From: a virus
Strand: one strand, 5' to 3'
Virus record (IMG/VR): IMGVR_UViG_3300031566_000170
Coordinates: 1-37,899 of that record
DNA: 37,899 bases
Numbering within the stretch: the stretch's first letter is position 1; every line of letters starts with the position of its first letter. This document shows, one piece after another, positions 1 through 37,899 of the stretch. A program made the translations under genes and the position numbers. The notes beneath the pieces were generated by a model. The model saw only the letters and a program-made list of their open reading frames with translations. It ran no database searches and was not told the origin of the DNA.

Positions 1-2228
1 AATACATAATCCAATTCTCTGAAATATACAATATAAGTAGACCCATCTGTCTCTAGTCTTACCAACCAGCTTGAGTCTAGATTTGCTTGACTTGTGTCTT
101 CTGCATATTGCAGGCTAAAGTCTGAGGTAATGTCAATGTCTTCACCATTGATTATGTAGTAGCTAAACGTTTCCTGATCATATCCTAAGCCGAAGTCTTT
201 ATACTCGTTAATTTTGTTTAGAATGCTGATTCTCAATACACTCGATAGACTATTACTAAACGTAGGAATAATTTCTACAATTTCTGCATCTGAGGGGATT
301 ATCTCATTAATAATTACTGGACCCTGCTGTTTAAAGTCTAATTCTTCCTGATCGTATATTCCGTCAACCTCGACAGATTTAATAGACGACCAAATGTATT
401 CGCTTTCCCCTTCAACCGACGGGGAACCTGAGACAATTTGTCTGTTCAAGTTAAAATACTGTCCAGTTCCTGCCCAATGCTTAACTAATGCACCTACACG
501 AAGGTAATATCTATCCGATGATGGGGCAACATAGTTGCCGATAGTAAGGGCATCGCCTGAGATATTCTTATAGTATCCTGTTGATCCGTTTGACTGGGTA
601 GATTCTTTATGCCAATAAACTCCAGTAGGTACTGTTCGAGGATATCTATCATAGTAAAAATGCAACATAGATTCTAAGTTGAATAACGGTAGAAGCTGTG
701 TTTCGATAAAGTTTTGTATATCGCTCTTGTTAGCAAATTCAAAAGAGAAACTGTTTAATGTTTCCTCATTAAATATAATTCCGTCATCACAGAAAATGTT
801 TGTGCTACTATACTTTCCTGTTACATCGCGCACGTCTAAGAATCTACTAATCCCGCTGCTAGTTCTATTAACTGCTTTAGACTTAATTACGTTTTCAAAT
901 AATGTAAACGGTAGGATGTTATAGTCCTCACCATTTACCATTCTGTTTTGTGTATAGAAGTTTTGTGGTGCCTTTTGTTTAATACTGTCTAGGGTTTCTC
1001 TAGCCCGTGCATTACTAACTGTATACTTTAAGCTAACAACAAGGGTTAATGTTTCTTGTCTGTTGTTCTTACTGACGTACGGAATAGTAATAACAACATT
1101 GCTAATATCGTTTGGAACTATTTTGTATGTTCTGGCATTACTTGTTCTGTAGTACAACCTAAACTTTCCCTGAGGAATTTCAGCAAACACCCCATTACCA
1201 AATGCTAAATCAATTTGGTCATTCAGTCTTGTGTTGACTTCATAAATTTTTCTATTCGTAGAACTTATTTTATTGTAAGCGATGTTAGTAAATCCTACAC
1301 TAGGAACAGCCTGCCAAAGATCAGACACATTGCCGGCTTCGTCTAATTTGTAATACCAAACATCCGATCCGTTAATATTGTCAACGTTTATGTTAACTAC
1401 TCTATTCGACAAACTTTCAAGTAAGTTAAGATCCAAGCTCTGTAAAAATCCTTGCTTGAAATATACAAACCAACCAGTGTCGTTACTAGAATTTCCTAGA
1501 GAATCGTTTCTGTTTAAAATACTAAATGCATCATTGTTGCCTGGATCCACTTCATAAATGTATGGCTGATCTAATGTAGTTGCGCTAATAACTTCGAAAT
1601 CTGTATTTGATCCCTGCACCTCAGATCGGAATTTAAATATATTATCACCAGTGTTAGTATTAACTTTGTATTCATCTGTTTGTATATTATTAATATCTTG
1701 GCTGTTACCTGACTTACCGACTCGTTGTGTTGAAACAAAAGCTGCGTTTAGAATCGTAACAAATTGTTCTAGCCAATTGTCGTTCGTGTTGTCGTTCCAA
1801 AATACTGTAAAGTTAGTAAGATCAATTCCTTCACTGTCAATTAAAGACTCCGAAGTTCGTAAGCTATCAACTTTCAATAATCCAGAAGCAGGGTTGTTTC
1901 TTTTTCCTTTGTAGCTGATTAGTTTTGCTAAACGTAGAACGCTGTCGCGTCGTTCGGCTGTATCAATAAAGTTTTCGCGAGTATTTAAGTCTGCTCTAAA
2001 AGCTAGGCTCTGTCCTAAGTAAGCAATTAAATCAATAAGAGCAATATATTCGTCGCTCTCAATAAAGTCGTTAAAATCCTCAGGGTAATATAACTTTAGA
2101 TAATCTATCATTGCCTTCCGTAAATTTTCGTAGTCGTACGCTTGGAAGTCAGCGTTCCTGAAACTTTGGTATATCTTTTTCCAGTCCTCAGCTACGAGTA
2201 AATTCTGTTGTCGTGTGGTTTCTGCCAT
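1..2228 (-). CDS. 6: Baseplate wedge protein gp6 (3' end outside window)
   Basis: Homologue of T4 gp6, which forms the inner ring of baseplate wedges joining neighbouring wedges around the hub. The reading frame starts at the ATG at 2228 (MAETTRQQNLLVAEDW) and stays open to the left edge, about 742 codons, so the C-terminus is missing here. The N-terminal stretch around residues 50-90, with DLIAYLGQSLAFRADLN and ENFIDTAERRDSVLRLA, is the hallmark of the gp6 family as I know it from T4-like phages. It is the last visible gene of the leftward baseplate operon and has its own late-promoter octamer at 2247-2254, with AGGG as a weak ribosome-binding site before the ATG. Assignment is firm at family level. 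Confidence 0.9.
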   Translation of the reverse strand, partial: MAETTRQQNLLVAEDWKKIYQSFRNADFQAYDYENLRKAMIDYLKLYYPEDFNDFIESDEYIALIDLIAYLGQSLAFRADLNTRENFIDTAERRDSVLRLAKLISYKGKRNNPASGLLKVDSLRTSESLIDSEGIDLTNFTVFWNDNTNDNWLEQFVTILNAAFVSTQRVGKSGNSQDINNIQTDEYKVNTNTGDNIFKFRSEVQGSNTDFEVISATTLDQPYIYEVDPGNNDAFSILNRNDSLGNSSNDTGWFVYFKQGFLQSLDLNLLESLSNRVVNINVDNINGSDVWYYKLDEAGNVSDLWQAVPSVGFTNIAYNKISSTNRKIYEVNTRLNDQIDLAFGNGVFAEIPQGKFRLYYRTSNARTYKIVPNDISNVVITIPYVSKNNRQETLTLVVSLKYTVSNARARETLDSIKQKAPQNFYTQNRMVNGEDYNILPFTLFENVIKSKAVNRTSSGISRFLDVRDVTGKYSSTNIFCDDGIIFNEETLNSFSFEFANKSDIQNFIETQLLPLFNLESMLHFYYDRYPRTVPTGVYWHKESTQSNGSTGYYKNISGDALTIGNYVAPSSDRYYLRVGALVKHWAGTGQYFNLNRQIVSGSPSVEGESEYIWSSIKSVEVDGIYDQEELDFKQQGPVIINEIIPSDAEIVEIIPTFSNSLSSVLRISILNKINEYKDFGLGYDQETFSYYIINGEDIDITSDFSLQYAEDTSQANLDSSWLVRLETDGSTYIVYFRELDYV

Positions 2229-2246
2229 GGGTTACCCTATTAAAAC

Positions 2247-2254
2247 TATTTATT
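2247..2254 (-). promoter_or_regulatory. Late promoter octamer AATAAATA for gene 6
   Basis: On the minus strand AATAAATA lies in the 49-base gap between gene 25 and gene 6, about 18 bases before the gene 6 start. It matches the T4 late octamer TATAAATA at 7 of 8 positions and recurs before other virion genes here. Confidence 0.65.
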
Positions 2255-2277
2255 TAGATTGATAAACTACTACTTTA

Positions 2278-2655
2278 TTAGTAAATGCCGTAGGCAGTAG
2301 CAGATGTCTTATCAAATTGAATTAACATCTTTTCAACCTGATTTGTATTAACATAGCTCAAGTCCATCTCAATTTGTATACCATGTTCAAACGTAGTAAT
2401 TGTGATTGCTTCGGCATTAACCCGAGGATCATAGTTAATAACGAAAGCTACCTCTTTAATTATTGATTGTTTAGTGGACTCTGTAAAAGGTTCAAACAAA
2501 AAGTCCCAAATTCCACATCCAAATTTCGGATTCATCAGTTTCTCACCTTTTCTAATGTTAAAGTGATTCAACAAATCGCGCTTAACCAATGCAAAGTCGG
2601 TTAATCTAAATTTATGTGGGTGTTCTTGTGTAGTAAATCCTTTATATGTAGGCAT
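2278..2655 (-). CDS. 25: Baseplate wedge protein gp25
   Basis: 125-residue homologue of T4 gp25, the small lysozyme-like-fold wedge protein at the gp6-gp7-gp53 junction where sheath assembly begins. Visible family features are the N-terminal FALVKRDLLNHFNIRKGEKL segment (residues 21-40), NPKFGCGIWDFLFEP (43-57) and YDPRV (75-79). Length is close to T4 gp25 (132). The start codon overlaps the stop of gene 5 by one base, so the two are translated in tandem. Gene 6 follows after a late promoter. Confidence 0.92.
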   Translation of the reverse strand: MPTYKGFTTQEHPHKFRLTDFALVKRDLLNHFNIRKGEKLMNPKFGCGIWDFLFEPFTESTKQSIIKEVAFVINYDPRVNAEAITITTFEHGIQIEMDLSYVNTNQVEKMLIQFDKTSATAYGIY

Positions 2656-4826
2656 TATACCAAATTTCCATCCTTAGTTAGTGAGGCGATCGACTGTCTT
2701 CCTAGATCAAAGTACGATTTTCCTGATGTATTGTTGGCATCGGTGCCTCCTCCGTCGCCCCATCTTACGCGCCATGCACCTGAACCGCCATTCTTGCTTC
2801 CGCCAGGGCCCAATAAGTGCGAAGCCTGTAACATACCAGCTACTGTTCCAGCATCGTCCCCGGGTTGAATTCCGCCTGAACGTTTTAGTGCATCATAATT
2901 CTTATTTGTGTAGCTTACAATCGCTCTTTCCTGTACTGCCGGTGCAGCAAGGAACTCCTCATCACTATGTACGCCGTCTTTTCCTGTCCATGCTTCTGGA
3001 TACCTTACTGCCTTGGTACCATACATTTTAACATACTCCGGTTTAATGTATCCGTTATCTGCCAATGCGGCTGCACCCATTTGGTACTTGCCTAAGTAGT
3101 TACCATTTTTTGCTTCCCTTATACTGTAGTCACCACCGCTCTCTCTTTTGCCGACACCTGCTAGATAAACTTTAGTTTCGTCAGCAGTCAGTCCTTTAAT
3201 CGGTACTTCCGGATCTGGCTGTCTAGCTAGATATGGTTTCAAGCTCTTTGATGACTTGCCAGTTGTTGCGGGAGACTTAGTTTGATCAGTTCCTCCAACT
3301 TTACCATAATTACCAGTACCTTGATTGATTGCAGGCACTCTGCCTAGTTCTCTATTAACTACACTAGCGGATAAAGATGTTATTCCGGTTCTGTTTAGAG
3401 ACACTTTGTGGTGAGCAGGATCTGGCTCATGTATTGGAACTCTATCAACAGTTGAAGAGATCCTATTTTGAATTGTTTTATAGTTAGGCCCAACCTTAAC
3501 TGAGTTTGGATACGACTTGCGTTTAATTCCCGGCAATGCAGTCACCGATTGTGTTCCGCCTGAGTTCAAATAAATCGGGTTGCCTTCTAATCCCAATGAA
3601 CCACCAGATTTCATTGAGCCGCCGGAACCAGCATCAATGTTCAGTGCCGTTCCAGATTTAAGTAGTAATTCTGTATTAGCAGTTAATTGTATCTCTCCAG
3701 TAGTCTTACATGCTAAAATTTTCGAATCCGTTTTAATCTCACCTTCGGCTGCCACAAAAATTCCATTGCCTGCATACATGTTAATATTCTTATCTGCATG
3801 TAAGTTAATAGACTGAGCTGACCTTAAGCTAAAGTTGCCGTCGGCGAAGATTTCAATATCACCTTTCTCATTTAATTCAATCCAGGATGTACCTGTACTG
3901 TTAGTGATATAGATAAACTTTCCGGTGTCGTGCAGTAATACTTGATGCCCACTACCAGTTTTTATTCTAAAAAAGTTGTTCTCACCGAAGATGTCGCCGT
4001 CGTCCATAACAAACGTATGTCCACCTTTTCTGTACTTAGGAGTAACCTGTTCATCTGTTACAGAGTTTCCTCGTAATTTTGATTCTGCGGCAGGATCATT
4101 TTCTAAGTTAAATGTATCAGGACTTGGGCGACCAGGAGTACTAATACCAAACGTAGTACTTGGTGTCTGACGTTGACTACCACTTTTAATAGCGCCACGA
4201 AGATAATCAAATTCTAAGCCTTGATTTTCTAGTATACTAAATTGAGTCTTGTGCAGAGGTTTTTCTATTGATGCCCAGTTTGGATTAATATCATTTTCAG
4301 TAGATTCTGAGTATTCAACTACTGGTACTTGGTTAGGTCTGCTTGTCGACGGAATTGCTTGATCTATTTCATCTACTTTGTATGTAGAGGCACCGGTAGC
4401 ACCCAAGCTAGGAACCATGTGATGGCTGTGTGAATCTGGAATGCAAGCAAACCAGAAACCTTTATTTAAATCGCCGTTGATAAATGTGAGCAGTACCCTA
4501 ACACCTGGATCAGGCGGAACAAACCACATACCATAACTATGTTTTGTTTGGCCGAATTTGTTCTGTGGCGAAACTTCTAATTTATTAGTTGAATATTGAG
4601 GATTTGTACTTCCGTAAAACGGCGGAGCATAACTTACACTTATCCAATTTTCTTGATCATCTTTATTTGAGATTTGTGGAACAAACACCAACAGTCTACC
4701 CATTTTTTGTGTGTCTACCGTCCGTCTAACAATGCCAATGTATGTTCCAATCCATTTACCAACGTGAACGCTAGTTTCCTCTAGATACTCTGGTGTTTTA
4801 TTGGGTCTTCTTCGATCAATTGCCAT
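2655..4826 (-). CDS. 5: Baseplate central spike gp5 with C-terminal lytic-transglycosylase-like domain
   Basis: 723-residue spike protein. The N-terminal 20-140 region (GTYIGIVRRTVDTQKMGRL, YGMWFVPPDPGVRVLLTF) is the gp5/VgrG OB-fold. Residues about 320-430 carry short beta repeats (GDIEIFADGNFSL, SINLHADKNINMYAGNG) as in the triple beta-helix needle. After a Ser/Thr/Gly/Pro-rich linker, residues about 545-690 look like a transglycosylase domain, with KRESGGDY (likely catalytic Glu562), GNYLGKYQMG and a Gly-rich end. T4 gp5 has 575 residues and places its lysozyme between the OB-fold and the needle. Here no lysozyme is seen there and the muralytic domain is at the C-terminus. Four bases separate it from the hub gene upstream. 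Identity as gp5 is firm; the enzyme class is inferred. Confidence 0.85.
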   Translation of the reverse strand: MAIDRRRPNKTPEYLEETSVHVGKWIGTYIGIVRRTVDTQKMGRLLVFVPQISNKDDQENWISVSYAPPFYGSTNPQYSTNKLEVSPQNKFGQTKHSYGMWFVPPDPGVRVLLTFINGDLNKGFWFACIPDSHSHHMVPSLGATGASTYKVDEIDQAIPSTSRPNQVPVVEYSESTENDINPNWASIEKPLHKTQFSILENQGLEFDYLRGAIKSGSQRQTPSTTFGISTPGRPSPDTFNLENDPAAESKLRGNSVTDEQVTPKYRKGGHTFVMDDGDIFGENNFFRIKTGSGHQVLLHDTGKFIYITNSTGTSWIELNEKGDIEIFADGNFSLRSAQSINLHADKNINMYAGNGIFVAAEGEIKTDSKILACKTTGEIQLTANTELLLKSGTALNIDAGSGGSMKSGGSLGLEGNPIYLNSGGTQSVTALPGIKRKSYPNSVKVGPNYKTIQNRISSTVDRVPIHEPDPAHHKVSLNRTGITSLSASVVNRELGRVPAINQGTGNYGKVGGTDQTKSPATTGKSSKSLKPYLARQPDPEVPIKGLTADETKVYLAGVGKRESGGDYSIREAKNGNYLGKYQMGAAALADNGYIKPEYVKMYGTKAVRYPEAWTGKDGVHSDEEFLAAPAVQERAIVSYTNKNYDALKRSGGIQPGDDAGTVAGMLQASHLLGPGGSKNGGSGAWRVRWGDGGGTDANNTSGKSYFDLGRQSIASLTKDGNLV

Positions 4827-4829
4827 ATA

Positions 4830-7793
4830 TTATCCTGTGTCTCCATCATCTATAAAAAGCCCATCGTTCCTTGATCTGACTTGCTTAATCAGTAAGTCTT
4901 CGGTTGAGTTCAATATTCCTGCACCTGATAATCCGGCGGCGGCTAGTGTTCTATCTGCATTTAGCAGCGATGTAGCTTGTAATGTAGCATTATTTGTAAC
5001 TGCATTTAAGTCATCGACTGCCTGGGCTTGTAATCCAGCAATTGTGCTATTTACAGACGTTAAAACACCCGATGTTACGGTCGACAACGGATCAGTAAGA
5101 CCATCATATTCTGCTGTGTCAATTGCTCCAAGCCCTGCTGTCAAAGTGCTTGAGTTGGCGGTCGGAGCTTCTAAATCCGCCATAGATATTATGCTATCTC
5201 GCGGAGATGGTTTTACTTTGCCAGCAGCTTTTGATTCCTCGTCGTTATATGCCCTAACCATTGATAAATCTTGGGTGAACACCCCCTTACTAAATTCGCT
5301 TTTTATAGTTAAGACTTTGTATATTCCGGAAAAATATCTTCCTTTTATTCCTATGTCATCATCTGCGAATGTATGTAACCCTGTTGTTGTATTAATGTCA
5401 TTGGCTAATCTAAAATTAACATTGACTAGCAGATCGCCGTCGTTAACTACTAAACTTCCAGACTTAAATAATCTTGGATCTTCTGCACGTTGAGTTCTTT
5501 CTAATAGAAAATCAAACAGTGCTTCTTGTTCTTGTATATACGACGGGTCACCGAGTATTTTCATGTCAATGGCTAGCATATCAGCCTTCGATGATGAATA
5601 GATATTATTAAACAAATCATTTACTCGTAAACTTTGTTGGTCGGCCTGAGTCGGGTCTATCGCGCCCTTACTACTCGGCACCAAAAGTTGTTTACCAGCA
5701 AGTTCACTAGTGCGGTCTACTCCGGCCGCCTCTTTTTTACCTCGCGGACGTGCTCCTGCGCCCAGGGCTCTGTCCGACTCAGAGTCGGAGTATGCACCTG
5801 CAGTTAAGAAACTATAAAAGGCTGTATTAAAATCAATTTTTAAATCTATCACATCTATGTTTTTACCGGTAAACAAATAATTATACTCCTTTATACAATC
5901 AGATTTCTTTGGGGCACCTTGGCCGCCGAACGGTAAACGATTACCATAATACTTAAACGGTGTAATTCCAATAGTGATCTTTTTTTGGTAGGCATTCATT
6001 TTTTTAATAAATGGTCCGAAAGTTATTGATGGCGTAATCTTAAAAAAGTTGAGTGGAGTAAGATTACCAGAAGACCTTTTACCTTGCCTATTATCTTGTT
6101 CTTTTGTATCGTCCGTTTCTGATTCAACTGTTTGTTTTAAAAAGTAATCGGATATTTTTAACAAGTCATTTATAATATCGATTATACTAGTACCGATAGG
6201 GAATGAAATATTTTGGCCCTCAACGGTTGGGTTCGAACCAGCTGCGGCTTGTTCTTTCGCAGCGAGCACCTTATCGGCCTCAATTGATCCTGCTTTATTT
6301 CTTAAGTTGTGTAATTGCTTTGACGATACAGTAATATTTTTCATTTTTACCGTTTTGTCTGCAGAGTCTTGCAAAAGAATATTAAAGATATATGGGATTT
6401 CTTCATACTTAAACTCATCCTTTGCCCATATCCAATAAGCATTTAATATCGATCCTAAGCCTGCATCACCTAATGTTGGAATTCTAACTCCTATTTTTAA
6501 AGGCACAGGAGGACTTCCGTCAGTAATAAGTTTAGAATCTTTGTATCTTTTTCTGGCGTCGTGATGTTTTAACAATTCCTTCGATAGCCTTTCAATTTCG
6601 CCTGCGTTCGATCCTATGAATGATTCTAGATTTAAGTTTTTACCGTTACCTAGTCTTGCTGGCGTTTGGATGTTTATATTAGATTCATCAAATGCAGAAT
6701 GACTAACAACTATCCCAGTGATATTATATGTTGCACCATTATGATTATATCCCGCTTCAACCCGAATAATTTTTATTGGGATCCGACGCTGCGTTTTATC
6801 AATTTTTGTTGGGTTAAGATTTTCATCGTCATATCCGAAAAAATCAATTTGTAATAGGTAGATCATTTCAGTGGGATTGTTATACCCTAATTCATCAGCA
6901 GTTAAAGATAATCGATCTAATAGAGTTATTCCGTAAGGCTCAACTACAGTAAAGTCAACAGTTAAAACATTACTGCCTCTGCCCTTATTATTTGTTCCGA
7001 CCACTGACTCCAGCGTCATTTTATCGAAATAAAAGTCATTTTTCCATATACGATGTCTTGTCAATCCTGTGTCGGCGCCGTGCCTACCGGCTGATGCTAT
7101 TAACACATTTTCGCTTCTATATGTACTAAGACCGTTGGTCATTAACTCGTTGTATTGATCAATCTTCATCGCATGTAAGCTTAAACTATAGGTATATGTA
7201 GTAAAATTGTGCAGTACGTTTGGAATCGGATTAAATTTCCTGGCTGTTGTCGAGTTTGTCGATACTGCACCAGGGTCTGAGGGTCCACTAATTACGTTTG
7301 TGATTCCGTTGTTTATTCCGTATTCATTTTCCTGGAGGGCGGCATGGCGCTCTACGCCTGCCAACGCTGCATCGTCAGAGGATGCACGAAGAGCAGTAAA
7401 TGCGCCTTGGAATTCGTCAGCACCAGGAAAGCTTGTTGCTGCTTTTCTTAAATTGTCAATTTGTGTAGTAACTAAACTCGTTGCGCCATCAGTTATTTGC
7501 TGAGGATTAAGAGCAGATATGATTGGTGCAGCGGCTTTTAAAGCTGCACTGCGAAGAAGCTGTTCACGTTTTGTTGGGCTAGCAACATTCTGAAATTGTG
7601 ATGCTGTGACCAGGCCGCCAGTATTATAATCTTCAAATCTATGACGTCCGGTGGTCTGATCCTGACCTAAATAGTTTCTGGTATTTAATTGTTCGTCAGT
7701 GGGAGGAGTACTTAGAAGAACTCGTTTTCCAAGATTGGAATCGTAATAAACAAATTTACCAGTAACGTCAACGCTCTCAAATGTCAATGCCAT
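4830..7793 (-). CDS. Very large baseplate hub protein (gp27 position)
   Basis: 987 residues, encoded between gp53 and gp5, where a hub protein partnering the gp5 spike is expected. It is about 2.5 times the length of T4 gp27 (391). Residues about 190-380 (YSLSLHAMK, RHRIWKNDFYFDKMTLES, YLLQIDFFGYDDEN) resemble the beta-rich virion hub proteins of T4-like environmental phages. The centre has long charged segments, and the last 120 residues are Ala/Thr/Ser-rich with repeated LTAGLGA/AGLSGAG-like stretches. No enzyme motif was found. Translation is likely coupled to its neighbours (3-base gaps on both sides). The gp27 equivalence rests on position and general character, so it could instead be a phage-specific hub protein with gp27 encoded elsewhere. 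Confidence 0.5.
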   Translation of the reverse strand: MALTFESVDVTGKFVYYDSNLGKRVLLSTPPTDEQLNTRNYLGQDQTTGRHRFEDYNTGGLVTASQFQNVASPTKREQLLRSAALKAAAPIISALNPQQITDGATSLVTTQIDNLRKAATSFPGADEFQGAFTALRASSDDAALAGVERHAALQENEYGINNGITNVISGPSDPGAVSTNSTTARKFNPIPNVLHNFTTYTYSLSLHAMKIDQYNELMTNGLSTYRSENVLIASAGRHGADTGLTRHRIWKNDFYFDKMTLESVVGTNNKGRGSNVLTVDFTVVEPYGITLLDRLSLTADELGYNNPTEMIYLLQIDFFGYDDENLNPTKIDKTQRRIPIKIIRVEAGYNHNGATYNITGIVVSHSAFDESNINIQTPARLGNGKNLNLESFIGSNAGEIERLSKELLKHHDARKRYKDSKLITDGSPPVPLKIGVRIPTLGDAGLGSILNAYWIWAKDEFKYEEIPYIFNILLQDSADKTVKMKNITVSSKQLHNLRNKAGSIEADKVLAAKEQAAAGSNPTVEGQNISFPIGTSIIDIINDLLKISDYFLKQTVESETDDTKEQDNRQGKRSSGNLTPLNFFKITPSITFGPFIKKMNAYQKKITIGITPFKYYGNRLPFGGQGAPKKSDCIKEYNYLFTGKNIDVIDLKIDFNTAFYSFLTAGAYSDSESDRALGAGARPRGKKEAAGVDRTSELAGKQLLVPSSKGAIDPTQADQQSLRVNDLFNNIYSSSKADMLAIDMKILGDPSYIQEQEALFDFLLERTQRAEDPRLFKSGSLVVNDGDLLVNVNFRLANDINTTTGLHTFADDDIGIKGRYFSGIYKVLTIKSEFSKGVFTQDLSMVRAYNDEESKAAGKVKPSPRDSIISMADLEAPTANSSTLTAGLGAIDTAEYDGLTDPLSTVTSGVLTSVNSTIAGLQAQAVDDLNAVTNNATLQATSLLNADRTLAAAGLSGAGILNSTEDLLIKQVRSRNDGLFIDDGDTG

Positions 7794-7796
7794 TTG

Positions 7797-8102
7797 TTAC
7801 AGCCCTAACGCATTTATTAGTTCTTCTTTTTTGGGTATAAAAATCTGTCTGCCTGGAAGGAAATCAAATATTGGATCTTTCAATAAGTTTGGATTTCTAG
7901 CAGTAAACACCCACCATAGTCTGGAATCTTGGTAAAGATCTGCCGCTAGTAAGTCTGGTTTATATTTGTACACTTCAGTAATTAGAAATACAACGTCATC
8001 CTGTAAACGAGGAATGTATCGAGGTTCATATAAATCTAAAAAACTATCTCCGTATATAGAAGTTTCGTAGTACATACTGGTTTTATTATAAGTTGCTCCC
8101 AT
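7797..8102 (-). CDS. 53: Baseplate wedge protein gp53
   Basis: 101-residue homologue of T4 gp53, a wedge protein binding gp6 and gp25. The diagnostic segment is VYKYKPDLLAADLYQDSRLW at residues 45-64, followed by WVFTARNPNLLKDPIFDFLP and GRQIFIPKKEEL, typical of the gp53/LysM-like C-terminus. It is shorter than T4 gp53 (196), as in environmental T4-like phages. The start overlaps the stop of the upstream tail-cap gene by one base, and the hub gene follows after three bases. Confidence 0.88.
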   Translation of the reverse strand: MGATYNKTSMYYETSIYGDSFLDLYEPRYIPRLQDDVVFLITEVYKYKPDLLAADLYQDSRLWWVFTARNPNLLKDPIFDFLPGRQIFIPKKEELINALGL

Positions 8103-8983
8103 TAAATGAAGCCTCTAGTAATCATCTCTCCACTAGCAAACTGATTATAATTGAATGTTGAAACCTGTCTTCTGCTGTAAATCGGCTGAACTGTGAATGC
8201 AATCATCATGTCTGTCGGAACTCTAGTATTATCTCCGCTAGCTGTAGCAGGTGCTGCACCGGGTTGACCTGTGACTCCGTAACCAGAATAATCAACGTTT
8301 TCGTCTGTGCCTGCGGAAATATAATCGACATCACCCGGCAATTGATAGTTTGCCATCTTTAATGCAACGGGAACATTATTAAAATGATGCTTACCGTATC
8401 CATTTAAATGCAGTATTGGTGGAGGGTTACCTGCGTTCTCTCCAGTACCGAAAAACATTTTTGTTGCTAGTCTACAAAATGTAATAACTGCTAACAAATA
8501 TCTAGCTTCAGCTGCGTTCATCGCGGTGAACTGTCCACTAATAGTCATGTCTTGTACATCGCTAGACGAATAAAATAATGGTGTGTAGTTTGATTGTGTT
8601 AAACGTTGTCCCTGCCAATCAGCAGAATAGTTAATTGAAATGTTCGGTGTGTACGGAAATACTACTCCGTTGGTTTCCATCAATGGTGCCATCAATCCTT
8701 GCGAATATAAGCTCTGTGCTAAACCATCTGGAAATCCTATTCTTACTCGCCAGTCACTTTCAATCGGCGTACCGTTTTGATCTCGAAACGTCATATTTTC
8801 GGGGCTAAATGCTCGTGGAGGATTTTGTACCAGTCCAGTTCCACCGAAGAGCCTAGTGATTGCTCCGGTAATGCCTTGTGTTGGTATATGCCTGGTGAGA
8901 TCACCTATTCCGGCCGTGATTCCGCCTGGAAATGACTTTTCTCCGGGTAAAATGCCTGCTGATAAAAAATCTGATAGCGCCAT
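8102..8983 (-). CDS. Baseplate/tail-tube cap protein (gp48/gp54 type)
   Basis: 293-residue protein of the gp48/gp54 family, which caps the hub and nucleates tail-tube polymerisation. Family features I recognise are FPYTPNISINYSADW (residues 109-123), DMTISGQFTAMNAAEARYLL (144-163), FCRLATKMFFGTGENAGNPP and HLNGYGKHHFNNVPVALKMA. T4 has two such proteins (gp48 364, gp54 320 residues); only one is visible here, so the choice between them is open. It is the first gene of the leftward baseplate operon, about 30 bases downstream of a late octamer, with no obvious Shine-Dalgarno sequence. Confidence 0.8.
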   Translation of the reverse strand: MALSDFLSAGILPGEKSFPGGITAGIGDLTRHIPTQGITGAITRLFGGTGLVQNPPRAFSPENMTFRDQNGTPIESDWRVRIGFPDGLAQSLYSQGLMAPLMETNGVVFPYTPNISINYSADWQGQRLTQSNYTPLFYSSSDVQDMTISGQFTAMNAAEARYLLAVITFCRLATKMFFGTGENAGNPPPILHLNGYGKHHFNNVPVALKMANYQLPGDVDYISAGTDENVDYSGYGVTGQPGAAPATASGDNTRVPTDMMIAFTVQPIYSRRQVSTFNYNQFASGEMITRGFI

Positions 8984-9005
8984 AATAAGTAAATATAAAT
9001 TAGTC

Positions 9006-9033
9006 TTGCATTATTATTTATTTCCTTTATAAT
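9006..9033 (+). promoter_or_regulatory. Sigma-70-type promoter of gene 55
   Basis: TTGCAT (9006-9011), a 16-base spacer and a perfect TATAAT (9028-9033) precede gene 55, whose ribosome-binding site AGGAG lies at about 9053-9057. This suggests early or middle expression by host sigma factor. Confidence 0.65.
9015..9022 (-). promoter_or_regulatory. Late promoter octamer AATAAATA for the baseplate operon
   Basis: The minus-strand octamer lies 31 bases upstream of the tail-cap gene start at 8983. It falls exactly in the spacer of the plus-strand gene 55 promoter, so the two promoters cannot be occupied together. Confidence 0.6.
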
Positions 9034-9061
9034 AGTACATTATTATCTACATAGGAGTTCC

Positions 9062-9907
9062 ATGCGACACAACTATCTGAATAACAAAGACTTATTATTA
9101 GAAATACACAAGAGCAAAACCACGTATTGCGTCTATAAGAAGCCGGAAGACGCCGATTATGACATAATCTTAAAGAAACTGACACAAATTAACCCATCAA
9201 ACATAAGAAATGCAAAGAAAAATAGAATTGATAGGCTAATGAAGCAACAGTTAGATCTTGTCAAGGATCGTAGCAAACTGAGGCAAATCAAACCGAGAGA
9301 AATACGGGACCAGGATCTAATTTTCCGTGTAATGACATTGGAGCATATACCCGAAGACATAGACAAAAATAAAGCGATAGAAGATGAGATCGATGCTGAG
9401 AATGAACCAGATGAGGCATTACTTAAAAAATTACAAATCGTTAAAAAATACGTTAAGGTAAATTTCCCGGCGTTCCAACACTATAGGATAGACAAAAACG
9501 GTCGGCCGCGCGTAGTCGGAAGATCACATTGGATTGGCGATTTTAAGACTGGTCACTTTCAGAAAGATCACGGCAACATGACAAATAAACTTGCACTAAT
9601 GTTTATGAAGTTGTGTGAGCGTTATGCTACTAGAGGAAACTGGCGAGGCTATACTTACAACGACGAAATGCGTAACCAAGCATTGCTGCAACTAATACAA
9701 ATAGGATTACAGTTCGACGAAAGTAAAAGTCAAAACCCGTTTGCATATTACACTGCGGTCATATCGAATTCGTTTACTAGAGTGTTAAACATCGAAAAGA
9801 AAAATCAAAACATAAGAGATGACATACTAGAAATGAATAACCTATCTCCTAGTTACACTAGACAGAACTCCGGAGGTGGCGGCGCTCATAGCGAAGAATA
9901 TGAATGA
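9062..9907 (+). CDS. 55: Late-transcription sigma factor gp55
   Basis: 281-residue homologue of T4 gp55, the divergent sigma-70-family subunit that directs host RNA polymerase to late promoters with a TATAAATA -10 element. The recognisable core is at residues about 190-260: RGNWRGYTYNDEMRNQALLQ, then LQFDESKSQNPFAYYTAVIS, NSFTRVLNIEKKNQNIRDD. These cover the sigma region 2 equivalent. It is longer than T4 gp55 (185) because of a Lys/Arg-rich N-terminal extension of about 100 residues. The start has a good AGGAG site and a sigma-70-type promoter. Its stop overlaps the next gene (ATGA). Many matching octamers in this window are its likely targets. Confidence 0.92.
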   Translation: MRHNYLNNKDLLLEIHKSKTTYCVYKKPEDADYDIILKKLTQINPSNIRNAKKNRIDRLMKQQLDLVKDRSKLRQIKPREIRDQDLIFRVMTLEHIPEDIDKNKAIEDEIDAENEPDEALLKKLQIVKKYVKVNFPAFQHYRIDKNGRPRVVGRSHWIGDFKTGHFQKDHGNMTNKLALMFMKLCERYATRGNWRGYTYNDEMRNQALLQLIQIGLQFDESKSQNPFAYYTAVISNSFTRVLNIEKKNQNIRDDILEMNNLSPSYTRQNSGGGGAHSEEYE

Positions 9908-10206
9908 TCGCAACGAGGGCTGATTTTATTGCAATAATGGTTTATGAAGGTGGGATAGACGAGGGTGCTTTGTTTATGCCCGAGACTGACCCATTCTTAA
10001 ATCCTGATCACACAAAGCCTCCAGCACATTGGTTTATTAATACCAAACCTATTGATCTTAATGAAGGTCGAAAAGGAACTTTTTTTAATTGGTGCAAAGA
10101 AAACCTCAAAGGATCAATTTTTTGTTATTACAGTCAGGGACTTGAAGAATGGTGGGGCTTCACCGAGAAAGATGATATATCTGTGTGGCTATTAAAATGG
10201 GGGTGA
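9904..10206 (+). CDS. Small hypothetical protein coupled to gp55
   Basis: 100-residue acidic protein of unknown function. Its start overlaps the gp55 stop as ATGA, which implies translational coupling and shared expression. The sequence is Trp/Phe-rich and ends in GFTEKDDISVWLLKWG. That ending (acidic patch, then hydrophobic run, then L-KW) resembles the ends of the two small proteins at 13539-13993, so it may be a distant member of that group. No catalytic motif, signal peptide or membrane segment is visible. Confidence 0.6.
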   Translation: MIATRADFIAIMVYEGGIDEGALFMPETDPFLNPDHTKPPAHWFINTKPIDLNEGRKGTFFNWCKENLKGSIFCYYSQGLEEWWGFTEKDDISVWLLKWG

Positions 10207-10211
10207 ATTGA

Positions 10212-10235
10212 ACACGAACTGTTTGAGTTCCGTGT
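10212..10235. promoter_or_regulatory. Inverted repeat overlapping the gene 47 promoter
   Basis: ACACGAACT (10212-10220) and AGTTCCGTGT (10226-10235) pair over nine base pairs with one bulged C and a GTTTG loop. No T-run follows. It overlaps the putative -35 region of gene 47, so it could be an operator or an mRNA hairpin. Confidence 0.45.
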
Positions 10236-10249
10236 AAATTTGCTATATA
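10222..10249 (+). promoter_or_regulatory. Extended -10 promoter of gene 47
   Basis: TG-C-TATATA at 10241-10249 is an extended -10 element, with a poor -35 (TTTGAG, 10222-10227) 16 bases upstream. The gene 47 ATG is only nine bases after the -10 and has no Shine-Dalgarno sequence. Confidence 0.45.
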
Positions 10250-10258
10250 CTTTAACAC

Positions 10259-11272
10259 ATGAAAAAACTTTTTAATAAGGCAATTGCATTTACAGATATT
10301 CATCTCGGCGCAAAAAGTAACAGTCAAATTCATAATAACGATTGCATCAATTTCGTTAAGTGGATGATCACCGTTGCTAAGAAAGAAGAATGCGAGACTT
10401 GTTTTTTCTTGGGCGATTACCATAACAACAGAGCAAGCATCAATATCATAACTTTGAATTATAGTTTACGATGTTTGGAACTTCTAAGTGAAAACTTCAA
10501 ACAGGTGTACTTCATTCCAGGTAACCACGATCTTTACTATAGAGACAAACGCGATGTCAAAAGTATCGAGTGGGCAAAACATATTCCAAACATAAATGTT
10601 ATTAATGATTTTACAATTATAGACAACGTTGCATTGATCCCGTGGATGGTTGGGCAGGAGTACAAACAAATTGCTAAGATAAGCGAACAGTACATGTTTG
10701 GCCATTTTGAATTGCCTCACTTTAAAATGAATGCAATGATTGAAATGCCGGACCAGGGGGAAATTAAGCGCGAAGACTTCAGCAATGTCGGGCAGGTCTT
10801 CTCCGGACACTTCCACAAACGACAAACAAATAAAAACATCACGTATATGGGAAATTGTTTCCCACATAACTACGCTGATGCAGGTGATACCGAACGAGGC
10901 TGCATGGTATTGGAATGGGGCAAGAAGCCGGAGTACCATACATGGCCTGATCAGCCTACCTATTCTGTATACGATTTCTCTACATTATTAGAAGACCCTG
11001 AAAAACTACTAAAGCCCAACATGCATATACGGGTTAATTTAGACGTTGATATTAGCTACGAAGAAGCGAATTTTGTTAAGGAAACGTTCGTAAAGACCTA
11101 CAAACTAAGAGAAATTACGTTAATTCCTGCGAAAAAAGAATTGCATGAGTATGAGAACAAAGCTGAGATTAAATTTGAAAGTGTAGATCAAATTGTGTTT
11201 GGACAGTTAACCGCTATTGAGAGCGATCACTTCGACAAAAATATTTTGTTGGATATCTATAAACATTTATAA
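10259..11272 (+). CDS. 47: Recombination endonuclease subunit gp47 (Mre11/SbcD-like)
   Basis: 337-residue calcineurin-like metallophosphoesterase. With gp46 it forms the SbcCD/Mre11-Rad50-type nuclease that processes DNA ends for recombination-dependent replication. All metal-binding motifs are visible: DIHLGAKS (residues 18-25), LGDYHNNR (about 52-59), PGNHDLYY (about 88-95) and SGHFHKRQ (about 180-187). Length matches T4 gp47 (339). It is followed directly by gene 46. The ATG at 10259 has no ribosome-binding site but lies nine bases after an extended -10 element, so the mRNA may be leaderless. Confidence 0.93.
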   Translation: MKKLFNKAIAFTDIHLGAKSNSQIHNNDCINFVKWMITVAKKEECETCFFLGDYHNNRASINIITLNYSLRCLELLSENFKQVYFIPGNHDLYYRDKRDVKSIEWAKHIPNINVINDFTIIDNVALIPWMVGQEYKQIAKISEQYMFGHFELPHFKMNAMIEMPDQGEIKREDFSNVGQVFSGHFHKRQTNKNITYMGNCFPHNYADAGDTERGCMVLEWGKKPEYHTWPDQPTYSVYDFSTLLEDPEKLLKPNMHIRVNLDVDISYEEANFVKETFVKTYKLREITLIPAKKELHEYENKAEIKFESVDQIVFGQLTAIESDHFDKNILLDIYKHL

Positions 11273-11275
11273 TTG

Positions 11276-13066
11276 ATGAGTATAAAGATAAAGAACCTAA
11301 CAGTTAAAAACTTTATGAGCATTGGTAATGTTACGCAAGCTATCGACTTTGATCGAACTGACTTAACATTAGTACTGGGAGAAAACCTCGATTTAGGTGG
11401 AGACGACGCAGGTGCTAGAAATGGTACTGGGAAGACTACTATAGTCAATGCTTTGAGTTATGCACTGTACGGACAAGCTCTTACCAATATTAAGCGCGAC
11501 AACCTAATTAACAAAACTAACAATAAGAACATGTTAGTTACTATTACGTTTGAATGCGAAGGAACATCCTATCACATTGAACGAGGACGGAAAGTAAACC
11601 TGTTAAAATTCTTTGTTAACAACGAAGAAAAGGAGATAACAGACGACAATTCTCAGGGTGACAGTAGACAGACACAGCACGACATAGAACGATTAATCGG
11701 AATGTCCCACGACATGTTCAAACATATTGTCGCCCTCAATACATACACCGAACCATTCCTTAGTTTAAAGGCCTCAGATCAACGTTCAATTATCGAACAG
11801 CTATTAGGTATCACTCTTCTCAGTGAAAAAGCTGAAGTATTGAAAGAGCAGATTAAGACAACAAAAGATATGATCGTTGAGGAAGATTACAAGATCAAAG
11901 CTAACCAGGAAGCAAACACAAGAGTGGAAGAACAGATTGACAATTTAAAGAGGCGTCACGTACTTTGGATTAAACAACACGACGAGGATCTAGCCAAGAT
12001 TCAAAAAGCTTTATCTGCACTAGAGGAAGTAGATATTGAAAAAGAATTATCTCTGCACGAAACTTGGAAAACGTTTAACAATGAGAAGCGAGAGTTTAAT
12101 ACAGTCAATAAGGACTTAACTAGAACCATCAAAGAAGCAGATCAAATTCTCAAAACTGTAGAAAAACTAGACGTCGAAATAAAAAGCCTAGCTGAACACA
12201 AATGCTATGCATGTGGACAAAAATTACATGACACAAAACACAACAGCATTATCAAAGCGAAGAAAACGGAACTTAAAAAATCTAAAACTGAACTAAGTCT
12301 AGCAGAATCTAGCTTAGAAGAATTACAAAACAAAATCAAAACCCTAGGCTTTGAGGACAAAAAACTAGCGGACACATTCTATTCTAAATTAGAAGATGCT
12401 TACAACCACAAGTCTAGCTTCGAAAACTTAAACCATCAGCTTACGACTAAAATAGCTGCGCAAGACCCATATAAAGATCAAATTACAGAAATGACCGTCA
12501 AAGCTGTTGTTGAAGTTAACTATGATATGATGAATGAGTTAGTGAAGTTAAAAGAGCACCAAGAATTTTTACTAAAGCTGTTAACAAGCAAAGACAGTTT
12601 TATTCGCAAGCGTATTATTGATCAAAACCTAAACTACTTAAATTCTAGACTGGAAATTTACTTAGACAAGATTGGCTTGCCACATAGCGTAACGTTCTTA
12701 AACGATTTGAGCGTAGACATTAAAGAACTTGGACGTGACTTAGACTTTGACAACCTTAGCAGAGGTGAGCGCAATAGGTTGATACTAAGTTTAAGCTGGG
12801 CATTTAGAGATGTTTGGGAAAGTTTGTACAAGCCTGTTAACCTACTGTTCATTGACGAATTGATCGACAGTGGACTAGACAGTTCTGGCGTTGAAGCTGC
12901 TATGGGAATCTTAAAGCGCATGAGCAGAGACTTAAACAAGAGTATTTGGTTAATTAGCCATAAAGATGAACTAGCAGCAAGAGTAAATAATGTCTTGCAT
13001 GTTATTAAGGAAAATGGATTTACAAGCTACAGTAATTATGTAGATGTGGGAGCAACAGCATTATGA
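11276..13066 (+). CDS. 46: Recombination endonuclease subunit gp46 (Rad50/SbcC-like ATPase)
   Basis: 596-residue SMC-like ATPase partner of gp47. Residues about 45-55 hold Walker A (NGTGKTTIV). The middle is a coiled coil broken near residue 315 by the zinc hook CYACGQK. The C-terminus holds the ABC signature LSRGERNRLILSLSWAF (about 497-513), Walker B NLLFIDELIDSGLDSSG (about 523-539) and the H-loop WLISHKDE. T4 gp46 has 560 residues. A TTG codon at 11273 immediately precedes the ATG at 11276; I chose the ATG. The stop overlaps the next start as ATGA. Confidence 0.94.
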   Translation: MSIKIKNLTVKNFMSIGNVTQAIDFDRTDLTLVLGENLDLGGDDAGARNGTGKTTIVNALSYALYGQALTNIKRDNLINKTNNKNMLVTITFECEGTSYHIERGRKVNLLKFFVNNEEKEITDDNSQGDSRQTQHDIERLIGMSHDMFKHIVALNTYTEPFLSLKASDQRSIIEQLLGITLLSEKAEVLKEQIKTTKDMIVEEDYKIKANQEANTRVEEQIDNLKRRHVLWIKQHDEDLAKIQKALSALEEVDIEKELSLHETWKTFNNEKREFNTVNKDLTRTIKEADQILKTVEKLDVEIKSLAEHKCYACGQKLHDTKHNSIIKAKKTELKKSKTELSLAESSLEELQNKIKTLGFEDKKLADTFYSKLEDAYNHKSSFENLNHQLTTKIAAQDPYKDQITEMTVKAVVEVNYDMMNELVKLKEHQEFLLKLLTSKDSFIRKRIIDQNLNYLNSRLEIYLDKIGLPHSVTFLNDLSVDIKELGRDLDFDNLSRGERNRLILSLSWAFRDVWESLYKPVNLLFIDELIDSGLDSSGVEAAMGILKRMSRDLNKSIWLISHKDELAARVNNVLHVIKENGFTSYSNYVDVGATAL

Positions 13067-13539
13067 AAACTGAACGGTTAGGACATTATGTCTCTAATAA
13101 AAACGAACGAACGTATGTCTGTTTTTATAGTGACCACTTAGCACTAAGTCCAGCGTACCCTAGTTTTCTACATGGGGTTGCAGAAATGGTTGAGAGTGGT
13201 GCTGGCTACGGTATGACGTTTTGGAAAGATGATGAATGCCAAACTATGTATGTCCGAGATATTACAGACGGTGAGCCTGGGCCTGTCGTTGCTTCGACAG
13301 TGTTTAGACACGTTGCGGAACAATCTTATATTTGGATTGAGATGACTAGTGTTAACAAAGACCATCGAGGACAACGCCTATATCAATTTATGCATGAGTA
13401 CTATGAGGCCCTAGCAAAACGTTGGGGCGTTAAAAAATTGTCTGGCAATGTAAACGTAAACAATATTGCCTCAGTTAAACAACGTGAGTCGGTAGGATTT
13501 AAAACGAGATTATTAGTGCAGGATAAGATCATCAAATAA
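13063..13539 (+). CDS. GNAT-family N-acetyltransferase
   Basis: 158-residue protein with the GNAT acetyl-CoA-binding fold in its second half. After a beta strand (IWIEMTSVNKD) comes the motif A loop HRGQRLYQFMHEYYEALAKR (residues about 106-125), then the motif B segment NVNNIASVKQRESVGFK near the C-terminus, where Asn and the ESVGF ending are typical. The acceptor substrate cannot be told from sequence; acetylation of a small molecule or of a host protein are both possible. It overlaps gp46 by four bases and the next small gene by one base, so it belongs to the 47-46 transcription unit. Confidence 0.8.
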   Translation: MKTERLGHYVSNKNERTYVCFYSDHLALSPAYPSFLHGVAEMVESGAGYGMTFWKDDECQTMYVRDITDGEPGPVVASTVFRHVAEQSYIWIEMTSVNKDHRGQRLYQFMHEYYEALAKRWGVKKLSGNVNVNNIASVKQRESVGFKTRLLVQDKIIK

Positions 13540-13790
13540 TGAATTTGCACTTCGATCCTATGTACCATCAATATTATGAACAATACACTGAGGGATGGAT
13601 TCGTGTACCCATAGAATCATTTTTTGGAGACCCACACGAGTATAGACACAGTGATTTAGTAAATGCTCTGCACTCCTTTAAATCCGACAAAGGGTTTGCA
13701 GTTATTAATCGGCGTGATCGGATAACAACCGTATTGTTTGAGAACGAATATGATGCTACAATGTTCTTATTGAAATGGAAGCAAACATGA
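13539..13790 (+). CDS. Small hypothetical protein, first of a tandem paralogue pair
   Basis: 83 residues. It shares a pattern with the next gene: GWIRVPIESFF, R-SDLVNALHSFKSDKGF, then FENEYDATMFLLKWKQT at the end. The neighbour has NWVTVPYTEW, R-LSDLLENHKSDKRF and FESEEDAIVISLKWT. This shows a tandem duplication with divergence. Function is unknown. The small size, mixed alpha/beta pattern and conserved W-VP and L-KW motifs suggest a compact domain that could bind another protein. The start overlaps the GNAT stop (TAATG) and its own stop overlaps the next ATG (ATGA). Confidence 0.7.
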   Translation: MNLHFDPMYHQYYEQYTEGWIRVPIESFFGDPHEYRHSDLVNALHSFKSDKGFAVINRRDRITTVLFENEYDATMFLLKWKQT

Positions 13791-13993
13791 AATACTTATA
13801 TTCAACCGAGGGAATTAACACAGATAATTGGGTTACCGTTCCGTATACGGAATGGCGCTATGATGCAGATTTCAGACGATTATCGGACTTACTTGAGAAT
13901 CATAAATCTGACAAAAGATTCACATTCGACAACCACGCCTTAAAATTTGAATCAGAAGAGGATGCTATTGTAATCTCATTAAAATGGACATAA
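13787..13993 (+). CDS. Small hypothetical protein, second of the tandem pair
   Basis: 68 residues from the ATG at 13787, which overlaps the preceding stop as ATGA; an earlier in-frame ATG at 13775 would add four residues and is less likely. It is a paralogue of the gene before it (see the shared VP, SDL, KSDK-F and FE-E-DA-L-KW motifs). Function is unknown. It ends the tightly overlapped 47-46-GNAT unit; 51 non-coding bases with a new promoter follow. Confidence 0.65.
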   Translation: MKYLYSTEGINTDNWVTVPYTEWRYDADFRRLSDLLENHKSDKRFTFDNHALKFESEEDAIVISLKWT

Positions 13994-14013
13994 ATTTTTA
14001 GCGTTAATTTGCA

Positions 14014-14022
14014 TGGTATAAC
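14014..14022 (+). promoter_or_regulatory. Extended -10 promoter of the Hc1-like gene
   Basis: TG-G-TATAAC at 14014-14022 is an extended -10 element 22 bases before the ATG at 14045. The upstream ATTTGC is shared with the gene 47 promoter region (TAAATTTGC and TTAATTTGC). No convincing -35 is seen. Confidence 0.45.
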
Positions 14023-14044
14023 TATGTTTACAAAGGAAACAACT

Positions 14045-14233
14045 ATGAACACAGATACACACAACAGAATTATTGAATTAGTTGGAACATACACTAACGA
14101 AAACGAAAGATTCGTTACCAAAGGTGTTAAAGCATCAGCAGCTAGAGCCCGTAAAGCTTTATCTGAGATGAGCAAACTCCTAAAAGTACGTCGATCGGAG
14201 ATTCAGGAAGCAAAAGTTTCATTAGTTAAGTAA
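14045..14233 (+). CDS. Histone H1-like (Hc1-type) DNA-binding protein
   Basis: 62 residues from the ATG at 14045, chosen because AAAGGAA lies nine bases upstream; the frame is open a little further 5'. The sequence resembles the N-terminal Hc1/histone H1-like domain found in many phages and in Chlamydia: a helix (NRIIELVGTYTNENERF), then KGVKASAARARKALSEMSKL, then LKVRRSEIQEAK, with regularly spaced Lys/Arg. Such proteins are thought to bind or compact DNA; the role in phage is not established. A nuclease gene follows directly. Confidence 0.65.
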   Translation: MNTDTHNRIIELVGTYTNENERFVTKGVKASAARARKALSEMSKLLKVRRSEIQEAKVSLVK

Positions 14234-14236
14234 TTG

Positions 14237-14752
14237 ATGCCAAGTCCGTCTAAAGCCAAAGGATCAAGTTGGGAAAGAGATGTAGCAAGATTCTTATCCA
14301 GCATGTATAACGAAAGCTTTATACGGGCTCCGGGAAGTGGGGCATATACGGGTGGCAAAAATGTCGTCCGTAAAAGTATTTTGCATGAAGGACAAATACG
14401 AAACTTTAAAGGTGACATTGTCCCAGGAGAATCGTTTCCAAAATTCAATGCGGAATGCAAATCATACAAAGACTTCCCGTTTCACTTATTTTTCTCAGGC
14501 CCAATTAGACAACTAGACGAATGGATTGATCAATTATTAGACGCAGCTGACGAGGGTGACTTTAATATATTGATTATGAAGTTTAACAACAAAGGCAAAT
14601 ACATAGCTACCGAAGCAAAACATTTCCCACCATTAGCCCAACCCTTAGGCATTCAGTACCACCATCAAAAAGATAACTCACTCTGGCAGATCACCGAATA
14701 TAACAACTTTTGGCAATTTAACAAAGACGCCGTTAAGGCTCTTTGCACATAG
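14237..14752 (+). CDS. PD-(D/E)XK-type nuclease, possibly Holliday-junction resolvase-like
   Basis: 171 residues from the ATG at 14237 (a TTG at 14234 precedes it). The N-terminus KGSSWERDVARFLSSMY carries the conserved early Glu, and APGSGAYTGGKN follows. The nuclease core is KGDIVPGE (Asp) followed by FNAECKSYK (E-x-K) at residues about 58-78, the layout of PD-(D/E)XK enzymes such as RecB-like, Vrr and resolvase-type nucleases. Its place beside 46/47 supports a role in recombination or DNA-end processing. The substrate cannot be read from sequence. Confidence 0.72.
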   Translation: MPSPSKAKGSSWERDVARFLSSMYNESFIRAPGSGAYTGGKNVVRKSILHEGQIRNFKGDIVPGESFPKFNAECKSYKDFPFHLFFSGPIRQLDEWIDQLLDAADEGDFNILIMKFNNKGKYIATEAKHFPPLAQPLGIQYHHQKDNSLWQITEYNNFWQFNKDAVKALCT

Positions 14753-15100
14753 TAGCACTGTTTGGTCGGCGTTGGTCGACTCTCATCGAGACTGCCGCCA
14801 AGGAGCGACGCCGTCGGATAATTTTGAGCGCTACAATAAACTAAAAAATTTAGGCTCTGTGAAACAGGTACAACCTAAGCTGACTATATTTCGATTGTTA
14901 GGGATGTTAGCGGTTCCGTTGGTATGACGAAGCTAGAGTAGGGGGAGATAGGCCAACTGCCTCCATGCTTAATTGCAATCTCTTTTAACAAGATGACTAT
15001 GGACTCGACGAATGTCTATATCATATTTTGCCCGCGGACGGGCGAATTATGACCTCAGATCTGACGAAATATCTAAAGCTTACTATTAGGATACGGTACT
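14753..15100 (+). ncRNA. Gene-free, densely structured intergenic region (candidate structured RNA)
   Basis: About 350 bases between convergent genes with no credible ORF. Several GC-rich pairings stand out against the AT-rich genome. CGGCGT (14767-14772) pairs with ACGCCG (14808-14813) and encloses TGG/CCA and TCTC/GAGA with an ATC loop. TTAGG (14850-14854) pairs with CCTAA (14874-14878) around CTGT-GAA-ACAG. TAGC (14908-14911) pairs with GCTA (14932-14935). GGC/GCC at 14951-14961 is flanked by GGA/TCC. GCCCG-CGGA-CGGGC lies at 15030-15043. I found no match to tmRNA, RNase P RNA, group I intron or tRNA consensus. Strand is assigned plus only because the upstream gene reads that way. Confidence 0.45.
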
Positions 15101-15134
15101 AAAAGATAAAATGTCTGAGCGCTAGCGAAAGACA
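15101..15134 (-). terminator. Terminator of the gene 26 operon
   Basis: On the minus strand TGTCT (15134-15130) pairs with AGACA (15116-15112) around a loop containing the palindrome CGCTAGCG. It is followed by TTTTATCTTTT (15111-15101). A second perfect hairpin, AGATGTTC-GAA-GAACATCT as read on plus (15134-15152), lies between it and the stop codon. Confidence 0.6.
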
Positions 15135-15151
15135 GATGTTCGAAGAACATC

Positions 15152-15370
15152 TTAAAAGAATGGCAGTCCGGTTTTCTTAGTAGTCTCGAAGTTTTCCTCT
15201 ATCAACTTATGAATTGTGTCACGTTCAAATTGACTTAACTCATATGCAGTTTCATAGGACAAGCCGCCGCGCATGTACCATGTAAACTTAAACGCTTCGA
15301 CAGTAAAGGCTTTTGACTCGTTCTCGTATTGCTCTAATAGCCCTACGATAGCGTCGTTATCTAAAATCAA
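15152..15370 (-). CDS. Small ORF overlapping gp26, possible frameshift extension
   Basis: 72 codons directly after gene 26, in the -1 frame relative to it. The only available start is a TTG overlapping the gp26 stop as TTGA; no ATG or GTG is near. The product is acidic and helical (LLEQYENESKAF, ERDTIHKLIEENFETTKK). Because gp26 ends with a canonical slippery heptamer (15382-15388) 12 bases before its stop, this ORF could be made as a C-terminal extension of gp26. That is the way the lambda G-GT tail chaperones are made just before a tape measure gene. Position alternatively fits a small hub assembly factor such as a reduced gp51. The gene looks real from its coding character; the mode of expression is inferred. 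Confidence 0.55.
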   Translation of the reverse strand: MILDNDAIVGLLEQYENESKAFTVEAFKFTWYMRGGLSYETAYELSQFERDTIHKLIEENFETTKKTGLPFF

Positions 15371-16209
15371 AAGCCGTCGGCGAAAAAACTTGCATGATCA
15401 AACTCAAAGTTAGTAGAATATTCAAAGCTACATTCATCACATTTTATCTTGAACGGTTTAAGTGCCATAACCTCTGCAAAACCACTAAGAACTTTTTGTA
15501 CTTCACGGATTACTTTACTATCTGAATTTTCATAGTATTCTATTATTTGTTTTTTATCAGTTACTTCTATTCCATCGACTTTAATAATCTCAGTACTAAT
15601 TGATAGACTTTGAAGATTGATATTTAATAGGTTAGATAAACTGTCTTTAAGCTTTAAGCTACGATCCTTCTCGTCGAGATTTGGATCTTCAAGAATTCTC
15701 ATTGTTTGTTCTTCTGCAAACTTAGCTTGATTCTCATTATTAAATTCAAAATAGTTTTGTGGACGAAATTTAAATTCTAAATCTTCAATTTTGTGCCACT
15801 GTGTGTAATCAGGCATTGCTAATTGTTCTAATGCATTCCTTAAATCTGCCGCATACGGTGAAACAGCTTTACATTCTGGACACGTTGAATCAAATTTCAA
15901 CTCATGCCCATAACTAGCAATTCGTATTGCTATAAGCAGGTAATCGATATCTACGCTTGGCATTTCCCAGGCATTCTTAATACTAGGACAACAACTTTGA
16001 ACGGTATTAACTGTGCTTTCTCCGTTAAGTAATGCGTCTGGAGTTCTCAGCATTATCTCATCTTTTGTTGTCATTGGATAAATCGGAATTTCTCCGTTGA
16101 CTGGTAATTCGATTGATCCTTCCTTCCAATACATTCCTTTACTTGGTAACTTAACATAAATTGCTGGTTTTCGAAAGTGTTTAACAAGTGGATTTGGTTG
16201 CATTTCCAT
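15367..16209 (-). CDS. 26: Baseplate hub / hub-assembly protein gp26
   Basis: 280-residue homologue of T4 gp26 (208 residues), needed for baseplate hub assembly. The conserved N-terminal part is KLPSKGMYWKEGSIELPVNG (residues 20-39), then IYPMTTKDEIMLRTPDALLN (43-62), and QSCCPSIKNAW with LLIAIRIASYGHEL. Two CxxC pairs, CPEC (about residue 110) and CDEC (about 258), could bind zinc. It diverges from the tape measure gene with face-to-face late promoters between them. The 3' end contains a U-UUU-UUC slippery heptamer and overlaps the next ORF by four bases. Confidence 0.85.
   Translation of the reverse strand: MEMQPNPLVKHFRKPAIYVKLPSKGMYWKEGSIELPVNGEIPIYPMTTKDEIMLRTPDALLNGESTVNTVQSCCPSIKNAWEMPSVDIDYLLIAIRIASYGHELKFDSTCPECKAVSPYAADLRNALEQLAMPDYTQWHKIEDLEFKFRPQNYFEFNNENQAKFAEEQTMRILEDPNLDEKDRSLKLKDSLSNLLNINLQSLSISTEIIKVDGIEVTDKKQIIEYYENSDSKVIREVQKVLSGFAEVMALKPFKIKCDECSFEYSTNFEFDHASFFADGF
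15382..15388 (-). other. Candidate -1 ribosomal frameshift site U UUU UUC
   Basis: On the minus strand the gp26 zero frame reads AGT TTT TTC, giving the canonical X XXY YYZ heptamer T-TTT-TTC 12 bases before the stop. A -1 slip bypasses the stop and enters the 72-codon ORF. A second run, TTT-TGA, sits at the stop itself. Confidence 0.5.
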
Positions 16210-16222
16210 AATAATTAGATCC

Positions 16223-16230
16223 TATAAATA
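16223..16230 (+). promoter_or_regulatory. Late promoter octamer TATAAATA for the tape measure gene
   Basis: A perfect T4 late octamer 23 bases before the ATG at 16254. It faces the minus-strand octamer at 16237-16244, six bases away. Confidence 0.7.
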
Positions 16231-16236
16231 TACTAG

Positions 16237-16244
16237 TATTTATT
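16237..16244 (-). promoter_or_regulatory. Late promoter octamer AATAAATA for gene 26
   Basis: Minus-strand octamer 27 bases before the gene 26 start, with AGGATC as a ribosome-binding site in between. It faces the tape measure promoter. Confidence 0.6.
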
Positions 16245-16253
16245 GGTATAAAA

Positions 16254-18884
16254 ATGGCTGATTTTAATCCTGACGATCTAAACGACGCAATTGAATCATT
16301 AATTGAAACTCTCAACAAGTTTAACTCTAAAGTTGCGGATGCAGCAAAATCCAGACTTAACGTTGATAATGATTACGACAAACGACGAATTAAGAGTATG
16401 AAGACGTGGGATAAGTTATCTAAGGATACAACCGACAATATCACACATATGAATTGGGCATTTGGGAAATTAGGTAAAGATTCTGCCAAGTCCCTTAAAG
16501 ATCACATAGCAGCTATTGAAGAAAGTATTAATGCGATTGACAAACAACGTGAAAAAGAAAAGGAACAAGGTGGGGATAGAAAAGAAATTTATGAGGAACT
16601 AACCAAGAAACAAAAAGAACTTCAGAACGCTTTAAAAGATTCCAAAAAAGCACTCACAGATGCCGGAAGATCGTTTAGCGAAGTTATAAAGAAACACATC
16701 AAAGGTGAATTGACTGCTGGGTTAACTGGTGTAAGTTTAGCAGCTAAAATGACTACTAAATCAGTTGTTAATCTCGGCGTCGGAATAACAAAAATCGGAG
16801 CAGTGATAGGAGATGTTACAAAAGGTCTACTTGATTCTGGTAGTGCTACATCAGTATCACAAACTGTATTTAGAGCTGGTTTAGATACCGCGGGGAAGGC
16901 TGGTAGTACTTTTGGTGACATGCTATCTAGGGCAGGTGACGCACTATTAATATTTGGTAAGGGTGGTTATATTAAACTAGTAGGACTTGCCCTCGAAGGC
17001 CTTGGCATTGGTGTAAAAACAGTTTCTGAAGGCGCAAGTAAGTTAGGCGGAGTAGTTTTAGAAACCACTGTTAAAGAATTAGAAAAAACAATTAAGACTT
17101 ATAGATCGATGGCGGGCGCCGGCGCAACGTTCACTGGTGGCATGACTGAAATGAGAGATAGTGCGTATGCGGCAGGGTTTACACTACAACAATTTGGAGA
17201 AATTGCAACAAAGTCAGGGTCAACATTATCAATATTAGGTGTTGGTGTTACCGAAGGCCTAAAGATGATTGGCAAGTCAACTCAAATTATGAAGCAGGAA
17301 GGTACATTTGATCAATTACTTCAATTAGGATATGGTTTCCAAGAAATCGGCGAGCTTCAGGCAGAAGTAATTGCCGATATGAGTAGACAAGGTGCCGGAC
17401 AAACAGTTACTAAAAGAATGGTTGCTGAAGAGACGGCTAGGTATGCTGAGAACTTAAGAATTATTTCCTCTATTACCGGAGAAGACGCTAAGAAGAAAAT
17501 GCAAGAGGCTAGAGATTCTGCTAATGAATTGGCATTTAGACAAAAACTTGCAGGAAAGACAGCTAAAGAACAACAAGATATTTTAGAAGCAATGGCAGTT
17601 ATGCCAGCAATTCAAAGAAAGAACTTTAAAGAATTAGTTGTCTTTGGCAGTGTTGTTAATAAAGAAGGCGCAATATACGCTAGTAATGTTCAAGGCGCAG
17701 CAGCTAAACAACAAGAACAACTTGCAGCATTCCACAACGGGACATTAGGTTTAGCAAAAGAAAATGAATTGTCTAGCAAATACAATAAACAAATTAGAGA
17801 AAGTATTCTTAACGATACACGAGGTTTAGCAATGGCAGCAATGTCACCGAGTGGGGCTTTTAAAGATGTTGCAGCGTTATTAGGTGAAGTATTAGATTCG
17901 ACAATTAAAATTACTAAAAAATCAGTCGATGCTGCTAACGATCAAGTCACAGGAATGAAATCAGCAACTGATGCATTGACTACTGGAGTTCGAGACGCTG
18001 CCCATGCTGCACAGAAAATGGCACAGGATGTAGAAAAGGTATTTACAGATAGTAAAATATTTAATCTGTATACAAAAATGACCGTCAAGATGTTTGACAT
18101 ATTTAAGAATGCAGTTGTTGATCCATTAATGCACTACGTTGGCGCAGTTCGACCTGGAGAAGCAGAAGACGATGGCTTCTTTGGATCAGGAATAGGAATG
18201 AATGAAATAGCTACTGGTGCAGCGGTAGGTAGTTTAGGATACGGCGCTGGAAAAAAATTACATAATAGATTCGGCGGTATGGGTGGTGATAAAATGTTTG
18301 GTAGTGCTGCCAAGGCTGTGCCCTCAGTGACAGAAAAAACATTGCAAGGGTTGCGACAAGGCAAGGGTCTAGCAACAAAATTGGGTTCGGCAGCATCTGG
18401 AGCAGTTAGTGGTGGAGCATCCAAAGGAATATTATCTGCATTAACTAAAATAGGAGGAAGATTAATACCTCCAGTAGCTATAGGACTTACATTAAAAGGA
18501 ATATATGATGCTGCTAGCGAATATATTCCTAAATTCTTAGATGCGAAATCTAGTGCCGAAGAAGGTGATGCCGCAGTAAAGTCAATGATGAGCAGCTCAC
18601 CAGTCCGCGCACGAGCCAAGGGTTACGGGGGAACCAGTTTAGCAATGGCAGCAATGTCACCATCTAAAACTCCTCTTACAGACGTTATAACACCCGATGT
18701 TGAATCTAATAAGGAACTTGTAAAACAATTAGCCTCTTTAATTGACGTCAACAAAAATCAGACTGAAAAATTAGAAAAATCAATTGAGATGTTGCGCGAC
18801 AAAAATTCTAGCCAATTGGAAGAATTAATTAGGCTGTTTGATAGAAACGTCGGCTATAGCAAGAATATAGTTGACAACCAGTAA
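16254..18884 (+). CDS. 29: Tail length tape measure protein (gp29 equivalent)
   Basis: 876 residues. Residues 1-160 are charged and coiled-coil rich (KQREKEKEQGG, ELTKKQKELQNALKDSKKAL). About 165-290 and 680-740 are hydrophobic Gly/Ala-rich segments (VVNLGVGITKIGAVIGDV, IPPVAIGLTLKGIYDAA). The C-terminus is coiled coil again. This profile is typical of tape measure proteins, which set tail length and travel into the host membrane. T4 gp29 has 590 residues, so a longer tail is implied. The assignment rests on profile and on its place beside gp26; detailed gp29 similarity was not seen. The peptide LAMAAMSPS occurs twice. No Shine-Dalgarno is visible at the ATG. Confidence 0.75.
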   Translation: MADFNPDDLNDAIESLIETLNKFNSKVADAAKSRLNVDNDYDKRRIKSMKTWDKLSKDTTDNITHMNWAFGKLGKDSAKSLKDHIAAIEESINAIDKQREKEKEQGGDRKEIYEELTKKQKELQNALKDSKKALTDAGRSFSEVIKKHIKGELTAGLTGVSLAAKMTTKSVVNLGVGITKIGAVIGDVTKGLLDSGSATSVSQTVFRAGLDTAGKAGSTFGDMLSRAGDALLIFGKGGYIKLVGLALEGLGIGVKTVSEGASKLGGVVLETTVKELEKTIKTYRSMAGAGATFTGGMTEMRDSAYAAGFTLQQFGEIATKSGSTLSILGVGVTEGLKMIGKSTQIMKQEGTFDQLLQLGYGFQEIGELQAEVIADMSRQGAGQTVTKRMVAEETARYAENLRIISSITGEDAKKKMQEARDSANELAFRQKLAGKTAKEQQDILEAMAVMPAIQRKNFKELVVFGSVVNKEGAIYASNVQGAAAKQQEQLAAFHNGTLGLAKENELSSKYNKQIRESILNDTRGLAMAAMSPSGAFKDVAALLGEVLDSTIKITKKSVDAANDQVTGMKSATDALTTGVRDAAHAAQKMAQDVEKVFTDSKIFNLYTKMTVKMFDIFKNAVVDPLMHYVGAVRPGEAEDDGFFGSGIGMNEIATGAAVGSLGYGAGKKLHNRFGGMGGDKMFGSAAKAVPSVTEKTLQGLRQGKGLATKLGSAASGAVSGGASKGILSALTKIGGRLIPPVAIGLTLKGIYDAASEYIPKFLDAKSSAEEGDAAVKSMMSSSPVRARAKGYGGTSLAMAAMSPSKTPLTDVITPDVESNKELVKQLASLIDVNKNQTEKLEKSIEMLRDKNSSQLEELIRLFDRNVGYSKNIVDNQ
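17824..17848 (+). repeat. Exact 25-base direct repeat in tape measure gene, copy 1
   Basis: This 25-base sequence is identical to 18637-18661 and is read in the same frame, giving the peptide LAMAAMSPS in both places. Confidence 0.9.
18637..18661 (+). repeat. Exact 25-base direct repeat in tape measure gene, copy 2
   Basis: Second copy of the repeat at 17824-17848, 813 bases downstream (271 codons, so recombination between copies would keep the frame). Confidence 0.9.
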
Positions 18885-18887
18885 TAG

Positions 18888-18895
18888 AGTAAATA
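18888..18895 (+). promoter_or_regulatory. Late-type octamer AGTAAATA before gene 20
   Basis: Lies in the 32-base gap before the portal gene, 21 bases from the ATG, with AGGA in between. It shares TAAATA with the other late octamers. Confidence 0.5.
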
Positions 18896-18916
18896 AACAA
18901 CAGGAACAAATTAATA

Positions 18917-20644
18917 ATGTCGTGGAAAAAACATTTTCGAATAATTGAAATTAATAACGTTAGCCCGTTCTCCAAAGACCAACGTAACATTGATGGCTTT
19001 GGATACAGAAACTATCAGTATAACCTTCCAGAGGTATACGTCGGGCATCCAAACAGATTAGAACGTTATAACCAATACGAACATATGGATTTGGATAGTG
19101 AGGTTAACTCAGCACTAGACATTATTTCTGAATTTTGTACACAGCTCAACATTGAGAACGAAACTCCGTTCGATTTGGTATTTAAAGAACAAGCTACTGA
19201 TAGAGAAGTGAAATTACTTAAGGAACAACTTCAACAATGGTGTTCCTTAAATGAATTTAATAAACGTATGTTCAAAATGTTTAGAAACGTTATGAAGTAT
19301 GGAGATCAAATCTTTATACGTGATCCAGAAACGTTTGAATTGTTTTGGGTTGACATGGGTAAGGTTATCAAAGTTATTGTGAATGAGAGTCAGGGCAAAG
19401 AACCGGAACAGTATATTTTAAAAGAAGTCGGCCCTAACTTTCAAAACTTAACAGCAACAATGATTAGCACAACGGATGTGTTTACTAACCATCCACAGTC
19501 TGGCGGAGCCAACAGTGCATACATTCAACCAAACACTCCTTACTCCTCAGGTGGTTCACGTTTCTCAGTTGCACAAAATGAATCAGCTATCAATGCAGAA
19601 CACATTGTACATTTAAGTTTAACTGAAGGCTTAGATATTAATTGGCCGTTCGGTAATAGCATATTGGAATTAGTTTTTAAAGTATTCAAACAAAAAGAAT
19701 TACTTGAAGATTCGATTTTAATTTACAGAATACAACGAGCACCAGAACGTCGTGTGTTTAAAATTGATGTAGGTAATATGCCTGCTCACTTAGCTATGCA
19801 ATTCGTAGAAAGAGTTAAGAACGAAATTTGGCAGCGACGAATTCCTACTGCTACTGGTGGTGGATCAAACATGATGGACGCAACATATAATCCATTATCA
19901 ATTAATGAAGATTACTTTTTCCCAGTTACTGCCGACGGACGAGGCAGTAGCGTAGATACATTATCGGGCGGACAGAACTTAGGTGAGATTGATGACTTAA
20001 GATACTTTACTAATAAATTGTTCAGAGGATTAAGAATTCCAAGTAGTTACCTTCCGACTGGCCCTGAAGATGGAACGGCACAGTTTAACGACGGCAAGGT
20101 GGGCACGGCATTAATTCAGGAATGGCGTTTCAATCAATATTGCAAGCGTCTACAAAACTTAATTATTGAAAAACTTGATTTAGAATTTAAAATGTTCTTG
20201 CGTTGGAGAGGCATTAACGTTGAAGGTAGCATTTTTGATATTAAATTTAACGAGCCACAAAACTTCTCCAACTACAGACAGATTGAACTTGATAACAGTC
20301 GAGCACAAGCATATACCTCATTAGAAGGTTATGCTTATCTATCGAAAAGATTCTTGCTAAAACGATTCTTAGGCCTGAGTGACGAAGAGATGGAAGAAAA
20401 TGATCGTCTCTGGGAAGAAGAAGTTGCTGGTGACCAGGCAGGTGATGCAGATGATGTTGGTATGCGAGCAGTGGGTATTACCGGATCTGGCATTGATGCT
20501 GACTTGGACTTAACTAACGATCTATTAGGTGCAGAAGAAGCCGATGCAATGGGCGGTACAGGATTAGAAGGCTTAGAAGGCCCTGCTCCTGAGGGTCCCG
20601 GCGGACTTGCTGGAATTGCTCCAGCGCCAGAAGCTCCTGTCTAA
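18917..20644 (+). CDS. 20: Portal vertex protein gp20
   Basis: 575-residue portal of the T4 family (T4 gp20 524). The dodecameric portal sits at one capsid vertex and is the gate for DNA packaging and the head nucleation site. Recognisable stretches are YNQYEHMDLDSEVNSALDII (residues about 54-73), FKMFRNVMKYGDQIF, IYRIQRAPERRVFKIDVGNM, IPTATGGGSNMMDATYNPLS and RGLRIPSSYLP. The last 70 residues are acidic and then Gly/Pro/Ala-rich, a low-complexity tail. Start ATG at 18917 follows AGGA. It heads the head-gene series 20, 67-like, core, 21, 22, 23. Confidence 0.95.
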   Translation: MSWKKHFRIIEINNVSPFSKDQRNIDGFGYRNYQYNLPEVYVGHPNRLERYNQYEHMDLDSEVNSALDIISEFCTQLNIENETPFDLVFKEQATDREVKLLKEQLQQWCSLNEFNKRMFKMFRNVMKYGDQIFIRDPETFELFWVDMGKVIKVIVNESQGKEPEQYILKEVGPNFQNLTATMISTTDVFTNHPQSGGANSAYIQPNTPYSSGGSRFSVAQNESAINAEHIVHLSLTEGLDINWPFGNSILELVFKVFKQKELLEDSILIYRIQRAPERRVFKIDVGNMPAHLAMQFVERVKNEIWQRRIPTATGGGSNMMDATYNPLSINEDYFFPVTADGRGSSVDTLSGGQNLGEIDDLRYFTNKLFRGLRIPSSYLPTGPEDGTAQFNDGKVGTALIQEWRFNQYCKRLQNLIIEKLDLEFKMFLRWRGINVEGSIFDIKFNEPQNFSNYRQIELDNSRAQAYTSLEGYAYLSKRFLLKRFLGLSDEEMEENDRLWEEEVAGDQAGDADDVGMRAVGITGSGIDADLDLTNDLLGAEEADAMGGTGLEGLEGPAPEGPGGLAGIAPAPEAPV

Positions 20645-20651
20645 TATATTT

Positions 20652-20659
20652 GGTAAATA
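20652..20659 (+). promoter_or_regulatory. Late-type octamer GGTAAATA
   Basis: In the 20-base gap between portal and the small core gene, five bases before the ATG at 20665. If used, the mRNA would be leaderless or start inside the gene, so it may be a chance match. Confidence 0.3.
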
Positions 20660-20664
20660 ATTTA

Positions 20665-20901
20665 ATGCATCTATTTGAAATCTTTGATTCGGAGACAGGA
20701 ACTGACCAACAAGATCCTATGTTCTCCCCCGACGTTGACCAAAGTAAGTTAGAAATGTCCGACACTAGAAAGACACGTTTAACGCTAAGGCACATTAATA
20801 AACTGCGTTTAATGAACGATTTAAGAGCAGTGGAAATGCAGCAGAAATTATCAAAAATTAAAAATCAATACGGAATTAAACCAGAGGCCTCAGCACTTTA
20901 A
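20665..20901 (+). CDS. Small prohead core protein at the gp67 position
   Basis: 78 residues from the ATG at 20665; the frame is open to a TTG at 20650, but the ATG gives the natural N-terminus MHLFEIFDSE. The C-terminal half is basic and helical (TRKTRLTLRHINKLRLMNDL, VEMQQKLSKIKNQYG). It occupies the place of T4 gene 67 (80 residues, prohead core) directly after the portal, and similar small proteins occur there in environmental T4-like phages. Real sequence similarity to T4 gp67 was not seen. The M-x-L-x-E-I start matches that of the MRLxE proteins downstream of gene 23. An intrinsic terminator follows. Confidence 0.6.
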   Translation: MHLFEIFDSETGTDQQDPMFSPDVDQSKLEMSDTRKTRLTLRHINKLRLMNDLRAVEMQQKLSKIKNQYGIKPEASAL

Positions 20902-20924
20902 CGTTTCTTTCGTCAAATGACCCC

Positions 20925-20952
20925 AAAAAGCACCAATTACGGTGCTTTTTTT
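20925..20952 (+). terminator. Intrinsic terminator after the 67-like gene
   Basis: AAAAAGCACC (20925-20934), loop AATTAC and GGTGCTTTTT (20941-20950), continuing as a T-run. A late-type octamer restarts transcription nine bases later. Confidence 0.9.
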
Positions 20953-20960
20953 CATTTTCC

Positions 20961-20968
20961 AGTAAATA
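20961..20968 (+). promoter_or_regulatory. Late-type octamer AGTAAATA before the core/21/22 genes
   Basis: Directly follows a strong terminator and is 30 bases before the ATG at 20999, whose ribosome-binding site is AAAGGA. A promoter is expected here to re-start transcription. Confidence 0.6.
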
Positions 20969-20998
20969 ATTTTACAGTCATATTATAAAGGAACAATT

Positions 20999-22126
20999 AT
21001 GAACAAGTATGAACAGATAGTTGAATTTTTAACAAACGGCGAAACTGATAAAGCTCGTAGTTTATTCCACGACATTACAGTTGAAACAAGCCGCAAGATT
21101 TATGAAAGTCTAATAAGCGATGAAGATTTTGCAGATGTAAGCAATGACAAAACTGGTGATATTATCGACGACATTACAGATGAAGTTGAGAACGAAGAAA
21201 TTACAGATAGCGCAAAGACACTAGGTAAAGTTATTACTGCTGAAGAAGCAAAACAGTTATTGGACTATGTAGACGGTTCGATCAATGAAGGCGATCACGG
21301 AGAACTACTATCCAAAGTAGCAAGTTTCTACGGTGTTGCACAAGAGAGCGTTAAGGGCTCACTTGAGGAAAACAGCGATCAACTGTTAGATATTGCATAC
21401 GGCAAAGTAGCTGAGGACGACGACGAAATGCCTATGGGCGATGATCCAGAAGCAATGGGTGATGATCCAATGGCAGATCCAGAAGCAATGGGTGATGATC
21501 CAATGGCAGATCCAGAAGCTATGGGAGACGAAGTACCAGCCGAAGGCGCAATTGAAGATAGAGTATTAGATCTCGAAGACGCACTTGATGAACTTAAGAG
21601 CGAATTTGACGCAATTATGTCAGACGAAATGGGTGATGATCCAATGGCAGATCCAGAAGCAATGGACGATGATCCAATGGCAGATCCAGAAGCAATGGAC
21701 GATGATCCAGAAGCAATGGACGATGATCCAGAAGCAATGGGTGATGATCCAATGGCAGATCCAATTGAAAGCCGCAGATCGACACCGACATCAGCATCGG
21801 ACCTAATGCGTGAATATATTGAGAAAGTAAATGCACCAGAAAACACAGAAGGTAAGGGTGTTGCAGCTGGCGGAGCAGGAGCTAACGTAAATAAGAGCTC
21901 GGTTGTAGCTGGTAAGAATGACATGGGTGGAACTGCTAAGAACTTAGTCAAAGGCGGAACAAACTCTAACCCAGACGGAACTACTCCTCCATCAACCGAC
22001 AAGCCAGCAAACCTAAAGCACGCTGGAAGTTTCCAGAATGTTGCAGGTGGCAGAGTTAGACAGGGAAGTGCTAAAAGCCCAGTTACATCCGAGCCATCGG
22101 GTGTTAACAAAAGAAGCACTTTATAA
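20999..22126 (+). CDS. Acidic repeat protein, likely prohead core (gp68 position)
   Basis: 375 residues between the 67-like gene and protease gene 21, where T4 encodes core protein gp68 (141). Residues 1-140 are acidic and helical. About 144-178 and 208-260 are tandem repeats of an 11-residue unit (MGDDPMADPEA, with DDPEAM variants), separated by a helical segment (EDRVLDLEDALDELKSEFDA). The last 100 residues are Gly/Asn/Ser-rich and low in acid. A very acidic protein fits a core that is degraded by gp21 and expelled. The role is inferred from position and composition. The ATG follows AAAGGA; transcription likely starts at the octamer at 20961. Confidence 0.6.
   Translation: MNKYEQIVEFLTNGETDKARSLFHDITVETSRKIYESLISDEDFADVSNDKTGDIIDDITDEVENEEITDSAKTLGKVITAEEAKQLLDYVDGSINEGDHGELLSKVASFYGVAQESVKGSLEENSDQLLDIAYGKVAEDDDEMPMGDDPEAMGDDPMADPEAMGDDPMADPEAMGDEVPAEGAIEDRVLDLEDALDELKSEFDAIMSDEMGDDPMADPEAMDDDPMADPEAMDDDPEAMDDDPEAMGDDPMADPIESRRSTPTSASDLMREYIEKVNAPENTEGKGVAAGGAGANVNKSSVVAGKNDMGGTAKNLVKGGTNSNPDGTTPPSTDKPANLKHAGSFQNVAGGRVRQGSAKSPVTSEPSGVNKRSTL
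21439..21763 (+). repeat. Tandem in-frame repeats encoding Asp/Pro-rich units
   Basis: Two blocks (about 21439-21530 and 21628-21763) of near-identical 33-base and 15-base units built from GATGATCCAATGGCAGATCC and GATGATCCAGAAGCAATG. All lengths are multiples of three, so slippage would change copy number without breaking the frame. Confidence 0.85.
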
Positions 22127-22139
22127 GTAACTTAATAAT

Positions 22140-22772
22140 ATGACTGTATTATTGCGTGAACACCTTTCCTTCGACCAGGCTCAAATAATTGTTGAGAACG
22201 CTGGCGAGGGAAAGGATCTATATCTTAAAGGTATCTGTATACAAGGTGGCGTTAAAAATGCTAACCAACGTGTGTATCCAGTGGATGAAATTAGTCAAGC
22301 AGTCAAATCTGTTAATGAACAAATCAAAACAGGTTACAGTGTACTAGGTGAAGTTGATCACCCCGATGACCTGAAGGTTAATTTAGATCGCGTTAGTCAC
22401 GTTATCACAGAGATGTGGATGGACGGGCCTAACGGGTTCGGTAAAATGAAAATTATTCCTACTCCAATGGGAAATTTAGTTAAGACTATGTTGGAGTCGG
22501 GAGTAAAATTAGGAGTTAGCAGTAGAGGAAGCGGTAATGTAAATGAAGCTTCCGGTACCGTTAGCGAATTTGAAATAGTAACTATTGATGTCGTTGCACA
22601 GCCTAGCGCACCAGGTGCATATCCGACGCCCATATATGAGGGGCTGATGAATATGAAATTTGGTCATAGGACATTCGAAATGGCTAAGGACGCCAGTGCA
22701 GACTCGAGGGTACAAAAGTACTTAAAGGACGCTATGTTGCGTCTCATTAAGGACTTAAAACATGGAAAATAA
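22140..22772 (+). CDS. 21: Prohead core protease gp21
   Basis: 210-residue serine protease of the T4 prohead (T4 gp21 212). It cleaves core and capsid proteins after (L/I)-x-E during maturation. Visible are GEVDHPDDL with the likely catalytic His74, GVKLGVSSRGSG with the nucleophile Ser127 or Ser128, and the strand-loop FEIVTIDVVAQPSAPGA. These features are typical of the herpesvirus/T4-type protease fold. The gene follows the acidic core gene after 13 bases; scaffold gene 22 follows after 12 bases with AAGGAG. The ATG at 22140 has no clear Shine-Dalgarno. Confidence 0.95.
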   Translation: MTVLLREHLSFDQAQIIVENAGEGKDLYLKGICIQGGVKNANQRVYPVDEISQAVKSVNEQIKTGYSVLGEVDHPDDLKVNLDRVSHVITEMWMDGPNGFGKMKIIPTPMGNLVKTMLESGVKLGVSSRGSGNVNEASGTVSEFEIVTIDVVAQPSAPGAYPTPIYEGLMNMKFGHRTFEMAKDASADSRVQKYLKDAMLRLIKDLKHGK

Positions 22773-22784
22773 GGAGAACCATAA

Positions 22785-23849
22785 ATGCTAGAAGCTATCA
22801 AACCATTAATCGATAGCGGAATCGTAAATGAAGAAACCAAGAATCAGATTCAGGAAGCTTGGGATAATCAGATCGCCGAAGCAAAAGAAAGTGCCAAAGC
22901 GGAACTTCGTCAGGAGTTTGCGAATCGTTATGAACACGATAAAGCTGTAATGGTTGAAGCTGTAGAAAAGATGGTAAACGAATCTCTTAGAGAAGAGTTA
23001 GTTGAATTTGCAAACGATAAGAAAAAGATTGCTGAAGAAAGAGTAGCGTTCAAACGCTATGTTCAGACTACAGGCAAGAGTTTTCAGAATTTCCTAGCAA
23101 AAAGACTAGCTGAAGAAATTAAGGAATTGAGAGAAGATAGGAAGAATCAGTCAGCAATTATGAGTAAGCTGGAACAATTCGTAATTAATTCTCTCGCAGA
23201 AGAACTTAATGACTTCGCAAAAGACAAGAAAGACGTTACTGAAACAAAAGTTAAGCTTATTACTAGAGCCAGAGCTGGTCTAGTAGAAATTAAGAAACAA
23301 TTTGTTCAGCGTAGCGCCAAGCTTGTTAAAGAGGCAGTTACCAAAAATCTAAAAGCTGAACTAAAACAGTTTAAGAATGACATCAAGCTAGCACGTGAAA
23401 ATATGTTTGGTCGTAAAATTTACGAAGCTTTTGCTGGTGAATTTGCTATTACTCATCTTAACGAAAACGAAGAACTTAAGAAGCTGAAAACCCAATTAGC
23501 GATTAAGGACAAAGTGATTAGTGAGAGTAGAAAAGTGATTTCCGAAAAGCAACAACTCGTAGAAGGCGCCCAAAGGGATCGTACATTAAACGAACTCTTA
23601 ACGACTCTTACCAAAGAGAAGGCAAGCATAATGCGTGAACTACTTGAGAACGTGCAGACACCTAAGCTAAAGTCTGCATTTGACAAGTATCTACCAGCAG
23701 TTCTTAATGGCTCCCGTAGGTCATCTCCAAAGATGATCACCGAGGGACATAGAGAAGTTACTGGTGATAAAACTGCTAAGAAGGCAGCTGATTACGATAG
23801 TGTGAATAACATTATTGAGATTAAGCACCTAGCAGGGCTGAACAAGTAA
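22785..23849 (+). CDS. 22: Major prohead scaffold protein gp22
   Basis: 354 residues, almost wholly helical and highly charged (ELRQEFANRYEHDKAVMVEA, KKQFVQRSAKLVKEAVTKNL). It lies between protease 21 and capsid gene 23, as gp22 does in T4 (269 residues). The scaffold forms the inner core on which gp23 assembles and is then digested by gp21; many L-x-E sequences are present as possible cleavage sites. The C-terminus (KSAFDKYLPAVLNG) resembles the conserved end of gp22 proteins. The ribosome-binding site is AAGGAG. Identification rests mainly on order and coiled-coil character. Confidence 0.88.
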   Translation: MLEAIKPLIDSGIVNEETKNQIQEAWDNQIAEAKESAKAELRQEFANRYEHDKAVMVEAVEKMVNESLREELVEFANDKKKIAEERVAFKRYVQTTGKSFQNFLAKRLAEEIKELREDRKNQSAIMSKLEQFVINSLAEELNDFAKDKKDVTETKVKLITRARAGLVEIKKQFVQRSAKLVKEAVTKNLKAELKQFKNDIKLARENMFGRKIYEAFAGEFAITHLNENEELKKLKTQLAIKDKVISESRKVISEKQQLVEGAQRDRTLNELLTTLTKEKASIMRELLENVQTPKLKSAFDKYLPAVLNGSRRSSPKMITEGHREVTGDKTAKKAADYDSVNNIIEIKHLAGLNK

Positions 23850-23858
23850 CAAATAACA

Positions 23859-23866
23859 AGTAAATA
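23859..23866 (+). promoter_or_regulatory. Late-type octamer AGTAAATA before gene 23
   Basis: Lies in the 34-base gap before the capsid gene, 17 bases from the ATG, followed by AAAGGAGA. A dedicated late promoter for gene 23 is also known in T4. Confidence 0.6.
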
Positions 23867-23883
23867 CAAAGGAGAGAAGTACA

Positions 23884-25062
23884 ATGAAACAACCATTACT
23901 AGAAAGCCGTTGGGGTGAAACCAAAGAAGCCCTGTTAGAGGGTCTCAAAGGGACTCGCCGCACAACAATGGCAATTATACTAGAAAACACAAGAAAGAAA
24001 CTTGTTGAAAATGCTACTGCTGGTGCAACTGCATCGGGCAACATGGCAACTTTGAACAGAGTTATCCTTCCCGTTATTCGACGTGTGATGCCTACAGTTA
24101 TTGCAAATGAGATCGTTGGCGTACAGCCAATGCAAGGTCCAGTTGCACAAATTCATACCTTGCGTGTCCGTTATGCGGATACCATGAACGATACCAGTCC
24201 TACAAACACTGATACCGTTGCAGGTGATGAAGCATTAAGCCCATTTAAGATCGCTACAGCCTACGCTGGTGATGCGGCTACTGCTCGCGCAGGAAGCACA
24301 GCTAGCTTAGAAGGAAATCCAGGACGTAGAATGAACGTTCAGATCTTAAAACAGGTTGTTGAAGCTAAGACGCGTAAGTTAAGCGCACGTTGGACCTTTG
24401 AAGCAGCGCAAGACGCTGAGTCAATGCATGGTATCGACGTTGAAGCTGAAATTATGGCGGCTCTGGCACAAGAAATTACTACAGAAATCGATCAGGAAAT
24501 TCTTGGTAGCCTACGAGCATTAGCAGCAACAGAAGAAGCATACGACCAAGCAACAGTTTCTGGTACAGCAACATTCGTCGGTGACGAACACGCAGCTCTT
24601 GCGGTTCTCGTTAACCGAGTTGCTAACAGAATTGCTGCTCGTACACGTCGTGGTGCCGGTAACTGGGCAGTTGTAAGCCCACAGGCATTAACCGTGCTAC
24701 AAAGCGCAACAACTTCAGCATTTGCGCGCACTACCGAAGGTACTTTCGAAGCTCCTACGAACACCAAGTTCGTTGGAACATTGAACAGTGCAATGAAAGT
24801 TTTTGTCGACAGCTATGCACAGGACACAGTGCCTGTATTAGTTGGATACAAAGGTAGCAGCGAAGCAGACGCAGCAGCATTCTACTGCCCATATATTCCA
24901 TTAATGAGCAGCGGAGTTGTGTTAGATCCAGCAACGTTAGAGCCAGTAGTTGGCTTTATGACACGTTACGGATATGTGGAGCTCACTAATACTGCTTCAT
25001 CGCTAGGTAACGCAGGTGATTATCTAGGTGAAGTTACTATTGCTAACCTATCATTCCAGTAA
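23884..25062 (+). CDS. 23: Major capsid protein gp23
   Basis: 392-residue HK97-fold capsid protein of the T4 family. Family features are RRVMPTVIANEIVGVQPMQG (residues about 66-85), then PVAQIHTLRVRYAD, RKLSARWTFEAAQDAESMHG (about 164-183), INEIGLY-like turns replaced here by ITTEIDQEIL, and GNWAVVSPQAL. It is clearly shorter than T4 gp23 (521) and most cyanophage gp23. The N-terminus holds candidate gp21 sites (LLE, ALLEG, LVEN). The ribosome-binding site AAAGGAGA is strong. A TTCG-loop terminator follows, isolating the capsid transcript from the accessory block. Confidence 0.95.
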   Translation: MKQPLLESRWGETKEALLEGLKGTRRTTMAIILENTRKKLVENATAGATASGNMATLNRVILPVIRRVMPTVIANEIVGVQPMQGPVAQIHTLRVRYADTMNDTSPTNTDTVAGDEALSPFKIATAYAGDAATARAGSTASLEGNPGRRMNVQILKQVVEAKTRKLSARWTFEAAQDAESMHGIDVEAEIMAALAQEITTEIDQEILGSLRALAATEEAYDQATVSGTATFVGDEHAALAVLVNRVANRIAARTRRGAGNWAVVSPQALTVLQSATTSAFARTTEGTFEAPTNTKFVGTLNSAMKVFVDSYAQDTVPVLVGYKGSSEADAAAFYCPYIPLMSSGVVLDPATLEPVVGFMTRYGYVELTNTASSLGNAGDYLGEVTIANLSFQ

Positions 25063-25092
25063 ACATCCTGGAATATTAGCGTCTACAACAGG

Positions 25093-25115
25093 AAACCCGG
25101 TTCGCCGGGTTTTTT
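25093..25115 (+). terminator. Intrinsic terminator after gene 23
   Basis: AAACCCGG (25093-25100), TTCG tetraloop, CCGGGTTT (25105-25112), then further T. The UUCG loop is common in T4-type terminators. Confidence 0.93.
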
Positions 25116-25138
25116 GTTGACTTGAATACCGCTGATCA

Positions 25139-25146
25139 AATAAATA
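25139..25146 (+). promoter_or_regulatory. Late promoter octamer AATAAATA for the accessory block
   Basis: Only seven bases separate the octamer from the ATG at 25154 and no ribosome-binding site is present, so a leaderless transcript is predicted. Confidence 0.6.
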
Positions 25147-25153
25147 TTACATC

Positions 25154-25741
25154 ATGCGACTAAATGAACTAACTCGTCCAAAATCTATAATCCAGGATAT
25201 TACATCTAACTGTAAACAAATCCTAAGTCTGTACGCATCATTCCCAGGTAGGTATTTCTATAGAGGATCGAAAAGAAGTGGATCAATTTATAAAGGTAAC
25301 TCTTATCAAAATCGGATTCCCAAAGATACAGATCTGGCCATACACAAACTTGTGGTGGACGCAATGATTGATTTGGGATTCGCTGCCCATCGAGGCAATA
25401 GTATTTTTATGACGGGTAGTCGAAATACAGCTAAAGAATTTTCATCTCCCATACTAGGTGGACAAATTTATATTATCTTTCCAATCGATGGATTTCATTA
25501 TTCTTGGAGTTCTCAGGTAGATGATTTTTATAGTGATGTAATTGAAACAGCCGACATTGCATTTGGTACCGACGATAAGGACATACTCGAAATACTAGTC
25601 AACCTCGATTATAAAGACACCGACCTCGACAAGGCATTAAAATTTAGTAATTCGGCCGAAGTTATGGTACATGGTTCTTACTATGCTATCAATTCCAGTT
25701 ATGAAAAACAGGTAAATGCATTTATACAGGGGCTGAAGTAA
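25154..25741 (+). CDS. MRLxE-family protein A, putative ADP-ribosyltransferase-like
   Basis: 195 residues, paralogous to the proteins at 25741 and 27836. Shared elements in order: N-terminal MRLNEL; CKQILSLY; PGRYFYRG (residues about 31-38); R-PKD and a conserved His; GFAAHRGNSIFMTGS (about 75-89); IYIIFPIDGFHYSWS (about 105-119); DF; and AEVMVHGSYYAI near the C-terminus. The spaced Arg (YRG), S-x-F-x-T strand and E-V-M element resemble the R-S-E layout of ADP-ribosyltransferases such as T4 Alt and ModA. This is motif-level inference and other folds are possible. Late promoter and capsid-adjacent position suggest a virion-internal protein. Confidence 0.55.
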   Translation: MRLNELTRPKSIIQDITSNCKQILSLYASFPGRYFYRGSKRSGSIYKGNSYQNRIPKDTDLAIHKLVVDAMIDLGFAAHRGNSIFMTGSRNTAKEFSSPILGGQIYIIFPIDGFHYSWSSQVDDFYSDVIETADIAFGTDDKDILEILVNLDYKDTDLDKALKFSNSAEVMVHGSYYAINSSYEKQVNAFIQGLK

Positions 25742-26769
25742 TGCGGTTAAATGAAATTATTATTGAAGCCAAGACACAATATAATCTAGAATTATCAAAA
25801 TTATATGCAAAATTTTTACGAACAGCAGATAAAACAATTCCAAAACAAATTAAAAAAGAATTTGGTGACCGAGAATATAATCTTTTTAAATGGTGGCTTG
25901 ATCGAGGCTATCGCCACATTAAAGAATTATTAAAACCAGACAATAAATTGTTTTCTACCCCAGATCTAAAGACTGGTGTAAGTTGGTCAGCATATTCGTT
26001 ACTAAGTGAAATTGTATCTTCTGATGCCGTTGATCCAAAAATAGTATTAACACCAGGCCAATATGCACTTCTAGTTAAAAAAGCAAAATTAGCAAAACAA
26101 GTAATTACTAAAGGACGACAATTTAAAGGAAAAGAAAAGAAAAATGTCGAAAAAATAGCCGCCTATACGGATCCAATTATTGTTAAGCAAATAGAGGAGA
26201 AATTGTTGGCGATGTACCCTCGTTGTAAACAAATTTTTAGCCTATACAAAAAATATCCTGGCAAATATTTTTATAGAGGAACAAACCATTTAATGATATA
26301 TTACAATAAAACTCCACCAAAGGGACGCAGACCAAGAGACTCTGACGAAGATATCCATACGGATATAATAAAAGCGATGAAGGCTAATGGATTTAAAGCT
26401 CATCGAGGTAATAGTATTTTTATGACATCTGATATGGAACAAGCTGATGGATATGCGACTGGTCCTCCCAGCCGTGCAGGCCAGCCTTCACGCGGCCTTT
26501 ACATTATTTTTCCATTAGATGGATTTAACTATTCCTGGAGTCCGAAAGTACAGGATTTTGAAGGCTTTTATAAAGATGACCCACACTCATTGGGAATTGA
26601 TATTGAGAATGGTATAGATGAATATCTTAGACAGGCTGAATATACAAACAAAAGAATTGACGCGGCATTAAAATCTGGACATGAAGTTATGACTAATTCT
26701 AAATACTATGCAATATCTACAAAGTATATTCCTATTATAACTGATTATATTAAAAATATGAGATCTTAA
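25741..26769 (+). CDS. MRLxE-family protein B with extra N-terminal domain
   Basis: 342 residues. The C-terminal half (about 160-342) is a paralogue of protein A: CKQIFSLYKKYPGKYFYRGT, GFKAHRGNSIFMTSD, LYIIFPLDGFNYSWSP, HEVMTNSKYYAIS. The N-terminal 155 residues are a separate, Lys-rich helical region (NLFKWWLDRGYRHIKELLK, KKAKLAKQVI) not found in A or C. It again begins MRLNEI. The start codon overlaps the stop of protein A by one base (TAATG), so the genes are coupled. The N-terminal half looks more AT-rich than its neighbours. The enzymatic role is as uncertain as for A. Confidence 0.55.
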   Translation: MRLNEIIIEAKTQYNLELSKLYAKFLRTADKTIPKQIKKEFGDREYNLFKWWLDRGYRHIKELLKPDNKLFSTPDLKTGVSWSAYSLLSEIVSSDAVDPKIVLTPGQYALLVKKAKLAKQVITKGRQFKGKEKKNVEKIAAYTDPIIVKQIEEKLLAMYPRCKQIFSLYKKYPGKYFYRGTNHLMIYYNKTPPKGRRPRDSDEDIHTDIIKAMKANGFKAHRGNSIFMTSDMEQADGYATGPPSRAGQPSRGLYIIFPLDGFNYSWSPKVQDFEGFYKDDPHSLGIDIENGIDEYLRQAEYTNKRIDAALKSGHEVMTNSKYYAISTKYIPIITDYIKNMRS

Positions 26770-26770
26770 A

Positions 26771-26890
26771 ATGAGATTACATGAAATAGATTTGAAACCT
26801 GGGCGGTTAAATGAAATTCTGATTAATGGTGCCTACTACGCAATTAATTATAAGATTGGAGTAAATATGATATTAGAGGGAAAACAATGA
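26771..26890 (+). pseudogene. 39-codon relic of a fourth MRLxE-family gene
   Basis: An intact short frame, MRLHEIDLKPG followed by RLNEILINGAYYAINYKIGV and a short tail. It joins the family N-terminus (MRLxEI) directly to the family C-terminus (E-V/I-M/L-x-NG-YYAIN), so the whole catalytic middle is missing. The end matches protein C especially (NG-YYAIN and IGVN). It begins one base after the stop of gene B, and its stop overlaps the papain-like start as ATGA. The most likely reading is an in-frame deletion of a former full-length paralogue, kept perhaps because it couples translation. It may still make a small peptide. Confidence 0.7.
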
Positions 26891-27828
26891 CTATTAATTA
26901 TAAAGACCTAATACAAAAGAACTTTAAGCCGTCGAAGCCAGATGCTAGAGATCATATAGCAAAAGTGTCGGCGCCCGCAAGACTGCCTGTATCAATTGAC
27001 TTAAAGCCGTGGGCAGACGAGGTAGAGGATCAATTAAACATTGGTTCCTGTACTGCTAACGCAGGATGTTCTGCATTAGAATTAGCATACCTACGCGCAG
27101 GACACTCGAAGGATTTTTCAAGGTTATATTTGTATTGGTTTACAAGATTACTTGGTGGCTTAACTGGTGACTCGGGTGCTTATCCGAGGGACATTGGTAG
27201 AGCTTTAAATAAGTACGGTGTTTGTTTAGAAGCATCTTGGGACTATGACGTAACTAAGTATGATGTTGAACCGCCTGCGCCAGCACAAGCTGAGGCAGTA
27301 GAATATTTAACAAAAGAATATGCAAGAATTATTGGTACACCGACAGACGTAATTAGTCAAATTAAAGACAGTTTAGCGCAAGGAATACCTGTGCTTACTT
27401 CGATGGCAGTACACGATTCATTTTTTTATCTGCGTGGAGATTGGAAAACCCACACATGGGATTCTGTTACGACAACTACAAATCCAATAGCAGGATATCA
27501 CGAAGTTCTTATTATCGGCTATGACGATGTTTCGCAACGTTTTCTAGCTGAGAACTCTTGGGGTTCAAGCTTTGGAGACGGTGGATTCTTTGGAATACCT
27601 TACTCATTCATCGGCGGAGTAATTGATGAATGGTGGGTGCTAAGTGTAATTGCTATTGACTATGTCCCATTTACTGATGTAGATCCGCAGCCAACACCAG
27701 TACCTCCTGCACCAGTACCTCCTACACCAACACCAACACCAGAAGACAAAGAGAATGCATGGGTGCCGTATGTTGTCGGCGGCGCAGTTGTCCTATTTGT
27801 AATACTTAAAGCAACAGGTATTATTTAA
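26887..27828 (+). CDS. Papain-like (C1A) cysteine protease with C-terminal membrane anchor
   Basis: 313 residues. The C1A catalytic set is visible: EDQLNIGSCTANAGCSALE with Cys55, AGYHEVLIIGYDD with His205, and AENSWGSSFGDGGFFGIPYS with Asn223. The N-terminus FKPSKPDARDHIAKVSAPARL resembles bacterial C1A proteins that lack a long propeptide. Residues 267-285 are a Pro/Thr linker, and 292-313 (WVPYVVGGAVVLFVILKATG) form one membrane helix at the extreme C-terminus. No signal peptide is seen, so a cytoplasmic catalytic domain with tail anchoring is one possibility. It lies inside the MRLxE block. The target is unknown. Confidence 0.82.
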   Translation: MTINYKDLIQKNFKPSKPDARDHIAKVSAPARLPVSIDLKPWADEVEDQLNIGSCTANAGCSALELAYLRAGHSKDFSRLYLYWFTRLLGGLTGDSGAYPRDIGRALNKYGVCLEASWDYDVTKYDVEPPAPAQAEAVEYLTKEYARIIGTPTDVISQIKDSLAQGIPVLTSMAVHDSFFYLRGDWKTHTWDSVTTTTNPIAGYHEVLIIGYDDVSQRFLAENSWGSSFGDGGFFGIPYSFIGGVIDEWWVLSVIAIDYVPFTDVDPQPTPVPPAPVPPTPTPTPEDKENAWVPYVVGGAVVLFVILKATGII

Positions 27829-27835
27829 GGAACAC

Positions 27836-28474
27836 ATGCGATTAGTTGAGATCGAAGACCCCTCATCCGACAAAGTAGCGACAGTGGCCAAGAGCATTTT
27901 AACAAGATGCTCTGATATTGTTAACTTTTACAGGACAATTCCTCGAAGCCCGGGTGATTTTTTTATGCGTGGAACATCTGCGCATATCAAAAACCCAGGG
28001 TTTTTTGGGGCGGTTGATTATTATAGATCTAGATCAAATCCAGATAGAAGCCCAAAGGATGTTTCCCTTAATGTGCATAATAAAATAGTCGAATGGATGG
28101 TGGATATGAAGTTTGCAGCCCATCGAGGCAACAGTATCTTTGTAACCTCAGATAGTAAAGAAGCACATGAGATGTACGGTCGCCTCTTTATTATTTTTCC
28201 GGTTAATGGATTTAGCTATACCTGGAGTAAAATGCACAAGGATTTCTTTAAGAGTATCGAACACAGCAAAGATGTACGAGAACAGATACTTGAGTTAGAT
28301 ATGGATAGCATACAGGACATAAGATGGTTTGATAACTTTTTTCAATTCCAAAATCACAACTTAGAACAAGCATTTCAATCTAAAAATGAAGTGATGATTA
28401 ACGGCGAATATTATGCAATAAATAATAGTCACAGTGACTTTGTAGAAAATTCAATTATTGGAGTAAACAAATGA
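27836..28474 (+). CDS. MRLxE-family protein C, putative ADP-ribosyltransferase-like
   Basis: 212 residues, the third full-length paralogue. N-terminus MRLVEIEDPSS, then LTRCSDIVNFY, PGDFFMRGTS (the YRG position), R-PKD, FAAHRGNSIFVTSDSKEAHE, RLFIIFPVNGFSYTWSK, DFF, and NEVMINGEYYAIN. It differs from A by a longer insert around residues 48-70 and in the region before the E-V-M element. The ribosome-binding site is AAGGA. Its stop overlaps the lipoprotein start as ATGA. Function rests on the same motif argument as for A; a virion-delivered modifying enzyme is a hypothesis. Confidence 0.55.
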   Translation: MRLVEIEDPSSDKVATVAKSILTRCSDIVNFYRTIPRSPGDFFMRGTSAHIKNPGFFGAVDYYRSRSNPDRSPKDVSLNVHNKIVEWMVDMKFAAHRGNSIFVTSDSKEAHEMYGRLFIIFPVNGFSYTWSKMHKDFFKSIEHSKDVREQILELDMDSIQDIRWFDNFFQFQNHNLEQAFQSKNEVMINGEYYAINNSHSDFVENSIIGVNK

Positions 28475-28842
28475 GAAATTTACTTATAGCAATTAGCTTT
28501 ATGTTCTTAGCAGGATGTTCAACTTTCCTTCCACCTAAGCATGATAACATTATCTTTTTTGAGATGGTAAAAATTGACATAATGATGGAAGGTATCCCGT
28601 GCCCAGAGAATATGATTCCATATTGGCTGCCTTGGGCTGTTATCGCAGAAGATTTACAAATTTTAGTTAGGTATGCCGATTGGAGACATGACCCACAGTT
28701 AGATAACATAATTGGTATGTATAACAATGCTAAAAAGTTGTCTGTCCCTGACGTAATAAAAACACGGGCATTCTGCGAGCTGTCTAAAAAAGTAGCAAGA
28801 GAAAGAATTGGCGCCTTGCGTCACGCTTGGGAAGGAAGATAA
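28471..28842 (+). CDS. Small lipoprotein of unknown function
   Basis: 123 residues with a clear lipoprotein signal: MRNLLIAISFMFLAGCSTF, lipobox LAGC with Cys16 as the acylated residue. The mature part is not proline-rich and has a conserved-looking PCPENMIPYWLPWAVIAEDL segment and a basic helix at the end. A lipoprotein at the end of a late operon could be an outer spanin or a superinfection-exclusion protein, but no spanin partner is obvious here. The start overlaps the protein C stop (ATGA) and uses GGAG. Confidence 0.65.
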   Translation: MRNLLIAISFMFLAGCSTFLPPKHDNIIFFEMVKIDIMMEGIPCPENMIPYWLPWAVIAEDLQILVRYADWRHDPQLDNIIGMYNNAKKLSVPDVIKTRAFCELSKKVARERIGALRHAWEGR

Positions 28843-28844
28843 CA

Positions 28845-29084
28845 ATGGACTTACAAAAAACATTAGAAGAATTAAAAGTATTAGGACCGCAAGCTGCATC
28901 AATTGCTGCCACGATACAAGAAGTAGTTCACAGCAACAAAAAAGGCGACATTACCAAAGAAGAAGCTGAATACCTTCTTAGCGAACTGAAAGAAGCTAAG
29001 GTTGCACTTGACTTAGCAAACAATGAGATCGCAACACGGTTAGCTGTGGAAGCTATTGACTTTGTGATGAGCGTACTTCTCTGA
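28845..29084 (+). CDS. Small acidic helical protein
   Basis: 79 residues from the ATG at 28845, three bases after the lipoprotein stop and preceded by GGAAGG; an in-frame TTG at 28827 is less likely. The sequence is mostly amphipathic helix (LQKTLEELKVLGPQAASIAA, KEEAEYLLSELKEAKVALDL). There is no signal peptide or enzyme motif. It is the last gene of the rightward accessory block and runs into the leftward tRNA cluster without a clear terminator. Confidence 0.6.
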   Translation: MDLQKTLEELKVLGPQAASIAATIQEVVHSNKKGDITKEEAEYLLSELKEAKVALDLANNEIATRLAVEAIDFVMSVLL

Positions 29085-29086
29085 AT

Positions 29087-29162
29087 TGGGAGCGGGAGAA
29101 GGAATCGAACCTTCCTGTTTGGGTCATGGTGTCATGCCGACATAATTCGCCTGTTTCCCGCA
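29087..29162 (-). pseudogene. Degenerate tRNA (acceptor and T arms only)
   Basis: Exactly 76 bases including CCA. The T arm GAAGG-TTCGATT-CCTTC is perfect and the acceptor pairs GCGGGA with TCCCGC, with a T-T mismatch at 1-72. Positions 8-48 do not form a D arm or a normal anticodon stem in any register I tried, so no anticodon can be assigned. A decayed tRNA or a tRNA-like minihelix are the two readings. Confidence 0.6.
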
Positions 29163-29167
29163 AATCT

Positions 29168-29242
29168 TGGAGCGTGGGGTAGGAGTCGAACCCACCTAAT
29201 TCAAGTTTGCAACTTGATGCATAACCGCTCTGCCACCCACGC
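29168..29242 (-). tRNA. tRNA-Cys (anticodon GCA)
   Basis: Full cloverleaf: acceptor GCGTGGG/CCCACGC, anticodon stem TCAAG/CTTGA with loop TTGCAAA (anticodon GCA), T arm GTGGG-TTCGACT-CCTAC, discriminator T as expected for Cys, CCA encoded. Its 5' end is two bases from the stop of the upstream small gene, so it is probably processed from a longer leftward transcript. Confidence 0.93.
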
Positions 29243-29243
29243 A

Positions 29244-29429
29244 TTAATAAATTGTAAATAATCCTGCGGCCTGAAGTGTTAACCAGGCTAACTCTTTATC
29301 ATAGTAAATCTCACAAGTATATTCATGTTCTGTCGCACCGATAGGTCTGTACCTAGTAATAGGGCCATGGCTTATGTTTCTTTCTTGTATGACTTTACAA
29401 GTCGGCTTATTAAATTTGATCCGAGCCAT
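29244..29429 (-). CDS. Small hypothetical protein upstream of tRNA-Cys
   Basis: 61 residues, basic N-terminal half, ending YDKELAWLTLQAAGLFTIY. The start at 29429 has an excellent AGGAGG site, which supports it as real although it overlaps the preceding ORF by 58 bases in another frame. The neighbouring protein has a similar EDEKDLTMLTLKHHEEFRVL element, so the two may be distant relatives. Function is unknown. Confidence 0.55.
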   Translation of the reverse strand: MARIKFNKPTCKVIQERNISHGPITRYRPIGATEHEYTCEIYYDKELAWLTLQAAGLFTIY

Positions 29430-29647
29430 GATTTTTCCTCCTGTTCTCTCTTTCCATTGTATTGTTTATAGTGATCCTCGTTGGGCATTAATACCCGAAA
29501 TTCTTCATGATGTTTTAATGTTAACATAGTTAAGTCTTTCTCATCTTCTAGTTCACAGATAAAGAATTCTTCGCCACAACTTCCGTATATAGGCATAATT
29601 TTTGAATGTTGATAATTCTTTAAAATCTTATCAAAATCATCATCCAT
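29372..29647 (-). CDS. Small acidic hypothetical protein
   Basis: 91 residues, starting MDDDFDKILKNYQ, with FFICELEDEKDLTMLTLKHH in the middle and a basic C-terminal tail whose codons overlap the next gene. No strong ribosome-binding site is seen at the ATG. No known motif was recognised. The long overlap with the following gene, which has the better start signal, means the C-terminus could be shorter in relatives. Confidence 0.45.
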   Translation of the reverse strand: MDDDFDKILKNYQHSKIMPIYGSCGEEFFICELEDEKDLTMLTLKHHEEFRVLMPNEDHYKQYNGKREQEEKSWLGSNLISRLVKSYKKET

Positions 29648-29677
29648 GAACTCAATAAGTACAGGATTCTTTTCAAT

Positions 29678-29941
29678 CTATGTTGCGTCATCTTTGGTTA
29701 AAACAGTAAGGTTAGCATTGTTATCATCATCAATTGTACAGAGACATTTTTTGAACTTGAGACTACCTTTTGTGTGATCGTTATCCGGTGTCTCTTTTGT
29801 TGTCCACGGCACATCAGCAGTTACATGATGAATGTAGTATGTTTCGCCCTTAGCTTTAATCACCCACATTGGAACGTCGGGATCTTGTAGGTGTTTTTTG
29901 TTAAAGTGAAACACCAGATTATCACATGCAAGTTTAATCAT
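29678..29941 (-). CDS. Conserved small T4-like phage hypothetical protein
   Basis: 87 residues. The segment MWVIKAKGETYYIHHVTADV followed by PWTTKETPDNDHTKGSLKFK is of a type I recognise from hypothetical proteins of T4-like cyanophages, where WTTKETPDN is strikingly conserved. The function there is also unknown. The ribosome-binding site AAGGA is nine bases before the ATG, and a terminator hairpin lies just upstream, so it must have its own promoter or depend on read-through. Confidence 0.65.
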   Translation of the reverse strand: MIKLACDNLVFHFNKKHLQDPDVPMWVIKAKGETYYIHHVTADVPWTTKETPDNDHTKGSLKFKKCLCTIDDDNNANLTVLTKDDAT

Positions 29942-29961
29942 TATTTGGGTTCCTTAAATAG

Positions 29962-29996
29962 AAAAGGGCCGATAAACGTATTAGGTCTATCGGCCC
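29962..29996 (-). terminator. Terminator-like hairpin on minus strand
   Basis: On minus, GGGCCGATA (29996-29988) and TATCGGCCC (29974-29966) form a perfect nine-pair stem followed by TTTTC. The T-run is short. It ends the candidate small RNA upstream. Confidence 0.7.
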
Positions 29997-30065
29997 TAGG
30001 GGGTCGCGGCGTGTCCGCCGAAGCGCAGGCCGCGATAAATCTGTTAATTGTTTAATCTAGCTCAT
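29962..30065 (-). ncRNA. Candidate ~104-nt small RNA with own late promoter and terminator
   Basis: Predicted start about 30065, six bases after a perfect TATAAATA (30078-30071 on minus). There is no ORF (the first ATG reads ATG AGC TAG). The body is GC-rich in an AT-rich genome: TCGCGG/CCGCGA (30004-30009 with 30030-30035) competes with CGGCG/CGCCG (30007-30011 with 30016-30020). On minus the strand also contains CGC-TTCG-GCG. It ends in the 9-bp terminator hairpin. The target or function is unknown. Confidence 0.5.
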
Positions 30066-30070
30066 ATGTA

Positions 30071-30078
30071 TATTTATA
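30071..30078 (-). promoter_or_regulatory. Late promoter octamer TATAAATA, minus strand
   Basis: A perfect T4-type late octamer in the gene-free stretch 29942-30103, pointing at the structured segment and terminator rather than directly at a start codon. Confidence 0.55.
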
Positions 30079-30103
30079 CGCTATTTTTTAAGCGAAGTCA
30101 AAT

Positions 30104-30277
30104 TTATATTCCCAGTTCGACAGGATCGTAAACACAAACGCCACGCAGACCTGCGCTATATCCATTGGTGAGAACGTTTTCACAGCCGCTCTTAGTGTTC
30201 ATTCGTGTGGTAATGAGATTTTGATTTAAACCGGAACCACTAGCTGTAATAAACCATGCTACTAATAACCATTCCAT
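30104..30277 (-). CDS. Very small exported or membrane-associated protein
   Basis: 57 residues, beginning MEWLLVAWFITASGSGL, a short hydrophobic segment that could be a signal peptide or anchor. The rest has two Cys (TKSGCENVL and LRGVCVYDP) that could pair outside the cytoplasm. The ATG at 30277 has a strong AAGGAG eight bases upstream, which together with an uninterrupted frame argues that this is a real gene. It lies 12 bases after the His-rich gene, so both are probably co-transcribed. Function is unknown. Confidence 0.65.
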   Translation of the reverse strand: MEWLLVAWFITASGSGLNQNLITTRMNTKSGCENVLTNGYSAGLRGVCVYDPVELGI

Positions 30278-30289
30278 ACCTTTCTCCTT

Positions 30290-30604
30290 TTAATGATGAT
30301 GTTGATCAAGTATCACGGCAACAGCGCCACCGATCAAAATTCCAATTAGTATATTGCTCTGCTGATGACGATACACAATACGGTTGTGCTCGTGGTAACG
30401 ACGACTGTGTCTGTTTTGCATTCTGTGTGAATAGTAATAAGTATATCCTCGTTGATAATTATGCTTGTGGGCGTAGTTCTTATTATGATCTAACACGTGG
30501 CCACGTCCTTGTTTATGACGCGGAGAATCGGCTAATGCTGCACCCGAAACAAACAATGAGGTACTTAAAAATGCTGCGGCAATTAATTTGGTTAATGAGT
30601 TCAT
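30290..30604 (-). CDS. His-rich exported protein with C-terminal glycine-zipper segment
   Basis: 104 residues from the ATG at 30604, chosen for its AAGGAG site and because it gives a clean signal peptide (MNSLTKLIAAAFLSTSLFVS, cleavage after ALA at residue 25). The mature part is rich in His, Arg and Tyr (HNKNYAHKHNYQRGYTYYYS), then NILIGILIGGAVAVIL, a glycine-zipper-like hydrophobic segment, and a terminal HHH. It recalls periplasmic metal-related or RcnB/glycine-zipper proteins of bacteria. A role in metal binding or envelope insertion is a guess from composition. Confidence 0.65.
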   Translation of the reverse strand: MNSLTKLIAAAFLSTSLFVSGAALADSPRHKQGRGHVLDHNKNYAHKHNYQRGYTYYYSHRMQNRHSRRYHEHNRIVYRHQQSNILIGILIGGAVAVILDQHHH

Positions 30605-30628
30605 ATAATCTCCTTCGACAGTGTACAA

Positions 30629-30663
30629 GTATACAACGAAATTCTATTGTCATCTGTATACAA
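30629..30663. repeat. Direct repeat GTATACAA x2 upstream of the His-rich gene
   Basis: Copies at 30629-30636 and 30656-30663, 27 bases apart, in the 82-base gene-free gap before the His-rich gene. A TATACT (-10-like, minus, 30633-30628) lies within one copy. These are possible operator half-sites; no -35 was found. Confidence 0.35.
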
Positions 30664-30686
30664 TTGTAACAGGATGTTTTGTTGCC

Positions 30687-31001
30687 CTACTTTCTATTTA
30701 TATAGTGTTCGTTATCTTTGATAAATTCTTCGGCACATACAATCACTTCCTTAAGCCTAGCAAGCTTCTTTTTCATTTTAGCCAATCTAGATTTTGTACT
30801 GGCCTCAAAATCAAGGCTTATTAACCGATTACAATCTGAGATTGCAATCGACCCAAATATTTCGTGTCGTTCTTTTTTTGTTTTATTCTTATTCTCGTGT
30901 TTGTATTTGAATACCTCGAAACTTACTGCTACGATTCCGGTCATAGTCGGATCATCATTTAGGAAAGTTCGCTTGTGATACCTTTTTATTACGTTTGTCA
31001 T
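30687..31001 (-). CDS. Small basic hypothetical protein
   Basis: 104 residues, strongly basic. The N-terminal half has a beta pattern with YKHENKNKTKKERHEIFGSI; the C-terminal half is helical (KSRLAKMKKKLARLKEVIVC and on to AEEFIKDNEHY), possibly a coiled coil. The ATG at 31001 has AAAGG upstream. It lies 17 bases downstream of tRNA-Arg on the same strand. No family was recognised. Confidence 0.55.
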   Translation of the reverse strand: MTNVIKRYHKRTFLNDDPTMTGIVAVSFEVFKYKHENKNKTKKERHEIFGSIAISDCNRLISLDFEASTKSRLAKMKKKLARLKEVIVCAEEFIKDNEHYINRK

Positions 31002-31018
31002 AGTTTACCTTTATAATT

Positions 31019-31093
31019 TGGCGCGTCTGATGGGATTCGAACCCACTATTTAGAGTTTTAGAGACCCTTGCTTAACCATTCAGCTTCAGACGC
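31019..31093 (-). tRNA. tRNA-Arg (anticodon TCT)
   Basis: Full cloverleaf: acceptor GCGTCTG/CAGACGC, D arm GCTGAATGGTTAAGC, anticodon stem AGGGT/ACTCT with loop CTCTAAA (anticodon TCT, reads AGA/AGG), T loop TTCGAAT, discriminator G, CCA encoded. An AGA-reading tRNA is common in AT-rich phages infecting hosts that use this codon less. Confidence 0.93.
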
Positions 31094-31096
31094 TAT

Positions 31097-31136
31097 GTTC
31101 GTTTTCCTATAATCTTCGCCATTGAGCTATGCGAAC
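31097..31136 (-). pseudogene. tRNA remnant (5' half with internal deletion)
   Basis: Minus-strand GTTCGCATAGCTCAATGG looks like a tRNA acceptor strand plus D arm with the GG pair. After about 17 bases of unrelated sequence comes CGAAC, which can pair with the initial GTTCG. Anticodon and T arms are absent. It lies three bases upstream of tRNA-Arg and abuts the stop of the preceding gene. Confidence 0.55.
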
Positions 31137-31447
31137 TAATTCATTCTCGAAATGTGGTGCAATGTACATAAAGTTTTAATCCAATTATCGCCGCCCGTAA
31201 ATCCAGGCACCCCACATTCCTCACATGTTTTCATACTTGCGTGTTCTGCGTTAACTACCATGCTACGGAATGATTGACGTTGTTTAGTTTCGTAATCGGT
31301 GATGTTAACCTGCTCATTAAATGAATAATAAAAACGTAGGCCGCCGAACTTCTCTTTTATTTGGTGGATTGTCGCACCTAGTCGTTTAGCCTCAGCTATT
31401 AACGGATCGACAATATGATCCCATCCATTACCAACGTCAGCGCTCAT
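31136..31447 (-). CDS. Small protein with C-terminal Cys/His cluster
   Basis: 103 residues. GWDHIVDPLIAEAKRLGATI, then KEKFGGLRFYYSF, then AEHASMKTCEECGVPGFTGG and WIKTLCTLHH. The pattern EKFG-LR-Y followed by C-x2-C...C-x2-H occurs in many phage hypothetical proteins. The Cys/His set probably binds zinc. It has a very good sigma-70 promoter immediately upstream and no ribosome-binding site. Function is unknown. Confidence 0.65.
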   Translation of the reverse strand: MSADVGNGWDHIVDPLIAEAKRLGATIHQIKEKFGGLRFYYSFNEQVNITDYETKQRQSFRSMVVNAEHASMKTCEECGVPGFTGGDNWIKTLCTLHHISRMN

Positions 31448-31452
31448 AGTTA

Positions 31453-31481
31453 ACTATAACAAAAATGTCCAACAAAGTCAA
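31453..31481 (-). promoter_or_regulatory. Sigma-70 promoter TTGACT-17-TATAGT
   Basis: Minus-strand -35 TTGACT (31481-31476), an exact 17-base spacer, and -10 TATAGT (31458-31453). The ATG at 31447 begins five bases after the -10, so transcription would start at or inside the start codon. It probably drives the tRNA segment as well. Confidence 0.75.
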
Positions 31482-31483
31482 TA

Positions 31484-32020
31484 TTAAGCGTTCACCATAT
31501 TGATAGCTTTTTCGGTAGTTTCGTTCACCCGTCTTGTCCATCCTCTGCCAAATGTATCAAAGTGGTGCAATGATTCGTAATATTCCTGTCGACTTTGTTG
31601 ATACTTATGAACACTAACTTCGACGGAATGTTCAGTTACATATTCATTTACTTTGGCTAAAGTGTTCGGTCCAATTTGTCCATCATCAGCAGCTCCTACT
31701 AGATTTTGTAGGTACCTTGCGGCGCGACCCGGACCGGCGTTGACGCCAAAATCAAATACACATAGATCTAATCCTTTGGGAAGATCGTCACCGTGTACTT
31801 TATCCCAATAATTCTTTTTGTAAATTGGTGAAACGTCGGCAACTGTTAAAGCCCGCATTTCATCTACGGATACCTTCTTTCCAACCCAAGATTCAAAGAC
31901 ATGTTTGGTAACACCCAAATTAGTTGCTCCACCTGGATCTTTGGGGTGGTTTACAAAACCTCCCTCATGCTGTAAAATAATCTTAATGCATTCGTCAAAG
32001 TTGTTAGTTGCCATAACCAT
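31484..32020 (-). CDS. Endolysin, GH108-type N-acetylmuramidase
   Basis: 178 residues of the glycoside hydrolase family 108 type. The catalytic motif EGGFVNHPKDPGGATNLG starts with Glu19 as the likely acid. It is followed by YKKNYWDKVHGDDLPKGLDL, then FDFGVNAGPGRAARYLQ and a C-terminal peptidoglycan-binding region (GQIGPNTLAKVN...GWTRRVNETTEKA). It cuts peptidoglycan glycan strands for lysis. No signal peptide or membrane segment is visible, so a holin is needed; none was identified in the window. Two ATG codons (32020 and 32014) lie behind AAGGAA. It diverges from 32071 with face-to-face late promoters between. Confidence 0.92.
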   Translation of the reverse strand: MVMATNNFDECIKIILQHEGGFVNHPKDPGGATNLGVTKHVFESWVGKKVSVDEMRALTVADVSPIYKKNYWDKVHGDDLPKGLDLCVFDFGVNAGPGRAARYLQNLVGAADDGQIGPNTLAKVNEYVTEHSVEVSVHKYQQSRQEYYESLHHFDTFGRGWTRRVNETTEKAINMVNA

Positions 32021-32032
32021 GTTTTTCCTTAC

Positions 32033-32040
32033 TATAAATA
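32033..32040 (+). promoter_or_regulatory. Late promoter octamer TATAAATA for the gene at 32071
   Basis: A perfect late octamer 30 bases before the ATG at 32071. It faces the minus-strand octamer at 32042-32049 with only one base between. Confidence 0.65.
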
Positions 32041-32041
32041 G

Positions 32042-32049
32042 TATTTATT
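32042..32049 (-). promoter_or_regulatory. Late promoter octamer AATAAATA for the endolysin
   Basis: Minus-strand octamer 21 bases before the endolysin start, with AAGGAA in between; late expression suits an endolysin. Confidence 0.65.
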
Positions 32050-32070
32050 AGCGGATTACGGATTACAGAT

Positions 32071-32364
32071 ATGGACGATCTCGCATACAGAACAATCCAA
32101 TCTTACAGTGATTGGTATGATATCCGCGAGCAGCTCAGGGACGTCAAGTTGGAATTCCCCGAATACTTTAAAGATATTGACGCGATTGTTAAAACGATTG
32201 AATATTACATCACAGCAATTAGCAAATTGCATGTGGGAATGAAACGTAAACCGTCCCCTGCTTTAGAACTGCGGATTGCAGAGAATTTAGAAAAAGCGAA
32301 TGAACTTTTGAAAACATTTCAACAACACTATATGATGCTAGTTTTAGCTAAAGACAAACAGTAA
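32071..32364 (+). CDS. Small hypothetical helical protein
   Basis: 97 residues, helical and mixed charge (YSDWYDIREQLRDVKLEFPE, ELRIAENLEKANELLKTFQQ). No motif, signal or membrane segment is visible. It has a late promoter and is followed after eight bases by the carbamoyltransferase, so the two are probably expressed together. Function is unknown. Confidence 0.6.
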   Translation: MDDLAYRTIQSYSDWYDIREQLRDVKLEFPEYFKDIDAIVKTIEYYITAISKLHVGMKRKPSPALELRIAENLEKANELLKTFQQHYMMLVLAKDKQ

Positions 32365-32372
32365 ATATTAAC

Positions 32373-33830
32373 ATGATTTCCTGGGGCATATCTGCCGACA
32401 GTCACGATGCCGCATTGGCGGTATTCAACGACAACAGTCTAGTTTTTGCAAGTGAAGCAGAACGCTTTTCGCGTATTAAAAACGACCGAAACTTACACGA
32501 TGATTTAGTAGACTATGCATCCTCCAAGTTTGGTTGGCCACAAAAATTATATTGGTACGAAAAGCCAATCCTTAAATCATTACGTCAATTCAAAGCAGGA
32601 CAAGGATTTGTTGCTAACGACATTCAACGTTATCTCAAAAGTTATGGGATAGTAGCACCGATCAATTATCAAAAGCATCACCGTAGCCACGCCGCAGCGG
32701 GCTATTTTACATCAACGTTTGATAACGCTTGCATCGTAGTAATAGATGCCATAGGCGAGTTTGAAACGTTAACATTGTGGCGAGCAGCCGGTCACAAACT
32801 TACTAAACTGTACACCTTAAGTTTCCCCCATAGTGTTGGCTTATGGTATTCTGCAATGACGCAACGTTGTGGGTTGAAGCCGAATGAGGAAGAATATATT
32901 TTGATGGGAATGGCAGCATTGGGCGATCCGGCGAAATTGCAATTAAGCATACAATACGATTTCTTTGACAGTATTTGGCCAATAAAATTTAAAAAGAATT
33001 TACACAGAGGATGTAAAGACTGGCGCCCAGACCTAACATCACAGCAAGACATATATGATATTGCTGCAACTACGCAACGGATTTATGAAACAATTTTCTC
33101 TGCCATTCTAGCATGTGCAAGAGAATTTTCTCACAGTGAGAACCTAGTCCTAATAGGCGGTTGCGCATTAAATTGTGCAGCTAATCCGATCGCATTTAAA
33201 CACTTTGAAAACGTTTGGATTATGCCTGCGCCCGGGGATGCCGGGTCTGCTATTGGCGCAGTCTTATCAGCTAAGAACAGACACATAGAATGGCCGGGGC
33301 CGTACTTGGGATATGACCTAGGCTATACTGCTACCGAAGAACAGATTGTAGACTATTTAATAGAGAATAAGATCTGCGGAGTAGCAAGAGGCAAAGCCGA
33401 GTTTGGTCCTCGTGCGTTAGGAAATAGAAGTTTATTAGCTGATCCTCGAGGACAAGACATTAAAGACAAAGTAAATGAGTTGAAGCATAGAGAACAGTTC
33501 AGACCGTTCGCACCGGCGATCTTGCAAGAACATGCAGGAACTTATTTTGATATGCCAACATATGATTCTCCATACATGCAATATGTCGCTCGTTGCAAGA
33601 AACCCGATGAGTTTCCTGCTATTGTTCACTTCGACAATACCAGTCGTGTTCAAACAGTAGGAAAGAACGACGACCCAAGATTTAGAAAATTACTAGAGGT
33701 ATGGTATGAAAGAACAGGTTGTCCTATGTTGTTAAACACTAGCCTTAACATTAAGGGCGAGCCGATGGTTAATAACGAGAACGATGTCAAAGCATGGTCA
33801 AATAAGTACAACGTACCCATTTTTAGTTAG
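32373..33830 (+). CDS. NodU/CmcH-family carbamoyltransferase
   Basis: 485 residues. Members transfer carbamoyl from carbamoyl phosphate, through an adenylate intermediate, to hydroxyl groups of sugars or antibiotics. The N-terminal Kae1-like domain shows GISADSHDAALAVF, QKHHRSHAAAGYFTSTFDNA, GGCALNCAANPI and MPAPGDAGSAIGAVL. The C-terminal domain shows ARGKAEFGPRALGNRSLLAD, then REQFRPFAPAILQEH and NTSLNIKGEPMV. It is complete but ends soon after the last motif. Such genes are frequent in T4-like cyanophages; modification of a phage or host glycan is likely. A late promoter for the next gene lies just after its stop. Confidence 0.92.
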   Translation: MISWGISADSHDAALAVFNDNSLVFASEAERFSRIKNDRNLHDDLVDYASSKFGWPQKLYWYEKPILKSLRQFKAGQGFVANDIQRYLKSYGIVAPINYQKHHRSHAAAGYFTSTFDNACIVVIDAIGEFETLTLWRAAGHKLTKLYTLSFPHSVGLWYSAMTQRCGLKPNEEEYILMGMAALGDPAKLQLSIQYDFFDSIWPIKFKKNLHRGCKDWRPDLTSQQDIYDIAATTQRIYETIFSAILACAREFSHSENLVLIGGCALNCAANPIAFKHFENVWIMPAPGDAGSAIGAVLSAKNRHIEWPGPYLGYDLGYTATEEQIVDYLIENKICGVARGKAEFGPRALGNRSLLADPRGQDIKDKVNELKHREQFRPFAPAILQEHAGTYFDMPTYDSPYMQYVARCKKPDEFPAIVHFDNTSRVQTVGKNDDPRFRKLLEVWYERTGCPMLLNTSLNIKGEPMVNNENDVKAWSNKYNVPIFS

Positions 33831-33835
33831 TCTGC

Positions 33836-33843
33836 CATAAATA
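33836..33843 (+). promoter_or_regulatory. Late promoter octamer CATAAATA
   Basis: Lies six bases after the carbamoyltransferase stop and 81 bases before the ATG at 33925. A start about six bases downstream would place the hairpin at 33849 at the very 5' end of the mRNA. Confidence 0.6.
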
Positions 33844-33848
33844 TTGTT

Positions 33849-33892
33849 ATCCATCGGAAGAGGTTTGATGGATTTATGCGGTACCAAGCCGC
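33849..33892 (+). promoter_or_regulatory. Structured 5' leader with two hairpins
   Basis: ATCCATC (33849-33855) pairs perfectly with GATGGAT (33867-33873). GCGG (33878-33881) pairs with CCGC (33889-33892). An upstream in-frame ATG (33868), with GGAAGAGG before it in the loop, lies in the first hairpin. The main start at 33925 has AAAGGAG. Not matched to a riboswitch class I know. Confidence 0.5.
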
Positions 33893-33924
33893 GTAGCCCT
33901 AAAACGGCAAAAGGAGAAAACAAA

Positions 33925-34353
33925 ATGGGTAGACCACTAAAAATAGCAAAACTAAACGGATCAATCTTAGTTGATATCGCAATTCCCGGCGGAACAGCAA
34001 GCATCGGGGGTGTCGGTGGAGACACAGCTATTGTTGGATCACAGATCCAAGTAAGAGTTAAGATTGGAGCCAACCCAGAACTTGAGGGTTATATCATCCG
34101 TCAAAAAGGACGTAGTAAGTTCTTGGTGACTGACGGTACTAACACTGGAGTTTGTACGTTAGCTGATTCAGCTGATGGTGCGCTAGCAGATGACTTTATG
34201 TCTTTAACAGCAACTGATGATGGAAGTTCGATTATCAGAGCTTCGAGGATTTCCAATAAGTTTATTTGGAGTTTCTCGGATGTTAAATACCAATGGACAT
34301 TCGGTGCAGCAGTTGCTGGACCACCAATAATTCTTAGCGTAGAAAATACTTAA
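33925..34353 (+). CDS. Probable virion structural protein (MGRPLKIAK type)
   Basis: 142 residues from the ATG at 33925 (AAAGGAG upstream). The frame is open upstream, and an ATG at 33868 with a good ribosome-binding site would add 19 residues. The N-terminus MGRPLKIAK resembles the MARPLKI start of abundant small structural proteins in T4-like environmental phages. The body is beta-rich and Gly/Thr/Ser-rich (IPGGTASIGGVGGDTAIVGS, KFLVTDGTNTGVCTLADSAD) and ends with KYQWTFGAAVAGPPIILSVE. A capsid or tail decoration role is inferred. A terminator with a late octamer in its loop follows. Confidence 0.55.
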   Translation: MGRPLKIAKLNGSILVDIAIPGGTASIGGVGGDTAIVGSQIQVRVKIGANPELEGYIIRQKGRSKFLVTDGTNTGVCTLADSADGALADDFMSLTATDDGSSIIRASRISNKFIWSFSDVKYQWTFGAAVAGPPIILSVENT

Positions 34354-34377
34354 TATCTTTTTATTAAGTCTAAGGAG

Positions 34378-34409
34378 CCACTGTAGTAAATATACAGTGG
34401 TTTCTTTTT
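34378..34409 (+). terminator. Intrinsic terminator with a late octamer in its loop
   Basis: CCACTGTA (34378-34385), loop GTAAATA, TACAGTGG (34393-34400), then TTTCTTTTT. A perfect eight-pair stem with a good T-run, just before the gene at 34419. Confidence 0.9.
34385..34392 (+). promoter_or_regulatory. Late-type octamer AGTAAATA inside terminator
   Basis: The same octamer as before genes 20, 23 and the acidic core gene, here forming the loop of the terminator hairpin, 26 bases before the ATG at 34419. Confidence 0.5.
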
Positions 34410-34418
34410 GGCTAAATT

Positions 34419-34988
34419 ATGACAATAGCATTTGTATTAGGTAACGGAAAATCTAGGCTAGACGTAGACTTAAACTTGCTCAAAAAGCACGGTAAGACCT
34501 ACGGGTGTAATCGCCTATATCAGGATTTCACCCCAGACGTTCTAGTTGCGACCGATCCAGGAATTAGCTTAGAAATACAAAATGCGAGTTATGCGAAGAG
34601 AAACGTCTTTTACACAAGAAAACCATTCGCCGACACAGGAGCAAAAAAGATCATGCTGAATTTTGGATTCAGTAGCGGCCCCGTTGCTGTGACATACGCA
34701 GCGCACGACAAGCATTCGCATATTTATTTGTTGGGTTTTGATCTAGCAGGACACAAAGGAAAGTTCAATAATATCTATGCAGATACACCGCATTACAAGA
34801 AAACAGGCGAAAAAGAAACATATTATGGCAATTGGGTTGGCCAAATTGTGGGAATTGCCAAACAGTATAAGAATAGACAATTTATACGGGTAATTAAGGC
34901 TGGGATTGTTACTCCAGTGAAGTTTCAAAACATATCCAACATTAAACACATGGAAATGGCAGAATTTTTAGAATTTATAAATAGTTAA
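34419..34988 (+). CDS. Rossmann-like protein resembling DUF115/glycan-transfer enzymes
   Basis: 189 residues. The N-terminus IAFVLGNGKSRLDVDLNLLK, YGCNRLYQDFTPDVLVATDP and a later HIYLLGFDLAG follow the pattern seen in DUF115/MptE-like and sialyltransferase-like proteins: a Gly-rich nucleotide loop, N-x-x-Y and an Asp. Such proteins in phage tail-fibre clusters may modify glycans. The assignment is weak and rests on the first 50 residues. No Shine-Dalgarno is visible; it starts shortly after the terminator/promoter element. Confidence 0.5.
   Translation: MTIAFVLGNGKSRLDVDLNLLKKHGKTYGCNRLYQDFTPDVLVATDPGISLEIQNASYAKRNVFYTRKPFADTGAKKIMLNFGFSSGPVAVTYAAHDKHSHIYLLGFDLAGHKGKFNNIYADTPHYKKTGEKETYYGNWVGQIVGIAKQYKNRQFIRVIKAGIVTPVKFQNISNIKHMEMAEFLEFINS
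34976..34983 (+). promoter_or_regulatory. Late promoter octamer TATAAATA for the fibre cluster
   Basis: A perfect octamer inside the last codons of the previous gene, six bases before the ATG at 34990. No ribosome-binding site is present, so a leaderless mRNA is predicted. Confidence 0.65.
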
Positions 34989-34989
34989 T

Positions 34990-35661
34990 ATGAGCGAAAC
35001 CAAAAAAACACTAGGTGGCTACGGCCTTTATACAGTAGATGCAGCGGGCAACGTTGCGGGAAATATTGATACTTGGTCCGACGAATTCGTTATTCACGGT
35101 AACTTGCAGGTAACAGGAAATACCGTATCACAATCCAACTTAGATGTTACTGATAACATTATTTCGGTTAACGTCGGAGAGACTGGAAACGGTGTTACTT
35201 TAGGAACAGCAGGTTTATCGGTTGACCGAGGAAACTTAGCTAATACTGCCTTGCTTTGGAACGAGTCGGTCACATCCTGGACATTGACAAACGATGGTGC
35301 AAACTATTTTGCAATCATGTCACAGGTTAGCGATGACCTTACTCCGCAACTAGGCGGAAACTTAGATACAAATACATTCCAAATTCAGAGTATTGGTGCC
35401 GCAGATCTTGTCCTAAATGCGAATGGTACTGGTAATGTTGTTCTGTCTGCTAATAGCACAGGATATATTATATTTGAAGATTATGTAAGATTAACTAAAC
35501 TAGGAACAGATCCTGGCACAGTAGCAGACAATAATTTTGTATATCACAAAAATGTATCCACAGGTGGATCAGGAGTATTCTTTCAAACCGACGAAACTAC
35601 AGTTTCACCCGACGAGTTGGTAAGCAAGACAAAAGCAATAATGTTCGGACTAATTTTATAA
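34990..35661 (+). CDS. Tail-fibre/virion structural protein with beta repeats
   Basis: 223 residues, Asn/Thr/Gly-rich and beta-strand dominated. VIHGNLQVTGNTVSQSNLDV is a common start element of phage fibre and tail-spike proteins (gnl-V-G-sts). It is followed by TPQLGGNLDTNTFQIQSIGA, LVLNANGTGNVVLSANSTGY and a Ser/Thr-rich end. T4-like marine phage fibre proteins often contain the DLTPQLGGNLD segment. It is probably a fibre segment or collar-attached appendage. It opens the adhesin cluster. Confidence 0.65.
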   Translation: MSETKKTLGGYGLYTVDAAGNVAGNIDTWSDEFVIHGNLQVTGNTVSQSNLDVTDNIISVNVGETGNGVTLGTAGLSVDRGNLANTALLWNESVTSWTLTNDGANYFAIMSQVSDDLTPQLGGNLDTNTFQIQSIGAADLVLNANGTGNVVLSANSTGYIIFEDYVRLTKLGTDPGTVADNNFVYHKNVSTGGSGVFFQTDETTVSPDELVSKTKAIMFGLIL

Positions 35662-35673
35662 TAGGATAAAACG

Positions 35674-35982
35674 ATGGCGATAACAAACACTCTTATATCA
35701 ACAACAGCAGCAAATGTATATGCTAGCGTAGGCAATACTGTAGTCGCTACTGTGTATTTCTATAACCAATCTGGAGCATCTGCGTTAGTAGAAGTTTTTG
35801 CAGTACCGGCCGGCGGAACAGCAAATGCCAACACACAAGTTTACGGCAATTTAGTTATTGTAGCAACAGATACTTATGTTATGGACGTAGAGAAATTACT
35901 TTTTAGTAATGATGATGCATTAATGGCAAATACCAACATTGCTAATACTGTAACAGTTACAGTCACATATACAGGAGCTTAA
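35674..35982 (+). CDS. Small beta-rich virion protein
   Basis: 102 residues of repeating beta strands (NVYASVGNTVVATVYFYNQS, LVEVFAVPAGGTANANTQVY, VTVTVTYTGA) without charged helices, typical of small phage structural or fibre-associated Ig-like domains. It lies between two fibre genes and is preceded by AGGATAA. Its function as a fibre trimerisation or decoration protein is inferred from position only. Confidence 0.55.
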   Translation: MAITNTLISTTAANVYASVGNTVVATVYFYNQSGASALVEVFAVPAGGTANANTQVYGNLVIVATDTYVMDVEKLLFSNDDALMANTNIANTVTVTVTYTGA

Positions 35983-35987
35983 TCCCG

Positions 35988-37079
35988 GTGGGAAGGTTCC
36001 TGAAGAACACAGAAATTCGTCAGGCTGACCAATATTCCGTAGTTGTTCCATTTGGTACAACTGATGTGCGTCCAACTTCTCCAGTAATAGGTCAACTTAG
36101 ATATAATACAACGCTAAACGCATTAGAAGTTTATTCCTACGGCGTTTGGCAGAAATTCTCTATGGTCGGTAATGTAGAGATCGTTAAAGATATTTTTGTA
36201 GGAGATGGATCGTCGACTTCATTCGGTGCAATGACATATTCGTACGCATTTGGCGAAGAAGCGATGACCATGGTGTTTATTGGAAACACACATCAAAACC
36301 CAGCAATCTCCTATACCTACAACGGAACAACTTCTATCACGTTTACAAGTCCTCCTCCGCTAGGACATTCGATTGTTGTTTTACACAACTACACTAGCAC
36401 AGATTACACTGGTGTGCCATTTGTCTCACCATTTGTTCCACCGTTTTCGCCAGACGATTTTGCAAGCCTCGTTGGTTGGTACCAAGCAGGGGTTGGACAA
36501 ACAGATGCAGGTGGCGGAGCATGTTCAGCATGGGCAGACCAAAGTGGTTTAGGTCATACATTAAATAGTCCGGCTGGAAAACAACCACTCATTCAAGGCG
36601 ACGGAACATTGCTGTTCGCCGCCGACGGCAATGATGGAATGCAAGCTGTCTTTACGATGAATCAACCTTCAACACAGTACATTTTATGTAAGCCGATCTC
36701 GTGGACAGGTACTCGCTATCTTTCCCATGGTGCTTCCTTCAACAACACCTATATTCAACAGGATGGAGCAACAAATCAATATCGAGTCGATATTGTGGGT
36801 GGTGATCCAGTAAACTACCTTTCTGCACCAACGGGCGTATATGCAGTGTTCTGTGCAGTTTATGATGGTTTGGCTACCAGCGTGCTTCAAATTGATGCAA
36901 CATTCGATGTTGGAGATGCTGATCCGACAAACGCAACTGGATACACTCTTGGTAATCAAAGCTTTATTTCCGCAGGTACTGGAGCGAACATTCAAGTAAA
37001 AGGACTTCTTCTTTACAATGTTGCACATGACGCAGCAGAGCGAGCACAAGTTATCAGTCATTTACAGAGTCTAATATAA
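35988..37079 (+). CDS. Tail-fibre adhesin with LamG-like C-terminal domain
   Basis: 363 residues from a GTG at 35988 (AGGAG about 11 bases upstream); the N-terminus MGRFLKNTEIRQADQYSVVV matches that of the next gene, confirming the start. Residues 1-150 are a conserved module with GQLRYNTTLNALEVY, VGDGSSTSFGAMTYSYAFGE and TFTSPPP...VVLHNY-STDYTG. Residues about 160-363 resemble a concanavalin/LamG-type sandwich (GWYQAGVGQTDAGGGACSAW, DQSGLGHTLN, and a closing AAERAQVISHLQSLI). It is likely to bind host surface glycans. The end overlaps the next start by one base. Confidence 0.7.
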   Translation: MGRFLKNTEIRQADQYSVVVPFGTTDVRPTSPVIGQLRYNTTLNALEVYSYGVWQKFSMVGNVEIVKDIFVGDGSSTSFGAMTYSYAFGEEAMTMVFIGNTHQNPAISYTYNGTTSITFTSPPPLGHSIVVLHNYTSTDYTGVPFVSPFVPPFSPDDFASLVGWYQAGVGQTDAGGGACSAWADQSGLGHTLNSPAGKQPLIQGDGTLLFAADGNDGMQAVFTMNQPSTQYILCKPISWTGTRYLSHGASFNNTYIQQDGATNQYRVDIVGGDPVNYLSAPTGVYAVFCAVYDGLATSVLQIDATFDVGDADPTNATGYTLGNQSFISAGTGANIQVKGLLLYNVAHDAAERAQVISHLQSLI

Positions 37080-37899
37080 TGGGACGATTTATTAAGAACG
37101 CAAATATACGTGGTGCTGACCAATACGTGGTTAGAATTCCGTATGGCGAAAGCACTGTACGTCCTGTAAATCCCAACGACGGACAAACTAGATTTAATAC
37201 TACAACAGGAATATTAGAAGTATATTATAACAATTCTTGGCAAAACTTTACAATGGTTGGTAATACTACTGTCGTTAAAGATACATTTACAGGCGATGGA
37301 TCTTCGATTGTGTTCGGAGCAATGAGCTATGCATATTCCTCTGGTGAAGAAACTCAGCCAGTAGTTTTTGTTGACAACGTACATCAAAATCCTAATGTGG
37401 CGTACACATTTGATAGTTCGTTTGCAATTACGTTTACTAGCCCTCCGCCCTCAGGCAAAACAATTATTGTTTTACATAATTACGCTAGTACAGATTACAC
37501 TGGTGCTCCATTTGTTGCGCCATTCTTGCCCTCAGATTTATCAAACTTGGAGGCCTGGAACAGATTTAATGTTGGTATCACTCAAGCAGGGGGCTTTGTT
37601 TCAAAGTGGGATGATCAAAGTGCTAACGATCGACACTGGACACAGGTAATAGGTTCACTACAACCTAGTGTGTCTGCCGGAATTATTACATTTGATGGCA
37701 TAGATAATGTTTTACATACTCCATTCGTTTTAGCTCAACCATTTACCATTTATATGCGAATAAATCTTATAACATGGGTCTACTATAAAAGTTTATTGGG
37801 ATACAGTGATAGTAGTAATATAAGGCTTAATGGGCCGGGCGGGGCAACTACCGCAAACTGTGTTGCATATTTTGGAGGGTCACATACTGCAACAGATAC
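37079..37899 (+). CDS. Second tail-fibre adhesin paralogue (3' end outside window)
   Basis: Runs from the ATG at 37079 (overlapping the previous stop, TAATG) to the right edge, 273 codons so far. The N-terminal 150 residues are clearly paralogous to the preceding adhesin: MGRFIKNANIRGADQYVVRI, GQTRFNTTTGILEVYYNNSW, FTGDGSSIVFGAMSYAYSSG, ITFTSPPPSGKTIIVLHNY. The following part (SDLSNLEAWNRFNVGITQAG, KWDDQSANDRHW) is again LamG-like but much more diverged. The pair shows a constant attachment module with a variable receptor module. Confidence 0.72.
   Translation, partial: MGRFIKNANIRGADQYVVRIPYGESTVRPVNPNDGQTRFNTTTGILEVYYNNSWQNFTMVGNTTVVKDTFTGDGSSIVFGAMSYAYSSGEETQPVVFVDNVHQNPNVAYTFDSSFAITFTSPPPSGKTIIVLHNYASTDYTGAPFVAPFLPSDLSNLEAWNRFNVGITQAGGFVSKWDDQSANDRHWTQVIGSLQPSVSAGIITFDGIDNVLHTPFVLAQPFTIYMRINLITWVYYKSLLGYSDSSNIRLNGPGGATTANCVAYFGGSHTATD

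Follow-up and report, generated by a model that had tools for sequence, protein, structure and literature searches.

The stretch of viral DNA analysed here (the window) spans positions 1 to 37,899 of IMG/VR record IMGVR_UViG_3300031566_000170, and the features described below all lie on its plus strand. At 22140..22772 lies the gene for a prohead protease of the gp21 type (PHROG head maturation protease, 3.7e-58), which is presumed to be the processing enzyme. The next ORF, at 22785..23849, matches a PHROG that carries no function (phrog_10922, 3.8e-81) and lies between gp21 and gp23, where the gp22 scaffold gene would be expected; the gp22 role of its product is putative and is taken from position only. 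The gp23 major capsid protein gene occupies 23884..25062 (Pfam Gp23, 2.4e-97). An intrinsic terminator read from the sequence (AACCCGG-TTCG-CCGGGTT-TTTT, 25094..25115) stands between gp23 and the genes downstream.

From 25154 to 28842 the genes overlap or almost touch, in an operon-like arrangement. Protein A (195 aa, 25154..25741) is composed of the N-terminal tag MRLNEL and an ADP-ribosyltransferase (ART)-like domain with R37, R54, R80, S83 and E169. Protein B (342 aa, 25741..26769) begins with the tag MRLNEIIIEA, followed by an N-terminal extension of about 140 residues and then the ART-like domain (26131-26748), while protein C (212 aa, 27836..28474) has the tag MRLVEI in front of its ART-like domain. 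A fourth paralogue is present as a remnant at 26771..26890, in which the leader MRLHEI is joined nearly directly to the last motif of the family, the E-motif NEILINGAYYAI (profile E 7.7e-4). The remnant is located between B and a gene of the same operon that encodes a papain-like (C1) peptidase with a hydrophobic helix at its C-terminus (26887..27828; Pfam Peptidase_C1, 3.1e-10). This peptidase gene also falls inside the span 25154-28474, which a first-pass annotation, made from the DNA letters, had presented as a capsid-linked family of three paralogues.

The ORF coordinates of A, B and C in that annotation were correct, and the three genes do follow gp23, with the terminator intervening. The claim that they lie behind a late promoter is weak. 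The sole late-promoter-like site there, AATAAATA (25139..25146, 7 bp upstream of the start codon of A), has one mismatch from the T4 sequence TATAAATA, and exact copies of TATAAATA are not above chance in the window (5 observed, 4.2 expected). Contig L006 is the closest relative; there gp23 precedes, in this order, a terminator of the same type, an exact TATAAATA, a GIY-YIG-like ORF and two family members. Among the phages of our set, family genes adjoin gp23 in the window and L006 only. The term capsid-linked is therefore true of this lineage and not of the whole family, because elsewhere in the set the genes are not beside gp23.

Family membership and copy number

A, B and C are paralogues, as had been claimed. 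BLASTP gave 41% identity between A and B (E 6e-40), 33% between A and C (E 7e-37) and 31% between B and C (E 4e-27), and each of the shared motifs noted earlier is present in all three proteins. In protein B the common domain is confined to the C-terminal half (residues ~160-342).

No Pfam or NCBIfam model matches the family, and the Pfam ART models (ART-PolyVal, FRG, Arr-ms and others) gave no match at E <= 0.1 among 82 members. Three PHROGs match it, all of them annotated as unknown function. Viral contigs searched with single proteins, and then with three sequences, yielded no relatives. A search with a ten-sequence alignment found 48 loci in IMG/VR, and the profile then gave 195 ORFs, 110 of them distinct. 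By profile, the family was not found in Phosso, Vibrio phage 2.275.O, Kaldavass, PA5oct, FLC9, Motura, RaK2 and T4. Recoding was considered for the in-frame TAGs of two related copies (L040 and L024) and was rejected; many more stops lie downstream, which resembles decay.

Single records carry 21, 19, 14 and 13 copies. The 14 belong to Salicola phage SCTP-2 and the 13 to Agrobacterium phage Atu_ph07, where eleven tandem genes account for twelve of them. In the tree, a single supported clade unites A, B and C with the L006 copy, and expansion is repeated inside phage lineages. Judged from sequence relationships, the family grew by repeated duplication inside these lineages. The first-pass annotation had pictured a phage that carries several injected enzymes built on a minimal transferase; the multiplicity proved larger than thought, with up to 21 copies per record, and the claim as a whole is consistent with our results.

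Predicted fold and conserved residues

The AlphaFold (AF2) model of A has a pLDDT of 91 and a pTM of 0.87. In the VIA comparison, the best row for this model was 2aua, the Bacillus cereus protein BC2332 of unassigned function (Z 8.1 over 133 residues, rmsd 3.6). It was followed by rifampin ADP-ribosyltransferase Arr (Z 5.7 and 5.1), DarT (3.8), SAIP (3.5), TreX (3.5) and PARP3 (2.9), as well as OspC3 and other ARTs. These matches are weak or modest, and the rows were almost all ARTs, with very few unrelated proteins. A second AF2 model, from a distant branch (pLDDT 89), gave five rows, four of which were ART-fold proteins at low Z (2.6-3.3). Foldseek with the A model found nothing significant in the PDB (best E 0.044), a sequence-profile search of the PDB gave chance matches only, and PF10386, considered for the 2aua family, matched nowhere and was uninformative. 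From the models, the family very probably has the split beta-sheet ART fold. 2aua and Arr are the best structural matches to A, yet their sequence identity to it is 11-12%. Arr has the residues H-Y-D, where the present family has R and E.

Conservation was computed over 82 sequences and is given in the numbering of protein A. R54 and R80 are each present in 100%, S83 in 99%, G38 and E169 in 96%, G174 in 95% and R37 in 91%; P110 and D124 are also conserved. R37-G38 lies within strand 36-39 of the A model, and E169 (D in 4%) begins strand 169-173. In the model, the Arg and the Glu are thus at the strand positions expected of R-S-E enzymes, the first strand and a late strand, respectively. The serine is less secure. 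Position 87 is T or S in 87% of the sequences, and in the register with T4 ModA (VSASYDKNIALHF) the STS serine corresponds to position 86, where C or V predominates and protein A has M. S83 is three residues before this position and may not be the catalytic-type serine, because the register position of the STS serine holds C, V or M. Of the R-S-E layout proposed in the first-pass annotation, the ART fold, the Arg and the Glu are supported, and the Ser is not secured.

In R-S-E transferases, the E/Q-x-E motif helps acceptor choice. The family lacks this motif: the -2 position from E169 is mostly G, K, N or D, with E in 5 of the 82 sequences. We read the family as nearest to the R-S-E clade of ARTs, and as highly divergent. 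Its members are likely to be active, NAD-using enzymes.

Like T4 Alt, ModA and ModB, the family has an Arg-Gly strand, a Ser/Thr strand and an E-V-M/I element in the same order (in ModA, LWRG ... EQEVMIPAG). Unlike them, it has neither E-x-E nor STS, and it consists of many short copies where T4 has one large Alt. The profile comparison with Alt, ModA and ModB that had been suggested found no similarity, with hhalign probabilities of about 2% or less: 0.4% for the Alt alignment (reversed control 0.2%) and 2.1% for the Mod alignment (reversed control 0.1%), the single piece aligned with Mod being the LYRG/LWRG strand. Membership of the Alt/Mod family was therefore rejected, on the profiles and on the missing E-x-E. 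The earlier likening to Alt remains plausible as a way of working and is rejected as kinship. Since E-x-E of the Alt/Mod type is absent, acceptor choice should differ from that of Alt and Mod. Taken together, A, B and C most likely belong to an unnamed, highly divergent ART-fold family of large T4-like phages.

The N-terminal tag and possible packaging

The tag M[KR]-hydrophobic-x-[EQ][ILF] opens 69 of the 110 distinct members (63%) and is present on A, B and C as well as on the remnant. Among 777 unrelated ORFs from these loci, 41 also carry it, against a shuffled mean of 1.3 and a maximum of 5 in 200 rounds, and it is seen at 5 of 3041 internal methionines. The unrelated proteins that are tagged or similarly led include zeta-toxin-like kinases, NT5C nucleotidases, a GNAT and an ART-PolyVal protein (2e-21, L038:1841-2548) that bears the same tag as the family. 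Some of the zeta-toxin-like kinases are fused to family members or lie nearby.

T4 gp21 cleaves by the rule L/I-x-E, and for packaging the ten N-terminal residues of T4 IPIII suffice (PMC9026906). A gp21-type L/I-x-E is found within residues 1-12 in 80% of members and in 14% of other ORFs. Like the capsid targeting sequence of T4 IPI-III, the tag has a basic residue at position 2, E/Q followed by I/L/F, and then L/I-x-E near the N-terminus, and each of the two sequences is common to unrelated cargo. The core of the tag is one residue shorter (M-K-I-N-E-I, against M-K-T-Y-Q-E-F in T4), and cleavage here is a prediction. In protein A, the second position at which cleavage would be expected lacks a Glu. 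The T4 starts that resemble the tag are those of ipII/ipIII (MKTYQEFIAEA) and of Alt (MELITELFDED), which is packaged in the head and has an N-terminal propeptide (PMC9026906). When E was allowed at position 2, the pattern opened 7 of 79 T4 CDS, including ipI, ipII, ipIII and Alt; this is an illustration and no test, because the pattern was widened after Alt had been seen.

The Atu_ph07 array also bears on packaging. CDS of this phage were counted from the start of the record, and the count was checked against the published gp2 ClpX, gp4-5 topoisomerase and gp70 primase/helicase. The array comprises CDS 53-63 and is inside the cluster of CDS 31-76, for which the published Atu_ph07 study describes 29 of 46 products as virion proteins by mass spectrometry, only two of them expected (PMC6102473). 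The 29 detected proteins could in principle all be non-ART. The first-pass annotation had argued for delivery in the virion from gp23 adjacency and the late promoter. This reasoning is weak because the adjacency is limited to the window and L006; the tag and the position of the Atu_ph07 array give the idea better support. We moderately favour the view that the proteins of the family are packaged and injected. With slightly less than an even chance, the tag may be a general address in large T4-like phages, marking an arsenal of unrelated injected effectors.

We propose that the tag (M-K/R-hydrophobic-x-E-I/L, often with L/I-x-E) would carry the proteins into the prohead core, where trimming by the gp21 protease may follow. 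Packaged alongside the DNA, they would reach the host at injection and modify host molecules using NAD, possibly with a separate target for each copy. As a single chain, from a divergent ART-fold family through tag-directed packaging and processing to injection, NAD chemistry and host targets, we regard this proposal as marginally better than an even bet. Since the family is tagged, multi-copy and ART-like, such phages may deliver entire sets of host-modifying enzymes by injection.

The main text of the survey by Iyer et al. (2022) describes myovirus ARTs as often packaged and injected, sets out 16 viral ART families with their members, counts at least 10 ARTs in phage G and makes no mention of the Agrobacterium and Salicola phages (PMC9503650). 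Like the ARTs treated there, including ART-PolyVal, the present family combines the predicted ART fold, myovirus hosts of the genes and presumed injection; unlike them, it has no Pfam ART match and reaches 13-21 copies, against at least 10 in phage G (PMC9503650). Paralogue family B of the SPN3US head, with 20 virion members, is likewise large and multi-copy, again in a giant phage, and its members are all in the head (PMC5694885). It differs in having long propeptides and no known relation to ARTs, and in belonging to another phage group (PMC5694885). Packaged ARTs and large packaged paralogue families are thus on record, so the kind is already known (PMC9503650, PMC5694885); as far as these accounts go, the present family, its amplification and the common tag appear to be new. 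Until now the family had no assigned function, and its amplification exceeds that of any noted in the main text of the Iyer et al. survey (PMC9503650). If the tag is truly a capsid address, the virion cargo of uncultured giant phages would be predictable from sequence, and long-unassigned virion proteins such as those of Atu_ph07 would become testable host-takeover enzymes. An arsenal addressed in this way would hold dozens of ART-like enzymes, zeta-type kinases, acetyltransferases and nucleotidases, with effectors that could be found from the tag alone.

Other readings have to be weighed against packaging. ART-fold enzymes made late might act unpackaged inside the infected cell, in host shut-off, exclusion of rival phages or modification of phage proteins, with the tag doing another job such as scaffold binding or providing a translation start context. 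Most copies are not near head genes, and A and C are without the exact T4-like gp21 cleavage geometry, as this reading would have it. It is nevertheless unlikely, as the tag is found on enzymes of unrelated types, one of them a known polyvalent-type ART, and matches T4 packaged proteins, and the Atu_ph07 array is within a virion cluster.

The chemistry may also be read differently. The missing E/Q-x-E motif and the zeta-toxin-like kinases fused to or near the family would suit NADases, that is, toxin-like enzymes that destroy NAD rather than transfer ADP-ribose, by depletion or in toxin-antitoxin style. No antitoxin partner is found beside A-C, however, and NAD depletion would not need up to 21 diverged copies, which makes this reading quite improbable. 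We give still less credence to inactive ART-like folds with a binding or structural role in the virion. Such a role would fit the C, V or M at the position of the STS serine and the capsid-associated fibres described for Atu_ph07 (PMC6102473); the Arg and the Glu, however, are kept in 91-96% of very diverged copies, which is unusual for a purely structural protein.

Remnant, broken copies and interspersed genes

The operon of the three ADP-ribosyltransferase (ART)-like paralogues also holds the remnant of a fourth (26771-26890, plus strand), in which the leader is fused to the E-motif, the last motif shared by the family. Its short ORF is unbroken and has 39 residues. In two related viral loci, family members were broken by in-frame stops (L040:9878-10803 and L024:8608-9102), as expected for a family with rapid birth and decay.

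A papain-like C1 peptidase (26887-27828, plus strand) is encoded within the same operon. It has a proline-rich linker and a hydrophobic helix at the C-terminus; both Burkholderia phage FLC9 and an uncultured phage of 595 kb encode relatives. In the closest relative, an ORF (L006:4887-5621) that reads as GIY-YIG-like from its sequence is located between gp23 and the ART genes.

Domain fusions in related phages

A zeta-toxin-like kinase domain is fused to an ART-like domain in two phages unrelated to each other, Atu_ph07 (L026:16157-18493) and L028 (9242-10720). Another Atu_ph07 copy (L026:7385-8473) has a GNAT-like N-terminal domain according to a weak Pfam match. An ART-PolyVal protein, a known type (L038:1841-2548, minus strand), carries the N-terminal tag MRLNEI, the same as in the ART-like family.

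Other genes of the window

Between the portal gene and gp21, an acidic protein with many DDPMADPEAMGDDP-type repeats is encoded (20999-22126, plus strand) in the position of T4 core proteins; it had no PHROG match. A carbamoyltransferase gene (32373-33830, plus strand; Pfam 1e-53) adjoins that of an endolysin-like GH108 protein (31484-32020). The tRNA gene at 31019-31093 (minus strand), labelled tRNA-Pyl by ARAGORN, has the anticodon CTA and is of the amber suppressor type; few genes of the window end with TAG.
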